Part shown: piece after piece, positions 1 to 64,000 of the stretch
Position numbering within the stretch: the stretch's first letter is position 1
Layout of the letters: each line of letters starts with the position of its first letter
Assembly: GCA_018335295.1 (NCBI GenBank)
Contig: JAGXKI010000003.1
Coordinates: forward strand, 1-64,000
Source: a bacterium
GTDB lineage: Bacteria; Acidobacteriota; Aminicenantia; Aminicenantales; Aminicenantaceae
Reading direction: 5' to 3'
DNA: 64,000 nucleotides
Position numbers and translations under genes: made by a program
The notes under the pieces: model-generated
What the model was told of the DNA's origin: nothing
The model's input: only the letters and a program-made list of their open reading frames with translations
Databases searched by the model: none

Positions 1-97
1 CAGTCACTCCTTTCTCTGAAACCTTCATTTTACCATAATGGAAGCCGAATTTTTCTTTTTCTTCATGGGGTTCAATCGAGGATGTCGGCATTTTCAT
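1..97 (-). CDS. N-terminus of an unidentified protein, running off the left edge (MKMPTSSIEPHEEKEKFGFHYGKMKVSEKG...)
   Basis: Open reading frame from ATG at 97 (minus) to the window edge, no stop; too short to identify. Confidence 0.4.
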   Translation of the reverse strand, partial: MKMPTSSIEPHEEKEKFGFHYGKMKVSEKGVT

Positions 98-242
98 TTC
101 TCTTTCCACTGGTATAAGATGATTCAGCAGAGCAAAAGGTTGCTTTTTGATAAAAAATATTTAATATTATGAAGGGAAGGGGAAGTAAATATTTTTAGTG
201 AGGGAAAGGATTGAGATCTTCAAAAAATGAATCTAAAAAGAA

Positions 243-270
243 GGGGTCAGACCAAATCTGGTCTGACCCC
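243..270. terminator. Perfect 12-bp stem / 4-nt loop hairpin with T-rich tracts on both sides, probable terminator downstream of the C69 peptidase gene
   Basis: ggggtcagacca-aatc-tggtctgacccc followed by atttttc on + and ttcttttt on -. Confidence 0.65.
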
Positions 271-338
271 ATTTTTCTTACGAATCATTCGGGTTGTGGT
301 TTTGTTTCTTTAAAGAATCAAAAATAAAAAATCCTTCT

Positions 339-2105
339 TTATTTTTCTTCTTTTTCTGGTTCCGGTTCCATGTTGTTGTATTCCACTAAAAGTTTAAGCC
401 ACCAATCAGGATATTCCAGGGATTTTCTTTTTCGGTTTTCCGTATCATAATTCCACAGATGATTGAACTTGACCAGCAGATGATTTCCTAAATTCCACCA
501 CGCATCGATCACCCTGTGAGCGTTGTTGATGCAGTAATCCGTCAAAAAGCTGCGGGCTTCCTCAGGATCTTTCTGGTAGAGTTTTTCAGCCACCTCATCG
601 ATGGTAGAAGTCCTCTCCACAGCCGATTTTTCCCATTTTTCCTGGGCTCTTCTCACTTCCTTAATGGCATGGGAATAAACGACTTGAGTATGGAAATCCA
701 CATAATCAAAGGCCCATCGGGCCGAATTTCTGTTGAACTGCCAGTGATCTCCAATTTCAAAAGAATGGGGAATCTTTGTAATACCGGCATAAAGGGGCAT
801 GAAACAGGAAGTATCTTGAGCTCCAAAGGCAAGCCATACAATTCCTCCTACGGGATCGGGAAGCCAATCACGGCACTGAGTGACGGTCACGTACTCAGCT
901 CTATTCACCCCGATGGGACGAGGGGTTTTGTACCGCTTTCCTTCCAGTTGGAATCCATAGGGAAGATAATTGGGGTTTTCAAACGCTCCTCCCTGTAATC
1001 CTCGGGCTGTGTAAAACTGAGTTCCTTCGTAGTGGTCCCGAGTGGTTTTCATCACCTCATAAACGGAAACCTTTTCATCCGGCTTCACCGAAAAAGGAAG
1101 CTCCATATTAGGGGTATCCGGACTGAAATTCTTGGATGGAGCCATCAAATCAAAAAACCTCCAAAGACGAGCTCTGGAGCCTTTACTGCTTGTGGCACTG
1201 GCCTTAGTCGGAGAATAGGCTTTCTTCCAGCTGAAAGGCTCTCCACTCTCGGGGTCGTAATAACCGTGTTCCACAGCGTAGGAAACTACATTGGAGGAAG
1301 CCATAAAATAATCGGGATTATCCAGATCTATCTCTCCGATCCGGGACTCATTAGGACAAACGCTGACATGATCATCGGGAACTCTTTGAGCACACCAGAT
1401 GGCTCCAGGTTTTCCACTGTCCGGAGTCCACAAAGGACCTACAGGCATAATTTCAAAAATCCAGGCTTCGTTGGGATCAGAAACAGCCAGCATTTCTCCA
1501 GAATCCGTATGCCCATATCCGTGTTTTTCAGCCAATTTCCCCATAATCTTTATGGCTTCTCGGGCTGTTTTGGCCCTTTCCATAGCTATTAAAGTCAGCA
1601 TGGTGATATCAAACTTAGCCGATGGAGTGGGATTTTCCATTTCTTCTCGGCATCCAATGGTGGATTCTCCCAAAGCCACCTGCTTGTCATTCATGTACCC
1701 AAACATCCCATGGAGATACCCATAAGTGTGGTCAGGCTGGGGAATTTCCAGACCAGTGAAATTTTCTTTATAAATCTCCCATTTCAATCCTTCGCTGGGG
1801 GGCCATGTGTGGAATTGGTTGATGTGGTAGATTTTCCGCTTGGAATCAGGCTTATGGTCAGCCGGAGGCACACGCCTCCAGGTCCAATCACACACGCCGC
1901 AATCACAGGTGTGGGTGGTCATGACCGAACCATCCGTGGAGGCCTTCTTTCCCACCAAAATGGACGTGCAGCCGTCCAAGGCCATCTTTTGTTTCTGATC
2001 CAATTTCCCTTCTTTATCAACAGGATTTTCCACGAACATAGCACCAGCAAGCCCTACAGCGAACAGCAGTATAATCCCTAAACCGAGTAATTTTTTATTG
2101 ATCAC
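339..2105 (-). CDS. C69 (U34) family dipeptidase with signal peptide
   Basis: Signal peptide, then DGCTSILVGKKASTDGSVMTTHT motif with candidate N-terminal nucleophile Cys typical of peptidase C69. Confidence 0.85.
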   Translation of the reverse strand: MINKKLLGLGIILLFAVGLAGAMFVENPVDKEGKLDQKQKMALDGCTSILVGKKASTDGSVMTTHTCDCGVCDWTWRRVPPADHKPDSKRKIYHINQFHTWPPSEGLKWEIYKENFTGLEIPQPDHTYGYLHGMFGYMNDKQVALGESTIGCREEMENPTPSAKFDITMLTLIAMERAKTAREAIKIMGKLAEKHGYGHTDSGEMLAVSDPNEAWIFEIMPVGPLWTPDSGKPGAIWCAQRVPDDHVSVCPNESRIGEIDLDNPDYFMASSNVVSYAVEHGYYDPESGEPFSWKKAYSPTKASATSSKGSRARLWRFFDLMAPSKNFSPDTPNMELPFSVKPDEKVSVYEVMKTTRDHYEGTQFYTARGLQGGAFENPNYLPYGFQLEGKRYKTPRPIGVNRAEYVTVTQCRDWLPDPVGGIVWLAFGAQDTSCFMPLYAGITKIPHSFEIGDHWQFNRNSARWAFDYVDFHTQVVYSHAIKEVRRAQEKWEKSAVERTSTIDEVAEKLYQKDPEEARSFLTDYCINNAHRVIDAWWNLGNHLLVKFNHLWNYDTENRKRKSLEYPDWWLKLLVEYNNMEPEPEKEEK

Positions 2106-2304
2106 GTAATGCCTCCTTTTAAAAGAATGATTGATTTGGTTCGAAGTACCGAAGATTTTCTCAGGAGATTCTTGAGGAAAAAGCTCTTTAAAACATTCCC
2201 CTCACAAGAATGTCTCTCTATTCGCTCGGTCTTCCCCATAAAAAATATTTATACTGACTTTATGGACAGATGTCAATTCACCAGGTTTTTTCCGTCAAAT
2301 ACAA

Positions 2305-2347
2305 GAGGGGAAGGGTATGGGATGACGAATCCCCTACCCTTCCCCTC
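2305..2347 (-). terminator. Hairpin terminator downstream of the beta-barrel gene
   Basis: 13-bp inverted repeat gaggggaagggta ... tacccttcccctc with extra inner pairing. Confidence 0.5.
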
Positions 2348-2383
2348 TGTAAGATTTTTTAACCATTCTCGTCTCATCTGGCA

Positions 2384-3799
2384 TCAAAAATCCAACTTGA
2401 AAGAACAATAAGCGAGTTTGTCTTCTTTAAACGTTCCAAATTTGGTGTTTTCATCTCCCCCGGAGACAAGGAACGCTCCGGCTTGAAGAGTGGCATAATC
2501 CAGCACTTTGTACTGGAAGGAAGGCATCCACACCATGGAGGTGCTGTCTTCAGCAAATTCCATCATCCCTCCCAGTTCAATCTTCAATTTCTCGTTCAAT
2601 ATCTTTAACTCAGCCCGTCCCACAATATAATCTTCGATTTCACCAAAAAATGTGCCGTTTTGACGTTTCAAAAACTGCTCTGCCTTAACCCCGTAATCCC
2701 GTTCATCAAAGAATCCATGAAGATACTGGGCATTCAGGTAAAGTCCATCTCCGACTCCCAGAGTGTAATCCATCCCCAAAACATACTTAAAATAGTCTTT
2801 TTCAAATAAAGGAAACACTGTCTTCTTCACAAGGTAGGTTTCACGAACATAATGAGCTTGACTCACGAACCCATCCATTTCTTTGGGTCTTACATAAGCG
2901 GCTTCACCCCAGAATCCCAAGGAAAAAACCTCTCCAGAAACGTCCACTCCCCAGACATCCTTCCGCGGATACTTATAAAACTGGACTTTTCTCCAGGGTT
3001 GGAAAGAGACTCCATAGAGAACAGGAAGATGATAATTGCCGTGATAATAGCTTAAACCCACATCTGTCTTGAAGAGAACAGTGGAAAACCGGAGGCCTAA
3101 ATTAGTATTTTTGATCAGCCGCTTTTTTTTATCTATATCCACTTGATTGAAATAAAAATTGGGAGAGGAACCTTTAACCATCCTGGTAAACCCTGTAGGA
3201 AGAGGACTGTGCTGACTCGAAAGGAGCCAAACCAACTGAAATTGGGTCCAGTCAGAAAGATAAAATTCAAAATTCAAACCTGTCTGAGGACGTCGCTTTC
3301 CAAAGTAATCAGGATCAAAAGTCAAAAAATTGGCAAAATCGACCGGATTCAGGTTATCCACTACGTTCATCTTATCAGCGGTTCCCCATTGAATTCTCTG
3401 TTTTCCTACCGTTAGATCCAAGTTAGGCATGAGAAAATGATAGACTCGGATATACCCTTCATAAAGAAAAACATCGATAGGTTCTGTACGGGTAGGGGCT
3501 CCCAGGAAGCTGGATTCCGGAAAGGATTCCCGGGTGAACAGAGCATCCGGGCTGGAAAAGCTATCAAACCGGACCGAATAGGAAATATCTTTGGAAAGAA
3601 AACCGGAAAACTGAAGCCTTGTCTCCAGCCTTTTCGTGGCAAATTCACCACTTTCATGGGAAAAAAATTTTCCGTTGAGATTTTCTGTCAGAAAAGCTGA
3701 AGAAAAAAGCTTGACTCTTCCCGATACATCCAAATCCGCACTAAAAGCTGGAGTGAGCGCCAAAAAAAATAATGTCCATAGGAATATCAGTTTTCTCAT
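2384..3799 (-). CDS. Predicted outer-membrane beta-barrel protein (DUF1302-like)
   Basis: Signal peptide; alternating strand pattern; GKQRIQWGTADKMNVVDNLNPVDF motif; ends in aromatic FKLDF; next to LolA-like and MMPL genes. Confidence 0.65.
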   Translation of the reverse strand: MRKLIFLWTLFFLALTPAFSADLDVSGRVKLFSSAFLTENLNGKFFSHESGEFATKRLETRLQFSGFLSKDISYSVRFDSFSSPDALFTRESFPESSFLGAPTRTEPIDVFLYEGYIRVYHFLMPNLDLTVGKQRIQWGTADKMNVVDNLNPVDFANFLTFDPDYFGKRRPQTGLNFEFYLSDWTQFQLVWLLSSQHSPLPTGFTRMVKGSSPNFYFNQVDIDKKKRLIKNTNLGLRFSTVLFKTDVGLSYYHGNYHLPVLYGVSFQPWRKVQFYKYPRKDVWGVDVSGEVFSLGFWGEAAYVRPKEMDGFVSQAHYVRETYLVKKTVFPLFEKDYFKYVLGMDYTLGVGDGLYLNAQYLHGFFDERDYGVKAEQFLKRQNGTFFGEIEDYIVGRAELKILNEKLKIELGGMMEFAEDSTSMVWMPSFQYKVLDYATLQAGAFLVSGGDENTKFGTFKEDKLAYCSFKLDF

Positions 3800-4560
3800 T
3801 TGACCCTCCTTTTTAAAAATCTTCGTGTAAATATTTCGTCTTCAATTCCCTGGTCTACTTTTATATTATCCATATTAAGGGAAGACCAAGAACCTTCTTT
3901 TTTATTGTGCATGATAATCTTTACAGAAATCCAGTATTGATTGACTTTTTCATTCTTTTCTTCCATTACCTTCCATAAAGTTCCGTCCTCATCGTACATT
4001 TCCATCTTGCTCGGAAGCTGGCTCTGTTTGGACACCCACATTTTTATCCTTGGGTAAGGTTTATCAGCCCCTTTTTTCCGAATCAGTTCAAGCACCCATT
4101 CTTCATCATTCTCCTCCACAAGCACAGCTTTATAAAACTCAGCGAAGCCTGAAGTTCCCATGTCTTCATAGGAAAAGTCCGACCCCACAAAACTTTCTGT
4201 CTTGTTGTGGGAAGCAATCCTCCTTATCCTCCGAAACTCTGGAAGATAAAGGTACATCTGGTCATCGGAACGCACCAAAAATCCCATATTCTCCACATCC
4301 GGAGGAGACATAAATTTCATCATTCGCCAATCATCTTTATCCCCAGGATTATTCTTGGACCAGGTTTTCAATTTTCTCACTTTTTCCGTTCCACTGGAGC
4401 TCATAATTTTCATGGTCATCACTGCTTTTAAATCTTGGGGAGATTTCTCTCCGATCATTCTTTCATCCACTTTTTTCAAAATCTGCTCTCCTGTTATGGC
4501 TCCATATAAAATACTGAATCCAAACAGGAATCCTATAAAAAAAGCGATCCTCTTTTTCAT
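3796..4560 (-). CDS. Outer membrane lipoprotein-sorting (LolA-like) protein
   Basis: Signal peptide plus LolA-like pattern (MKIMSSSGTEKVRKLKTWSK..., FMSPPDVENMGFL, MYLYLPEFRRIRRI, GSDFSYEDM); 4-nt overlap with next gene. Confidence 0.75.
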   Translation of the reverse strand: MKKRIAFFIGFLFGFSILYGAITGEQILKKVDERMIGEKSPQDLKAVMTMKIMSSSGTEKVRKLKTWSKNNPGDKDDWRMMKFMSPPDVENMGFLVRSDDQMYLYLPEFRRIRRIASHNKTESFVGSDFSYEDMGTSGFAEFYKAVLVEENDEEWVLELIRKKGADKPYPRIKMWVSKQSQLPSKMEMYDEDGTLWKVMEEKNEKVNQYWISVKIIMHNKKEGSWSSLNMDNIKVDQGIEDEIFTRRFLKRRVK

Positions 4561-4669
4561 TTTTTTCCTCCTAACCTGGATTACTCACGAGGTGTGACCC
4601 CGTTTTTTGCATTTCTTGTTACATACGCGCGGAAAAATTCTTTTAATTCATTCATGCTCTTTGTGTTCT

Positions 4670-7552
4670 TTATATGTCTCGGCCTTTTTTATGAATAGTT
4701 CGGGTTAATTTAGGCTTAAATAACAAAATAAGACCGGGTAGAATAGTGAGAGTGGATAAAGCAGCTAAAAACATAGACCCGGCCATAATTCCTCCAAAAT
4801 GGCGAAGAGGACTCATAGAGGAAAACAGCAAAACCAAAAATCCAGCCATCACTGCAATGGAATTGGTCAAAATCGCCTTCCCTTTCTCCATGTAAGACTG
4901 ATGGACTGACTCATTCAGAGAAACTCCTCTATCTAACCCACTAGAGACTCCATGGATGAAATGTATGACATAATCAATCCCCACCCCAATGGATACACTT
5001 GCTGTCATCATGGTCGCAAAATCGAGTCGGATACCAAAAAAACCCAAAAATCCGTAAATCACTGCAATGGTGAACAGAATGGGAATGACGGAAATGACTC
5101 CGGTGGAGAAAGATCGTCTCAGCATACTCATCAACAGAAAAGTCACTATCAAAGCTATCCCCAAAGATTGAATTTGAGAAGTGTAAAGAAAATGGTCCAG
5201 CTTGGCCAGAGCAGCGGGTTGTCCGCTCTGTTTGATTCTCTCAAACGGAATCTTTTCTCCTTGAAGATTTTGAGTTAATGGGCCCGGAAGCACAATCTTG
5301 CTATCCGCAATTTCATAGAACAGACCAAAACGTCTTTTACAGAAATTTTCGCTTTCCTTGGCTTTCAGGGGGAATAATTCATCTAACGAACCGCAGGCTC
5401 TCTGGGCAAAAGCAAAATGCAAGGATTCTTCAATCCTTAAACGTAAAGTTAAAGCTACATCAGAAGCAATCTGAGGATCATATTCAGAAGAAGGGACCCG
5501 TTGAGAAAGGATTTTCTCAAAATCTGATGGGGCCCCCTCACCAGAAGCCAACGATTCCAGCAGTTCAATAAACAATTTTTCTTTGATATTCCGGGATAAA
5601 AGAAAATCAAAATATTCAGAAAATATGTATTTTCTAAATTCCTTCTCCACCAACATCATCACATCTTCATCTTGAGGTCGAGGTGGGTTCTCAATCAATT
5701 CAAACAATTTCTTTTTAGCCCGAGACTTATCAAAATGGTCTCCCCCATAGTGGCGGCTCAACCAAGCCATTTCATCCACAAGATACCGGGCCTCTTTTTT
5801 CCGGAGACGTTTTCTTTTCTCCTGAGAAAACTCCTCCAGAGTGTATTCAAAAAGACCTTGAGAAAATTCTTCTTCCAGAAATTTTTTAACCTGTGATTTC
5901 ATTTTCTTCATGAACGATGTCGCTGAAGTGGGCACTTTAGCCAGAACTAGAGTTTCAGTGTAGTCTTCAGTGATGAGCTGTTTCAATTCATCCCTTCCTT
6001 CCATAAAAAACCATAGATTGCTCACTCCTCGGTCGGTTTCGGGAATGTGATAGCGGCCGTTGAGTTTGTGATTCATTTCCTGAATGTAATCTGTCACAGA
6101 AAGAGGCCGGCTCACCTTGGGGAGGTTGTAAATATAATTTTGGGCCCTTCTCATGACCCGAAGTACAGAAGCCGACTTTATGTTTTCTGTTTTAAAATCA
6201 ATAGTCAGAGGATAGGCTCCTCCAAAATTTTCTTTAACGATCCTTAAGGCCTTTCGAGGTTGACTGTTCCGAGGATAATATTCTGAAAAATTCACCTCTC
6301 TGTGAATAGAGAAAATTCCTATGCAAAAAATTCCCATGAGCACAAAGGCTGAGATCAACACTCCATTTCTCTGTTTCCTAATGAAACGGGATAGAAAACC
6401 CAAGGAAACAGAAAAACCTTTTCTCTTTTTTTTTGCCTCTGAGCCTTTTTTCCGGGAGACCGCAAATCCTGCCGGGATAAAAATGAGGGAAATGATCATA
6501 GCAAAGAAGATTCCCGCGGCTGCTTGAAGTCCAAAATCTCTGATTAAACTCAAACGGGCGGAGGCAAAAGAAAGAAAACCCACCACCGTGGTGACTCCCG
6601 CCATGACCACAGGAACAGTGACTCCGGAAAGAGAGCTTTTGAGATTTGTGTTTCTGTCCTGTGAATACTCGATTTCATGGAAAAGTTTATTCACCACATG
6701 AATTCCGTAAGCCGACCCTAAAGCCACCAGAAGCACCGGGAGAGCTGGAGTGATCAAGGTCATGGGCCATCCCATCCATCCCATCAGGCCAAACACCCAA
6801 ACAGAAGCGATCACCACCACGGACGAAGGGAAAAACACTCCCTTAAAATTTCGAAAACTGAGATATAGAACAACCAGGATCAATAAGATAATGATAGGGA
6901 CCAATTTTTTTAAATCTGAAGAAATAAATTCATCTGCAAAATAGGCATCTGAAGGAACACCTGAAAAATAAAATTGAGCGGCCGGAGACAGATTTTTTTC
7001 CACCGCCGGTTTAACCACCTCTCTAAAAATTTCAATGGTATCTCCATCGGGTTTAATATAAATGGCCGCGGACAACCATTCACCATCAGGAGAAATGACC
7101 TGGTTCACATAATCTTCCTCAGATAGAGCATAATCCTTGAGCGCCTGAATCTTTTGAGGAGATTGAGGGATATCCTGAAGAAAGTTACGGACCTCGATGC
7201 CTCCTGGGATTTGAGATATCCTGGGGATATTGGAAATGGAAGTCACCCAAAAGATTTCTTTATGTGCTTTCAGTTCCTCGGTTAAAGATTGAACTCGGCG
7301 GAGGATTTCAGGGGAAAAAGTTTTTCCTTCCCTGGCTTTTATCACCACCATAACCAGTTCATTCGTTCCAAATTTTTCTCCTGTCTCCAGGAGCATTTTT
7401 AGGACGGGGTCTCCTTGAGGAAGCCACTGAATCAACCTGTTTTCGTAATAGAGATTCTTCATCTGGTAAGCCAAACCGAGGGTCAGGATAAAAATGAAAA
7501 GGAGAAGAAGCCATCTTTTATTGACGATGAAAGAAGCTAATTTTTTTATCAT
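4670..7552 (-). CDS. RND superfamily transporter, MMPL type
   Basis: 960 aa with two halves, each with TM clusters and a large periplasmic loop; GxxxDY motif (SIGVGIDYVIH). Confidence 0.85.
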   Translation of the reverse strand: MIKKLASFIVNKRWLLLLFIFILTLGLAYQMKNLYYENRLIQWLPQGDPVLKMLLETGEKFGTNELVMVVIKAREGKTFSPEILRRVQSLTEELKAHKEIFWVTSISNIPRISQIPGGIEVRNFLQDIPQSPQKIQALKDYALSEEDYVNQVISPDGEWLSAAIYIKPDGDTIEIFREVVKPAVEKNLSPAAQFYFSGVPSDAYFADEFISSDLKKLVPIIILLILVVLYLSFRNFKGVFFPSSVVVIASVWVFGLMGWMGWPMTLITPALPVLLVALGSAYGIHVVNKLFHEIEYSQDRNTNLKSSLSGVTVPVVMAGVTTVVGFLSFASARLSLIRDFGLQAAAGIFFAMIISLIFIPAGFAVSRKKGSEAKKKRKGFSVSLGFLSRFIRKQRNGVLISAFVLMGIFCIGIFSIHREVNFSEYYPRNSQPRKALRIVKENFGGAYPLTIDFKTENIKSASVLRVMRRAQNYIYNLPKVSRPLSVTDYIQEMNHKLNGRYHIPETDRGVSNLWFFMEGRDELKQLITEDYTETLVLAKVPTSATSFMKKMKSQVKKFLEEEFSQGLFEYTLEEFSQEKRKRLRKKEARYLVDEMAWLSRHYGGDHFDKSRAKKKLFELIENPPRPQDEDVMMLVEKEFRKYIFSEYFDFLLSRNIKEKLFIELLESLASGEGAPSDFEKILSQRVPSSEYDPQIASDVALTLRLRIEESLHFAFAQRACGSLDELFPLKAKESENFCKRRFGLFYEIADSKIVLPGPLTQNLQGEKIPFERIKQSGQPAALAKLDHFLYTSQIQSLGIALIVTFLLMSMLRRSFSTGVISVIPILFTIAVIYGFLGFFGIRLDFATMMTASVSIGVGIDYVIHFIHGVSSGLDRGVSLNESVHQSYMEKGKAILTNSIAVMAGFLVLLFSSMSPLRHFGGIMAGSMFLAALSTLTILPGLILLFKPKLTRTIHKKGRDI

Positions 7553-7565
7553 TGATATCCTCTGT

Positions 7566-7581
7566 TAGTGAATGTTCACTA
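7566..7581. promoter_or_regulatory. Putative TetR operator upstream of the MMPL gene
   Basis: TAGTGAA-TG-TTCACTA, 7-bp perfect arms; near-copy at 8224-8239. Confidence 0.55.
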
Positions 7582-7621
7582 TCAATAATCCATGACCTTC
7601 AAACAAATCCTTGAAGTATTC

Positions 7622-8224
7622 TTATGCTTTTATTCCTGTAAAGAATTGGGTCAGAAGATGATCCCCGATTTCCACCAGAGAAGACTTTCTGTTTTTTATG
7701 GTCCAGTACGAAAAAGCGGTCTGAACAATTCCCAGAAAGTGAATGGCTCCCACGGTCACATCCACGTCGGATTTAAAAATTTTAGACTTTTTTCCCTTTT
7801 CTAAAATTTCTTCCAGTCCAGCCACCATGTTGCTGATGAGATGATCCAGTTTTTGAAGAAGGGATGTCTCCCCGATGTGTATTTCATCTGAATAAATGAT
7901 CTTGAATAAGCCCGGATACATTTTCAGAAATTCAAGGTGATTTCTGAGGAGCATCTTCAGTTGATCCACCGCATTCTTGGGGGTTTCTTTTATCTCCTTT
8001 ATCTGTGACTGTGCTGCCAAATCGGCATCCTTTAAGATCAGAGAAATGATTTCTTTCTTCGACCTAAAATGACGGTAAAGTGCGGATTCAGTGAAACCTA
8101 CCTCCTGAGCAATCCGGGCCACGGTTAATCCTTTTATCCCATACCTATCCATAATTCGGAGAGATGTATCGATAATTTCTTTTTTCCTCGAGTCTTCTCC
8201 AAACGGAAAAACTGATTCTTTCAT
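7622..8224 (-). CDS. TetR/AcrR family transcriptional regulator
   Basis: N-terminal HTH GIKGLTVARIAQEVGFTESALYRHFRSKKEI. Confidence 0.9.
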   Translation of the reverse strand: MKESVFPFGEDSRKKEIIDTSLRIMDRYGIKGLTVARIAQEVGFTESALYRHFRSKKEIISLILKDADLAAQSQIKEIKETPKNAVDQLKMLLRNHLEFLKMYPGLFKIIYSDEIHIGETSLLQKLDHLISNMVAGLEEILEKGKKSKIFKSDVDVTVGAIHFLGIVQTAFSYWTIKNRKSSLVEIGDHLLTQFFTGIKA

Positions 8225-8239
8225 AGTGAATACTCACTC
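8224..8239. promoter_or_regulatory. Second TetR operator-like site abutting the tetR start
   Basis: TAGTGAATACTCACTC, 13/16 identical to the 7566 site. Confidence 0.45.
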
Positions 8240-8312
8240 ACATATTACTCGTATAAAATCACTTGTCAATACTTTTCTTTTTCTGGAATTTTAAGACACG
8301 GGCTACAAAAGT

Positions 8313-8630
8313 CTATATCATTTCTATAAGAGTATCCTTAATCACTTTCATAGAAATCGGATCCACCTTGTCAAATACATTGTAAACAGGAACCTCAGCC
8401 GGGGATAATTCTTTCACCCTTTCATACACCGGGGGAGAGGTTAAAAGAGCATCCGACTGCTGGAGAAGCTTATCCACTTTAGGTTTGTTTTTTAAGATAC
8501 TACACATAAGCTCAACATCGGAGCCTAATTCTTCCTTAAGTATGGCTTGGTAAAAGGACAGAGATTCCGGGTCCCTGCATATAAATCCAAAGGTGGAATC
8601 TTTTTCAAAAGAAAAGTTTATTGAAATCAC
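8313..8630 (-). CDS. Small protein resembling the effector domain of a GntR-type regulator without its HTH; possible remnant
   Basis: GTG-start 105-aa ORF with a TAA two codons upstream; FGFICRDPES...DALLTSPPVYERVKEL... pattern; no HTH upstream. Confidence 0.35.
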   Translation of the reverse strand: MISINFSFEKDSTFGFICRDPESLSFYQAILKEELGSDVELMCSILKNKPKVDKLLQQSDALLTSPPVYERVKELSPAEVPVYNVFDKVDPISMKVIKDTLIEMI

Positions 8631-8859
8631 GTTTTAACCCTCTCGTCAAGAAATCTTTCTATTCCCTTCAAGGTTGTTTACCGATTTCTTTGGAGACATG
8701 TCATTTCCACAGGTTAAATCCTTTATTAGACCCAAAGGTTCTTTCCCCATCTTAACAAGAACCCCATGAAGCCGAATCGTCTTTTTTACTTCTCTTTTTG
8801 ATTTTCTTTTTCAATCCGTTAGCTGGAAAAAGAAAAATCTTTAGGAAAATTCCGGCTAT

Positions 8860-10098
8860 TCACACAAAAATAAAAATAAGAATAAAATATATTATTATGG
8901 AAAAAACCCCAGCCGCCGGAACAGAAATAACCCAGGCAGTAAAAATACGTTTGATGACATTCAGGTTGAGAGCAGATATTCCCCGCGCCAACCCCACTCC
9001 CATGATGTTTCCGATGGAAACGTGGGTGGTTGAGACCGGCATTCCCAGACGGGAACAAATAAGTACGGTAAAAGCCGCTCCGAATTCGGCTGAAAATCCA
9101 CGGGTGGGAGTGATGGAAGTTATTTTCTTACCCACTGTTTCCATCACTTTATAACCCCAGGTATATATGCCAAAGGCCAATCCTAAACCGCCTAAAAGCA
9201 GCAGCCAAAAGGGGATAGAAACCTGTGTTCCCATCTCATGAGACTGAACGATGACCACGATAGCCGCCACGGGACCAATGGCATTGGCCACATCATTAGC
9301 TCCATGGGAAAAGGATTCAAAACTGGCCGAGAGAACCTGAAGAGGGCAGGCCATCCGTTCCACCTGAGAATAGGGATCTTCCTTTTTTTCCTTGTATTTC
9401 TTCAGGATTATCTTTCCTCCCCAATATCCTCCCAAACCCACCACAAAAGAAATCACCAGTGATTCCCATAAGGGGAGATGAAGATGAAGATTTTCCAATC
9501 CTTTGTAGATAATGGCCAGAGTGATAAAAAAGCCCACTAGTCCAGAAAAATAGGGGCCTATTTTCTTTGTCTGCTTGATGGGTTCGGTAGAACTCAATAT
9601 AAATTTTTTGATGATGATAAAAATGAAATAGGAAATCACAGCTCCAAAGACAGGAGAAATGATCCAGCTCAGAACCACATACAGAACCACTATCCATTTT
9701 ATCCCCCCAATCCCCACACTCACCAGACCAAAACCCAACACACCCCCAATAATGGAATGAGTGGTGGAAACCGGAAGTTTAAAATGAGTAGCGATATTCA
9801 CCCATAAGGCTGCGGCCAAAACCGAGGACAGCATGCCGTAGACAAAATACTGGGAAGCCCCCTCAAACTGCATGGGATCGATCAAGCCTTTACGGACGGT
9901 ATTGGCCACGTGGCTTCCTACCAGGACCGCCCCTATAATATTCCCCAATGCGGCGACAAAAACGGCTTTTTTTATGGTCAACGCCCCCGAGGCCACTGAA
10001 GTAGCCATGGAATTGGCTACATCATTCGCTCCGATGTTGATCGCACTGTATAAACCTACACAAACAGCAATAATAAGTATGATGACATACGTATGCAC
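8860..10098 (-). CDS. Inorganic phosphate transporter, PiT family
   Basis: Duplicated signatures NIGANDVANSMATSVASGALT and SHGANDVANAIGPVAA; S/TTH motifs (PVSTTHSIIG, PVSTTHVSIG). Confidence 0.93.
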   Translation of the reverse strand: MHTYVIILIIAVCVGLYSAINIGANDVANSMATSVASGALTIKKAVFVAALGNIIGAVLVGSHVANTVRKGLIDPMQFEGASQYFVYGMLSSVLAAALWVNIATHFKLPVSTTHSIIGGVLGFGLVSVGIGGIKWIVVLYVVLSWIISPVFGAVISYFIFIIIKKFILSSTEPIKQTKKIGPYFSGLVGFFITLAIIYKGLENLHLHLPLWESLVISFVVGLGGYWGGKIILKKYKEKKEDPYSQVERMACPLQVLSASFESFSHGANDVANAIGPVAAIVVIVQSHEMGTQVSIPFWLLLLGGLGLAFGIYTWGYKVMETVGKKITSITPTRGFSAEFGAAFTVLICSRLGMPVSTTHVSIGNIMGVGLARGISALNLNVIKRIFTAWVISVPAAGVFSIIIYFILIFIFV

Positions 10099-10149
10099 AT
10101 CGACCTCTCTTCCTTAGGTCCCATTTTTGTGTTAAAGGTCAATCCTGTT

Positions 10150-10824
10150 TCAAGTGTTGTGGAGCATCGTCCTCATCTGGTCGCTGCTGTTTTCAGCGTG
10201 ATTAGCCAGAGTCCCTAATTCTTTAAAAATATTCATCCACATCATCACCGAAACAGGGTCCAACTTCGCTTCAATCGAGAACATTTTTTGGGCGGCTTTC
10301 ATCTGAGCCTTGTCTGCCTCCCATTCCTTCTGTTTTACTTCTTCTATGAGCTCGGTCACTTTATGGGCTTCCACTCCACCAAATGAGGTTTCCGCCAAAA
10401 CTTTTATCTCGCTGGAAACAGCCATGGCCTTTTTGTACGTCTCCAAAACCTTGTTCACCAATTCCTTCAATTCGGCCTGGATTTCGGGAGGAACCTTGGT
10501 TTCTCTTATAGTCATCAGCGCAGCCAAGTCTTCGGCTGAATCCGCAATGTTATCCTGTTCTTTCAAAAATCTCAATAAATCATCTCTATCTACGGGCATG
10601 AATAAACTTTTATGAAGTTTGTTCCTGATTTCCTTTTTCAACAAATCAGCTTCATGTTCCGCTTTGAAAATCTTTTTGGAATACTTTTTCACTTCCTCTT
10701 TATCGCCCTGGATAAAAGCAGACACCATAGGCTCCACCAAATCCACACAATCTTTAACTTTCAACATATGCTGATAGAGAGGCTCAAAAGGAGATTTTCC
10801 AAAAAGTTTGTTTATAATGGTCAT
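10150..10824 (-). CDS. DUF47 / TIGR00153 PhoU-like protein, partner of PiT
   Basis: Helical MTIINKLFGKSPFEPLYQHMLKVKDCVDLV; directly upstream of pit in the same operon. Confidence 0.88.
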   Translation of the reverse strand: MTIINKLFGKSPFEPLYQHMLKVKDCVDLVEPMVSAFIQGDKEEVKKYSKKIFKAEHEADLLKKEIRNKLHKSLFMPVDRDDLLRFLKEQDNIADSAEDLAALMTIRETKVPPEIQAELKELVNKVLETYKKAMAVSSEIKVLAETSFGGVEAHKVTELIEEVKQKEWEADKAQMKAAQKMFSIEAKLDPVSVMMWMNIFKELGTLANHAENSSDQMRTMLHNT

Positions 10825-10905
10825 TCCATCACCTTTCCTCGAATAAAAATTCCAATCAAAATTTATTATAATTCATCGACAAAAGAAATCAATGTGAAAT
10901 CATCT

Positions 10906-11379
10906 TCATTTTTTTTTACCCCGTTTTAATATTTTTTCAATCCTGGACTCCATATTTTTATAATGGGTTCCCTGCCAGTAAACCCGGCCGCACTGAGGGC
11001 AAACAGCGAATTTCTGAGCATTTCGATAAACAAACGGAGTGACCAAATTTTTGGCTTTTCTCTTGGGGATTCGTTTGAGGTGGGCATTGCACTCTACACA
11101 CCGGGAATATGGCTTTATTTTTGTCCACAGATTGAATTCATCCAGAACTTGAGCCGCTTGTTCCTGCCAGTTTTCGCTTTTTATAAAAAGAGTCTGAACA
11201 TTCTGAGTATTCTCGATGATTCCTGTATCCCGGGTTAAAAGAACTCGGTCTTCTTTTCTGGCTTTATCGATCAGTTCAGAATCTTCTATCTTGTTGTAAT
11301 ATGTGGTGTCAAATCCTAAAACTTTCAACCATTTGGCCAATTTCCCCAGCATGCAGTCCACTATAAATTTCATAGACAA
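10906..11379 (-). CDS. Mut7-C RNAse domain-containing protein
   Basis: MKFIVDCMLGKLAKWLKVLGFDT...DRVLLTRDTG and two CxxC pairs. Confidence 0.88.
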   Translation of the reverse strand: MSMKFIVDCMLGKLAKWLKVLGFDTTYYNKIEDSELIDKARKEDRVLLTRDTGIIENTQNVQTLFIKSENWQEQAAQVLDEFNLWTKIKPYSRCVECNAHLKRIPKRKAKNLVTPFVYRNAQKFAVCPQCGRVYWQGTHYKNMESRIEKILKRGKKK

Positions 11380-11457
11380 GGGTCCTTTTCAAATAGTATA
11401 AAAGACCGTACATAGGTTTCAACTCGGATTTTAAAAAATTCAGAAGTGCCGTTCATA

Positions 11458-11533
11458 TGGTGGACGGTAGGGGACTTGAACCCCCGACCTCAGCGTTGCG
11501 AACGCCGCGCTCTCCCGACTGAGCTAACCGCCC
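11458..11533 (-). tRNA. tRNA-Ala(CGC), CCA encoded
   Basis: Cloverleaf GGGCGGT-TA-GCTC...GAGC-G-CGGCG-TTCGCAA-CGCTG...ACCGTCC-A-CCA; G3:U70 pair present. Confidence 0.93.
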
Positions 11534-11565
11534 ACTCTGTTGAGTTTCTTTATATTCGACCAAAA

Positions 11566-13461
11566 TCAGCTTAAAATCCGGTCAATATCTTTGTCTTCCA
11601 GGGTTTCGTTTTCCAAAAGGCCTTGAGCCAACCGATCCAGCTTATCCTTGTTCTCATTCAAGGTTTTGATGGCCTTATTTTCCATATCCCCGACTATTTT
11701 CTGAATCTCTTCATCAATGATCCGGGCGGTCTCCTCACTGAATTCTTTGGGTTGAGCCATTTCCCGGCCCAAAAAAAGATGCTGCTCTCCCAAGCTGAAG
11801 GTCACAGGCCCCACTCTATCGCTCATCCCCCATTGAGTGACCATCCGGCGGGCTAAGTCGGTTACTTGTTTAAGGTCGTTGTAAGCTCCATTGGACACAT
11901 CTTTAAATTTTATTTTTTCGGCGGCCCGTCCTCCCAGCATAACAGCGATTCGGTTTAACAGGTAATCTTTTTTTAAATTATGCCTGTCTTCTTCAGGAGT
12001 TTGTTCAGTGGCTCCCAACGAACGCCCCCTGGGAATGATGGTGACCTTCTGTACCGGATCTGTGCGGGGGGTTAATTTGGCCATCAGGGCATGGCCACCT
12101 TCATGGTAGGCGATTATTTTCTTCTCTTCCTCACTAATGATATCCTCACGTTCATGACCCAAGAGTATTTTGTCCCTGGCTTGATCGAATTCCCCAAAAG
12201 AAACTTTCTTTTTGTTTTTTCGTCCTGCCAATAAGGCTGCTTCATTCACCAGATTTTTTAAATCGGCTCCGGAAAACCCTACTGTCCGTGCCGCTATGTT
12301 TTGGATATCCACATCTTTTTTCAGAGGCACTTTTCTTGTATGGATACGCAGTATTTTTTCCCGAGCCTTTTTTTCCGGCAAATCAAGGCTTATCTGTCTG
12401 TCAAAGCGGCCCGGACGGGTTAAAGCGGTGTCCAGGACATCTGGACGGTTAGTGGCTGAAAGGACGATCACCGATTCATGGGGAGCAAACCCATCCATTT
12501 CTGCCAGGATTTGATTCAGAGTTTGTTCCCTTTCATCATGGCCGCCCCCGAGTCCCGTCCCTCTGGCTCTCCCGATGGAATCAAGTTCATCGATAAAAAT
12601 AATGGAAGGAGCCTCCCTTTTGGCAGTGGAAAACATATCTCTCACTCGAGAAGCTCCCACTCCTACAAACATCTCGATAAATTCCGATCCACTGATGCTG
12701 AAAAAAGGAACGTCGGCTTCTCCTGCACAAGCTCGTGCCAGAAGGGTCTTCCCCGAACCAGGAGGTCCGACCAACAAGAGCCCTTTGGGAATGTCGGCTC
12801 CTAATTCTTTGAATTTATTTGGATTCTTTAAATATTGAACGATCTCCTTCAGATCTCTTTTGGGATTTTCCAGACCCGCCACATCATTAAACGTTTCTTT
12901 GCTGCTGGTTTTTCTGTATCTTCGAGCTTTTGATTTCCCGATGTTGAAAAAGCCGCCGCCTCCTCCGCCAAATTTTTTCATCTGGTTCTGCATTCTCTTT
13001 CTCATGAACACAAAATATCCAATGAGCAAGGCCCATGGCAGTAGGAAAATAAGGAGAGTGGGAAGCCATGTGCGGTTCTCTTCTTTAGCGTGAATGTTGA
13101 CTCCACTGTTTTCTAAAATATTGATTAACTCGGTGTCTTCCACTGAAGGTTTAACGGTTTGAAAGGAAGTGTAGGATGTCTCTCCTTTCTCTGGTTTATA
13201 TGCTTTTTTGAAACTTCCTTGGATCTTCTGACCCTGGATGGTGACTTCAGAGATATTCCCCCTTTTGACCTGCTGCTTAAATTCGGAATAGGATAAATCC
13301 GCAGACTCTTGAAATTTAAACACGTTGGAAAAAAATAAAATCACCACAAAAATAAGAAGAATCCAAATAAGCACTCCCCAGGGAAATTTGGATTTTCCTT
13401 TGAGCTGGTTGAACGGATTGAACGGCTTGGATTTGTTTGAATTATTCATTTTTTGGTTCAT
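11566..13461 (-). CDS. ftsH: ATP-dependent zinc metalloprotease FtsH
   Basis: Walker A GPPGSGKTLLARACAGEA, SRH region, HEGGH zinc motif, two N-terminal TM segments. Confidence 0.97.
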   Translation of the reverse strand: MNQKMNNSNKSKPFNPFNQLKGKSKFPWGVLIWILLIFVVILFFSNVFKFQESADLSYSEFKQQVKRGNISEVTIQGQKIQGSFKKAYKPEKGETSYTSFQTVKPSVEDTELINILENSGVNIHAKEENRTWLPTLLIFLLPWALLIGYFVFMRKRMQNQMKKFGGGGGGFFNIGKSKARRYRKTSSKETFNDVAGLENPKRDLKEIVQYLKNPNKFKELGADIPKGLLLVGPPGSGKTLLARACAGEADVPFFSISGSEFIEMFVGVGASRVRDMFSTAKREAPSIIFIDELDSIGRARGTGLGGGHDEREQTLNQILAEMDGFAPHESVIVLSATNRPDVLDTALTRPGRFDRQISLDLPEKKAREKILRIHTRKVPLKKDVDIQNIAARTVGFSGADLKNLVNEAALLAGRKNKKKVSFGEFDQARDKILLGHEREDIISEEEKKIIAYHEGGHALMAKLTPRTDPVQKVTIIPRGRSLGATEQTPEEDRHNLKKDYLLNRIAVMLGGRAAEKIKFKDVSNGAYNDLKQVTDLARRMVTQWGMSDRVGPVTFSLGEQHLFLGREMAQPKEFSEETARIIDEEIQKIVGDMENKAIKTLNENKDKLDRLAQGLLENETLEDKDIDRILS

Positions 13462-13645
13462 TTATAAAATATTAAAAACTCCTCTCATATTGATCTTTAA
13501 ACCGGATCCAAAAAGAAATATTAATATTCACTTCAATTTTATTATACCTCATTCTCTAATTCAACTGCCCGGAGACCGCCTCTTATTGAAAAGAAAGGAG
13601 CGGAATAATGACTATGATATCGACAAAGAATAGAACGCGGGATGT

Positions 13646-14884
13646 TTATTTGATTTCTTTTATTTCTTCCAGTACCTTTATATTCCGTTTTTCCATTTCA
13701 TCCATGAACTCAGAATAAATCTTTTCATCGATTCCGTCTTCAGGAGCCACAATTCCCTTTCCTTTAATTTTCCCTTCAGCTGTAAACTTCGCCCCTACAG
13801 CCACAGGAAACCCAGTCACTCGGGCCATAGAGGAGAGCCCGGTTTTTGGATCCGCTTCATCCCACATGTAATAATCAACCCTCATCTTCTTTCCATCTTT
13901 CATCCCTGTAACTGTGTTCCACATCACACACACATCTCTGTCTCCCTCTAGAGGTTGAAGCTTGGGCTTAATAATAGAAAGGAAGAATTCTCTTGGTGAG
14001 ACTTTGACGCCTTTGATTTCCACGGGATTCAAATCCAGCATTCCGCATTCCTTAAGTGTTTGAATTCCTTCCCAATGACCGGGCCAGCGGATGGTTTTTT
14101 CAGCAAACTCTTGAAGCTGGGGGCGGGTGTCTATAAAGCTGGGCATACCTGGGGTAACCGCACACATCAATTCTTCATTTTTGCCAAATTTATCAAACTT
14201 GAACCTTTCTTGATCCGTCATAGCATTGACTTCCACCACTTCCCCATTCTTGATCACGTTCAATTTGACCATATATTCACGGAGCACATGTTCGAAGGCC
14301 CAGGTGATCATGTATCGTAAGGGATGATTCTGCGCCGCTTCTTTGGAAGGAATTCCTCCAACTCTGGCGATGGCCGTTTCCGCCTTGTCCAATTTTCTTA
14401 TTCCTTCTCCTGTAGTCACATTGCTCAATCCCGGGGCAAACCCCATTCCATCCAGAAAAGTCATGCCGTTTTCCTTTCCCTTTTCATTCAACCAGTCCCC
14501 GTATTCGTTCAGACTCTTTCCTTGTGGAAGTTCCAATCCTTCGGTCTCGTAGGGATCCGGTCTTTTATGATACTCCTCCAGCATATCCACAATATGAAAT
14601 CCAGCTTCCACTGCACTGTGAACCAAGTTGTAACTGGTCTTTCTATCGGGAAGAGCAATAACTCCTACATCATATTTTCCCATTAAGCTTTGAGTTTCCT
14701 CCCGGTTAAGGATATCCAGCGAATGGGCTCGGACTTTCTCACTCCCGGTCCATTCTTTTATCTTTTCCAGAGCTTCTTTACGCCTTCCCACGATTCCTAT
14801 GGTTTCCACTTGGTCATCTTTAGCCAAATCCCAGGTCACGGCCTGGCCGATCAGCCCAGATCCTCCAAATACAAGAATTTTCAT
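13646..14884 (-). CDS. Saccharopine dehydrogenase family protein
   Basis: MKILVFGGSGLIGQAV Rossmann start preceded by ggaggaaa RBS; characteristic C-terminal domain. Confidence 0.8.
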   Translation of the reverse strand: MKILVFGGSGLIGQAVTWDLAKDDQVETIGIVGRRKEALEKIKEWTGSEKVRAHSLDILNREETQSLMGKYDVGVIALPDRKTSYNLVHSAVEAGFHIVDMLEEYHKRPDPYETEGLELPQGKSLNEYGDWLNEKGKENGMTFLDGMGFAPGLSNVTTGEGIRKLDKAETAIARVGGIPSKEAAQNHPLRYMITWAFEHVLREYMVKLNVIKNGEVVEVNAMTDQERFKFDKFGKNEELMCAVTPGMPSFIDTRPQLQEFAEKTIRWPGHWEGIQTLKECGMLDLNPVEIKGVKVSPREFFLSIIKPKLQPLEGDRDVCVMWNTVTGMKDGKKMRVDYYMWDEADPKTGLSSMARVTGFPVAVGAKFTAEGKIKGKGIVAPEDGIDEKIYSEFMDEMEKRNIKVLEEIKEIK

Positions 14885-14935
14885 TTCATTTTCCTCCTTT
14901 AGATACAAATATTATTTTCAATTTACCTGGATTAT

Positions 14936-15997
14936 TCATCCATTATTATTTTCCCTGCGCAAAAACAAAGTCTGGGTAGGATAGGCAAATTCGATTCCCT
15001 CCTCCTGAAATCTTCTGTAGATCTCCAAGTTGACAGCCTGTTGGATATCCATATAGAGATAGTAATCAGGGCTTTGGACATAATAAACAATTTCATAATT
15101 CAGTGAAAAATCCCCGTATTCTTTGAAGTGGGCTCTATCCAAACGGGCATTTTCCTGCTTTTCCAGGACTTCTTTAATAATCTGAGGTATCTTTTTCAGT
15201 TTTTCGTACGGAGTCTGATAAGTCACCCCCAGGGTGAATACAATTCTTCTCTCCACCATCCGCTTGTAGTTGCGGATCCGGCTTTTCAACAGGTCGCTGT
15301 TTGCAAAAATAAGTTGTTCTCCGGAAAGGCTCCGAACCCGGGTGGTTTTGAGCCCCACATGCTCAATGGTGCCCAGATAATTGTCTACAATGATAAAGTC
15401 CCCGATGACAAAAGGTTTATCCAAGACGATGGAAAGGGAAGCAAACAAGTCGCCCAAAACATTCTGCAGAGCCAGAGCAACAGCCACACCCCCGATTCCC
15501 AACCCTGCTATCAGTGCGGAGACCTCAACTCCCAAGTTGTCCAAGGCCAGCAAAAGAACCACCGTCCACAGGGCGATGCGTCCGATAAACCCAAGGGCCG
15601 TAAACGTGGTCACAGTGGCGGCATCTTCTTCCATCTTATCCTTCTTGTACCTATTGATCCAGTATTCGATGACCACTGAGCCCCAGATTCCTCCTTGAAT
15701 CAACAAAGCGATAACCAAAACTTCACCCAGCACTTTTTCTACTACTGGAGGCAGGGTGAGAAGCAGTGATCCAATGTAAACGGAAACCACAAATAAAACA
15801 TAAAATTTGACCTTTTGGAAAAGATCAGCGACGAGATCATCCAGCGTGGTTTCGGTCTTTTGGGCTAACACCCTGAATTTTCGCGAAATCAGGGAAAATA
15901 AAAGTCGGATGATAACCCAAACCACTCCAAAAAGAAGGAGAGCCATAAGCCACTCTTTGATGGTATTTTGATAAAAAGTCTGCTCTAAAAATTCCAT
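14936..15997 (-). CDS. MscS-family mechanosensitive ion channel
   Basis: TM3-like GLGIGGVAVALALQNVLGDLFASLSIVLDKPFVIGDFI. Confidence 0.92.
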   Translation of the reverse strand: MEFLEQTFYQNTIKEWLMALLLFGVVWVIIRLLFSLISRKFRVLAQKTETTLDDLVADLFQKVKFYVLFVVSVYIGSLLLTLPPVVEKVLGEVLVIALLIQGGIWGSVVIEYWINRYKKDKMEEDAATVTTFTALGFIGRIALWTVVLLLALDNLGVEVSALIAGLGIGGVAVALALQNVLGDLFASLSIVLDKPFVIGDFIIVDNYLGTIEHVGLKTTRVRSLSGEQLIFANSDLLKSRIRNYKRMVERRIVFTLGVTYQTPYEKLKKIPQIIKEVLEKQENARLDRAHFKEYGDFSLNYEIVYYVQSPDYYLYMDIQQAVNLEIYRRFQEEGIEFAYPTQTLFLRRENNNG

Positions 15998-16235
15998 GTT
16001 CTCTTCCCCTTATCCTTTTTCATCCCAAAGAATTAGGGTTAACTGCCCAATAAACTCAGAACGTGTGTTTAACGCTTATATCACAAGAAAAAATCAAGGT
16101 CAACCAACGGAACTAGGAAAGCGGGCCCCAGCGGATTGTCCCGATTTCTTCAAAATCTCTCTCCCTTAAGAAAATTCATCTACCCTCAAACCCCAAGAAC
16201 CCTAAACTCTCACTCCCGCCACCTCGACATTACGT

Positions 16236-16781
16236 TTAGGAAATGATTTTTTCAGTTTCCTCGATCTTCTCCCCATAAACTTTATGGACGAAATCCTTAT
16301 CAAACTCTTTCTCTTCCTCTAATATTTCCTGCTGTTCTTGAGCGCTGAAGTATTCCATGACCGGGATGAAAAAATTTTTGTCTTCTTTTTCTATATGTTT
16401 GGGGTAAAAAACAATGAGTTCCTTTAAAATTCGAGAAATGGTTTCCAACTCATTTTTATCTCCCTGTTGATATTTTCGGTGAGAATTCATGAGAACCTTT
16501 ACTTTTTTTCTTCCCCATTTGTGCTCTTCCACCAACTCCTCCATGGTCTTTTTATGTTCTGGGGAAAGACTCTTTTTTTTCAACTCTCTGAACAATATAT
16601 CCTCTTCTTTTCCATGATGCAGACGGTCGGCATAAACCCGTATAAAATCAACGAATACAGGAACCATCTCAGGTTTAATTCTTTGTTTTTTATCAATCTG
16701 CTCCTTTCCCTTATTCATGACATTGATCATCCGTTCAATGACTCTGTGCTCGGTCATCAAAGGACCCACAGGCATCACCAT
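16236..16781 (-). CDS. Hemerythrin domain-containing protein
   Basis: EHRVIERM...HHGKEEDILF...EEHKWGR...YPKHIEKEDKNFF iron-ligand pattern. Confidence 0.85.
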   Translation of the reverse strand: MVMPVGPLMTEHRVIERMINVMNKGKEQIDKKQRIKPEMVPVFVDFIRVYADRLHHGKEEDILFRELKKKSLSPEHKKTMEELVEEHKWGRKKVKVLMNSHRKYQQGDKNELETISRILKELIVFYPKHIEKEDKNFFIPVMEYFSAQEQQEILEEEKEFDKDFVHKVYGEKIEETEKIIS

Positions 16782-16858
16782 GGCTCACTCTCCTTTATCA
16801 AATATAATTTTAAGTGAAAGCCTCCAGCTCTTGAGGTCTTCCTTAGAACTCTAATTTT

Positions 16859-19537
16859 CTACGGTTGAACCCATTTCAGAGACTTTAAACTTTGCCCTAC
16901 CACCAATGGAATCAAACTCATCCCCAATATCAAACCCCAACCTGCGGCTCCAGGCACCTCCACACTGAGCACCTCAGAGAGGACTGGAAGGTACACAGCC
17001 GATAAAAGCAATCCCACACATAAAGCCAAAGCTCCCCATATGTAAGGGTTCTTTGTGACATCGTTCTGGATCCACCCTAAATTCCCGTTGCGCATGTTCA
17101 GCACATTCCATACCCGGGCAAATCCAAGAATGAGAAAAGACACTGTCACCGCTTCCTCTTTTCCCATATGAAATCCTTGAAGAGACCATACCAATCCTCC
17201 AAGCGCCGCTAAAGCGATCAAAATCCCATGCACCCCCACAGAAACCCAATGCATTTGAGTTAAAATGGGCTCCTTACTCCCTCGAGGGGGGTTTTCCATG
17301 ATATGGGGATCTCCTTCTCCCACTCCCAAAGCCAAAGCAGGAAAAACATCGGTCACCAGGTTGAGAAACAATATCTGGAGGGGAAGAACGGGTAAAGGAA
17401 GATTCACTCCAGAGGCAATACCTACAGTCAGTAAAGCCCCTAAATTGCAAGAGAGAAGATACAGCATAAACTTGCGAATGTTATGAAAAATCACCCGTCC
17501 TTGAGCCACAGCCGAGACGATAGTGGAAAAAGCATCATCCTGGAGGATCATATCCGCAGCCTCCTGGGCCACCTGAGTCCCTCTTCCTCCCATCGCCACT
17601 CCGATATCCGCTTTCTTTAACGCTGGGGCGTCATTTACCCCGTCTCCGGTCATGGCTACCACAGCCTCCTCTTCCTGATGAAGCTGAATCAAATCCAGTT
17701 TCTGTTTGGGGCTGACCCGGGCAAATATAGAGGCTCCCAGAATTCGCTTTCTTTGGCCATTTGTTAAATCTGGAGTGCTTTTGATATCTCTGCTGTGAAT
17801 GACCTCAGCCTTTTCATTTTTGACAATCCCTATTTTCAGGGCGATATTATGGGCCGTGAGCGGATGATCTCCTGTCACCATAATCACTTGAATCCCTGCT
17901 TCCAAACATTTCTCCACTGAATCGCTCACTTTTTGCCTGGGAGGGTCCAAAAATCCTATCAATCCCAGAAGAGTCAAGTTTTCATAGGGATTGGAGTTTA
18001 TATCCGCTGTGTTTTTCCGGGCGAAGGCAAGAACTCGAAGCCCTTCCCTGGTCATTTGTTCATTCCGTCTCTGCCATCTATCGAAATCCTCATGGGAAAA
18101 ATTTCTCTCTCCCTCCTCGGTTAAAACTCTCTGGGACACGTTCAATACAGACTCAGGGGCCCCCTTAACGGCCACGTAATATCCATCATCTCTCTCATTA
18201 TACGTAGCCATCATCTTCACATCCGGATCAAATGACTCCTCCCGGGCTTCTGGCATAGATTGGACCAGTCGGTAGCGCTCATATCCTCCTTTCTCGGCGG
18301 TCCACAATAAAGCAGCTTCCAAAGGTTCTCCTACTGCCTGGATCTCTCCCTGTTTATTCCTTTGTAGGGAAGCATTATTACAGAGTAATCCCACGGTCAT
18401 GATTTCTTCCCAGATTTTATTCCAGAAGCCTGGAGAAGAATTTTTTTCCATAGAGGAAGACGGCTCCGAATCTCCTTCATTTTTCTTGAGAGATATCTCT
18501 CCATTATCCCAGACCACTTGGGTGGCGGTCATTTGATTTTCGGTCAATGTACCCGTTTTATCTGTACAAATAATGTTGGTCGATCCCAAGGTTTCCACCG
18601 AAGAGAGACGGTTGACTAAGGCATTTCTCCGGGCCATTCTCCAAACCCCTCTGGCTAAGGCGATGGTGGCCACAATAGGAAGACCCTCTGGGATAGCGGC
18701 CACTGCGAGAACAATCGAAGTCTCAATCATTAAATAGATTTCTTTCCCGGCCACTATCCCCACCGCCGCCACCAAAGCCGCAATCATCAAAGTCAACCAA
18801 ATGAGCCTCTGTCCTAATTGATTGAGTCTTTTTTCCAGAGGAGTGATTTCCTCTTCCGCCTCTTCAACCAAAGAAGAAATGTGTCCCAGTTCCGTATGCA
18901 TGCCTGTAGCCACCACCACGCCTTCTCCCGAACCTTGACTCACCGCTGTTCCCTTGAAAAGAGTATTATCTCGTTCTCCTAGGGTAACCTTCTCTTTTAC
19001 AGGTTGAGTGTGCTTTTTAACCGGAAAAGATTCCCCGGTTAAGGCAGATTCATCCACTTGGAGTTTGGAAGCTTGAGTAAGCCGTGTATCGGCCGTAACA
19101 ATATCCCCTCCTTCAACTATTAAAATATCTCCAGGAACCACCTGTTGGGCTGAAATTTTTTTCACTCCTCCTTCCCGCCGGACTTTAGCGGTAACCCTTC
19201 CCATGCGTCTCAAAGATTCCATAGAACGGACCGCCCTCAATTCTGTCAAAAAGCCGATCACAATGAAAATCACGATGGCCACACAGATAGCCACTCCTTG
19301 AATCCATTCTCCCAGAAGAAAGGACATTCCCGAAGCCACAAACAGGAGGATAATGATGAGATTCTTGAGCTGATTGACCAGGAGAGTCCAACTACTTTTT
19401 TCCTTAACGGCCCGAAGGCGGTTGGGGCCCTTTTGGTGAAGTCTTTTTTTGGCTTCCGAAAGACTCAATCCTTTTTGGGGGTCCACATCAAATTTCTTTA
19501 AAATATCTCCCTTTGATTGAGTCCAGTATTTGTTCAT
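16859..19537 (-). CDS. P-type cation-transporting ATPase, P2A/Ca2+-like
   Basis: CTDKTGTLTENQM; PEGLPIVATIALARG; MTGDGVNDAPALKKADIGVAMG; FLNLVTDVFPALALG. Confidence 0.92.
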   Translation of the reverse strand: MNKYWTQSKGDILKKFDVDPQKGLSLSEAKKRLHQKGPNRLRAVKEKSSWTLLVNQLKNLIIILLFVASGMSFLLGEWIQGVAICVAIVIFIVIGFLTELRAVRSMESLRRMGRVTAKVRREGGVKKISAQQVVPGDILIVEGGDIVTADTRLTQASKLQVDESALTGESFPVKKHTQPVKEKVTLGERDNTLFKGTAVSQGSGEGVVVATGMHTELGHISSLVEEAEEEITPLEKRLNQLGQRLIWLTLMIAALVAAVGIVAGKEIYLMIETSIVLAVAAIPEGLPIVATIALARGVWRMARRNALVNRLSSVETLGSTNIICTDKTGTLTENQMTATQVVWDNGEISLKKNEGDSEPSSSMEKNSSPGFWNKIWEEIMTVGLLCNNASLQRNKQGEIQAVGEPLEAALLWTAEKGGYERYRLVQSMPEAREESFDPDVKMMATYNERDDGYYVAVKGAPESVLNVSQRVLTEEGERNFSHEDFDRWQRRNEQMTREGLRVLAFARKNTADINSNPYENLTLLGLIGFLDPPRQKVSDSVEKCLEAGIQVIMVTGDHPLTAHNIALKIGIVKNEKAEVIHSRDIKSTPDLTNGQRKRILGASIFARVSPKQKLDLIQLHQEEEAVVAMTGDGVNDAPALKKADIGVAMGGRGTQVAQEAADMILQDDAFSTIVSAVAQGRVIFHNIRKFMLYLLSCNLGALLTVGIASGVNLPLPVLPLQILFLNLVTDVFPALALGVGEGDPHIMENPPRGSKEPILTQMHWVSVGVHGILIALAALGGLVWSLQGFHMGKEEAVTVSFLILGFARVWNVLNMRNGNLGWIQNDVTKNPYIWGALALCVGLLLSAVYLPVLSEVLSVEVPGAAGWGLILGMSLIPLVVGQSLKSLKWVQP

Positions 19538-19738
19538 GGCGTCGATACCAATCCTTTAAGAAACGAAAGAAGTAGGTGAAAATCGAAATGACACGTTTTT
19601 TTTCAGAATATAGCAATAGCAGGATCCAGTCAAATCATATTTCTCTAACCGATTCCCCTCCAAAGCCTATTGATTCTCTCTGGACCCCTAATTTATTTTA
19701 TTTTATAAATTCTTTAAAATAATGATGAAAAAAATGAA

Positions 19739-21694
19739 ATGAAGTGTACAAACGAGAGCATGTATCAAATCAAGAACATATCCTATTCAATCGGTGATCA
19801 TCCGTTGTTATCTGAAATCACCTGGTCTATCCCTCAAGGAAGGCGAGTGGCTCTCATCGGTCCTAACGGAGCCGGAAAAACCACCCTCTTTCGGATTCTA
19901 TGCGGAGAAATCACAGATTACAGAGGATCCATCATCCAGCCCAAAAATTACCGTATAGGGTATTTGCCTCAAGAAGAAAGAAATATTCAAGGAGATACCA
20001 TTCTCCGCAGTACCTTGGAGGGACGAAAGGAAGTTCTGGATTTGGAAAAGAAATTAACTGAGTTAAACCATTCTCTGAATAACTCTAGGAAAGATCAAAG
20101 TCCTCTATTAGATAAACTCGGTGACCTGGAACGAAAATACGAAGCTTTAGGGGGATACCGATTGGAAGCCCAGGCCAAGGCTATCCTTTCAGGGTTGGGT
20201 TTTTCAGAAAAAGACTTTTCCCGTCCTCTCTCTGAGACCAGCGGAGGATGGAGAATGAGGGTTTATCTGGCTCGACTTCTCCTCAAAGATCCTGATCTCC
20301 TGTTGTTGGATGAGCCCACAAATCACTTAGATCTTCCCGCATTAGAGTGGCTGGAACAGTATTTGTTCCACTACACAGGAAGTGTGGTCTTCATCACCCA
20401 TGACCGTTTCTTTATCGACCGGCTGGCTCATCACATCTATGAATTGAACCAAGGAAGACTCCAACACTACCCCGGAAACTACCACCAGTATGAAAAGAAG
20501 AAACGACAGGAACGGGAACTTCTGGAAAAAAGATGGAAAGAACAGCAGGAAGAGCGGAGAAGACAGGAAAGGTTTATTCAGAAAAACAGAGTGAGATCGG
20601 ACCGGGCCGCTCAAGTACAGAGCCGCATCAAACAGCTGGAAAAAATGAAAGAAGTGATCCTTCCCCCTCCTCCAACCCGTCTTCGTTTTCATATTTCTGT
20701 AGACAGGCCTAGTTATAAGGACGTTTTGAAAATTGAAAACATGTGGTTCCGCTATCAAAAGGATTGGATCTTCCAGGATATCCATTTCCATCTGACCCGA
20801 GGAGAGAAGGTGGCCCTGGTAGGTGTCAACGGAGCTGGAAAAACCACTCTAACTAGACTTATTATGAAGGAACTTCACCCCCAGAGAGGTTCCATTCAGT
20901 TGGGGAACAGGACCGCTATTGGCTCCTACGCTCAGCACCAGACAGCTTCCCTGAATATGGAAAAAACTATTTTTGAAGAAGTGGCCTCCACAACCCCCAC
21001 AAATCACATCCCTAAGATCAGAGAAGTGCTGGGGATTTTCCGATTTCAGGATGAGGAGGTTGATAAAAAAATAAAAGTTCTTTCAGGAGGAGAAAAAGCT
21101 CGGGTGGCTTTAGCCAAGAGGCTCCTTTCACCGGTTAATTTCTTGATCATGGATGAACCCACCAACCACCTCGATATGAATTCAAGGGAAGCTTTGGAAC
21201 ATGCCCTGGCTCAATATGAAGGGACCGCCCTTCTTATTTCCCATGACCGTTATTTTTTGGACAAACTGGTCAATCGGGTGGTGGAAATTAAGAATGGAGC
21301 GCTCAAGGAATACCCGGGGAACTATTCCTATTATCTGGAAAAAAGAAACCAAGAATCCAAAGAATCTCTAGATTCTCCAAAAAAATCACCTCAAGAGAAA
21401 GAAACCCGAAAACAACAAAGACGCCGTGAAGCCGAGGCCAGACAGGCTGTAAGCAAAAGGCGAAACCAACTCAACCAAGAAATCGAAAATATCGAAGCAA
21501 AAATCCACGATTTAGAAAAAGAAAAATCAGAAATCGAAGAAAAAATGTCCCAACCCAAAACCTATAAAGAAGGAGATCTCATCGTCTCCCTCCAGAAAAA
21601 CCATGCCCGGATCCAAACTGAACTGGAAGACCTGTACAAAAAATGGGAAGATGCCAAGTTGGAACTTGAGGAGATATTGAGCCAGCTTCCTTAA
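19739..21694 (+). CDS. ABC-F family ATP-binding protein
   Basis: Two ABC domains, GPNGAGKTTL / GVNGAGKTTL, charged linker, C-terminal coiled coil; start may be the internal Met at 19760. Confidence 0.92.
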   Translation: MKCTNESMYQIKNISYSIGDHPLLSEITWSIPQGRRVALIGPNGAGKTTLFRILCGEITDYRGSIIQPKNYRIGYLPQEERNIQGDTILRSTLEGRKEVLDLEKKLTELNHSLNNSRKDQSPLLDKLGDLERKYEALGGYRLEAQAKAILSGLGFSEKDFSRPLSETSGGWRMRVYLARLLLKDPDLLLLDEPTNHLDLPALEWLEQYLFHYTGSVVFITHDRFFIDRLAHHIYELNQGRLQHYPGNYHQYEKKKRQERELLEKRWKEQQEERRRQERFIQKNRVRSDRAAQVQSRIKQLEKMKEVILPPPPTRLRFHISVDRPSYKDVLKIENMWFRYQKDWIFQDIHFHLTRGEKVALVGVNGAGKTTLTRLIMKELHPQRGSIQLGNRTAIGSYAQHQTASLNMEKTIFEEVASTTPTNHIPKIREVLGIFRFQDEEVDKKIKVLSGGEKARVALAKRLLSPVNFLIMDEPTNHLDMNSREALEHALAQYEGTALLISHDRYFLDKLVNRVVEIKNGALKEYPGNYSYYLEKRNQESKESLDSPKKSPQEKETRKQQRRREAEARQAVSKRRNQLNQEIENIEAKIHDLEKEKSEIEEKMSQPKTYKEGDLIVSLQKNHARIQTELEDLYKKWEDAKLELEEILSQLP

Positions 21695-21701
21695 TTCCTT
21701 C

Positions 21702-21890
21702 TTATGGTCTATCCCTTTGAAAAATAGCCCCGATCACAAACCCGAGAAAAAACATAGCTAACAGAGGAAGAATCCGGGGGACTCTCACTTCCCAGAAAAA
21801 CAACCTCCAACTTCCAATCTCAATGTTCTGGAAGAGGATGATTAAAAACAAAACCATAATAATCAGGATCCCGATAGCTTTAGGCTTCAT
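21702..21890 (-). CDS. LapA (DUF1049) domain membrane protein
   Basis: 62 aa, two TMs: MVLFLIILFQNIEIGSWRLFFWEVRVPRILPLLAMFFLGFVIGAIF. Confidence 0.65.
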   Translation of the reverse strand: MKPKAIGILIIMVLFLIILFQNIEIGSWRLFFWEVRVPRILPLLAMFFLGFVIGAIFQRDRP

Positions 21891-22107
21891 GGAAAATCTC
21901 CATTAGTTTTTTAAATACCCTATTCCCAAAGTCAAAATTTTAAGATTCCAAGAGACTTCAAGAAATCCGGATCAATGTCAACGCTCCAAATGGAAATCAT
22001 CCGGGCCCCTTATCTAGATATGGCTTGGGTGAGTTTTCGAATAACCGCAGACACATGGGGCCTGGCTGTCCTGAGGAGGTTCCTTTTTTCCATCTCTGGA
22101 GAAACAT

Positions 22108-22629
22108 TTAACTTTTGATTAAATATTTATCCGGTTTTTCATCCATATCAATAAAATTATCAGATTCCTCTATCAATTTCTGAGAACAGGATTTTCCAAA
22201 GGCCATGATTTCAACAAAACATCCCAATGCACTTTTTACATGCTTGATCAAAGGCACGAAATCCCCGTCTCCGCTCACCAGCACTACCACATCCAGTTTA
22301 GAGGCCAACTCAATCATATCCATGGATATTCCGATATCCCAGTCTCCCTTTTTGGCTCCTCCATAGAAGATTTGAAGGTCCTTGGCTTTCACCTCAAATC
22401 CAATACTCCGGAGGGCATCAAAAAAATTAGCCTCCTCTTTCACATCCGCCTTTATCACATAAGCAATCGCTCGGATCAAAGATCTTCCTTTGGCGGCTTG
22501 GTTGAGGATACTTCTGAAATTGACCTTTTTTTTGTAAATATTTCGGGCCGAATAATAAAGATTCTGAACATCCACAAATAATCCTATCCTTTGGCCTTGG
22601 TAAAGATTGACTTTCTTTTTGTTGCTCAT
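22108..22629 (-). CDS. NYN domain protein (LabA-like)
   Basis: IGLFVDVQNLYYSARN...DWDIGISMDMIELASKLDVVVLVSGDGDFVPLI. Confidence 0.88.
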   Translation of the reverse strand: MSNKKKVNLYQGQRIGLFVDVQNLYYSARNIYKKKVNFRSILNQAAKGRSLIRAIAYVIKADVKEEANFFDALRSIGFEVKAKDLQIFYGGAKKGDWDIGISMDMIELASKLDVVVLVSGDGDFVPLIKHVKSALGCFVEIMAFGKSCSQKLIEESDNFIDMDEKPDKYLIKS

Positions 22630-22731
22630 AAGATAACCTTAATTTTGTATCTAAACAATTTTTCTTCAGAATAGTAGCAAAGGGGGTTAAGCAAGTCAAC
22701 TGGAGAAAGAAAAGTGTAAGCATCTCTTATT

Positions 22732-23059
22732 CCGTGATAGGGGGTGAGGGATGGGGGTCGTCAGCACGCTAATTTCACCCATCGAGAACTCTGGGGAAAA
22801 GCTCCGCTTTCCCCCTTCCGACGGTCGCTCAAGCTCCCTGCCTCCCTTCTCGGGCTTACACCCTGCGACCAAGGGGCCATACCCCCTTGGATCCCCCACT
22901 GATTTGTGAAGATTCCCAAATCAGTCAAATTAGCTCCCATTCGGACTTCGCTCTCCTCTCCTATGGAGAGGAACCGTGCCCGCTCAGTCCTCATAGGGGC
23001 TTCCTCACCCCCATCCCTCACCCCTTTCAATAAGTAGAGATATTTATACTTATCACGGT
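22732..23059 (+). repeat. MITE-like structured repeat, copy A
   Basis: Near-identical to copies B and C; 17-bp perfect core TIR (ggggtgagggatggggg ... cccccatccctcacccc) and outer ccgtgata/tatcacgg. Confidence 0.88.
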
Positions 23060-23229
23060 TTTGGAGATGCTTCCAAGAAAAGTCCCGGCAAGGCTTCTTC
23101 AAAAGAAAATCTGCCTCTATTTATGTGCCTGGTTACACTTTTTTATTCCTGCAGGGAAACTTTTCACATCTTTGTTCCATCGAATTTATGTTGGGATCAT
23201 TCCAAAACCCTTTCTGTGGTTTCTCTGGT

Positions 23230-24306
23230 CTAATCTTTAATCTCCACCCTGGTCTTTCCTCTAACCAGCTCGCCGATAATCCAGGCCTTCTCTCCTGATT
23301 TTTCCAACAAGGACAGCACCGGCTCCGCATCCCCCGAAGAGAGGACCAAAATCATACCAATTCCCATGTTAAAGGTACTGAACATTTCTTTTTCATTCGT
23401 GCGCCCCCTCTTTTTTATGGCAGGGAAAACCGAAGGAACAGGCCACGATTTCTTCTTTATCCTAGCAGTCAATCCTTCTGGAATAACTCGGGGGATATTG
23501 CCGTAGAAGCCGCCTCCAGTGATATGGGCAATCGCTTTTAATTGAAATTTTTTTATTATTTGGAGAATAGTCTGAGAATAAATTCGGGTGGGTTTAAGGA
23601 ATTCTTTTCCCCATTCCTTTCGGATCTCTTCCTCAGAGAATAATTTCCGGACTAGAGAAAATCCGTTACTGTGAAGTCCGGATGAGGCTAACCCCACCAC
23701 TAAGTCTCCTTTCTCACACAACTTTCCGTCAATCATATTATCCTGACCGACCATTCCCACACAAAACCCAGCCAGGTCGAATTTCTCTGGGGCATACATC
23801 CCAGGGAGTTCTGCTGTTTCCCCTCCAACCAGAGCACATCCGGCCTGCCGGCATCCCTCAGCCATTCCCTTCATCAAGTCTTGGAGTTTACGTGGATTCA
23901 ACTTCCCGCAAGCAATGTAATCCAGAAAAAAAAGAGGCTCCGCTCCCGCCACCACCACATCATCGGCACACATAGCCACCAGGTCAATCCCAAGCGTATC
24001 ATACTGATTCATCAAATCAGCTAAAAGAAGCTTGGTTCCCACTCCATCAGTGGAAGAAACCAGAACCGGATGGGAAATATCCTGGATTTGGGGTTTAAAA
24101 AAACTGCTGAATCCTCCCAATTCCCCCAGAACTTCAGGACGACTGGTTTTTTCTAAGAGAGGTTTGATCTTTTTTATAAACGAATCCGCCCTTTCAATGT
24201 CCACTCCGGCGTTTTTATAAGAATTACCTGACATTCGATAAATCTGTTTATAACACTGCCTTTTTCCCAAGTCAACCTTGGAGGGATCAAACCCGGGCTG
24301 GTCCAA
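23230..24306 (-). CDS. purM: Phosphoribosylformylglycinamidine cyclo-ligase
   Basis: SYKNAGVDIERADSF; DGVGTKLLLA; DDVVVAGAEPLFFLDYIACGKL; GGETAELPGMY; ITGGGFYGNIPR; start may be internal (MSGNSYKNAG). Confidence 0.95.
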   Translation of the reverse strand: MDQPGFDPSKVDLGKRQCYKQIYRMSGNSYKNAGVDIERADSFIKKIKPLLEKTSRPEVLGELGGFSSFFKPQIQDISHPVLVSSTDGVGTKLLLADLMNQYDTLGIDLVAMCADDVVVAGAEPLFFLDYIACGKLNPRKLQDLMKGMAEGCRQAGCALVGGETAELPGMYAPEKFDLAGFCVGMVGQDNMIDGKLCEKGDLVVGLASSGLHSNGFSLVRKLFSEEEIRKEWGKEFLKPTRIYSQTILQIIKKFQLKAIAHITGGGFYGNIPRVIPEGLTARIKKKSWPVPSVFPAIKKRGRTNEKEMFSTFNMGIGMILVLSSGDAEPVLSLLEKSGEKAWIIGELVRGKTRVEIKD

Positions 24307-24324
24307 CCCAGTTTTTTTACGCTT

Positions 24325-27300
24325 CTAACTTCTCCCTCGCAGATAAGCGATCATTTTGGGCACCACCAATGGAATCACCCGGGGAAGCATCTTGGGCATG
24401 AGGTTATCCATCACTTTGGGCATCAACTCCGGCATCTGTTCTTCCATATAATCGGGCATGGAGATTTTCTGGGAGATCCGTTCCAGCATGGCGGGCATCA
24501 CTTTGGGCATCATCTTGGGGAAAAGTTTGGGAAAAAGCACAGGAAATAGGGGCTTCATCAGATAAAAAAGAGCATCACCGGCCCAACCCAATTTCCCTGT
24601 AAACCTCATCATCTTTCCCATCCCCATAGGCATGGCATCTAACAGTTCAGGCCATAGGGTATCCATCAGTTGGGCAAACCCTTCAGGGGTCATCAACTGG
24701 ATCATGGCTTCAAAAGTGGTCCATTGCCTGGAGACTTCGGGGCTGGGGTCTTTGAACTCCTTCCCCAAAGCTTTACAAGCAAAAGTCGCTAAGTCATGGA
24801 TTTCCATGGAAAGTTTTTTCTTATCCCGAGTCACCCGGAATTGAAACTCACAACAGGGACAAAGACCCAAAACTGCATCCGCTTGAATATCCTGCGCTTC
24901 CTTCAGCCGAGAGGCCCCTATCTCTGCGGCCACAGAAGGCTCTTTGAGTAAAGTCAACACACTCCCACAACAGTGTCCTTCTTCTCGGTTGTGAAACATT
25001 TCTTCGTATCTGACTCCAGGAATGGCCTTTATGATCTCCCTGGGCTGTTCATAAACTTTGGAAACCCGCCCGATATGGCAAGCATCATGCCAGGTGACTT
25101 TTTTGGAGATTGGATGGGTGAACTGGAATTCTCCGGACCGGATTTTCTCGGCCACAACTTCGCTGTAATGCTTGGCTTTTATAGGATAAGGAATGCCCAA
25201 CTTTTCGGCCCATTGAGGGTAATAAAGACGCCACATCATATCACAAGCCGGGCAGGAAGTGATAACGGTATCGGCTCCCGTTTCCTTGACCGCCTGGATG
25301 TTTTTTCTCATGATTTCTTCAAAAACATCCCACTTCCCGGCGACCAGCATAGGAGTCCCACAGCAGTTTTCGATATTTCCCAGGTATGTGAAATCCACTC
25401 CAGCCTTATCCAGAAGGGTGACTGAAGCCGCTCCGATATCATTTTCCACATAGGAAGCGGTGCAACCAGCAAAATAGACGTTTTTGCTTTTCACCTGAGG
25501 TCCATGTTTCTCCCAGAGTTCTTGAGGAAACCAACGGGTCCGGTCTTTTCGGTATCCGGCCCAGATATTCCCTTCTGACCGCAGAGCGGCCCCCATCATT
25601 TCAAAGGGAGGAAAAGTCATCTGTTTATCCTCATGCACCAGTTTGCCTCGAAGTTTCATCCAGGAGGGTTCAATGGGCAAAGAAGACGAACAACGCAGGT
25701 TGCAGAATTCACACGTGGTGCATACCAGCATGGTATCCACCATGAATTGATTCCATTCAGTCCTGCCTTCCATGTATTCCCGAAGCCAGTACCATTTTCC
25801 ACGGGGCGATTGACTCTCCCATCCCCTTCCGAAGAACTGGTCGCACTCATCCAAACAGTATCCGCATTGAGAACACGCATAGGCATACCAAGCCACATCC
25901 GGAGGAATTCCCCGGACTGACTTCTTCAACCTTTCTCCCACCTGAGTCACCACATTGTTTCCAAAAGGCCTGACCAAAGGCTCAAACACATTCCCTACTC
26001 CTAAAATATGGCTGATGAGCTTGCCTCCGAAAACTTTATCCGGATTCAAGACTCCCCTGGAGTCCACTTTCTTTTTAAAAAGTTTGAGTTTCTGAGTCCG
26101 GTTTTTTCCTAAAATCTTTTCGATCTTGCTGGAAAAATAAAGTCCCGTGGAATAAGGACGTCCTCCGTATTTCTCAGCAATTTTCATGATGGTCAGGACC
26201 AGTCCGAAAACAAAATTATAGGAAAACTTTCTCTGATCACTGGGAATAAATCCTAGAATCACAGCCTCAGGCTTTCCGTCTCTCCCTTTTTTGATGATCA
26301 CTCCTTCTTTCACCACCGGTTGATTTACCTTATCCTCGATTTCTTCCATGACATCTCCCAATTTAGGGAGAGGGACCACGATCTCTGCCGGAACCAAGGA
26401 AGGACCCAACCGCTTCACCACCATGAATTTAAACCGGTTTTTCCATTCGTGCTCCGCGATTTTTTGGCTGAGAACTTCCCCCTCACACTTCTTTAAAATC
26501 CGGGGAAGCTGGGGCACAATTTTCTGCCGGTCTTTTTTTCTGAAGGCCAGCACCGCCACATAGGCGGCGGGAAGGATCACTTTCTCCTCGGAAGGATGAC
26601 CGTGATGGGTTTGGACAGGAGCTCGATTCTTCATTTCGGCCATCCGAGGATTGATAAACAGCACAGACCAGATAGGAAGCCCCTGATCGATAAAATCCTG
26701 GAAGACCTGACTGAGCTTGTGGGCATCCGGACAGGCCACAGCGGCCACTCCCGTCTCAGAGAGCTTTTGTACCCGGATGGTCAGCTGAGTGATGAATCCG
26801 GTGGTCCCTTCTGCATCGGAGATGAAATCCAGCTCTTCTCCGGAAAAGTCCTTCACTCTTCCATCAGGGAAAACCACCCGAGCGCTTTTGACATTTTCTG
26901 AAAACCATCCGTATTCAAAAGAGCCAATCCCAGCTCCTCCCTGAGCCAGCCACCCTCCAGCCGAAGAAGAGGGGTAGCTAGTGGGATAGAGAGCCACGCT
27001 TAACCCCTGAGGGTTCAGCTTTCGATCCAACTGCTCCCAGGTAATACCCGGTTCCACAGTCACAGTTTCTTTTTCCTTATCTATAGAGATCACATCCTTC
27101 ATTCTGTAGAAATCCACCACAATGCCTTTCCGGGTGGGAATGATTCCTCCGTAACCTGAAGAGCCTTTACCCCGGGGAACCAAAGGAATTCTTCTCTGGG
27201 AAGCCCAGCGACCCAGTTCCTTTAACTCTGTCTCATTCTGAGGCTGGACCACCGCATCGGGAACAGTTTTTCCCACCAAAGGCTTGAAAATCCCCGGGAT

Positions 27301-27444
27301 AGCGGCGATATCATGACTGTAAAGCAGCCGTTCAGTGGGATTAAAATTGACTCGTTCCCCAAAATTTTGCCCCAGCCATTCCTGGTCTTTTTTGTTCAGT
27401 GAAGACATTTCATTCTCCTCCCTTTCATTTATCTCATTAACCAC
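24325..27444 (-). CDS. Fused FAD-linked oxidase / 4Fe-4S / double CCG-domain oxidoreductase (D-lactate/glycolate dehydrogenase-like)
   Basis: PRGKGSSGYGG FAD motif; CSQCGYCLDEC and CTTCEFCNLRC; NCCGTP and GHCCGS cysteine-rich motifs; unusual M/P-rich C-terminal tail. Confidence 0.85.
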   Translation of the reverse strand: MVNEINEREENEMSSLNKKDQEWLGQNFGERVNFNPTERLLYSHDIAAIPGIFKPLVGKTVPDAVVQPQNETELKELGRWASQRRIPLVPRGKGSSGYGGIIPTRKGIVVDFYRMKDVISIDKEKETVTVEPGITWEQLDRKLNPQGLSVALYPTSYPSSSAGGWLAQGGAGIGSFEYGWFSENVKSARVVFPDGRVKDFSGEELDFISDAEGTTGFITQLTIRVQKLSETGVAAVACPDAHKLSQVFQDFIDQGLPIWSVLFINPRMAEMKNRAPVQTHHGHPSEEKVILPAAYVAVLAFRKKDRQKIVPQLPRILKKCEGEVLSQKIAEHEWKNRFKFMVVKRLGPSLVPAEIVVPLPKLGDVMEEIEDKVNQPVVKEGVIIKKGRDGKPEAVILGFIPSDQRKFSYNFVFGLVLTIMKIAEKYGGRPYSTGLYFSSKIEKILGKNRTQKLKLFKKKVDSRGVLNPDKVFGGKLISHILGVGNVFEPLVRPFGNNVVTQVGERLKKSVRGIPPDVAWYAYACSQCGYCLDECDQFFGRGWESQSPRGKWYWLREYMEGRTEWNQFMVDTMLVCTTCEFCNLRCSSSLPIEPSWMKLRGKLVHEDKQMTFPPFEMMGAALRSEGNIWAGYRKDRTRWFPQELWEKHGPQVKSKNVYFAGCTASYVENDIGAASVTLLDKAGVDFTYLGNIENCCGTPMLVAGKWDVFEEIMRKNIQAVKETGADTVITSCPACDMMWRLYYPQWAEKLGIPYPIKAKHYSEVVAEKIRSGEFQFTHPISKKVTWHDACHIGRVSKVYEQPREIIKAIPGVRYEEMFHNREEGHCCGSVLTLLKEPSVAAEIGASRLKEAQDIQADAVLGLCPCCEFQFRVTRDKKKLSMEIHDLATFACKALGKEFKDPSPEVSRQWTTFEAMIQLMTPEGFAQLMDTLWPELLDAMPMGMGKMMRFTGKLGWAGDALFYLMKPLFPVLFPKLFPKMMPKVMPAMLERISQKISMPDYMEEQMPELMPKVMDNLMPKMLPRVIPLVVPKMIAYLRGRS

Positions 27445-27638
27445 TATATAATATAAATTTTATAGATTCAATAGAGATATTATTTTGCATATACATTTCT
27501 CTCCAGAATGAGACATTTCCCTAATCATGAAAATAACTGATTTGTTGCCAATGTTAAACTTCAAAAGCTCTTTTCTAGGCAGTTCCTCGGGGGGACTGAG
27601 GTTCAGGAAAATTAAAGGTTAAGGTTAAGAGAAGATAG

Positions 27639-27680
27639 ATTGAGGTTCAGATTAAGTTTGAGATTTAGGTCGAGTTAATT
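27639..27680. repeat. Degenerate 6-nt periodic tract (NTTNAG-like)
   Basis: attgag gttcag attaag tttgag atttag gtcgag ttaatt. Confidence 0.5.
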
Positions 27681-27690
27681 CTACTGAATC

Positions 27691-27879
27691 AACCAAAAAG
27701 ACTAGATAGACAAAATCGACCAAACAGACTAAATAGACTAGAATGACGCAAGTAACACTTATAACGCAATAAACGCAAACAACGCAACAAACGAAAGTGA
27801 TATTTCTCGCATTTCTCGCCTATCCAACCAAACAAACCAAACAAACTAACCGAACCAAATAGACTATATGAACTAAACA
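27691..27879. repeat. Degenerate 9-nt periodic array, 21 units
   Basis: aaccaaaaa/gactagata/gacaaaatc/gaccaaaca/gactaaata/gactagaat/gacgcaagt/.../aaccaaaca/aaccaaaca/aactaaccg/aaccaaata/gactatatg/aactaaaca, with no break in register. Confidence 0.85.
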
Positions 27880-27976
27880 GTGTAAATCACCGTATTATGA
27901 GCTCTATTGCTTTATTATCAGCATTTTATGCTCGGTCCGACCCCACAATAATTAGGAATCAATGTCTATTTTCGAA

Positions 27977-29098
27977 CTAACTATAATCTCCGGGTCTCAA
28001 TGTTTCTTTCTGGAGAGTGGCTTTCCTGATCCGATCCTCCTGAGGGACCACTCCTATCCCAGGCAAACCAGGCACTTTAATTGTCCCCTTAGAGGTAATC
28101 TTTATCGGGGGTTCGATTAAATCCTCTGCGTAATACCTTCGGCTCGCCGAAAGGTCATGAGGATACTTGAAGTTGGAGAGAGTAGCCAGATGAATGTTGT
28201 GGGCTCGGCCGATCCCGCTCTCCAGCATTCCTCCACACCAGACAGGAATTGACTTTTGTTCACTGAAATCGTGAATTTTCCGAGCTTCTTCAATTCCCCC
28301 TACTCGTCCCACTTTTATGTTGATAATGCGACCGCTTCCCATTTCATAGGCTTTTCTCACAGCTTCCGCCGAAGTGGCACTCTCATCCAGACACAAAGAG
28401 GTCTGCATTTCCTTCTGTAGCTGACTGTGATCCCAAAGATCATAGGGAGGAAAGGGTTGTTCCAGCATCAACAGGTCGAATCCATCCAGCCGTTTGAGTT
28501 GTTCCTTTTCTTTTATGGAATAGGCTCCGTTAGCATCCACCTGGAGGAGGATTTCCGGAAATTCTTTTCGGACTTCCCGGCAGGGAAAAACATCCCATTT
28601 TTGTTTAATCTTGATTTTTATCCGCTGATATCCTTCATCCAAGAACGAACGAATCCTCTCCTTGAGTTGAGAGACTGAATCTTGAATCCCGATACTCACT
28701 CCTGATGGAATTTCCCTTCTCACCCCTCCATACATTTTCCACAGAGGCAATTCTTTTTCCTTGGCCCGTAGATCCCACAGAGCTAATTCCAGTCCCGCTT
28801 TAGCCATAGGATGACCTTTGAAAATTTTTATTTTCTTGCTGAATTCCTGAGGATGAAAAAGGGAGTATTTAAACAGAAAAGGAATGAAATAATCCTTCAA
28901 CATTAGCCAGGCGGTGGAAGTGGTCTCATAACTGTATAAGGGATCCTTATCTGCCACCACCTCTCCATACCCACACAGGCCTTGGGCGTAAAGCTTGACC
29001 AGAATAAAGGTTCGCTCTTCTTCCCTCCCGAAGCTGGTTTCAAAAAAATGCACCAAGGGCAGTTGAAGGCGCAAGAGCTCGATTCTCTCAATCCTCAT
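27977..29098 (-). CDS. Enolase-superfamily enzyme, o-succinylbenzoate synthase / N-acylamino-acid racemase-like
   Basis: KIKIKQKWD (KxK), DANGAY, EQPF, DES, NIKVGRVGG catalytic pattern; GGMLESGIGRAHN. Confidence 0.82.
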   Translation of the reverse strand: MRIERIELLRLQLPLVHFFETSFGREEERTFILVKLYAQGLCGYGEVVADKDPLYSYETTSTAWLMLKDYFIPFLFKYSLFHPQEFSKKIKIFKGHPMAKAGLELALWDLRAKEKELPLWKMYGGVRREIPSGVSIGIQDSVSQLKERIRSFLDEGYQRIKIKIKQKWDVFPCREVRKEFPEILLQVDANGAYSIKEKEQLKRLDGFDLLMLEQPFPPYDLWDHSQLQKEMQTSLCLDESATSAEAVRKAYEMGSGRIINIKVGRVGGIEEARKIHDFSEQKSIPVWCGGMLESGIGRAHNIHLATLSNFKYPHDLSASRRYYAEDLIEPPIKITSKGTIKVPGLPGIGVVPQEDRIRKATLQKETLRPGDYS

Positions 29099-30219
29099 CC
29101 ATTCCTCCGGGATAGAAAAATGTCTTTTTGAAGAGCTTTCCTTTTGTATAAATCGATAATCTTACGGGCCATCGCTTGAGCTGAAAACTTTTGATGGACC
29201 ACCTCATAGCCTTTTTTCCCCAACCGGGAAGCCAAACTTCTATCCTGATACAACCGCAGAATAGCTGAGGCTAAAGCTTGGGGGTCTCGCGGAGGCACCA
29301 GGAGGCCGGTTTGCTCATGGGTTACCACTTCAGGTATTCCTCCCACCCGAGTGGCCACGATTGGAAGCCGGCTAGCCATCGCATCCAGAAGAGTGCTCCC
29401 CATTCCTTCCAGGTAAGAGGAAAGAACAAACAAATCCAAGGAAGCCAGGATTTGAGGAATATCTTCTCTAAACCCCAGGAAAAATACCATATCCTCAAGG
29501 CGGGTCTCTTTCACCTGCCGGTCCAATTTCATCTTCAATGGTCCTTCTCCAACCACTATAACCTTTACTCTGGGAACCTTTTCCTTCAATATTTCAGTCG
29601 CTTTGATCAGGTACTTATGGCCTTTATGATCTGCCAGATGAGCGACAATCCCCACCAAATAATCATTCTGAGAAAAGGAAAACTCCCGGTGAAGATAATG
29701 GGAGGAAGATACTTCTTCAAAGGGAGTGAAATCTATCCCGTCAGGAATAACTTCGACCCTCTGAGGGTCCATCCCTCCTCGGATCAGAACATCTTTGACT
29801 CCCTCGGAGACAGCAAGGGTCACATCTAGATTGTTCTCTCCATACTTGAAACGGGAAAAAAAATTCTTATTCAGGGGAAAATCCACCCGCCTTGAGTTGA
29901 TTCTCAGAGGAACTTTGGCCAAAGAAGCAGCCGCTGAGCCCACAGCCACAGAATGAGCATCATGGAAATGAACCAACTGACAGTTTTTCCCTCTCATCAA
30001 AAAGGCCAACCGGAGGACAGAGAAAACATCAAACTCATGAGAAATGTTCAATGGAAAAACAGGTAGATGGGCTTGGGATGATTTTTCATGAAGGGGACTT
30101 TCCGGCTGGACCACAAAAAGGAGATCATATCCTTCCCGGATTAACTCTTTCGCCAGAAAATAGGACTGCCTCTGTCCCCCTCTCCACTCCTTCCCCGAAT
30201 CAATCTGGAATAGGCTCAA
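29095..30219 (-). CDS. Glycosyltransferase family 4
   Basis: GIVAHLADHKGHKYLIKA; LDLFVLSSYLEGMGSTLLDAMASRLPIVATRVGGIPEVV. Confidence 0.9.
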   Translation of the reverse strand: MSLFQIDSGKEWRGGQRQSYFLAKELIREGYDLLFVVQPESPLHEKSSQAHLPVFPLNISHEFDVFSVLRLAFLMRGKNCQLVHFHDAHSVAVGSAAASLAKVPLRINSRRVDFPLNKNFFSRFKYGENNLDVTLAVSEGVKDVLIRGGMDPQRVEVIPDGIDFTPFEEVSSSHYLHREFSFSQNDYLVGIVAHLADHKGHKYLIKATEILKEKVPRVKVIVVGEGPLKMKLDRQVKETRLEDMVFFLGFREDIPQILASLDLFVLSSYLEGMGSTLLDAMASRLPIVATRVGGIPEVVTHEQTGLLVPPRDPQALASAILRLYQDRSLASRLGKKGYEVVHQKFSAQAMARKIIDLYKRKALQKDIFLSRRNG

Positions 30220-30982
30220 TGCGTTCTCCTTTTTTCCATATCTCCCTTAGTTTGGCATAGCGCACAAACAAAGAATATCCGTGAAATACAGAAATAACAA
30301 AACCGGCAAATCCATCCAAAAAACCCATTTTCAAACAAAAGGACCTAACAAACCCCAAGAAAGGCTGAAATAACAAATGATACCACCGGCTCTTTTTCTT
30401 TTGAGCGTAAAGCTTCTGAGCCCCCAGGCTGGAAAATTGATTGACCCGATTCAGATGATCAGTGATATCTTTGTAGGTAAAATGATACAGTTTTCCCTTC
30501 AGAGCTCGGACAGGGCCTTCCACCACCAAATCTTCGTGGACATACTCTCCCTTCCAGAAAGCCTTATCTTTTCGAAAAAGCCGGATCTTACGATCCGGAT
30601 ACCATCCGCAGTGGCGGATCCACTTTCCTAAATAAAAGGCTTGCCGGGGCATAGAAAAAGCGGCCCAATCCCGCTCTTCCCCCTTGAGCTGGAGTATCTC
30701 TGCCCTCAATTCTGGAGAAAGCCTTTCATCCGCGTCCAAAGAAAGAATCCAAGGATGGGAAGCTTTACCGTTTCCAAAATTTTTCTGATCCGAAAAATTA
30801 GTCCATTCCCGTGAGTACACTTTGGTCGTGTATTTTTTAGCTATACGTATTGTCTCATCCTCGCTGTAGCTGTCCACCACAATGATTTCTGAAGCCACAT
30901 CCTTTACGCTTTTCAAGACCCCCGGGAGATTTTCTTCTTCGTTGTAGGTGATGATGACTACGGAAATTTTCATTTTCTTCAT
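30200..30982 (-). CDS. Glycosyltransferase family 2 (WaaE/KdtX-like)
   Basis: ISVVIITYNEEENLPGVLKSVK...DEIIVVDS-type start; ILSLDADERLS. Confidence 0.9.
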   Translation of the reverse strand: MKKMKISVVIITYNEEENLPGVLKSVKDVASEIIVVDSYSEDETIRIAKKYTTKVYSREWTNFSDQKNFGNGKASHPWILSLDADERLSPELRAEILQLKGEERDWAAFSMPRQAFYLGKWIRHCGWYPDRKIRLFRKDKAFWKGEYVHEDLVVEGPVRALKGKLYHFTYKDITDHLNRVNQFSSLGAQKLYAQKKKSRWYHLLFQPFLGFVRSFCLKMGFLDGFAGFVISVFHGYSLFVRYAKLREIWKKGERIEPIPD

Positions 30983-31066
30983 ATTAGCACAATTTCCCCT
31001 TCGGGAAAAATTCCTCTATTTTCAGGTTGACCTCAGCTCAATTCCTCCATAACATGAAAAAGGAAA

Positions 31067-33445
31067 ATGAAAAGGTCTTCTTTTTTTCGGGTCGCCCTTT
31101 TCTTCCTTTTTATTTCTGCAGGACTTTCTCTCTACGTTTCTGTTTGCCTCCAATCTTTTTCTTACTCCATTTCTTCCCATTCATTTCATCTTGACTGGGG
31201 TTTAGCTTTTTCCATCTTACTTATCTGGCCTCTATTAATGGGTTTGTGGAGATTCCTATCCCTCCTGGAAACCAAGTATGCCTGGACCTCACATCTCCGT
31301 TCCGGTGGAAATCTTCTTGCTTTTCTACCTTTTACCCTCGGCTTTTTTTCTCCTCTTCTTCTCTCTTACTACCTGACCCAGAATGATCTGCAAATACGGC
31401 TGAAAATCCTGGGGATGGTCATGGTCCTGGGTTTTCTTTTTTTAACTTTCATCCACCTCCCGGACCCCCTCAGAAGAAAAATAAGCCCGAAAAAATGGGT
31501 TCATCAGTTCAACAGACTTCCTCTAAAAAAAAGGCTTTGGATTCTTTTTCTTGTGGCTTTTTTCCTTTACCAATCCAGTACTTATTTCTTTGTGTCTCAA
31601 GGGAAAGCTTTTATGGGAGATGAACCTTATTATCTTCTCACTACTCATAGCCTTTACCAAGATAAAGACATCAACGTAGCCAACAACTACAGAAATGAGG
31701 ACTACTTCCATTTCTATCCCCCGGACCTCTACCCCAACTTCAAACTGAAGCCTTATGCCCGGTTCGGACGCAAAGGGACCCGGTCCGTCTATTCCATAAA
31801 CCAGCCGGGAATTTCTGTTTTGATGCTGCCTTTTTACTGGTTGAGTCAGTTCTTTAAAGGAAAAACCCTCATTTTCATCCTGAAAGGCAGCCTTTCTCTG
31901 TGGGCTGTGCTTCTGGGTCTACAAATTTATCTTTTATCCCGGGAACTCTGGAACAGAGAAAAACTCGCTCTTTCTCTTTGGATTATTTATTCGTTCTCCT
32001 GTCCCATCTTTTTTTATGCCTTCCATCTTTATCCAGAAATCCCCATAGCCTTTTTTTCGGTCTACATTTTCAGAAAACTCCGGACCCCCAAGCCTCTTTC
32101 TTCCCCACAATATCTTTTCCTGGGATTTCTTCTTTCTCTTTTTCTCTGGTTTGGCCTCAAATACAACATGATATTTGGGCCTCTTCTCTTGGTTTCAGGG
32201 TTTGTGTTTATCAAAGAACACCGCATCCGGTGGAGAATCCTTTACTTCCTGATTTTTCCTTTCCTTTCTCTCATCCTTTTTTATCTTTACATCTATGAAC
32301 TCTACGGCTCTCTTTATCCCATGGCTATCTATGAAGGGGTGATCACTCCGGAAAAACTGGAGGCTTTTCGGAAGTCTCTGTTCCATATCCCTCTTAGGCT
32401 GAGGGTGGACAGTTTCCTGGATTATTTCCTGGACCAAAGGGACGGCCTCCTTCTCTATTCTCCTGTTTATTTCTTTTCGTTTCTGGGATTGGTGGAAGCT
32501 TTCCGTCGCCATAAGAGGGATCTTTGTCTCATGCTCCTCATTTCTCTTCCTTATATCCTGAATTATGCCTTTTTCACTCACAGACAGGGAAGTTGCCCAC
32601 CAGGAAGAGTCCTCACTTCAGTTTCTTGGGTAGGAATCATACTGGTAGGTTATTTTTTCGCTTTTAACCGAAAAAAACTGTACTCGGTCCTTTTCGGCAT
32701 GTCTGTCTTGGTGTCCTTGGCATCCTCTTTCATCCTCCTTAACCACCCCCGATTTCTCTATCAACCCACCACTCATGAATATACCTTTCGAGCTGGAAAA
32801 TTTTTCATTCACCTCAGCAACCTTCATTTCTATCTGCCCCAATATCTTCCCTCCTTTGTTAAAGTGAACAATCTCGAATACCTTCCCAATTATATCTGGT
32901 TAGGACTCATTTTGACGTTTATTATGGGATATATTTGGAAAAAGAATCTTTCTTTTCCCTCCCGTTTTTCTGTCCGTACGGGTCTGACTTGGGCTTTCCT
33001 CCTGTTTATTTCGTGGTGGTTCGTTCTCTACCCCAGGCTCTCCCTGAATTTTCCTAAAAAAGTGAGTTTTGCCGATGGAGAAAAAATCACCTTCTATTCT
33101 CTAGGCCGATATACCCGGATGAAAAAGCCGGGAGAATTTCACCTCACTCATTCCCCTTACACTTATCATTTTCACTTCACTTCCTGGAGAAAAATCAAAA
33201 AAATCAGACTTCAATGGGAAGCGGAGCGGGGAGAATACAAAGTGGAGCTCAAGCTCTTTGACAAGAACCTGTATAAAGGAAAAACTTCCCAGAAGCTTCA
33301 GAAATTCGTTTCTTTTTCCCCTCCCTTTTATCCTTACAAAAACACCCATCTTTACAGGATAAGCCTCCATCTGAAAAAACTCTCCGATACCCCAATGCCC
33401 CAACCTCCTTTCTCATTCCATCTCTATCCTTCTTACCGAAAATAA
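31067..33445 (+). CDS. Polytopic membrane protein, possible GT-C fold glycosyltransferase
   Basis: 792 aa, many TMs, early acidic motif MGDEPYYLLTTHSL after a TM, C-terminal soluble domain. Confidence 0.55.
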   Translation: MKRSSFFRVALFFLFISAGLSLYVSVCLQSFSYSISSHSFHLDWGLAFSILLIWPLLMGLWRFLSLLETKYAWTSHLRSGGNLLAFLPFTLGFFSPLLLSYYLTQNDLQIRLKILGMVMVLGFLFLTFIHLPDPLRRKISPKKWVHQFNRLPLKKRLWILFLVAFFLYQSSTYFFVSQGKAFMGDEPYYLLTTHSLYQDKDINVANNYRNEDYFHFYPPDLYPNFKLKPYARFGRKGTRSVYSINQPGISVLMLPFYWLSQFFKGKTLIFILKGSLSLWAVLLGLQIYLLSRELWNREKLALSLWIIYSFSCPIFFYAFHLYPEIPIAFFSVYIFRKLRTPKPLSSPQYLFLGFLLSLFLWFGLKYNMIFGPLLLVSGFVFIKEHRIRWRILYFLIFPFLSLILFYLYIYELYGSLYPMAIYEGVITPEKLEAFRKSLFHIPLRLRVDSFLDYFLDQRDGLLLYSPVYFFSFLGLVEAFRRHKRDLCLMLLISLPYILNYAFFTHRQGSCPPGRVLTSVSWVGIILVGYFFAFNRKKLYSVLFGMSVLVSLASSFILLNHPRFLYQPTTHEYTFRAGKFFIHLSNLHFYLPQYLPSFVKVNNLEYLPNYIWLGLILTFIMGYIWKKNLSFPSRFSVRTGLTWAFLLFISWWFVLYPRLSLNFPKKVSFADGEKITFYSLGRYTRMKKPGEFHLTHSPYTYHFHFTSWRKIKKIRLQWEAERGEYKVELKLFDKNLYKGKTSQKLQKFVSFSPPFYPYKNTHLYRISLHLKKLSDTPMPQPPFSFHLYPSYRK

Positions 33446-33485
33446 AAAAAAGGTAGACCTTCCTCTGGACGGAATTTTTCCTCTT

Positions 33486-34496
33486 TCAAGAAGAATGGAA
33501 TCGAGGATAAGCGTTGACATCTAAAGAGAAATCCCCTTTCTGGCCGCTTTGAATCTTTTCCAGCGCCAGTCCCGCCACCATGGCTGCGTTGTCGGTACAC
33601 AACTGGGGAGAAGGAATATAAGCAGGAAGATGGGACTTCCGGGCCAGAGAAAGAAATTTTTTTCTCAGCTCTTGATTCCGAGCCACCCCTCCACAAAGGA
33701 TTAAGGACCGGGGATTGCATTTACGAATAGCCCGGGTTAGGTTGGAAAGGAGAGCTTTGATAACGGCTTGTTGAAAGCTGGCTAAAAAATCATTCAATTG
33801 CGGATGGTCGGTTTGGAGGTTCGACTTTCGGATATATCTGAGGGCCGCTGTTTTGAGACCCGAAAAGCTGAAATCAAGAGTTCGGTCGCTCATCCGGGGT
33901 ACCCCAAAGGGAAACTTGCGTGGATTTCCCTTCTGAGCCCTTTTATCGATGATGGGTCCTCCGGGGTAGCCCAAGTCGAGGAACTTGGCTATTTTATCCA
34001 GCGCTTCTCCAGCGGCATCATCCCTGGTTTTTCCCACTAGTTCGTATTGGAGTCTCTTTTCGAGATAAAAAAGAGAGGTATGACCTCCTGAGACTAATAG
34101 AGCCAAGACTGGATAAGGGGTTTCCCTGTTTTCCAGGAAGGCTGATTGAATATGAGCCTCCAGATGGTCTACAGGAATCAATGGTTTTCCAAAATAGTAG
34201 GCCAACCCTTTAGAAAAGGAAAGCCCCACCAGAAGGGATCCCACCAGTCCAGGACCCTGAGTGACTGCATACACATCCACCTCTTCGATGGAGATTTGAG
34301 CCCGGTTCAAACACTCTTTCACTACATAGGGGATGGAAGAGATGTGCTGACGAGAAGCCAGTTCTGGCACAATGCCTCCGTAAGGAGCATGAATTTCATC
34401 CTGGGAAAGGATGATGTTGCTGAGGACATTGAAATCACCGGTCAACAACGACGCAGCGGTTTCATCGCAGGAAGTCTCCACACCCAATACATACAT
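33486..34496 (-). CDS. tsaD: tRNA N6-threonylcarbamoyladenosine modification protein TsaD
   Basis: MYVLGVETSCDETAASL; PVDHLEAHIQS; LVSGGHTSLFY. Confidence 0.97.
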   Translation of the reverse strand: MYVLGVETSCDETAASLLTGDFNVLSNIILSQDEIHAPYGGIVPELASRQHISSIPYVVKECLNRAQISIEEVDVYAVTQGPGLVGSLLVGLSFSKGLAYYFGKPLIPVDHLEAHIQSAFLENRETPYPVLALLVSGGHTSLFYLEKRLQYELVGKTRDDAAGEALDKIAKFLDLGYPGGPIIDKRAQKGNPRKFPFGVPRMSDRTLDFSFSGLKTAALRYIRKSNLQTDHPQLNDFLASFQQAVIKALLSNLTRAIRKCNPRSLILCGGVARNQELRKKFLSLARKSHLPAYIPSPQLCTDNAAMVAGLALEKIQSGQKGDFSLDVNAYPRFHSS

Positions 34497-34500
34497 GAAT

Positions 34501-35532
34501 CTATCTTTTTTCCAAACCTCTCAAGTTTTCTTTATAAGGGGGCTTGACCGCTCCCTTTTCTGTGATCAAAGCAGAAATATATTGAAAAGGGGTGATGTCA
34601 AAAGCCGGATTCCTGACATCCAGATGAGGAAAGGTTATGGAATGGGCTCCCATCTTTCTGACTTCATCTGGAGGCCTTTCTTCGACCATCATTTCGTCTC
34701 CGTCCTTCAAGTTCCAATCAATAGTACTGGTGGGAGCGGCTACACAAAAGGGAATGTGATGTTCCTTGGCCAAGACAGCCAGGGTGTAGGTTCCGATTTT
34801 ATTGGCGGTGTCCCCATTGGGAGCGATTCTATCGGCACCGGTTATCACCACCGAAATCATTCCCTTTTTCATCAAATATCCAGCCATATTATCTGTGATC
34901 AATGTGACCGGAATTTCCTCTTTATCCAATTCCCAGCAAGTCAATCGGGCTCCTTGAAGAAAAGGTCGGGTTTCCGAAGCGTAGACGCGAATTCTTTTCC
35001 CTTTCTCAAAGGCAGCCCGAATCACTCCCAACGCAGTTCCATAACCCGCTGTGGCCAAGGCCCCTGCATTGCAGTAAGTCAGAATGGATTCCTCATTTCC
35101 GATCAACTCCTGCCCCCTTTCTCCAATTTTCTTGTTGGTCTCCACATCTTCCCTTTCCCCAGCCAAAGCCTCTGCCTCTATCTTTTCTTTGAGTTGGGTC
35201 AGTTGCAGGTGAGAGTGATTCCTGTAAGCTTTTTCCATTCTTTCAAGAGCCCAGAATAGATTCCGAGCTGTGGGGCGGGTGTCCTTTAACCTGTTGACAA
35301 TTTGAGGGAATCTTTCGTCCAGTTTTTTCTTAGTTTGGACGGCCTTTACCCCTAAGACCACCCCAAAACCAGCGGCCACTCCGATGGCCGGAGCCCCCCG
35401 AACCACCATCTTTTCGATAGCTTCGGCCACTTCTTGGAAATGAGTGCACTCCACATATACCTCTTCAAGGGGCAGTTTTCTCTGGTCGATTAAAACCAAC
35501 CGGTCCTTTTTCCACTCCATACTCGGCCACAT
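34501..35532 (-). CDS. mtnA: S-methyl-5-thioribose-1-phosphate isomerase
   Basis: VRGAPAIGVAAGFG; TYCNAGALATAGYGTALGVI; ETRPFLQGARLT; GADRIAPNGDTANKIGTY. Confidence 0.96.
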   Translation of the reverse strand: MWPSMEWKKDRLVLIDQRKLPLEEVYVECTHFQEVAEAIEKMVVRGAPAIGVAAGFGVVLGVKAVQTKKKLDERFPQIVNRLKDTRPTARNLFWALERMEKAYRNHSHLQLTQLKEKIEAEALAGEREDVETNKKIGERGQELIGNEESILTYCNAGALATAGYGTALGVIRAAFEKGKRIRVYASETRPFLQGARLTCWELDKEEIPVTLITDNMAGYLMKKGMISVVITGADRIAPNGDTANKIGTYTLAVLAKEHHIPFCVAAPTSTIDWNLKDGDEMMVEERPPDEVRKMGAHSITFPHLDVRNPAFDITPFQYISALITEKGAVKPPYKENLRGLEKR

Positions 35533-35697
35533 AATTTTCCTGTCATCAATATACCATATTTAAGACTTTTCTTTCACTTGGAAAAATTCGTGTGTTTCTG
35601 CATCTGTTAAAGAAGGGTTCAAGACTTGACTTTTATGAGGGAGTGCAGTAATTTGAATGATGAACAGAAAATAGAAAACAGCTGCGAGGAGGTATAG

Positions 35698-35901
35698 ATG
35701 TTTTTATTTGGACCAGTAGGTCCTACCGAACTGATTCTGATCCTTTTTATCATTGTCATCATTTTCGGTGCCCGGAGACTACCGGAATTAGGAAAATCCT
35801 TAGGAGAAGGCATCAAAAATTTCAAAAAATCAATCGGATCTAAAGAAAAAAAAGATGATTCATCATCCAATAAGCCTCAGCCTCCTTCTGAGGATCAATG
35901 A
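35698..35901 (+). CDS. tatA: Twin-arginine translocase subunit TatA
   Basis: [39 protein letters not shown]. Confidence 0.92.
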
Positions 35902-37166
35902 AACGGACTCTGGAAAAGCTCGCCTTTAAACGGAAACAGAAAGAAAAGGAATTTTCCCAGAAATTATCCCAGGTTAAAGAAAACACTCAAAAGATTCCGT
36001 TTTCTTCTAAAATCACCCGACTCCGAAGTCTTCTTTCCAGACTGGAAGAAACCGTTGAATCCACAAGCCCATACAAACAAAAAAAATCCTCACTTTTTTC
36101 TTTTTTCTCCCGATCTTCCTCTAAAGATTCATCCCAGCAGGCCTTCAACCAGCAGGTTTGTGGCCTGCTCAAGGAATTCACCTCTATATTTGAACAGAAC
36201 CTCACCCAGATCCAAGAGCTACTCACCTCCCTTGCCGAACTTGTCCAGCTGGATGCCTCTCTTGCTGACACCAGAGACAGAGAATGGGATGGACTGGGCA
36301 GCAATCATGTGGGAATGATTTTTAAAAGTCTGGAATGGCGGGTAGATAGAATGGCCCATGAGTGTGAAGACGCTCAGATTTTGACAAAAAAATTTCTTCT
36401 TCTTAAAGAAAAACTCAACCGACTTCTCTCCCTTTTGGAGGAAGGTAAAATGCCTTCCTCTTCTCAGATTAAAGAAATACTCCAGCCTCTGGAAGACTGG
36501 CGTTATGCGGGATTTGAAAACCGGTTTCGGGGCACCGAAGAGGAAGTAAAAAAACAACAGCAAAAGTACCTCTCCTATTTTCAAACAGAAGGGAAGGTCC
36601 TCGATTTAGGCTGCGGACGGGGTGAGTTTATGGACCTCTTGCGAGAGAAGAGAAAAAATGCGGATGTGGAGGGGATCGATCTCAATGATCATATGGTGGA
36701 CATGTGCAAAGAAAGGGGATTCTTCTGCCAGAAAGGAGATATCCTTGAACGGTTGGCTGGGTATCCAGACAAATCCTTGAAGGGGATTTTTTCCTCCCAG
36801 GTGATCGAACATCTCCCTCCTTCTTATCTGAAAAGGATGATCGAACTCGCTTATTCCAAGCTTTGCCCTTCCAGTTACATGGTTCTGGAGACTATCAATC
36901 CTACATCATTATTCGCTCTGGTTCAGGTATATTTTCTGGACCTTTCCCATAAACAACCCGTCCATCCTCAAACCTTGAAATTTCTTCTCCAAAATACTGG
37001 GTTTAAAGAAGTCAACATCGAATATTCAGCTCCCTTGGAAGAAGAAAAGCTCCAGAACTGCCCTACCACAGATGAGCTCACTAAGGTGTTCAACCAGAAC
37101 ATGGATAAATTGAACGAACTTCTTTACGCACCCATAAACTACGCCGCTGTAGGCTTAAAAAAATAA
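35898..37166 (+). CDS. Class I SAM-dependent methyltransferase with long N-terminal coiled coil
   Basis: [15 protein letters not shown] motif; 4-nt overlap with tatA. Confidence 0.82.
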
Positions 37167-37188
37167 AAATGGGCACCTAGGTAAAAGC

Positions 37189-38088
37189 ATGTATGTTGGA
37201 TTTGATTTAGGAGGAACTCAACTCAAATATGGAGTGATCGACCCCCATGGGAAGGTGGTTTATGAAGATAAAGCGGATACTCCTGAAAGAGTTCAAGATC
37301 TTTTTCTTATCCTTAAAGATGTATGGAATGACCTGAAAAAAAAGATAGATGAATCCATTCTGGGAGTGGGTTTCGGGTTTCCGGGTATATTTCATTCTCA
37401 AAAACAAAAAATTATCCAATCTCCCAATTATTCCGAAATTGACAATTACGACCTGGTTCCGGCGATATCCCGGTTCCTGAATCTCCCTTTTCGGATAAAC
37501 AATGATGCCAATATGGCGGCCTACGGAGAATACAAACAAGGCTCTGGAAAGGACACCTCAAGCCTCATTTTCCTCACCATCGGAACAGGAGTAGGGTCCG
37601 GGGTTATCTTAGACGGAAAGCTATGGCAAGGAGCCTGTGGATTTGCGGGGGAATTGGGTCATGTAACGGTCAATCCTCACGGATATAGTTGCAACTGTGG
37701 AAGTCAGGGATGTTTGGAGACCGAGGTTCCCGCCCCTAAAATTGTCCGCAACTATCAATCCCTCACTCACACTCAAGAAAATTTAACGGCTGAGGAAGTA
37801 GCCCGAAGAGCTCAACAGGGAGACAGAAATGCCCAGAATTCTTTTCAGAAGGCCGGATACTATCTGGGAATCGGACTTTCCATCGCCATAAACTTTCTCA
37901 ATCCTCAAAAAATCATTTTAGGAGGAGGAGTTATGAAATCAGAGGATCTTCTCCTTCCTTCCGCTTTCAAAGAAACCCGAAAAAGGTCCTATGAAGCTTC
38001 CTTTAAGTGCTGTGAAATCCAAAAAGCCTCCCTAGGAAATAAGGCCGGGTATATTGGAGCTGCCCATTGGGCCAAGGATACTCTTTGA
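37189..38088 (+). CDS. ROK family sugar kinase
   Basis: MYVGFDLGGTQLKYGVID; CNCGSQGCLETE zinc motif. Confidence 0.92.
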   Translation: MYVGFDLGGTQLKYGVIDPHGKVVYEDKADTPERVQDLFLILKDVWNDLKKKIDESILGVGFGFPGIFHSQKQKIIQSPNYSEIDNYDLVPAISRFLNLPFRINNDANMAAYGEYKQGSGKDTSSLIFLTIGTGVGSGVILDGKLWQGACGFAGELGHVTVNPHGYSCNCGSQGCLETEVPAPKIVRNYQSLTHTQENLTAEEVARRAQQGDRNAQNSFQKAGYYLGIGLSIAINFLNPQKIILGGGVMKSEDLLLPSAFKETRKRSYEASFKCCEIQKASLGNKAGYIGAAHWAKDTL

Positions 38089-38244
38089 CCAGATCATGAT
38101 TGAAATTTGCCACCAAAACCAATATCAACTCCGATGAACAGAACCCTTGAATTCATGTTTATTGATTTCTTATACTATTTCCAAAATGAACAGATTAGAA
38201 ATCTTAATTTTTAAAATTTCTCTACTTATAAGAGGAGAATCAAA

Positions 38245-41200
38245 GTGAAGAAAAAAATATTTCTTGTTTTTGTGATAGCGGTATTCACCACTGGAATCTT
38301 TTCTCTCGCTTCCGCAGAGAAAACGACAGGCACTCTCAAAGGAATCATTACCGATGCCCAAGGCCATCCCTTACCTGGGGCCACGGTCTACATCTCTTCT
38401 CCTTCGTTCTTAGGCTTAAAAACATACATCACTCAGAATACAGGAAAAATTTACTTCCCCGGTCTTCCCTCAGGAAAATACAAGGTTACTGTCGAAATGC
38501 CCGGGTTTAAAACCACAAATCTCGACAATATCATTGTAAAGCCCAGAAAAACGGTCCATTTAAAGGTTAAACTGGAACCCACATCTATTGAAGAAGAAAT
38601 CACTGTAAGTAAACGTCCCCCCCTCCTGGACAAGACCTCCTCAAAAATATCCTTCATCATGGATAAAAATTTAATAGAAAACCTTCCCTTTGCCCGTGAT
38701 TTGTACGATGTGGTGAATGCAAGTCCGGGAGTGATTTCGGGGAACAATCCCTACCGACGAACTTCTTCGGTTCACGGGTCTCCAGTCCGGGATAACACCT
38801 ACTTGGTGAATGGTTCAAACATCACGGATCCCAGGAAAATGTATCCAGCTTTCAACGTGAATTTTGATATCATTGATGAAATAGAGCTGGAAACTTCAGG
38901 ACATCCTGCTGAGACAGGATTAATCAAGGGAGGGTATATCAATGTCATCACAAAACCGGGAGATCACAACTTTAAAGGTCAAGCATTATTCCATTACACC
39001 GGAGAAGAACTTTCCCAGCCTCTATGGAGTGAAGAAGAAATCAGTTCCACCGAAGCTCCCTCTCCGGTGAGAAGTCAAGGCTTGTATGACACCTCTTTAT
39101 CTTTTGGGGGGTCTATTTTGGAGGATAGAGGATGGTTTTTTGCTAATGCCCGGTACATCTCTCATTCCCGGAATACTCCTTTTTCCCCCTGGACCGACCC
39201 TATGGGAAATTCTCACCCGGAATACTCCTGGAATAACCAGGAACTGCTGGGTTCCTTCAAACTCAGCGGTCGTGTCACCAACCGAATCCGATTTTCTGGA
39301 ATGTTCAACTACACCAATGGCTTTTACCGCCCGTTTTTCCAAACCTCTCCATCCAGAAAATTAACCCAAGAAGCCACCCGTATTATGGACCACCAAAAAA
39401 GCTACATGGGTACAGCCAGCGTCCGGTACACCCTTAAACAAAATGTCTTCGTTTTTGGCAGAGCCAGCTACCTGGAAAATGATTTTCCACTTCTTTTAAA
39501 TGAGAAAGGAAGAGAGAATCCTCAATTTATAGACGCCTACACTGGATACCGATGGGGAAGCGCCTCCTCCAACCAACACAGCCGCCAAAAACGACTTCAC
39601 GCCCAATCCTATATCTCTCTTTTTGAAGGAAGCTTTTTTCACGGAACCCATGAGATAAAAGCAGGGGCTGAATACGAATTTATTTCGGGAACTCTTTCCA
39701 CATGGAAAAATAACAATCTAACCATGTATTACCGAAACGGAAACCCTTATTACTACGGATTGAGTCAATCCCCTTCCACCGGAAACACGGTGGGATTGGG
39801 AAAAATCCGTTTTTATACATCCAGCCAGACCGAAAGGGGATTTAAAATAGAAGATAAGATCAAACGATTAGGCCTTTTCCTCCAGGACCAATCCACCTTT
39901 GCTGAGAGATTAAGCCTAAATGTGGGGCTCAGAATGGACTTGAGTTTTGTCCAAAAATCTCCGGGAATCAAGCTGGCGAGCGGAAACTCCTTGTCGGTGG
40001 AAATTGGGGAGTATCTGATAGAACCTCTCTACGGAATCAACCCTTACCAGGAAAACCCGATCTTTCCGTGGAGCAATTTCTTATTCTGGAATTCTTTTTC
40101 CCCCCGTCTTGGTTTAAGCTTTGACGTTTTTGGCAACAACAAAACCATATTTTTCACAACATTCTCCCGGTATTCTGACTCTCTTTCCCTCTCCCAGAGT
40201 TTCTCTTTAAGCGCCTTCCCTCCAGGGAATTCCCATCTGTTCTACTGGTATGACGAAAATTCAGATAAGCGGGTTGATTCAGAAGACACCTTCGGTCTCT
40301 ATCCTGATAATTATCTCCGATATCGAGAAGAATATTACAAGAAACGTCTGGATCCAAACATCAAAGCGCCTTACACGGATGAATTCACCATTGGAATCAA
40401 AAACGAAATCATGAATAATTTTTATGTGAGAGTGAACTTTATCTACAAAAAAGACCACAATATTCCAGAAAATGTCCTTTATGACCCAGAATCCGATCAT
40501 TACTGGTATTCCTTGGAACAGGCTCCTGAAGATGAAAAGTGGTGGATTCCTTTCAACACCATAGTTCCGGGAACCGACGATTACTCCAATAAAAACCTTA
40601 CTGTTTACTTTCCCTCCGCAAAATCTCCCTACCCTTTTGATCGATTCACCAATGTTCCTGAACTCACCCGGAAATACCAGGCTCTGGAATTGATGTTTAA
40701 AAAACGAATGTCCAATAACTGGCAGCTTGCCGGCTCTATGGTTTACAGTTCTTTAACCGGGAATATAGGCTCGGGATATGAATCCAGTTCAGGATTCTCC
40801 CAATTGGGAAAAAGTCCCAATGACCTGATCCATCACCCTTCCGATTCAAAACTTGCATTCGACCGGCCTCTTTCCATCAAACTGATGGGAACCTATAGAT
40901 TTCCATATGATTTTCATTTCAGTTTTTTCTACCGGTATTTGAGTGGGAAACCTTGGGCTCGAAGTGTCACCATCATTCCTCCTTCCTCCTGGATCGAAGA
41001 AAAAAATGCCCGCTATTTTCCAGTAGATGTTCTCCTTGAAAGACCAGGAGAGAGAAGAAAACAATCTTTCAACAACATGGATATCCGGATTAGAAAAGAC
41101 TTTTCACTCAAGCAATTTGGAAGTTTGAATGTATCTGTGGATATCCTGAATGCTTTGGGGAATCAATACCGTCATATCCTTCAGAATGAAGGAGGCTTTT

Positions 41201-41319
41201 GGTTTCCCCAAGAAGAAGACAGCAGTCAAGGGACCCGAATTGTAAATCCTGACTACAAAAAAGTCATTTCTCTCTCCGGGGTAAGGGTATTGAAATTAAC
41301 CTTTTCTTTCACTTTTTAA
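38245..41319 (+). CDS. TonB-dependent receptor, carboxypeptidase-regulatory-like / Oar-like
   Basis: Signal peptide; GTLKGIITDAQGHPLPGATVYI regulatory domain; plug region; C-terminal beta-barrel ending LKLTFSFTF. Confidence 0.87.
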   Translation: MKKKIFLVFVIAVFTTGIFSLASAEKTTGTLKGIITDAQGHPLPGATVYISSPSFLGLKTYITQNTGKIYFPGLPSGKYKVTVEMPGFKTTNLDNIIVKPRKTVHLKVKLEPTSIEEEITVSKRPPLLDKTSSKISFIMDKNLIENLPFARDLYDVVNASPGVISGNNPYRRTSSVHGSPVRDNTYLVNGSNITDPRKMYPAFNVNFDIIDEIELETSGHPAETGLIKGGYINVITKPGDHNFKGQALFHYTGEELSQPLWSEEEISSTEAPSPVRSQGLYDTSLSFGGSILEDRGWFFANARYISHSRNTPFSPWTDPMGNSHPEYSWNNQELLGSFKLSGRVTNRIRFSGMFNYTNGFYRPFFQTSPSRKLTQEATRIMDHQKSYMGTASVRYTLKQNVFVFGRASYLENDFPLLLNEKGRENPQFIDAYTGYRWGSASSNQHSRQKRLHAQSYISLFEGSFFHGTHEIKAGAEYEFISGTLSTWKNNNLTMYYRNGNPYYYGLSQSPSTGNTVGLGKIRFYTSSQTERGFKIEDKIKRLGLFLQDQSTFAERLSLNVGLRMDLSFVQKSPGIKLASGNSLSVEIGEYLIEPLYGINPYQENPIFPWSNFLFWNSFSPRLGLSFDVFGNNKTIFFTTFSRYSDSLSLSQSFSLSAFPPGNSHLFYWYDENSDKRVDSEDTFGLYPDNYLRYREEYYKKRLDPNIKAPYTDEFTIGIKNEIMNNFYVRVNFIYKKDHNIPENVLYDPESDHYWYSLEQAPEDEKWWIPFNTIVPGTDDYSNKNLTVYFPSAKSPYPFDRFTNVPELTRKYQALELMFKKRMSNNWQLAGSMVYSSLTGNIGSGYESSSGFSQLGKSPNDLIHHPSDSKLAFDRPLSIKLMGTYRFPYDFHFSFFYRYLSGKPWARSVTIIPPSSWIEEKNARYFPVDVLLERPGERRKQSFNNMDIRIRKDFSLKQFGSLNVSVDILNALGNQYRHILQNEGGFWFPQEEDSSQGTRIVNPDYKKVISLSGVRVLKLTFSFTF

Positions 41320-42324
41320 TCTTTCTTTAACCTTGAACGGGATCACCTTTTTTTGTGCCTTTCCCCCCGTGCGGTTTTTAAGAGTGACAAAAAACTTGTT
41401 CTCTCCTTCCCGGAGTTTATCCAAATCTTCCTCTAAGATGAAGGGAACTTCAATCTTATAATCTTGGTCCTTTTTTTGCTTAAGATTCTCTTCATCCACC
41501 TTCACCTTGTATAAATCTGTATACTCCCAGATAATTTCCTCCTGGGAATTCCTGAGTTTAAGGTGAAGATCAAGGACAGTAACTAAAGAACTGTTTTTCT
41601 CTTTAAACCAGAGATTGGCATAAGGGACCTCAATAAATACTCTTCCTTCTATTTTTTCTTGGGTCACTTTGATCTTTTTTATCTTCCAGTTGAAATCAAA
41701 AAGCTGCTTTTCGCCTCTTCTTATGGTTTGTTGGGAAGCAGCCTGAGCCAAGTTGAGTTCATGCATGTACCTTAAATTCAGAGAACGAAGGGAAGAAAGG
41801 TCATAAGTCACCAGTTCATAATCGCCGGTGCACATCCTGTCCACAAACACCACCGGAAAATTCCCGTAATACCAAACTTCTCTACACCGGGAATAGGTGT
41901 TTCCTCCTACCGGATTGGTGATCCGATTCGTAGGGGGACCAAAGAGGATATAAATCCTCCCCCGATCGGTCTGCCAGCCAGGTCTTCCTTCACTAAGAAA
42001 TAGCTGATTGGCTCTTTCCATTCGATTGAAGTACTCCCTCTTGAATTCATTGACTTCGGTAGTGGGATCGGGGTCTCGGCGTTTCCAGAATTCTTTTTTG
42101 AATTCTTCCCTTTCTTCATCGGGAAGTTCCAGGAATATCTTCCGTTCCTTACTCGTAATGATATATCTCACTTTGGATAAAAATTCTTTATCTCCGGGGG
42201 GCAGTTTTTGCTTCAGCATATAAAGCCGGCAGGAAGTGAAACTAGAAATAAGAAAAAACAAAAGAAAAACACAGATAAAAAAGGAAAATGAACTGATTTT
42301 TTTATTTTTTATCCGGAGATTCAT
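41296..42324 (-). CDS. GWxTD domain-containing protein
   Basis: EFWKRRDPDPTTEVNEFKREYFNRMERANQLFLSEGRPGWQTDRGRIYILFGPP. Confidence 0.92.
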   Translation of the reverse strand: MNLRIKNKKISSFSFFICVFLLFFLISSFTSCRLYMLKQKLPPGDKEFLSKVRYIITSKERKIFLELPDEEREEFKKEFWKRRDPDPTTEVNEFKREYFNRMERANQLFLSEGRPGWQTDRGRIYILFGPPTNRITNPVGGNTYSRCREVWYYGNFPVVFVDRMCTGDYELVTYDLSSLRSLNLRYMHELNLAQAASQQTIRRGEKQLFDFNWKIKKIKVTQEKIEGRVFIEVPYANLWFKEKNSSLVTVLDLHLKLRNSQEEIIWEYTDLYKVKVDEENLKQKKDQDYKIEVPFILEEDLDKLREGENKFFVTLKNRTGGKAQKKVIPFKVKERLKSERKG

Positions 42325-42552
42325 TCACTTTTTCTCCTTTAAATCCTGAAGATTCTTTGGAATCTGCGGCTTCTTGGGGTTTATTTCAAGGGCTTTTCGT
42401 CAAATTCCAAAGAAACCTCTTTTTCATCAAGGCCACCTGGATCATTTCCGCTTTGTTGTCTTTTCTCACTACCTAAGTTAAAGAGAAATGAAAATAAATT
42501 CAAGCGTTCCTTAAAGCCCTTTCATTATTGCGATGAACTAGGCTCTTCTTCT

Positions 42553-43893
42553 TTATTTCTTCAAAAGGTCCTTTAAAGACTGAAACTCATAAGGGGAAAT
42601 ATCCCCCCGCACATAAGGAAAGACAAGCTTGTTATGAAGAAGAGGGTCTGAGTCTCTCTGGAGGTATCCTTCCCTTACCATTCTCTGCCATTCAGGGGTT
42701 TTCGGAACCGGAGAAAAATAAGCGAGCCGGGGACGAGCTCCCAAATGATGAACCTTGAGGATGCTTTCTCTGGTTTTCTCCACATCCTGACCCGGAAGAC
42801 CCAGCAAAAGGTAGACATGGATGTGACTTCGGCAGTAACCAGCTCTTTCCAGACTATTCAATGCTGTCTCTAAACTATCCCCAGCCAATTTATCCGAAGA
42901 GCTCTCCAGTATCTGGGGGTCAAAAGATTCCTGGCTGAGAAAAAGAGATTGAAAACGGGCCTTTTTCAAAAGCCAGGCCAGCTCATAATCGATCTCTTTT
43001 ATGTGAAGACCATTGGGAGTATGAAATGAAACCGGGATTTTCTTTTTGATGATTTCCTTTAATAAAGGAACGATATGTTTTTGTTTGTTCACAAGAAGAG
43101 CATCATCATAGAAAGCGATGTTTTGAGTTTGATAGATTCGATGAAGACCTTCAATGTGTTTTACAATGGAGGAAACATCTTTTTGTTCAAATCTTTTATA
43201 AAGCAGGGGGGCGGCACAATAAGAGCAGGAAAAGGGGCACCCCCGAGAAGTCAAAAGGGGAAGAGTTGATTTATCCCTCACCAAATGCACAGCCGGAGAG
43301 GGAAGTTCTTTCAGGTCATTCAGGGGAAGGGAGGGGCTCACATTGTCTCCGAGAATCTCTCTCACCAAAGAAAAGATTTTTCTCTCCCCCCGGCCTGGAA
43401 GAACAGAATCGACTCCAGTGACCCTTTGAGCATGCTGGGGTAATAAGGAAGCATAAACACCCCCTAAAACAATGGGAACTTTCCCAAATTTTTCCCGGAT
43501 TAACTCCACGACTTTCTGCACTCCTGGATACCAATAAGTCATAGTACAGGTGATAAGCACCAGCTCCGGTGGAGATATTTTTTCTAACTCCTCACGGAAA
43601 AGGGGAACAGGAATCCCATACCGGGAATATTTTCTGGGTATATCCTTCAATACAGAAGGCTTCACCACTTCTTGTTTGAAAAAAGCTCCCCGGCCGTCCG
43701 GTTTGGTCTTCAACTTTTTGGGGAGGAGAGGGTGGAAACGGTCCAAACAATCAATGAAATTCACTTGTAGAGAAGTATATTTTTCAAGAAGACCCCCTAT
43801 GTAGAGAAGTCCCAAAGGTTTCAACCAAAAATCGTAAGCTGTGAAATCATATATCCAAGGATTGATGAGAAGGACGTTTTTGGATGAATACAT
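42553..43893 (-). CDS. B12-binding domain radical SAM protein
   Basis: N-terminal cobalamin-binding-like region; SRGCPFSCSYCAAP (CxxxCxxC). Confidence 0.9.
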   Translation of the reverse strand: MYSSKNVLLINPWIYDFTAYDFWLKPLGLLYIGGLLEKYTSLQVNFIDCLDRFHPLLPKKLKTKPDGRGAFFKQEVVKPSVLKDIPRKYSRYGIPVPLFREELEKISPPELVLITCTMTYWYPGVQKVVELIREKFGKVPIVLGGVYASLLPQHAQRVTGVDSVLPGRGERKIFSLVREILGDNVSPSLPLNDLKELPSPAVHLVRDKSTLPLLTSRGCPFSCSYCAAPLLYKRFEQKDVSSIVKHIEGLHRIYQTQNIAFYDDALLVNKQKHIVPLLKEIIKKKIPVSFHTPNGLHIKEIDYELAWLLKKARFQSLFLSQESFDPQILESSSDKLAGDSLETALNSLERAGYCRSHIHVYLLLGLPGQDVEKTRESILKVHHLGARPRLAYFSPVPKTPEWQRMVREGYLQRDSDPLLHNKLVFPYVRGDISPYEFQSLKDLLKK

Positions 43894-43950
43894 GAGAAGG
43901 TTTTATGGAACCGAGGCTATTCAAAGGAACTCGCTGAGCTCAGCCAAGTA

Positions 43951-44038
43951 TGGTGCGGAAGGTGGGACTCGAACCCACACGGCCCTTTAGACCATAAACT
44001 CCTGAAGCTTACGCGTCTACCTATTCCGCCACTTCCGC
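43951..44038 (-). tRNA. tRNA-Leu(CAG), CCA encoded
   Basis: Type II cloverleaf GCGGAAG-TG-GCGGAATAGGTAGACGC...TAAGC-TTCAGGA-GTTTA...GTGGGTTCGAGTCCCAC-CTTCCGC-A-CCA. Confidence 0.95.
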
Positions 44039-44097
44039 ACGTATCAACTTAAGTTAGGATTTTTATTATAATGCTATACACAACCAATATGCAATAC

Positions 44098-44126
44098 TTG
44101 ACAAATCAGGAGCTGAACTCTATCTT
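44098..44126 (+). promoter_or_regulatory. Candidate sigma70 promoter for the eRF1-like gene
   Basis: TTGACA-17 nt-TATCTT, ~90 nt upstream of the ATG at 44217. Confidence 0.5.
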
Positions 44127-44216
44127 ACTCCGAGGTGAACCAATCAATTTGCTTTCATTCTCCTTCCATGAAAATCAACGTCTATCCCTATTTATTTTTA
44201 GAGTATAGGAGGCTCA

Positions 44217-45365
44217 ATGAAACTTTTAAACCGAAAGCAAATCGAAAATCTTTCCAAATTTAAGGACCATCATCTCCTAACCACCTCCTTTTATCTGGAT
44301 ACAGATAAAAGTCGGTTGAGTAAAAAAGAAATCAACGTCTCATCAAAGAACCTTTTGCGCCAAGCCAAGTCCAGACTTGAACACATGGATTTAAACAAAG
44401 AACAAAGAGAATCTTTAACGAAAGACCTGGATAAGATAAAAAAATTTAGCTCCCGATCTCTTCCTTCTTATAACTTTTCCGGTTTAGCTGTTTTCTCCTG
44501 CCACCACAAAAATTTCTGGCAGGAACTGAACTTGCCTGAACCTCCTCGAAATAGAACAGTTTTCGACCAGAACCCTTACCTTCGCCCTCTCTCAGCCCTA
44601 ATAGAGGAGTATAAAAAAATATGCACATTGGTGTTCGACCGAAGGGAAGCCAAATGGTATAAAATATTTGCCGGAGACATCACCCTTTTGGAAACTATGG
44701 AAGAAGATGTGCCCAGCAAGGTGAAAGAGGGAGGCTGGGAAGGATACGAATCCAAACGGATCGAAAGACATATAGCCACTCATCTTCGTGAATATTTTAA
44801 AAATATCGCCAAAAAAACATTCAGATTGTTCAAAAAGAACAGTTATGAATGGCTTATCTTGGGAGCTCAGGAAGAGTATTCCTCTGAATTCGACCCCCTC
44901 CTTCATCCTTACCTGAAAGACCGGCTCCAAGGATGGCTGCATTTGAAGCCCAACGATTCTCCGAATAAGGTCCTCCAAAATTCTCTGGAGTTAGAAAAAC
45001 AATTATTGAAAAAAGAAGAAAAAAAACTCACTCATCACTTCATCTCCGAATTGAAAAGAGACGAACTGGCGGTTTCCGGTCTTAAAGAAACCCTTAAAAG
45101 TCTCAATCGAGGCGAACTCCAAACTCTGTTTGTGATGAGAAATTATTCTTCCCCTGGAAGGACTTGTCCCCACTGTCAACTATTATTTGTGGACGAAGCG
45201 GTTTGTCCTTCTTGTGGGGAAAAAACAGAGCCCTTGGTGGATGTGATCGATGAAGCCATTGAAGCCGCTTGGGATAAAAGTTCTCAGGTAAAACAAATGG
45301 GCTCTCCCTCTGAGCTGGACCAATATGGAAAAATTGGAGGCTTATTAAGATACAAAGCCCGATGA
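44217..45365 (+). CDS. Bacterial archaeo-eukaryotic release factor (eRF1-like, baeRF type) with C-terminal zinc ribbon
   Basis: STSFYLDTDKS-like N-terminus; VFDRREAKWYKIFAG; GGWEGYESKRIERHIATHLREYF; CPHC...CPSC; aggagg RBS. Confidence 0.72.
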   Translation: MKLLNRKQIENLSKFKDHHLLTTSFYLDTDKSRLSKKEINVSSKNLLRQAKSRLEHMDLNKEQRESLTKDLDKIKKFSSRSLPSYNFSGLAVFSCHHKNFWQELNLPEPPRNRTVFDQNPYLRPLSALIEEYKKICTLVFDRREAKWYKIFAGDITLLETMEEDVPSKVKEGGWEGYESKRIERHIATHLREYFKNIAKKTFRLFKKNSYEWLILGAQEEYSSEFDPLLHPYLKDRLQGWLHLKPNDSPNKVLQNSLELEKQLLKKEEKKLTHHFISELKRDELAVSGLKETLKSLNRGELQTLFVMRNYSSPGRTCPHCQLLFVDEAVCPSCGEKTEPLVDVIDEAIEAAWDKSSQVKQMGSPSELDQYGKIGGLLRYKAR

Positions 45366-45394
45366 ATTTCTGCGGATAATCCTTTGTTTCTCAG

Positions 45395-48300
45395 CTAAGA
45401 CTCGTCGCTTTTTTTGACTTTCACTCTGTCCATCAGACTGTAGATAATAGGAATCACAAAAAGAGTCAGAAAAGTGGTGGCAAGCAGACCACCGATCACG
45501 GTGATGGCCATAGGGGCTCGAATCTCAGCTCCCTGGGAAGTGCTTAAAGCCATCGGAAACATGGCCAGGATTGTGGTCAAAGCGGTAATCAAAACAGGTC
45601 GCAGCCGAACCGTACTAGCCTCCAGGATCGCTTCTAATTTCTGGATTCCTTTCCTCTTTAACTGATTGATATAATCCACCATCACGATACCATTGTTCAC
45701 AGCGATTCCTCCCAACATCACGAATCCGATCAATACAGGAAGATTCACGGGCCGCCCGGTTATCAACAAGGAGAAAACCACTCCGATCAAAGCCATGGGG
45801 ATAGTGAACATAATCACAAAGGGATGAACAAATGATTCAAATTGTGAAGCCATGATCATGTACACAAGCAGAGTGGCTAAGGCAAAAGCTCCGGCCATGA
45901 TGAGGAAGGCCTCCTGCATATCTTCATATTCTCCCCCGAATTCCAGAAAATAACCCGGAGGCATATTGCTCTCCATCCCCGATATTCGAGCTTTTATATC
46001 TGAAACCACACTTCCTAAATCTCTTCCCACGATGTTGGCTGACACAGTCACCACCCGAGATTGATTCTCTCTGTTTATCTGTATGGGACCTTTTCCCTGG
46101 GATACCGAAGCCACCTGTTCCAGATGAACCATTTTGTTCAGTGAAGTTTTGATAGGGATATTCTTTATATCCTTGAGACTGTCTCTAGAACTCTCTCTCA
46201 TCTGAACTCGGATGTCCACTTCTTCGTTCCCTTCCCGAAATCGGGTCGCTACTTTACCTAAGGTGAAAGTCTGAACGGTGTTGGCGATTTGACTGACTCT
46301 CAACCCCATGCGGGAAGCCTCCCCTCGGTGGATGCTTATCTGGTATTCCGGTTTTCCCTGGACTAAGGAATGGCTCACATCCCTCAATCCGGGGACATCC
46401 TTAATTTTATTCAAGGTGTTATCCGCCAATTCCTTAAGAATGTCCAAATCCTCCCCAAATAATTTGATTTCTACAGGAGCCTGAGCTCCTCCCAGCATCA
46501 TCTGGCTCATATCCACAGCCCTCATCTTGACATCCTTTAATTGAGGGAGTTTGCCCCGAACCTTTTCCAAGACTTCTTTGTCGGACAAATCTCTTTTCGT
46601 CTTCTCCTTCAAACTCGCCCAAACCAGAGCTTCGTGAGTGGCTGTGGTGCTCATTCCTCCGGCCATCTCTGCAGGGTCTTCTTCCCCTTGAGGCCCCACT
46701 TGGACAGAAACCGTTTCCACTTCAGGAACATCATCCATGACTTCCTCCACTATCCTCACCACCCGGTCTGTTTCTTGAAGCGATGTTCCCACCGGCATCT
46801 CCACCGATAAAATGATCATCTCTCGGTCCATGGAAGGCATAAATTCTGTCCCAATAAACGGAATCAGGGTTAAAGACAGGACAAAAACCCCCACCGTTCC
46901 TCCAAGAATCCACCATCTTTCCCGGAGGGCTCTGTGGAGAAACTTTCGGTAGGATTGACGGGCCTTCTCAAACCGGGGAGATTTCTTTTTTCTTTCAGTA
47001 CCGGTTGCCCTTTGGCGGGGTTTAAAAAGGAGGGAAGCCACCATGGGTACCACGGTCAAAGCCACAAACAGAGAAGCCAGGAGTGAAAAAGCCACCGCTA
47101 ACGCCAGTCCCTGGGTCAACTTTCCGGTGATGCCTCGAGCAAATACCATAGGAAAAAACACGGCAATGGTGGTCAGGGTGGAAGCAGTGATGGCCATCCC
47201 CACTTCTGAGGCTCCTTTTCTGGCGGCTTCGTTCTTTCCTTTCTTTTCCTCAATATGGCGAAAAATATTTTCAATAACCACCACTGCATTATCCACCAAC
47301 ATCCCGATTCCCAGAGCCAATCCACCTAAAGTCAACATGTTGATGGTATAACCAGCCAAATAAAAAGCGATGAAAGTGGTGATCACCGATAAAGGAATAG
47401 CCAGGGCGATGGTCACGGTAGGACGCCAGTTGCGGAGAAATATCAGCAGAAACAGGACGGCCAAGAGACCCCCCAGCAGAGCATTATTTCCGGTGCGGCG
47501 GATAACTTCCCGGATCATCTCTGATTGATCAAAGAAAGGGTAAAATTCCACGTCGGAAGGAAGAGTCTCTTTTATTTTCGCCAATTCTTTATTGACTTCT
47601 TCAGCCGTAAGCACAGTGTTGGCTTCCGAACGCTTATTGATAGCATAAAATATACCCTTTTCCCCCTGAACTCGGCCAAGGAACCGGGTTTCTTTCATGG
47701 TATCGTAAACATGGGCCACATCTTTCAAATAAAAAACGTCTCCGTTCTCTGAGCCCCCCACTATGGTATTGCGGATATCATTTAAATTTTGAAATTCTCC
47801 CTGAGTCTTCACTAAAAACTCCGAGTGCCTTTCCACGATATGACCGGCGGGAAGGTTAAGGTTTTCCATCCTTAAGGCCCTGATGAGACCGTTAGGAGAA
47901 AGATTCCGGGATTCTAATGCAGCCTTATCCATCTCCACCAAAATCTCCCGTACGTCGGTGGAAAACACTTGGGCCGATGCTACTCCATCAATCCTTTCCA
48001 GACGAGGGATGACTTCTTCTTCGATCAACTCTTTCAGCTCAAAGGTGGGGCGGTCTGAAATGATCCCTCCAAAAATAATGGGCATCTGCCCTAAATTGAA
48101 TTTGACCACCAAAGGATCCGCTGCCCCTTCGGGAAGCCGATTTTCATACAGACCTATTTGGTCTCTCATATCTTGGGCGGCAAAGTCCAGGTTTGTGCCC
48201 CATTCAAATTCCACCATGATCAAGGAAGCCCCTTCCATGGTCTGGGAAGTGAGTTTTTTGACTCCGCTGACTGAATTGATAATTTGCTCCAGAGGCCGGG

Positions 48301-48490
48301 TGATGGTGTTTTCAATATCTTCGGAAGAGGCACCGCTGTAAGTGGTGATAACGGAGACTGTGGGAAATTCCAGGTCAGGAAAAAAATCCAACCCCAATCG
48401 AGTATAAGAAATAAGCCCCAGCACCACCAGGATCATGGCCAGCATCGCTGTGGTGACTTTTCTCTTCACTGAAAATTCCGGCAGCTTCAT
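45395..48490 (-). CDS. RND efflux permease, AcrB/HAE1 family
   Basis: LGLDFFPDLEFPTVSVITTYSGASSEDIE; GGLALGIGMLVDNAVVVIENI; GIAVNNGIVMVDYINQLK. Confidence 0.96.
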   Translation of the reverse strand: MKLPEFSVKRKVTTAMLAMILVVLGLISYTRLGLDFFPDLEFPTVSVITTYSGASSEDIENTITRPLEQIINSVSGVKKLTSQTMEGASLIMVEFEWGTNLDFAAQDMRDQIGLYENRLPEGAADPLVVKFNLGQMPIIFGGIISDRPTFELKELIEEEVIPRLERIDGVASAQVFSTDVREILVEMDKAALESRNLSPNGLIRALRMENLNLPAGHIVERHSEFLVKTQGEFQNLNDIRNTIVGGSENGDVFYLKDVAHVYDTMKETRFLGRVQGEKGIFYAINKRSEANTVLTAEEVNKELAKIKETLPSDVEFYPFFDQSEMIREVIRRTGNNALLGGLLAVLFLLIFLRNWRPTVTIALAIPLSVITTFIAFYLAGYTINMLTLGGLALGIGMLVDNAVVVIENIFRHIEEKKGKNEAARKGASEVGMAITASTLTTIAVFFPMVFARGITGKLTQGLALAVAFSLLASLFVALTVVPMVASLLFKPRQRATGTERKKKSPRFEKARQSYRKFLHRALRERWWILGGTVGVFVLSLTLIPFIGTEFMPSMDREMIILSVEMPVGTSLQETDRVVRIVEEVMDDVPEVETVSVQVGPQGEEDPAEMAGGMSTTATHEALVWASLKEKTKRDLSDKEVLEKVRGKLPQLKDVKMRAVDMSQMMLGGAQAPVEIKLFGEDLDILKELADNTLNKIKDVPGLRDVSHSLVQGKPEYQISIHRGEASRMGLRVSQIANTVQTFTLGKVATRFREGNEEVDIRVQMRESSRDSLKDIKNIPIKTSLNKMVHLEQVASVSQGKGPIQINRENQSRVVTVSANIVGRDLGSVVSDIKARISGMESNMPPGYFLEFGGEYEDMQEAFLIMAGAFALATLLVYMIMASQFESFVHPFVIMFTIPMALIGVVFSLLITGRPVNLPVLIGFVMLGGIAVNNGIVMVDYINQLKRKGIQKLEAILEASTVRLRPVLITALTTILAMFPMALSTSQGAEIRAPMAITVIGGLLATTFLTLFVIPIIYSLMDRVKVKKSDES

Positions 48491-49623
48491 TTCTTCACCT
48501 CTTGAACTTCAACCAGGGCTCCATCTTTCAGTCCGTAATTCCCTTCTATAACCACCAAATCTCCTTCTTGAATTCCCTTCAACACTTCCACCATCTCTGT
48601 ATTCTGAAGGCCCAGAATCACTTCCTGTCTCTGGGCCTGATTATCTCTTGCCAGAAACACATATTTATTCTCCAGGATTGCTTGTTGAGGGATGACCAGG
48701 GCCTGCTCATGAGTGTTGACTTTAATAATGACCTCGCCAAAGGTGTTGGGCTTCAAGGTCAAATCAGGGTTATCCACACGGATTTCCACTTTAAACTTTT
48801 TCGTCGCAGGATTAGCGGTCTGATTCACCATAGATACTTGCCCTTTAAATCCTCGCTCAGGAAAGGCATCCATTCTTAAAACAGCCGGTTGTCCCTTTCG
48901 AATATGCCCAATATTCTGGTTAGAAACCTCCAAACTGATTTTGACTCCCGAATAATCCATCAGGGTCAATACTCCACTCTGAGGAGATAAAGCTCCCATG
49001 GTAGGGTTGATCACATCTCCTTCTTCAGCATTCCGGGAAGCTACCATTCCGTCAAAAGGGGCTTTCATCTGGGAGGCTTCCAGTCTATACTTGGCCAGGT
49101 TGACCGCTGCTTTAGCCTGCTCCAGCTGGGCTTCTGCCGATTCAAAACCCAACTTCACCTTTTCATACTGTTTGTCGGAAATGGCTTTTTCTTTGATCAG
49201 CCGCTCCATTCTTTCCATATTTTTCTGGGAATCCTTGTAGTTAGCTCGAGCCACAGCCAGAGAAGCCTGGGCCTTCTCCAATTGAAGTTGGAAAGAGCGG
49301 GTTTCCAATGCAGCCAGCAGCTGTCCCTTCTGGACTCTGTCTCCTTCTTCAACATAAATCTGAGCGATTTTTCCCCCGACCTCCGGAGTGATATTTATGT
49401 TTTTCCGGGGTTTTATAATCCCTGTATAAAAAAGCTTTTCCGAAATCTCCCCTTTTTTAACTTTAAACAACTTTACGGGTGTGGCTCTTGACCTCTCATC
49501 TTGAACCGTCTCATTCTCACTTTGACTTTGACAAGACATCAGAACCAGGAGGGCTCCCAGGACGATCCATAGTTTTCCTTTCATCATTTGACTCATCGAA
49601 TTCCTCCGCTTATTCCTGTTCAC
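48487..49623 (-). CDS. RND efflux periplasmic adaptor (membrane fusion protein)
   Basis: Lipoprotein-like start; GGKIAQIYVEEGDRVQKGQLLAAL; APFDGMVASRNAEEGD. Confidence 0.94.
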   Translation of the reverse strand: MNRNKRRNSMSQMMKGKLWIVLGALLVLMSCQSQSENETVQDERSRATPVKLFKVKKGEISEKLFYTGIIKPRKNINITPEVGGKIAQIYVEEGDRVQKGQLLAALETRSFQLQLEKAQASLAVARANYKDSQKNMERMERLIKEKAISDKQYEKVKLGFESAEAQLEQAKAAVNLAKYRLEASQMKAPFDGMVASRNAEEGDVINPTMGALSPQSGVLTLMDYSGVKISLEVSNQNIGHIRKGQPAVLRMDAFPERGFKGQVSMVNQTANPATKKFKVEIRVDNPDLTLKPNTFGEVIIKVNTHEQALVIPQQAILENKYVFLARDNQAQRQEVILGLQNTEMVEVLKGIQEGDLVVIEGNYGLKDGALVEVQEVKK

Positions 49624-50956
49624 TTTGTTTTTCCCATTCCATTCCCATGGCTTTCTCTAGTTCGGCTCGAGAAACCATGTAATCATAGAGAGCTTGCGAA
49701 CAATTTGTCTTGGCTTGAGTTAAAGCTGACTGGGCTGAACTCACATCCAAAGTGGTAGCCATCCCCTCTGAATAATTCAATTCGGCAATCCGAAGGCTCT
49801 CCTGAGCCTGTTGGACATTCTTTTTTTGAGAAAGAAGAGATTCTTTGGCTTCTTCAAGTTTGAGCAGGGCTTGCCGGACTTCCAGACGGATTTGATCTTC
49901 CAACCCCCTTTGAGTCCATTCCAGCTCTCTGAGCCTCGCTCTGGATTGGGCCACTTTGGCTGATGTAGCAAATCCGTTAAAAATTGGGATGGTCAAAACC
50001 ATATTGAAAGTGTAATAGCTCTGCCAGTTGTCTTCTTTAAAATTAAACTGGTCCGCCCAGAAATTATAATTTCCAGAAACAGAAACCGTAGGAAGATGAG
50101 AGGCCCGGGCGATTTTGACCATCTCTCCAGCACTTTTCTTCTGGAATTTGAGCTGACCCAGCTCAGGCCTGTTCTGAAGAGCTTGGCTCACACATTTTTC
50201 TAAATCGGGCTTATAAGGTTCGTAACTCAACTTTCCTTTGATTTCCACAGGTTGAGAAAGATCCATCCCCAAAAGAGTCTTCAAACGCAGTGCCGCTACT
50301 TTCAAGTTATTCTTTGCCTTAATGTATTGAGGTTTCAAGTTGGCCACTTGGACCTCTGACCTTAAAAGATCAAATCGGGAGGCCATCCCCACTTCATGGA
50401 GGTTCCTTACATTTTTATGGTGTTCCTCCGCCACCTCTACCGCTTCCTTGGCCACTCCCACAAATTCCTTAGCTAAAAGGTACCCATAAAAGGCTTTCTT
50501 TATGCGGCAAACCGTCTGCTGCTCGGATTGTTCCCGCCTCTCTTGAGTAGAGTGAAGATTGTATTTGGCCCGTTTAAACCCTGAAGTCAAACGCCCGCTG
50601 GTGAAAAGAGGAAGGGAGAATGCAAAAGCAAACTGATAATCTCGAGTGAAATCGACCGAAACTTTCCGGGGAGGTTGGCCTGGGACTATAGAGGGAAATT
50701 CCAGTTGAAAAAGTTTTTCATCCAGTGTATTGGTGCCTTGGATATTCAACGAAGGGAAAAATTGGGCGGCCGCTTCTCTCACTCGGGATTGAGCCGCTTC
50801 CACTCTTTCCTCGGAAGCCAGATAACGGGGATTCTGGGATAGAGCCATCTGTATGCTTTTCTCCAAGGTGAGAGTCAATTTCTCCTGGCCAAAAGATATC
50901 TTTCCACTCCACAGAACCAAACTGATACACAGGATCAGGGATGCGAATTTCTTCAT
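49610..50956 (-). CDS. TolC family outer membrane protein
   Basis: SIQMALSQNPRYLASEERVEAAQSRVREAAAQFFPSLNIQG; second repeat half. Confidence 0.94.
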   Translation of the reverse strand: MKKFASLILCISLVLWSGKISFGQEKLTLTLEKSIQMALSQNPRYLASEERVEAAQSRVREAAAQFFPSLNIQGTNTLDEKLFQLEFPSIVPGQPPRKVSVDFTRDYQFAFAFSLPLFTSGRLTSGFKRAKYNLHSTQERREQSEQQTVCRIKKAFYGYLLAKEFVGVAKEAVEVAEEHHKNVRNLHEVGMASRFDLLRSEVQVANLKPQYIKAKNNLKVAALRLKTLLGMDLSQPVEIKGKLSYEPYKPDLEKCVSQALQNRPELGQLKFQKKSAGEMVKIARASHLPTVSVSGNYNFWADQFNFKEDNWQSYYTFNMVLTIPIFNGFATSAKVAQSRARLRELEWTQRGLEDQIRLEVRQALLKLEEAKESLLSQKKNVQQAQESLRIAELNYSEGMATTLDVSSAQSALTQAKTNCSQALYDYMVSRAELEKAMGMEWEKQSEQE

Positions 50957-51651
50957 TTTTTCTCTCCTTGGCTTGCTCTCAGGCCTTTTTTAAGACCGTA
51001 TAGAAAAAATTGGTGGATTAAATGGGTACTTTTATTCAAACTGTAAGACCTTTCCCTCCAAAACCGGGTGAAATGAAACCCTCGGACCATAGATTCAAGA
51101 ATATAGGCAGCTTCGAGGGAGTCAATATCCCTGAATTCCCCTGAAACGATACCTTGGTGGAAAATTTCAGAGATGATCTCAAGCATAGCTTTTCTTTTTC
51201 TCTGGATCTCCTGGAGGAACCTTCTCTCAGTTTCCTCCAATGAATGCCCATCCGGAGGCATCACTCCCAGTACGTTTTTAAGTAAAGATTTCTCCATAAG
51301 AAAAATCCGGGATATATTTTCTTTTTGACGGAGAGATTTGAGGATAAAACGGATGATTCTTTTTATCTTTTCATCCACACTCTCTTCTTTGTCCTTGATT
51401 TTTTTTAATTTCAGTATCACTTCTTCATGGGAATTCAAGATAATCTCAAAGAAAATCTCATTTTTGCTCCTAAAATAGGAATAAAGGGTGGCCTTAGAAA
51501 ACTGAGCCTCTCTGGCTATATCATCCATAGTAGTCAAGCTGTATCCTTTTCTGGCAAAAACTTCTTCTCCCGCTCTCAGAATAGAAAGTCTGTTTTCTTC
51601 CCTCCGGTGTTTTTTCCTTTCTTCTCTAAGGTCTTTTTTGTCCCGGCTCAT
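50953..51651 (-). CDS. TetR/AcrR family transcriptional regulator
   Basis: YSLTTMDDIAREAQFSKATLYSYFRSKNEIFFEI. Confidence 0.93.
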   Translation of the reverse strand: MSRDKKDLREERKKHRREENRLSILRAGEEVFARKGYSLTTMDDIAREAQFSKATLYSYFRSKNEIFFEIILNSHEEVILKLKKIKDKEESVDEKIKRIIRFILKSLRQKENISRIFLMEKSLLKNVLGVMPPDGHSLEETERRFLQEIQRKRKAMLEIISEIFHQGIVSGEFRDIDSLEAAYILESMVRGFHFTRFWRERSYSLNKSTHLIHQFFLYGLKKGLRASQGEKK

Positions 51652-51687
51652 TATCTATACTTTAGAGTTTAGCTTTTATACTCATAA

Positions 51688-51702
51688 GTTTAGAATCTAA
51701 AC
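51688..51702. promoter_or_regulatory. Candidate TetR operator
   Basis: Perfect palindrome GTTTAGA-A-TCTAAAC upstream of the tetR/RND operon. Confidence 0.5.
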
Positions 51703-51819
51703 CAGAAAAATTAGCAGCCTTTTTGTCTTTTGTCAAGCGGAGGCAAAAAATTTTTGTTCATCCTAGAAAGATTTTTTATAATGAAGGTCAAACCAGTCTT
51801 ACCCTGATAAGGAGGAAAA

Positions 51820-52179
51820 ATGACAGACGAATTCCAAAAATTCAAAGAGTTCCGCCAAAAAATGGATCAAAAAATTCTTAACAAAGGGAATCGAGAAATC
51901 AATCGCTTTTATGCTTTGGATAAAAACGCCTATAATGAGGGCGCTCTTTCCGCTGAAACCAAAGAGCTTTTAGGGCTCGTGGGGTCTTTGGTTCTCCGAT
52001 GTAATGATTGTATTACCTACCATCTGTGGCGCTGTATTCAGATAGGGCTTAGTGACGAACAACTCTTTGAAGCTTTCCACATCTCCTTGGTAGTGGGAGG
52101 CTCCATCATCATCCCCCATCTCCGGAAAGCGGTATCCATGCTTGAAGAGATACGCTCCTCCCACGAATTCTCAGGTTAA
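51820..52179 (+). CDS. AhpD / carboxymuconolactone decarboxylase family protein
   Basis: ALSAETKELLGLVGSLVLRCNDCITYHLWRCIQIGLSDEQLFEAFHISLVVGG. Confidence 0.88.
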   Translation: MTDEFQKFKEFRQKMDQKILNKGNREINRFYALDKNAYNEGALSAETKELLGLVGSLVLRCNDCITYHLWRCIQIGLSDEQLFEAFHISLVVGGSIIIPHLRKAVSMLEEIRSSHEFSG

Positions 52180-53075
52180 GCTCTGGGGTGAAACTTATCA
52201 TAAATCCGGCGGAGCTGTCTCCGGCTCACATGCGTGTAGATTTGGGTGGTGGTGATTTGACTGTGCCCCAGCATAATCTGAACAGAACGCAAATCGGCTC
52301 CCCTTTCCAGAAGATGGGTGGCGAAAGTGTGCCGCAGGATGTGGGGGCTTATTTGTATGTCCAGCTGGGCCTTCTTTGCGTATTTTTTGAGCATTTTCCA
52401 TACACCCTGTCGGGTCAATGCCCCCCCTCTTCCGGTGATAAAAAGAGAATCACTCTCTTTCCTTAAAAGCAAGGGTCTGGCCTTTTCCAAATAGGCATTC
52501 AAGGCCTTTACTGCAGAATTTCCTAAAGGAACAATCCGTTCTTTCCCTCCCTTCCCCCGACAGATAAGAAATCCTTCTTCCAAATTCATATCTCTCACCT
52601 TTAAAGAAACAAGCTCAGAAACCCTCAATCCTGTGGCATAAAGGATTTCCAACATGGCTTTATCCCGGAGCCCCCGAAGATCTTCTTCAGGTTGATCCAA
52701 CAGCTTTTCCACTTCCTTGAGGGTTAAAAAATGGGGCAATGAAAGCCAAACCCGGGGCGAAGAGATATTGGTGGTGGGGTTTTTCTGCACAATTCCATCC
52801 CGAGTCAGGAATTTATAAAATGATTTCAATGAAGAAATCATCCTGGCTACCGACCGGGAGGACAATCCAGCTCGGCCCTGTTGATGGATCCACTTAACTA
52901 AATCCTCTTCCTTAGCCTTCCGCCATGAAAGTTTCTCTTTTTGGGAAAAAAGAAAAAATTTCCTTAAATCCTGAGAATAGGACTGCACAGTGTTGGAGGA
53001 CAGCCCCTTTTCTACAGAGAGAAACTCCAAAAACATGGAAAGAACTTCCTTCCAGGAGAGAGAGCGGTGACGCAT
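52176..53075 (-). CDS. Tyrosine recombinase XerC/XerD
   Basis: LEILYATGLRVSELVSLKVRDM; HILRHTFATHLLERGADLRSVQIMLGHSQITTTQIYTHV; start set at TGATG overlap with the upstream gene. Confidence 0.92.
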   Translation of the reverse strand: MRHRSLSWKEVLSMFLEFLSVEKGLSSNTVQSYSQDLRKFFLFSQKEKLSWRKAKEEDLVKWIHQQGRAGLSSRSVARMISSLKSFYKFLTRDGIVQKNPTTNISSPRVWLSLPHFLTLKEVEKLLDQPEEDLRGLRDKAMLEILYATGLRVSELVSLKVRDMNLEEGFLICRGKGGKERIVPLGNSAVKALNAYLEKARPLLLRKESDSLFITGRGGALTRQGVWKMLKKYAKKAQLDIQISPHILRHTFATHLLERGADLRSVQIMLGHSQITTTQIYTHVSRRQLRRIYDKFHPRA

Positions 53076-53692
53076 CAGATAAAAGGATTGGATTCCTTCT
53101 CGTCTCCGATCAGGGTGGAGGGACCATGGCCAGGGAGCACTCGAGTATCTTCCGAAAGAGTCAAGATTTTGTTCCGCACGGAGTTCTCCAGCTCTTTCCA
53201 GGAACCTCCAGGGAGGTCTGTACGGCCCACCCCCCGGTAAAAGAGGGCGTCTCCGGAAAGGACAAATCCATCCCCAATCAAACACACACTTCCTGGGGAA
53301 TGCCCCGGTGTATGAATGACCCTTAACTCACTCTTTCCAATGGAAATGTGATCGCCCTCGTTCAACAAGCGGTCAGGTTCAGGCGAATCCTTAGTGCCCA
53401 GTAAAAAATTCAAGCCAGATTGGTGAGCCTTCTCCAGGATGGAGCGGTCGGAAGGATGAATGCATAGAGGAATGTCAAATTTCTCCTTTACATCCCTGTT
53501 GGCTCCCACATGATCCACATGCCCATGAGTGTTGATCAATATAACAGGTTGAAGCCCTTTTTTCTCCACAACTTGGAAAATCTTTTTGGGCTCAGCTCCC
53601 GGATCCACCACCGCACACTTTAAACTCTGAGGGCAGTAGACCAGATAGCAGTTGGTTTCCAGAGCTCCAACCACCACACTTTCATAATCCAT
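53075..53692 (-). CDS. MBL-fold metallo-hydrolase (glyoxalase II-like)
   Basis: NTHGHVDHVGAN; HTPGHSPGSVCLI; SGDALF. Confidence 0.93.
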   Translation of the reverse strand: MDYESVVVGALETNCYLVYCPQSLKCAVVDPGAEPKKIFQVVEKKGLQPVILINTHGHVDHVGANRDVKEKFDIPLCIHPSDRSILEKAHQSGLNFLLGTKDSPEPDRLLNEGDHISIGKSELRVIHTPGHSPGSVCLIGDGFVLSGDALFYRGVGRTDLPGGSWKELENSVRNKILTLSEDTRVLPGHGPSTLIGDEKESNPFI

Positions 53693-53776
53693 GCCTTCAT
53701 GATAATTCCCCCTAAGAAAAGAGTCAAGTTCAGAGTATTTCTTCTCAAACAGAAAGATGGGGAAGTATTCCCAATC

Positions 53777-54100
53777 CCGTGATGAGTATAAATAGCTCTA
53801 CTTTAAGATAGGGGTGAGAAAAGGGGGTCGTCAGCACGCTAATTTTCCCCATCGAGTACTCGGAGGGGAAAAGCTCCGCTTTCCCCCTTCCGACGGTCGC
53901 TCAAGCTCCCTGCCTCCCTTCTCGGGCTTACGCCCTGCGACCAAGGGGCCATACCCCCTTGGAACCCCACTGATTTGTGAACACTCACAAATCAGTCAAA
54001 TTAGCTCCCATTCGGACTTCGCTCTCCTCTCCTATAGAGAGGAACCATGCCCGCTCAGTCCTCATAGGGGCTTCCTCACCCCCATCCCTCACCCCTTTCA
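53777..54100 (+). repeat. MITE-like structured repeat, copy B (same orientation as A)
   Basis: Shares cargo with A and C; left flank ccgtgatgagtataaatagctctacttt matches the reverse complement of copy A's right flank. Confidence 0.88.
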
Positions 54101-54172
54101 AGGAATTAGGGATGATTACGAAAGATGGAATCGGCTTGTCATTTATTCTAAAAAAAAATATAATCCCCCCTC

Positions 54173-54964
54173 ATGAAAGAAAAACCATGGCAGCTTCAGT
54201 TATTCGCTAAGTCCTTAAAAAAGAAAGAAAAACTTAGAATCCTCAATAAAAATCTCAATATTCCTCCTTCCTCTCTCATCCTGGATTTGGGGTGTGCTCA
54301 AGGAGTGTTGAGCTATTTTCTCCGCCAAAAAGGGGGCACATGGATCAGTGCGGACCAGGATTTTCAGAACCTCCAATCCTCCTATCTTCTTCTCAAAAAC
54401 AACCTCATCCAGGTAGAGGAGGGACCTCTTCCTTTCATGGATGAGTCTTTTGATAGGGTGGTGAGTCTGGATTACCTGGAACATCTTGAAAAGGACGACC
54501 AATGCCTTGAAGAAATAAAAAGAATCCTCAAACCCGGAGGCCAACTGGTTCTGGCCACCCCCCGCACAGGGAGATTCTTCTTCATCCATAAACTGCGCTC
54601 CCTTTTAGGTATGAAACTGGAATACTACGGACATAAAAGGGAAGGATACCGGAAAAAAGATTTGAAAACAAAAGTGAACCGTGCCGGGATGTCTGTAAAC
54701 CGTTGCCTAACCTTTTCTCGCACGGTCACGGAATTTCTCGAACTTGTTCTGAATTTTCTCTATATCCGGTTTTCCCGCCTGAAAACCCACCCAAAGCTGA
54801 GGGACGGACACATCCGACCTTCCACAGGAAAGGAATTCTCTTCGGAAAAGAAAAGTTTTCGAATCTATTCCTTTATCTATCCCCTCATTTGGCTCCTCTC
54901 ACGTGTAGATAAATTGCTGTTTTGGCAAAGAGGATATGTCCTCTTAATATGGGCCAAAAAATAA
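54173..54964 (+). CDS. Class I SAM-dependent methyltransferase
   Basis: LILDLGCAQGVLSYFL; FDRVVSLDYLEHL; LKPGGQLVLATP. Confidence 0.88.
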   Translation: MKEKPWQLQLFAKSLKKKEKLRILNKNLNIPPSSLILDLGCAQGVLSYFLRQKGGTWISADQDFQNLQSSYLLLKNNLIQVEEGPLPFMDESFDRVVSLDYLEHLEKDDQCLEEIKRILKPGGQLVLATPRTGRFFFIHKLRSLLGMKLEYYGHKREGYRKKDLKTKVNRAGMSVNRCLTFSRTVTEFLELVLNFLYIRFSRLKTHPKLRDGHIRPSTGKEFSSEKKSFRIYSFIYPLIWLLSRVDKLLFWQRGYVLLIWAKK

Positions 54965-54994
54965 GATTCCACATAGAATTTCCCTGGAATTTAA

Positions 54995-55683
54995 ATGGAA
55001 AACAGAAAAAAAATCGGGTTTCTCCTGGGCCCTTTTCTCCTCATTCTAATCTACTTTTTACCCCTGCTTCCCCAAAATCCCCAAGCTCACCATCTTCTGG
55101 CCATTTTTTCCTTAGTGGTGGTCTGGTGGGTCACGGAATGCATCCCCATCCCTGTCACCGCCCTCCTTATTCCTGTTTTGATTACCGCTTTCAAGGTGGC
55201 CCCTATCAAACAAGCGTTTGCTCCCTTTGCCAATCCCATCATCATGCTTTTTCTGGGAAGTTTTATCCTGGCGAGGGCCATGTGTATCCATTCCCTGGAT
55301 CAAAAATTAGCGTACTCCGTCCTCTCTGTAAAAGCGATCGCCCATAAAAAGACTCGAATCCTTTTTGCCATGGGTTTGACCACAGCATTCCTGTCCCTGA
55401 AGTCACTTCCAATACGGCCTCGGCTAATATGATTATCCCCATCATCATCGCCATTTCCAAAGCGGCTTCCCTAAATCCTGTTTATCCAGTGCTGGGAAGT
55501 GCCCTGGCCTGCAGTTTTGCTTTCCTTCTTCCGGTGGCTACACCTCCCAACGCCATTATCTTCGGCTCAGGGATGATCCGCATTCCTCAAATGTTAAGGT
55601 ACGGCATAAAGCTTGAGATTGTCGGAATTATTCTCATCTGGGGTTACATCAATTTAATCCTTCCCCCCCTTGGAATTCTTTAA
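54995..55683 (+). pseudogene. SLC13/DASS-family anion transporter remnant (frameshift and internal deletion)
   Basis: ORF1 (54995-55432) matches the N-terminal half to ...MGLTTAFLS; other frame continues EVTSNTASANMIIPIIIAIS... the C-terminal SNT region; central part absent. Confidence 0.75.
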
Positions 55684-55740
55684 TCTCTTTTCCGCTCCTG
55701 CTTCCAAAGGAAGTTTTACAGACTCCTCTGTTCTGATATA

Positions 55741-56133
55741 ATGATTTATATGGAAGTTTATCTTTCCCTCCAGGCCCAAAAAGATTTTAAACTTTTGCAG
55801 GCCATGGATTCAGATTCTAGAGGAGAAGGTCTCCTCTTAGGACACAAATCAGGGGGTCGGTACTTTGTAGAGAGAATTTTTTCCACCCCAAATTATCCTT
55901 TTCCTTCCTTAGAAAAATATTTATCAATGGAACAGCTCTTTAATGGTCAGATATTGGGATTTTTTTCCTTCTCATCTAAAAAAGAAAAACCAGAAAAAAT
56001 CCTGGCTCCGGTTGCATACAGAAAACTTTTTCTCCAGGTTGAATCCCAAAAAAAGAATCTGAAGTTCAATTCCTTTATCATAGAATATGATCATAATTTC
56101 TTTCTGGCCCCCGTAAAACTCATCTCCGCATGA
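55741..56133 (+). CDS. Conserved-looking small protein, possible degenerate JAB/MPN-like fold
   Basis: GEGLLLGHKSGGRYFVERIFSTPNYPFPSLEKYLS...GQILGFFSF; next to AMMECR1. Confidence 0.5.
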   Translation: MIYMEVYLSLQAQKDFKLLQAMDSDSRGEGLLLGHKSGGRYFVERIFSTPNYPFPSLEKYLSMEQLFNGQILGFFSFSSKKEKPEKILAPVAYRKLFLQVESQKKNLKFNSFIIEYDHNFFLAPVKLISA

Positions 56134-56146
56134 AAAGGAGGAAGTC

Positions 56147-56692
56147 ATGGGAAAACAACTGAACGATCAACAAAAAAACACTCTCCTCAAATTAGCCCGT
56201 AATGCCATCGAACATTATTTAGCGACAGGAAGACACCTGTCCCAACAAACCGAGGATGAAACCTTACAGGAAAAAAGAGGGGCCTTTGTCACCCTTAAGC
56301 AAGACAATCAGCTGAGAGGGTGCATTGGATATGCCCTTCCTTATAAACCTTTATATGAAACCATCATTGATGTTTCTGTCTCCGCAGCCTTTCATGATTT
56401 CCGCTTCCCTCCTTTGACCAAAGAAGAACTTCCCCAAACAAAGATTGAAATATCCGTTCTCACTCCTCCTCAAAAAATAGAGGATGTCAATCAAATCGAA
56501 ATCGGAAAACACGGGATTATCATCACCAAAGGGATGCACAAAGGACTTCTTCTTCCCCAAGTTCCTGTGGAATGGGGCTGGGATGTGGAAACATTTCTCA
56601 GCAATGGCTGCAGGAAAGCTGGACTTGACGAAGATGAATGGAAAAGAGAGGCTCAAATAGAGATCTTCTCCGCCCAGGTTTTTTCTGAATAA
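56147..56692 (+). CDS. AMMECR1 domain-containing protein
   Basis: RGAFVTLKQDNQLRGCIGYALPYKPLYETIIDVSVSAAFHDFRFPPLTKEE. Confidence 0.95.
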   Translation: MGKQLNDQQKNTLLKLARNAIEHYLATGRHLSQQTEDETLQEKRGAFVTLKQDNQLRGCIGYALPYKPLYETIIDVSVSAAFHDFRFPPLTKEELPQTKIEISVLTPPQKIEDVNQIEIGKHGIIITKGMHKGLLLPQVPVEWGWDVETFLSNGCRKAGLDEDEWKREAQIEIFSAQVFSE

Positions 56693-56773
56693 AAAATTAA
56701 ATGATTCATTAGTAGCTATTTTCGAACTAAGAAGTAGCTTTAAACATTTTTATGTATTCATTTTCGTGATGAA

Positions 56774-57529
56774 TTATTCAGGATTTTTGAATTTTTTGCT
56801 TTGGAGAAGTTCTTTGGCTTCTTGTTTCCGCTTGTTCACTTCATTCACCCATGTGGAATCGGGTTCCATCGAGAGGATATATTCCAGCTCCTTTCTGGCC
56901 TTTTCTTTTTCTCCCAGGGCTAAGTAGGTTTCGGCAAGATATAGCCGGGTAAGGGGATCATCAGGACCCAGTTCCTTGGATTTCCGAAGGTGCTCCAAAG
57001 ATTTCTGGTTATTTCCCCCTGCTATTCCCGGAAGCCGGAAATACAGACGACCCAGCACCCGGTCAGCTCCTCCCTCTTCATAAGATCTGTCCAACTCGAT
57101 TACCTTATTCATCTCTTTTTTAATATCCTTAACCAAGGATAAGCTTTTCAACACCCCTTTGGTTTCTCCATAAAGACCATAATTCACTCCCAACCAATAA
57201 TGTCCCTCCGGTTTTTGAGGGTCTGATTCCACGGCCTTCTTGGCATAATAGATTCCCTTTTCAAAAATCCTTTTTTTCTCCTTCTTTTCTTGAGTATGGT
57301 CTCCTATGTAATACAGAATCCGGGCCATCCTCCAGTAAACTTTATACTTATTTTCAACCCGGGAAAGAGCTTTCAGGTATTTATCCTTCACCTTCTGGGC
57401 TGTAGAGAGGTCCTGAATCTCCAGGAACAACTCATCCCCTTGGGAAATCAAATGTTCAGCTTCCTGTGGATAACCCATTAAGGTAAAACTTAAAATAAGG
57501 ATCCCCATTAAATAAAATTTTGGTTTCAT
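56774..57529 (-). CDS. TPR-repeat protein with signal peptide
   Basis: YYAKKAVESDPQKPEGHYWLGVNYG; LYLAETYLALGEKEKARKELEYILSMEPDS. Confidence 0.8.
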   Translation of the reverse strand: MKPKFYLMGILILSFTLMGYPQEAEHLISQGDELFLEIQDLSTAQKVKDKYLKALSRVENKYKVYWRMARILYYIGDHTQEKKEKKRIFEKGIYYAKKAVESDPQKPEGHYWLGVNYGLYGETKGVLKSLSLVKDIKKEMNKVIELDRSYEEGGADRVLGRLYFRLPGIAGGNNQKSLEHLRKSKELGPDDPLTRLYLAETYLALGEKEKARKELEYILSMEPDSTWVNEVNKRKQEAKELLQSKKFKNPE

Positions 57530-57553
57530 GGTCTTCTCCTTATTAAAAAATCT

Positions 57554-58312
57554 TCAATTTTTATCCTTCTTGGGAAAGTGGGTTTGAGAATCAGAGAAAA
57601 ATTCATCTGCCTTCCTGTCCAATCGGACCAGCTCCTTTTCCAGCTGCTTTCGCTTCTCCTCCAGCTGAGCTTTACTGAGGTGAGCCTGGACTTTTACAGG
57701 CTGACCGAACACAGTGACAACTCTGGAAAAAGGATAAAACATCAAAAACTGATCCCAGCTTTGAAGAAACTTTTTCCTGGAGGTGGAAAAAGAGAAAGGA
57801 ACGAGATAACTTCGGGTCAATTGAGCCAGTTTCAATCCTCCCATTTTCATCTTCCTATTCGGGCCTCTGGGGCCATCGGAAACGACAATGACTTCTCCCC
57901 CGTTTTGAAGCCCTTTTCTCATTTCATTCCATGCTTTCACCATCATGTGGGAACTGGAACCCCTGACAATCTTATGTCCCCATCGGGCCATAATCTGAGC
58001 AGCAATTTCTCCATCTTGACTGGGGCTGACCAAGGGCATAACCCCTTTATTCCGGAAAAAATAAGGAAGGATAAAAATCCGGCCGTGCCAAACCATAAGG
58101 ATCACCGGCTTCCTTTTTTCTCTCAACCTTAAGTAGGGGTCTTGACCCACAATGGTCACCCGGGCCGATTTGTGCCATACCCACAGGATCATCTTTCCCA
58201 AAATTCCCACCAAATTCCACTTAAGCTTTTTCCAAAGGGAAGACATCGGACTCATATTACACAAAATATCAAAGGCCGTAAATAAAAAGGAAATTTTGGC
58301 TTGTGGCTTCAC
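57554..58312 (-). CDS. Lysophospholipid acyltransferase family protein (DUF374)
   Basis: KPVILMVWHGRIFILPYFFRNKGVMPLVSPSQDGEIAAQIMARWG; VSDGPRGPNRKMKMGGLKLAQ. Confidence 0.92.
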   Translation of the reverse strand: MKPQAKISFLFTAFDILCNMSPMSSLWKKLKWNLVGILGKMILWVWHKSARVTIVGQDPYLRLREKRKPVILMVWHGRIFILPYFFRNKGVMPLVSPSQDGEIAAQIMARWGHKIVRGSSSHMMVKAWNEMRKGLQNGGEVIVVSDGPRGPNRKMKMGGLKLAQLTRSYLVPFSFSTSRKKFLQSWDQFLMFYPFSRVVTVFGQPVKVQAHLSKAQLEEKRKQLEKELVRLDRKADEFFSDSQTHFPKKDKN

Positions 58313-58372
58313 CTAAACAGGGAAATCTTTTATATGCTTCATCCCCCAATAATGGAGTCCAACTCATGAATA

Positions 58373-59776
58373 TTATTTCATCCCTCCACGAGTATCGACC
58401 CACCATCCTAACAGGAATCCACCCAAACACAGACCCACTCCATAAGGGACCGAATAGGGCCAGGAAGGGAAATCAAAAGGAAGTATTCCAAGCTGGCACA
58501 GAAATCCAAAAACGGAATATCCTCCTCCAAATCCTAAGCTTAACAATCCGGCCATTTTTCTGCGCTTTTTTAAAAAGATCATAGCCATTCCGGGAATAAA
58601 CAATCCCTCCGCCATAATTTCAGAAGCAAGCCCCAGAGCCTTAAGAATGCTCTCTAATTGAGCGGCAATCAAAAAAGCCAACGCTCCCATCAACACCGTG
58701 GCCCCTCGACTTGCCCCCACTGGGTGTTTAAGCCGGCGTCCCAGGATTATTTTCTCAAAAACATCCCGGGTAAGAGACATCGCCCCGGTATTTATGGCTG
58801 TATCCATAGTGGACATGACGGCGGCCACAATGGCCACAAACAATATTCCACCCAAAACTTTTCCCAATTTTGTGGAAATAAGAGCGGAAAGCAGAGGGCC
58901 TTTTATTTCTCCAAGAGGAAATAAAAATAAAGCAAACATTCCCGCAAACACCACACACCAATAAACAAGGAAAAAAGTTCCTGATGCGGCCCACAATCCC
59001 TTTCTGGCTTTCTTTGCTGATTGAGCCGATTGAATTCTCTGCCACACGATAGGGGAGATGAGCCAAGCTAGAGTGAAAGAAAGAACAATCAATAAATTTT
59101 TATCCACATCCAAGAAAAAATTGAAATAACCCTCTTTACCCGCTTGAGAAACCTGATCAGGGAGATGAAGAACGGGTACAGAACCCAAGAAATAAACAAA
59201 AAGTCCCAACAACCCTCCCCCCAGGAAGAAAAATTGGAGACTATCCGTGAGGACCACAGAAAAAAATCCCCCCAAAACCGAATAAACCAGGACCACTCCG
59301 GTCCCAATCATCAGACTGTATAAGTAGGGCATTCCACAAAATAACTTTAAAAACTGTCCTAGAGCCACCATCTGGGAGGAAGCTAAAAGAATCATGTACC
59401 AAACAATAACCAGGGAGGCCATATGCCGAACTGTCCGACCGTAACGCATTTCCACCAAATCCGGCAGTGTGATAATGGGCAACCGGCGTATGGGATCAGC
59501 AAGAAAGACCGCAAATAACAAAACAGTCACCACGGCAGGCATCCCCATAACCCAAAAAGAACTGATTCCCTGGGCATAAGCTTCATCTACGGAAACCAAA
59601 GTGGAAGTGGCTCCGAGCCAGGAAGCCATCACAGACAAATAAACCAGGGAAGCGGGAAGCCTCCGGGAAGCCAAAAAGAAATCTTCAAGATTTTTCATCT
59701 TGGGAGAGAAAAGCGATCCCACCCCCAGAAGAAGAACAAAATAAATAAACAAATACAGAAAGTAATCCCAGTGCAT
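58373..59776 (-). CDS. Sodium:solute symporter family protein
   Basis: FFLASRRLPASLVYLSVMASWLGATSTLVSVDEAYAQG; AAVMSTMDTAINTGAMSLTRDVFEKI. Confidence 0.92.
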   Translation of the reverse strand: MHWDYFLYLFIYFVLLLGVGSLFSPKMKNLEDFFLASRRLPASLVYLSVMASWLGATSTLVSVDEAYAQGISSFWVMGMPAVVTVLLFAVFLADPIRRLPIITLPDLVEMRYGRTVRHMASLVIVWYMILLASSQMVALGQFLKLFCGMPYLYSLMIGTGVVLVYSVLGGFFSVVLTDSLQFFFLGGGLLGLFVYFLGSVPVLHLPDQVSQAGKEGYFNFFLDVDKNLLIVLSFTLAWLISPIVWQRIQSAQSAKKARKGLWAASGTFFLVYWCVVFAGMFALFLFPLGEIKGPLLSALISTKLGKVLGGILFVAIVAAVMSTMDTAINTGAMSLTRDVFEKIILGRRLKHPVGASRGATVLMGALAFLIAAQLESILKALGLASEIMAEGLFIPGMAMIFLKKRRKMAGLLSLGFGGGYSVFGFLCQLGILPFDFPSWPYSVPYGVGLCLGGFLLGWWVDTRGGMK

Positions 59777-59930
59777 GAAATTTTTATAACAAAATCTGAT
59801 TTCATAAAAAAGGAAAATTTAAGGCTGGCCTATCCAACTATTTTCCAGGGAGGGTCTTGCCACACCCAAAAGAGATAGCTATACTGAGATTTCTACCAAT
59901 CAAGTCCATATGGCTTGAATAGAGAAAAAA

Positions 59931-60569
59931 ATGAAACGCCTCCCCATCCTTCTTTTTTTAACACTCCTGGCTTTTTCTCAAACAGCGGAAAGGGTGGCTC
60001 AGAAAGCGGAATCAAGAATTCGCACCCTCCATTCTCTTGAGGCTCAATTTACTCAGATTTATCACTCTTCTACCGTTTCCACGCCTCTCAAAGAAAGGGG
60101 AAAATTCTATTTCAAAAAACCTGATTTGATGAAATGGGAGTACACTCACCCCGAAAAAAAAATATTTGTATACAAAGAAGGCATCCTGTGGTCTTATTTC
60201 CCTCAGGACAATCAATTGATTAAAAGCGACCTGTCGGAAAGGAAACAAGAAGCTGAAATCCTCTCCTTGCTTTCCGGAAAAAAAGGACTGCTGGAGAACT
60301 ATTCCCTCCAATTCAGCCCATTCCCCTCTCAAAATGAAGACAGCCACCAACTCAAATTAACCCCCCAAAAAAAACACGAATATTCCTACATCCTCCTTGA
60401 AATCAACCCCCAACAATGGCTCATCCAAAAGGCAATTTTCTTTGATTGGGCCGGGAATAAATCCGAATTTCATTTCAAAAAAATCAAAACAGATGTTCCT
60501 ATCTCTAAAGAGATTTTTGAACTTAAGGTTCCTCCCCATACCGAAATCATCGAATACAAATCTCCCTAA
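59931..60569 (+). CDS. lolA: Outer membrane lipoprotein carrier protein LolA
   Basis: Signal peptide; LHSLEAQFTQIYHSSTVSTPLKERGKFYFKKPDLMKWEYTHPEKKIFVYKEGILWSYFPQDNQL. Confidence 0.88.
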   Translation: MKRLPILLFLTLLAFSQTAERVAQKAESRIRTLHSLEAQFTQIYHSSTVSTPLKERGKFYFKKPDLMKWEYTHPEKKIFVYKEGILWSYFPQDNQLIKSDLSERKQEAEILSLLSGKKGLLENYSLQFSPFPSQNEDSHQLKLTPQKKHEYSYILLEINPQQWLIQKAIFFDWAGNKSEFHFKKIKTDVPISKEIFELKVPPHTEIIEYKSP

Positions 60570-60619
60570 AACCATTCACTCGGGAATTCGTATTTACAAA
60601 CGAGGACTGGAAGTCCTCC

Positions 60620-61180
60620 ATGGATGACGATAAGAAATTAGTTCAAAAAACACTGGACGGGGAGAAAAGAGCCTTTGAAATGATTGTCCGTAGGTATCAA
60701 AAGCCTCTTTTCAATTACATTCAGAGGATGGTAGGAAACCGAGAACTGGCTCTTGATTTAACCCAGGATATTTTCGTCAAAATTTACTCTTCCCTTGATT
60801 CCTACCGCTTTCAGTATAAATTCAGGACCTGGATGTTCAAGATTGCATCCAACTCCTTGATCGATTATTTCCGAAAAAAAAGAATCGATACGTTTTCCTA
60901 TGAACAAAAGGAAAAAAGAGACTCCCCCTCTACCTTCCAGATTCCCGATGATGAAGATTCTGTGGTGAAAACCTTTGAACTCTCCAACCTTAGAAAAAGA
61001 ATTGAACAAGCCCTGGAAAAAATTCCTCCCCAGATGAGAGAACTTTTCGTGTGGAGGCATATCAACGAATTCAGTTACAAAGAAATCGCCGAAATCAAAG
61101 AAATGCCAGTGGGAACTATAAAAAACAAAGTCTTTCAAGCCAAAGAAATGCTCCGAAGACTGTTGGAGGGTTTGATATGA
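60620..61180 (+). CDS. ECF (sigma-E like) RNA polymerase sigma factor
   Basis: AFEMIVRRYQKPLFNYIQRMVGNRELALDLTQDIFVKIYSSLDSYR...; region 4 FSYKEIAEIKEMPVGTIKNKVFQAKEMLRR. Confidence 0.94.
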   Translation: MDDDKKLVQKTLDGEKRAFEMIVRRYQKPLFNYIQRMVGNRELALDLTQDIFVKIYSSLDSYRFQYKFRTWMFKIASNSLIDYFRKKRIDTFSYEQKEKRDSPSTFQIPDDEDSVVKTFELSNLRKRIEQALEKIPPQMRELFVWRHINEFSYKEIAEIKEMPVGTIKNKVFQAKEMLRRLLEGLI

Positions 61181-61755
61181 AATGCCTTAAGGCGGATCAA
61201 ATTTATCTTTACCTGGAAGGGGAGCTCTCTGCTGAAGAGGCCAGCGCTGTCCGCTTTCATTTGGCTTCCTGTCCCTCGTGCCAAAAGGCCGTTGAAGAGA
61301 GGGAGCACCTCAACCAAGCCTGTAAAGAACTCCCCTTGGGGGATCTTCCCACTGATTTCACACCAAGGGTTATGAGGAAAATATTTCCGGAAAAAGTTTC
61401 CTTTCGAAGCTGGCTGAGAGCCCTAGCCGGAGGATTAGCTTCTTTTGTGGTTTTTTCCTTGTTATTTCTTTTTCTTTCGGCTTCCCCTTTTCTCCCATTC
61501 CTTACAGCCTTTTACCGGGCTCCGCTGAATCTGGTTCAGGACATCTCGTTAGTTTTGGTAAAAATTTTCAAACTGCTTACCCTTCTTATCAAAGTGTTTC
61601 TTCAACTTATCAGCCTCTTCACTCGAGGATTCATGAGTGTGTTCACCCTAATCCAACCAGAAATTCAAATTTCCTTGACTCTCTTTTTTCTTATTTTCTT
61701 CTTTTTCTTCTTTTATAAGATTAAGAGAAAATTCCTCATCGGAGAGAACGCATGA
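61177..61755 (+). CDS. Zinc-finger anti-sigma factor, membrane-anchored
   Basis: LYLEGELSAEEASAVRFHLASCPSCQKAVEE; TM segments; ATGA overlap with sigma gene sets the start. Confidence 0.87.
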   Translation: MKCLKADQIYLYLEGELSAEEASAVRFHLASCPSCQKAVEEREHLNQACKELPLGDLPTDFTPRVMRKIFPEKVSFRSWLRALAGGLASFVVFSLLFLFLSASPFLPFLTAFYRAPLNLVQDISLVLVKIFKLLTLLIKVFLQLISLFTRGFMSVFTLIQPEIQISLTLFFLIFFFFFFYKIKRKFLIGENA

Positions 61756-62666
61756 ACAAAAAAATCATTTGGAGTCTTACCATCCTTCTCCTGGGTTCCG
61801 GATTTACTCCTCTCTACAGTCAAGGTTTTGTTTTAAAAAAGGACATCATCGTCAATAAAAACGAAACCCAGGATAATGTGATAAGCTTCGGGGGCGAAAT
61901 CCTTATAAAAGGAAAGGTTAAAGAAAGCGCTATCGCTTTTGGGGGAAGTATCGTGGTGGAAGGAGAAGTGGGAGATGTGGTTTTGGGATTTGGCTCTGAT
62001 ATTACTCTGAAATCCACCTGTGTGGTCAAAGGAGATGTGGTTTCTTTAGGAGGAATCCTGGAAAAAGAGCCAGGATCACTTGTGGAAGGAGATTCTGTCT
62101 ACTTTAAAACCTCGGAAAATTTGGGGGCTCTCCTCAAACAAGGCTTCAAAGGAATCTTCACCCTTTCTTTCATTCCTCTCTTCCTCATCCTCACGGCCAT
62201 CAAGCTGTCCATCTGGTTCATCCTGGCTGTGAGTCTGGCCGCCTTGTTTCCCCGGCAAATATCTTTCGCTTCTTCCCAAATCCGAAAATCATTCTGGCCT
62301 GTATTTGGAATAGGATTCTTGAGCATCTTGATTTTTACCGCTCTCATCATCCTTTCAGCCCTGTTGAGTTTAATCTTGATCGGCATTCCTATCTTCCTCA
62401 CACTTCTCCTTGTAGGATTGGTTTTAAAAATCTTTGGCCGGATTATTCTTTTTCATTTCTTCGGAGAAAGTTTTTCCAAAGCCCTGGGCGGAAAACATCC
62501 CACACCTCTGAGCTCCGTGACAATCGGCTTTCTGGGGGTGAGTTTTCTCGGTCTTATCCCGGTACTGGGAGCTCTGTTTAATTTTGTCCTCAGCATCCTG
62601 GGGTGGGGTGTGATCATCCGAACCAAATTCGGAAATGTTCCCAATTGGTTCAAACAATCCGCCTAG
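61752..62666 (+). CDS. Bactofilin-like polymer-forming domain fused to multi-TM region
   Basis: Repeated VISFGGEILIKGKVKESAIAFGGSIVVEGEVGDVVLGFGSDITLKS, then hydrophobic helices. Confidence 0.8.
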   Translation: MNKKIIWSLTILLLGSGFTPLYSQGFVLKKDIIVNKNETQDNVISFGGEILIKGKVKESAIAFGGSIVVEGEVGDVVLGFGSDITLKSTCVVKGDVVSLGGILEKEPGSLVEGDSVYFKTSENLGALLKQGFKGIFTLSFIPLFLILTAIKLSIWFILAVSLAALFPRQISFASSQIRKSFWPVFGIGFLSILIFTALIILSALLSLILIGIPIFLTLLLVGLVLKIFGRIILFHFFGESFSKALGGKHPTPLSSVTIGFLGVSFLGLIPVLGALFNFVLSILGWGVIIRTKFGNVPNWFKQSA

Positions 62667-62786
62667 GAATGAATCGAGAAAGGGTGAGCCGCTCCCCGAG
62701 GATTTTTAACGCCATTTCCTGCTCATCCTTTGATGTCGCTTCCACACTTCCCCGATTTATTTTTATAGGCACTCATTTTCACTATT

Positions 62787-63065
62787 GGGGGAGAGAAGGG
62801 GGATGAGGAAACCCCTATGAGGACTGAACGGGCATGGTTCCTCTCCGAAGGAGAGAGTCCGAATGGGAGCTGATTTGACTGATTTGTGAATTGTCACAAA
62901 TCAGTGGGGGTTCCAAGGGGGTATGACCCCTTGGTCGCAGGGCGTCAGCCCGAGAAGGGAGGCAGGGAGCTTGAGCGACCGTCGGAAGGGGGAAAGCGGA
63001 GCTTTTCTCCTCCGAGTTCTCGATGCGGGAAATCAGCGTGCTGACGATCCCCCTTCTCTTCCCTA
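62787..63065 (-). repeat. MITE-like structured repeat, copy C (inverted relative to A and B)
   Basis: Same cargo in reverse complement; TIR gggggagagaagggggat / atcccccttctcttccc. Confidence 0.88.
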
Positions 63066-63068
63066 GAT

Positions 63069-63626
63069 TCAGACTTCTAGGATTTCTTTCTCTTTGGCAG
63101 AGGCCAGTTCATCGGCCTTCTTGGTATATTCTTCAACCAACTCTTTTAACTTATCATAACCTCTGTACTTATCATCTTCGGAGATTTCTTTATTCTTTTC
63201 CATCTCCTCAATTTTTTCTTTGGTTTCTCTTCTCATGTTTCGAATCGTTGTTTTCTCTTCTTCCACCAATTTCCTTATATGCTTGGCTATCTCTTCTCTT
63301 CTTTCTTGGTCTAAAGGAGGAATAGGGACCTTGAGTTTTTTGCCGTCGTTGACAGGATTGAGTCCTAAACCCGCATCGCGAATGGACTTTTCCAATGACT
63401 CTAAAATATTCGGGTCATAAGGTTGTATGGTCACCAGCGTTGGATCCGGAACACTCAAGGTAGCCAACTGATTGATAGGGGTCTGAGCTCCGTAATAGTC
63501 CACTTTTATATCTTCAAAAATAGAGATGTTCGCTCGACCAGTCCTGATTTTGCTCAAATCTTTGCGAAAATGTTCCACAGAATATTTCATTCTTTTTTCC
63601 AAATCTTTAAGCTCATCTTTCATCAT
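63069..63626 (-). CDS. frr: Ribosome recycling factor
   Basis: LSKIRTGRANISIFEDIKVDYYGAQTPINQLATLSVPDPTLVTIQPYD; RREEIAKHIRKLVEE. Confidence 0.97.
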   Translation of the reverse strand: MMKDELKDLEKRMKYSVEHFRKDLSKIRTGRANISIFEDIKVDYYGAQTPINQLATLSVPDPTLVTIQPYDPNILESLEKSIRDAGLGLNPVNDGKKLKVPIPPLDQERREEIAKHIRKLVEEEKTTIRNMRRETKEKIEEMEKNKEISEDDKYRGYDKLKELVEEYTKKADELASAKEKEILEV

Positions 63627-63671
63627 TTTTTACCCTCTTTCTAAAAAAAATTTCTTTAAAATCATGAATCC

Positions 63672-64000
63672 TTAATAAATCTTTGTCCCTACATCTTTCC
63701 CCAGAACAGCCTTTTTTATATTTCCCTTTTTTTTCAAGTTAAAAATAAAAATGGGAAGATTGTTATCTCTGCATAAAGAAATAGCGGTGGTATCCATAAC
63801 TTTTAACCCCTTCTTGATGACATCCAAGTACTGGATCGAACGGTACCGCTTGGCTTCCTTATCCTTTAACGGATCTGCTGAATAAACCCCATCCACCTTT
63901 GTGGCTTTCAGAATGACTTCAGCTTTGATTTCCAGGGCTCGGAGAGCGGCAGCCGTATCTGTAGTGAAATAAGGACTTCCAATCCCGGCACTAAAAATTA
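63672..64000 (-). CDS. pyrH: Uridylate kinase, C-terminal part (gene runs off the right edge)
   Basis: [43 protein letters not shown]...; upstream of frr as usual. Confidence 0.95.

Follow-up and report, generated by a model that had tools for sequence, protein, structure and literature searches.

A probable MITE family with nested palindromic modules in Aminicenantia

MITEs such as Correia, RUP and Nezha have inverted ends, a target duplication, no gene and many copies. In the Bacillus cereus group, the bcr1 repeats are folded elements of ~160-180 nt that begin and end with a short, fixed direct sequence, and the non-autonomous elements of the IS200/IS605 type (PATE) carry a hairpin at each end and have a fixed pentanucleotide target, with no further duplication. 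Palindromic, dispersed elements with hairpin ends are likewise found in the GTAG and CGTC REPs and their RAYT (PMC3733652), a source that also names the bcr1 repeats; REPs measure 20-40 bp and bear unpaired tags, and the CGTC REPs, too, are without a known transposase (PMC3733652). The BOX elements of Streptococcus are composite, with modules in permutations, inverted ends and duplications (PMC3049150).

Here we describe a repeat of which three copies lie in the window, i.e. the whole stretch of 64,000 nucleotides analysed. Its closest described architecture is that of the BOX family, with which it has in common a small composite modular build, terminal inverted repeats (TIRs), target duplications and strong predicted folding (PMC3049150). 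The likeness is one of architecture only, no sequence relation being seen, and there are differences: the host is another one, the modules are nested at hairpin tips and not in tandem, and one of them, module A, also occurs alone. We take the element to be a new MITE family, in its architecture a modular variant of the BOX kind. It resembles Correia, RUP and Nezha in the features named above, but its duplication is of 9 bp, its core is GC-rich and folded, and no parent IS was identified; it differs from REPs by its 359 bp and its target duplications. Module A alone is similar, by description, to bcr1 repeats (~160-180 nt, folded, direct sequence at the ends), from which it differs by its GTCAA, and to PATE, from which it differs by having no linked Y1 or TnpB partner. 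In the titles and opening abstract lines of the open-access papers searched on Aminicenantes with repeats or transposases, the family is undescribed.

Termini, footprints and size series of the outer element

A first-pass annotation had pointed to a ~280-bp core at 22739-23025 (plus strand), 53811-54096 (plus) and 62787-63065 (minus). All three copies are indeed there, with pairwise identities of 95.1, 92.6 and 93.4% over aligned bases, and all are intergenic as it had held, that is, between long ORFs, in gaps that are codirectional, divergent and convergent. The hairpins that it named are present as well, the ACTGATTTGTGA hairpin being imperfect in copy 1. Further copies, which it advised looking for beyond the window, exist: blastn with copy 2 gave 49 places (E<=1e-3) in its own genome, a 93%-complete MAG of 2.54 Mb in 107 contigs (G000), so that the repeat is not due to chance. 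Many of these are partial matches, which gave the first hint of modules.

The boundaries originally drawn were too narrow, and the TIRs taken to bound the core (GGGGTGAGGGATGGGGG) are part of an inner stem. Because of flanking 9-bp duplications, the true termini of copies 1 and 2 could be located farther out, at 22716/23074 and 53761/54119, each copy spanning 359 bp. Copy 1 (22716-23074, plus strand) is a complete MITE made of ends C, arms B and module A, with TIRs GTAAGCATCTCTTATTCCGTGATA and GGAAGCATCTCCAAAACCGTGATA, and is flanked by the target-site duplication AAGAAAAGT, identical at 22707-22715 and 23075-23083. Its module A core lies at 22788-22892, with the minus strand as the structured one (covariance model R1, 93.5 bits), and the right part of its arms B (repeat I4) at 22956-23012; this part includes the hairpin CTCTCC..GGAGAGG and a conserved GAACC[AG]TGCCCGCTCAG, and is kept in relatives. 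Copy 2 (53761-54119, plus strand) is a complete MITE of the same length, with TIRs GGAAGTATTCCCAATCCCGTGATG and GTAATCATCCCTAATTCCTTGA, the duplication GAAAGATGG at 53752-53760 and again at 54120-54128, a module A core at 53858-53964 on the minus strand (same model, 114.4 bits) and the right part of arms B at 54027-54083 (repeat I5). Relative to the outer ends, the inner block of copy 2 is inverted in comparison with that of copy 1. Copy 3 (62787-63065, minus strand; 89% identical to copy 2) consists of arms B and module A only, its module A core being at 62911-63017 on the plus strand (110.6 bits). The advised search for boundaries and target-site duplications therefore had a split outcome, perfect 9-bp duplications in copies 1 and 2 and none found for copy 3, which also has no outer ends C (the C-type terminal-repeat pattern) and in this respect speaks against a MITE. 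Rather than a uniform three-copy element, we are dealing with a nest of separable modules.

In a flank alignment, the outer ends of the family read GTAAGCATCTCTWATTCCGTGATAG at one terminus and GGAAGCATCTCCAAAACCGTGATRAG at the opposite one, with TIRs GTAAGCATCTC.. / GGAAGCATCTC.. whose length is ~22-25 bp in copies 1 and 2. This end pattern has 48 matches in its own genome (~2.5 Mb), against 0 for the reversed pattern. Pairing of ends yielded 33 candidate elements, some of the pairings being spurious; over these 33 pairs, the 9-nt flanks agree at a mean of 5.5 of 9 positions versus 2.46 when re-paired (maximum 3.5 in 10,000), and nine candidates, copies 1 and 2 and seven others, have a perfect 9/9 duplication, none extending to 10/10. 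Inverted repeats of ~22-25 bp together with perfect 9-bp duplications are what a DDE-type transposase leaves behind when it inserts an element by its ends, and these footprints show that the outer element is mobile. It is also short (65-359 bp), dispersed over many unrelated sites, and carries neither an ORF nor a transposase gene. The description as MITE-like has thus held up, and the element is very probably a non-autonomous DNA transposon, in which module A would be a passenger with a route of its own.

Elements sharing the same ends come in several sizes: 65 bp, with the ends only; ~103-120 bp, with the ends and a short GGGGTGAGGG stem; ~222 bp, with the ends and arms B; ~235 bp, where arms B bear an unrelated hairpin AAGAGAAGGGGTCAGACC..GGTCTGACCCCTTCTCTT at their tip; and 359 bp, where they bear module A. 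In one example, the tip pair is CCAGCGAG/AAAATCAGC without module A and CATCGAG..A..CAGTC/AAATCAGC with it, and an insertion in the loop separates the tips (for instance CCAGCGAGAAAATCAGC in L022 versus CATCGAGGACTCGG..A..CAGTCAAATCAGC in L004). Chimeric copies such as L018 show exchange between types. The nesting is modular, and the inner palindromes may have grown as further palindromic elements inserted into the hairpin tip or replaced one another there. Since one genome has both empty and filled tips, the family clearly exemplifies palindromic modules that are nested and exchangeable, and can be used for asking how MITEs gain and swap internal structure.

The copies with the REP-like hairpin AAGAGAAGGGGTCAGACC..GGTCTGACCCCTTCTCTT in place of module A are L019, L021 and L027 (contigs C84, C106 and C92 of G000). 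Element copies also lie at or near the ends of contigs C37, C38, C60, C32, C71 and C84, where the repeat probably breaks the G000 assembly; it may likewise account for assembly breaks in Aminicenantes genomes.

A DDE transposase would act in trans on the MITE ends. A transposase with matching ends, for which a search had been recommended, was not found among the families searched in its own genome, and no autonomous element with the same ends was seen with four transposase families searched, a list far from exhaustive, in this 93%-complete MAG. The IS1 family, whose ends and 9-bp duplication resemble those of the MITE, was suspected and then dropped for want of an IS1 transposase in its own genome (DDE_Tnp_IS1: 0 matches there, one sub-threshold match in 41). 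IS256 (Transposase_mut) is equally at 0 in its own genome, and DDE_Tnp_1 is represented by a single gene on contig C107, interrupted by an internal stop, at a locus that was read by eye. Solitary terminal repeats are truncated ends beside ORFs that, read by eye, do not look like transposases. The transposase gene may have been lost, may be unassembled, or may belong to a family outside those searched.

Fold and range of module A

Module A emerged as a coherent unit in an iterated profile search. Over 31 diverse sequences, a four-helix structure has 91.4% of its cells paired, and the stem covariation that the first-pass annotation proposed to look for is there: two-sided changes occur in 34 cells as compared with 9.8 after shuffling, none of 500 shuffles reaches 34, and slid-partner controls give 0-8 cells. 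The fold of module A is thus conserved. Most sequences show a tandem G.A step in helix 3, replaced by G-C/C-G in others, and an unpaired purine stretch, GAGAAGGGGAGGCAG, is conserved on one strand. Mismatches on the plus strand number 66 for A.C versus 24 for G.T, as counted in one alignment with relatedness ignored; since the A.C excess on plus is G.U-like on minus, it points to minus as the folded strand. The minus strand of the whole copy 2 folds at -163.8 kcal/mol, versus -126.7 +/- 5.2 for shuffles (z -7.1, 0/100).

Strong covariation, the purines and tandem G.A step on one strand, mismatches favouring one strand, and a fixed short GTCAA flank that resembles target-adjacent motifs are all what one would expect if module A were a mobile structured RNA, or an RNA-guided scaffold as in HEARO/TnpB, with a transcript that is functional or transposes. 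However, no match was obtained in Rfam at gathering and permissive thresholds, HEARO being absent even among the weak ones, and the zinc-ribbon domain of TnpB (PF07282) was found in 0 of 11 genomes, so we regard this as unlikely. The element had earlier been proposed as a possible mobile structured RNA; what stands of this is that the stems of module A are conserved and covary and that module A is mobile, while its folded form may be either RNA or single-stranded DNA. Such stable hairpins, in copies near genes, might also belong to a regulatory or terminator element domesticated by the host and kept for its effect on neighbour genes. Yet the window copies occupy codirectional, divergent and convergent gaps alike, and elsewhere module A lies in 19 codirectional, 8 convergent and 6 divergent gaps, with an orientation of 11 versus 8 in the codirectional ones; intergenic copies of the element and of module A follow no orientation rule, and a regulatory role of this kind is highly improbable.

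The covariance model finds 20 module A copies in its own genome, and one weak match (E 3e-5) among 97 sampled members of the phylum outside the order. A pattern scan of one genome per species (85,462 species) gave 69 stretches, nearly all in records of Candidatus Aminicenantes or Saccharicenans, and distant blastn gave no match in the plasmid and phage collections. At the sensitivity used, module A is nearly restricted to Candidatus Aminicenantes. Some stretches are in records under other names, namely Thermoplasmata, Nitrospirota, Clostridiales and a Desulfobacteraceae MAG (L119, L129, L135, L147), which are probably misnamed or mis-binned contigs.

Host sites and route of module A

In related Aminicenantes, module A also stands alone at unrelated sites, with fixed ends AGTCAA|CTTGGAGG...CGATCGTCAA|, the left end beginning AGTCAA|CTTGG and GTCAA being directly repeated at both sides. 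Some of these standalone copies are directly followed by a second, partial one that has the GTCAA in common. As in IS200/IS605-type elements, there are terminal hairpins and a fixed target, without a longer duplication. Some apparent right ends situated far from a left end were taken as chance matches in coding sequence, and an identity with integron attC was dropped on reading the sequence, since module A has direct rather than inverted ends.

Module A has other hosts than the MITE. It is found inside a third host repeat (GCGAC..TTTAGCC..), and in its own genome it interrupts two IS91-like gene copies (Y2_Tnp, E 5e-6). An uninterrupted paralog on contig C42 is 85% identical, the joined reading being 6 nt shorter, which places the empty site approximately. 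The two interrupted genes (L024 and L026, on contigs C107 and C8 of G000) have the same insertion, from which it appears that the IS spread with module A inside. One could regard module A as a class of its own among mobile folded nucleic acids, proper to Aminicenantia. It would insert by its own GTCAA-targeted route, enter the hairpin tips of other repeats (the MITE arms and the third repeat family) and thereafter travel with these, while selection for the route or for an RNA function would preserve its fold; we consider this possible, if rather doubtful. If such an independent route is borne out, module A would represent a novel type of small mobile structured element.

In the reading that we prefer, of a MITE with a passenger, module A would ride in the MITE and spread independently of it, the simplest route being a single-strand (HUH/Y1-type) process with a preference for hairpin loops. 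A Y1 driver is weakened by the fact that G041, a draft genome that is the source of most standalone copies and is thus rich in module A, has no Y1 gene, and that module A is absent from every Y1 locus examined; no Y1 TnpA with ends matching module A was found in G041 or at the Y1 loci. The same loci bear on whether the repeat is a REP/REPIN element moved by the RAYT (Y1) transposases of the genome. There are two Y1_Tnp genes in its own genome, the repeats are palindromic, and a REP-looking GGGGTCAGACC hairpin sits at some tips, but no RAYT gene bordered by this repeat was found at the Y1 loci, and at L087 (G000:C9:1-3059) a RAYT-like Y1 gene lies amid a number of copies of another hairpin repeat, GGGACATGATACCTATTTCC..GGAAACATGTATTGTGTCCC (GGGACATGATACC..), which is probably its own REP family. 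Moreover, Y1 enzymes are not known to make 9-bp duplications, and movement of the repeat by RAYT is extremely improbable.

Module A also lies within genes. In G033 it is in frame in the gene of a Cys-containing protein (L135, about 2606-2790), whose flanking sides also read on when joined, and in a Saccharicenans protein it is in frame after the N-terminus (L107, 1127-1259); these copies recall the Rickettsia palindromic elements. A further repeat, CCGGAGCCCATGAAGGAGGGTGGGAGGGTCTTGGCAAGGATGG, is found next to module A ends, or close to them, in several JAOUKO contigs (L118 at 3279, L121 in the left flank, L108 at 3264).

Follow-up and report, generated by a model that had tools for sequence, protein, structure and literature searches.

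The 9-nt periodic array at positions 27691–27879 of the window, by which we mean the whole 64,000-nt stretch of contig JAGXKI010000003.1 analysed here, lies at the core of a mosaic repeat with copies dispersed through its genome; the right module of this repeat ends in ...GGTCCGACCCCA. The repeat is dispersed, modular, intergenic and lineage-specific. We favour its interpretation as a proliferating, non-coding intergenic mosaic repeat with a constrained core of phased, degenerate 9-nt words, and consider the chances of this being correct somewhat better than even. No description of such word arrays was found in the literature searched, which included few subscription journals, and the class is apparently undescribed.

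A sequence-only reading of the window had reported a strict array of 21 nonamers, and the array does span 189 bp, or 21 × 9, with its register unbroken. The unit form given at that time, RAC-NNN-NNN, describes the start of 18 of the 21 units, the exceptions being GATATTTCT, CGCATTTCT and CGCCTATCC at 27799–27825; the count of 21 was right, but only 20 units had been typed out, with the first, AACCAAAAA at 27691, missing. Identity within the array at lags of 9, 18 and 27 nt was 0.617, 0.561 and 0.475, corresponding to z values of 9.1, 7.2 and 4.4 relative to 2000 dinucleotide shuffles, among which the highest lag-9 identity was 0.467. When the 64 kb were scanned for 9-nt periodicity without a preset pattern, the array came first, at 0.558, followed by a runner-up at 0.391 (mean 0.270, sd 0.029). 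TRF reported it in fragments only, with periods of 9 or 27, because the units are degenerate. With autocorrelation far above shuffles and similar arrays common in the window genome and present in some relatives, the original observation stands: the array is not a chance pattern and recurs in its genome. It was also correctly read as non-coding, since no ORF of 60 aa or longer lies between the flanking genes; an ORF running across the array, as expected of a protein-coding tripeptide repeat, is absent from the gap. Neighbouring units do resemble each other in blocks (adjacent Hamming distance 3.45 vs 4.51 in shuffled unit order, p = 0.0008), but the cause proposed for this, local unit turnover, is not supported. 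The GAC, AACGCA, TTTCTCGC and AACCAA blocks keep the same order in other copies and are modules, which explains the similarity without local turnover.

All parts of the element are given here on the plus strand. Its left module begins with a GGTTNAG-like stretch of period 6–12, identified from sequence at 27615–27668 (TRF rows 27615–27629 and 27637–27670), and an alignment of copies places a similar stretch ahead of the left anchor in most of the others. The left anchor, GTCGAGTTAATTCTACTGAATC (consensus GTTGAGNNAATTCAACTGAANC), occupies 27669–27690 and has 13 genome copies at ≤3 mismatches, with none for the reversed-pattern control. Nonamer analysis divides the array that follows into six units of RAC-NAR-A type (27691–27744), six mostly of RACGCAANN type with homologous blocks in L353 and L355 (27745–27798), the three T/C-rich units, to which TTTCTCGC blocks correspond in position in other copies (27799–27825), and six of RAC-YAR-AYA type, which the alignment of copies also assigns to the right module (27826–27879). 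The linker GTGTAAATCACCGTATTATGAGCTCTATTGCT (consensus GCCTAAATCACC...; 27880–27911) is the same in L323, L325, L327, L329 and L333, and leads to the right anchor TTATTATCAGCATTTTATGCTCGGTCCGACCCCA (27912–27945), which has 26 genome matches at ≤3 mismatches and 0 for its reversed pattern. As a separate observation, (GGTTNA)n is a second degenerate periodic stretch, of period 6, lying ahead of the 9-mer array at 27600–27670 in the window and in most left-module copies; AAATTCAAAAGTCAAAA-like stretches are often found upstream of it in those copies.

The gap that holds the element measures about 0.53–0.57 kb, depending on the start chosen for the left gene. This gene (24325–27444, minus strand; ATG at about 27408) encodes an FAD-linked oxidase/CCG-domain Fe-S oxidoreductase (Pfam PF01565, PF02913, PF13534 and PF02754), and its right-hand counterpart (27977–29098, minus strand) a mandelate racemase/muconate lactonizing enzyme of the enolase superfamily (PF02746 and PF13378). 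The RAC strand is antisense to both, and the window copy therefore probably does nothing for the genes beside it. No intrinsic terminator was found in the gap; 5 promoter-like sites were counted vs 2.0 expected, which is not informative.

Approximately 30 array loci were detected in the window genome with three RACYARAYA words at ≤3 mismatches; the loci sampled were stretches around array matches, so the sample is biased towards arrays. The left module, in which the GGTTNAG stretch is followed by GTTGAGNNAATTCAACTGAATC and the words, has 13 copies. The right anchor, TTATTATCAG..GGTCCGACCCCA, accounts for 26 matches, and most of the best-matching copies carry 9-nt words and a CCTAAATCACC-like linker ahead of it. 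The two modules occur together in the window, at C102:34374–34571 and at C94:419–668. Copies can differ in part of their array by entire words, as seen in L350, L351 and L354: L351 has AACCAAAAA GACCAGATA GACAAAATA GACCAAACA GACCAAATA AACAAAATG, whereas L354 has AATCAAAAA GACCAAACA GACCAAATA AACAAAATG. Only some copies keep one strict register through all 21 units; in L358 and L360 the T/C-rich part is out of step. The sequence TTATTATCAGNNNNTTANNNNCGGTCCGACCCCA (window 27912–27945; L324, L326 and L330), with its 26 genome matches, is a dispersed repeat itself; it also occurs without 9-mer arrays, has a REP-like look and does not lie beside the Y1_Tnp genes of this genome.

Outside this genome the distribution of arrays is patchy. 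Among 59 relatives, array-rich genomes belong to only two other genera, represented by G002 and G005, with the dialects AACCAGAYA and AACTAGAYA, respectively; nearly all other family members are without arrays, and 4 of 396 genomes in a phylum sample matched at ≤1 mismatch. A GTDB contig scan returned at least 119 stretches, a lower bound on breadth. Among the matches listed, RAC-NAR-AYA arrays were present in many Nitrospira, in Syntrophaceae and other deltaproteobacteria, in WOR-3 and in Aminicenantes, with further examples in Cloacimonadota, Aerophobetes and Methylomirabilota; some of the matches listed look like ordinary simple or coding repeats. The complete genome of Nitrospira moscoviensis contains 272 array matches, and 28 of 79 genomes of its genus contain none. 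Across groups, word position 8 is mostly C or T and position 9 mostly A, neither having been required by the word search. In Nitrospira and elsewhere the arrays form two inverted arms, with the T-arm preceding the A-arm in 54/54 simple two-arm clusters and a loop that is often one base or 9–11 bases; the window-genome loci examined lack T-A inverted arms. A single class may unite the window element with the T-A elements of Nitrospira, on the basis of a shared word grammar and not of homology.

Arrays are strongly depleted inside genes in all eight sets. With gene positions taken from a home-made gene caller whose starts are approximate, 3/45 arrays lie inside genes in N. moscoviensis, where the coding fraction is 0.84 (p = 3e-30), and 2/26 in the window genome (p = 2e-17); N-terminal extensions at pdxA and rplL are the exceptions. 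In the window genome, 11 of 24 classified intergenic arrays lie between convergent genes. Three of its arrays are found 27–87 nt from tRNA genes for Glu, Ser and Cys (L041 10016–10078, L042 13468–13539 and L048 3118–3171). The N terminus of its ribosomal protein L7/L12 (L053 9998–10505) is extended by about 45 residues rich in Lys, Thr and Glu; 9-nt words encode part of this extension, and Pfam PF16320 begins at residue 47. A KOPS-like replication-strand polarity was also considered and rejected; array strand in N. moscoviensis seemed linked to position among the matches listed, but gene orientation explains the pattern. The sampled GC skew of that genome changes sign at about 2.0–2.1 Mb (dnaA at 1.3 kb), and arrays occur on both strands at 2.4–2.7 Mb.

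Two loci illustrate how arrays are gained and altered. The prfB-lysS spacer is 20–24 nt long in many Nitrospira, and in nine it is filled by 80–130 nt of T-A 9-mers placed directly between the stop and start codons; arrays thus arise in individual lineages, at junctions where relatives have none. Other Nitrospira spacers hold different word arrays, such as the 7-mers GCTGAAG or CATCACG, or CGTATCTCGTGAAG. Individual fillers are GCTGAAG words in L253, L255, L256 and L263, CATCACG in L260 and L265, and CGTATCTCG in L264, L271 and L272, and all of these short-word arrays, those of period 7 included, end just ahead of the lysS start codon. Between aligned lysS arrays, substitutions per cell are 0.01–0.03 at word positions 2, 3 and 7 vs 0.41–0.47 at positions 4 and 8, figures that overstate constraint, as the pairs overlap, are non-independent and involve arrays recognised by their framework. 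The few close pairs display the same trend in small numbers. One close pair has 3/92 array positions changed vs 16/60 third codon positions (p = 3e-5), which is not general: some pairs of arrays evolve more slowly than third codon positions and others about equally, and selection and neutrality are not cleanly separated. The sequence comparisons support, but do not prove, a constrained word framework. At pdxA, an element is present in 2 of 30 genomes fetched, those of N. moscoviensis and one other, and the two orthologous elements differ, by eye, by about one unit in one arm. In N. moscoviensis and a Nitrospirota MAG (L134), the two arms enclose an in-frame ATG from which the A-arm could be read as an N-terminal extension of PdxA, predicted in N. 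moscoviensis to be MKLQPNKPNKPNKQEKPLLGITMGDPA. The A-arm continues the pdxA reading frame without a stop in three Nitrospirota genomes (L363, L365 and L134), which would give a P-N-K-rich extension, and in N. moscoviensis it takes the place of the pdxA start region found in congeners.

Were the array a plain minisatellite, replication slippage or unequal recombination would have multiplied a 9-bp unit on the spot, and the resulting array would then have decayed without function. The 9-bp period and the blocks in the window, which resemble local amplification, are in keeping with this, as are the whole-unit differences between dispersed copies and the change of about one unit in the pdxA arm. 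However, across 149 arrays from seven groups adjacent units resemble each other no more than shuffled ones do (1.97 vs 1.98, p = 0.35), with only word position 1 shared between neighbours, which gives units the look of samples from a genome-wide vocabulary, not of products of recent tandem duplication. In the window genome, G002 and G005, units within one array are no more alike than those of different arrays; moreover, one word consensus recurs in several phyla and modules with fixed anchors recur at other loci. We consider simple amplification and decay unlikely, and hypervariable slippage is not supported by the same neighbour comparison. A second account, in which a RAYT (Y1 transposase) mobilises the repeat as a REP/REPIN- or MITE-like element, would fit its dispersed, intergenic, partly palindromic and mosaic nature, the GGTCCGACCCC motif of REP-like look that adjoins the array, and the two Y1_Tnp proteins encoded by the window genome. 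Against this, neither an array nor the GGTCCGACC motif lies within the ~1.5-kb flanks of the two Y1_Tnp genes, and the Y1-rich genomes G511, G456 and G491 have 0, 1 and 9 array matches. Y1_Tnp is absent from array-rich Nitrospira, namely the complete N. moscoviensis genome, G459, G461 and G476; RAYT transposases are thereby excluded as a general driver, and we regard this account of the element as very improbable. Several copies share a right end up to GACCCCACATTAA, and no matching inverted left end was noticed; the analysis turned up neither a mobilising enzyme nor, among the copies examined, terminal inverted repeats or target-site duplications. Spread by segmental duplication or recombination is possible.

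Orientation and folding bear on a further alternative, in which the array is kept for expression control as a cis-acting RNA element, either a T-arm/A-arm hairpin between stop and start codons or an unstructured A/C-rich A-arm serving as a translation leader. In co-directional gaps of N. moscoviensis the A strand is sense in 25 cases and antisense in 4 (p = 1e-4), with the A-arm mostly ending 4–80 nt ahead of the start codon, and sense orientation is also in excess in Delta (9:2), WOR-3 (5:0) and G005 (6:2). The T-A elements at lysS, besides their location directly between stop and start codon, fold with RNA z values from −1.9 to −7.0. This has to be set against the absence of a sense bias in the window genome (5:4), G002 (4:3) and other Nitrospira (8:11), the antisense position of the window array, and the many Nitrospira in which the lysS spacer is simply short. 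The plus strand of the window array folds no better than shuffles (z = −0.9) and the minus strand only modestly so (z = −2.6), and no known structured RNA in Rfam 15 matched at gathering score. Arms pair with their own partners at −43.2 kcal/mol vs −40.7 kcal/mol with arms of other loci, a marginal difference (p = 0.038); precise hairpin pairing is therefore not what is preserved, and a precisely maintained hairpin was rejected. A general role in cis is doubtful, while some copies outside the window seem to have been co-opted, be it as 5′ leaders of mRNAs, as hairpins or as coding sequence for protein N termini. A broader proposal sees the arrays as a hitherto undescribed cross-phylum class of 9-nt-phased sequence. 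A conserved trans-acting factor would impose both the.AC.A.A. framework and the outward T-A polarity; it could be a protein reading RNA or DNA in 9-nt steps or an enzyme writing words from a degenerate template. Genomes without close kinship would then each come to fill their gene junctions with a dialect of one grammar, independently of one another. We entertain this tentatively, as a minority view.

The modules of the window genome (GGTTNA stretch, GTTGAGNNAATTCAACTGAATC, 9-nt words, and linker ending in GGTCCGACCCCA) recur at many intergenic sites with a varying number of words. In the reading that we prefer, that of a proliferating intergenic mosaic repeat, the element would spread and persist as a small non-autonomous repeat tolerated between genes only. 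Its later evolution would proceed mainly through whole-word gains and losses and through substitution at the free positions, chiefly 4 and 8 and to a lesser degree 1 and 6. Selection may maintain the framework.AC.A.A., or a copy-correcting mechanism that follows the strand nine nucleotides at a time may do so. Should the class prove sound, a repeat with a grammar of its own makes up a notable part of the intergenic DNA in some bacteria (the nitrifier N. moscoviensis, for example, has >200 array matches) and escapes ordinary repeat finders through the degeneracy of its units. That one consensus is found in unrelated phyla would call for a shared maker or reader, and at pdxA such repeats appear to rewrite gene starts and protein N-termini.

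Comparison with known systems places the element near several families. Like REP, BIME and REPIN sequences, it is short, non-coding, intergenic, dispersed, mosaic and partly palindromic, with lineage-specific bursts; unlike them, it has no RAYT alongside it in the array-richest Nitrospira, and its core consists of phased degenerate 9-nt words in variable number. With MITEs (RUP, NEMIS and ERIC-like) and Rickettsia palindromic elements it shares the properties of a small non-autonomous intergenic repeat, some copies of which are read in frame as protein extensions, here at pdxA; it differs in its 9-nt word arrays, in the use of the same word in several phyla, and in that no TIRs or target duplications were found here. 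Head-to-tail units, varying in number between dispersed copies and between orthologous pdxA elements, recall minisatellites and VNTRs, in contrast to which neighbouring units here are no more alike than shuffled and resemble draws from a vocabulary common to the genome. The STRR heptamers of Nostocales cyanobacteria are near-perfect short tandem words of 7 nt scattered intergenically in some genomes. The arrays described here likewise string short tandem words across the intergenic DNA of some genomes, but with a highly degenerate 9-nt unit that has fixed positions and, in other phyla, inverted arms.
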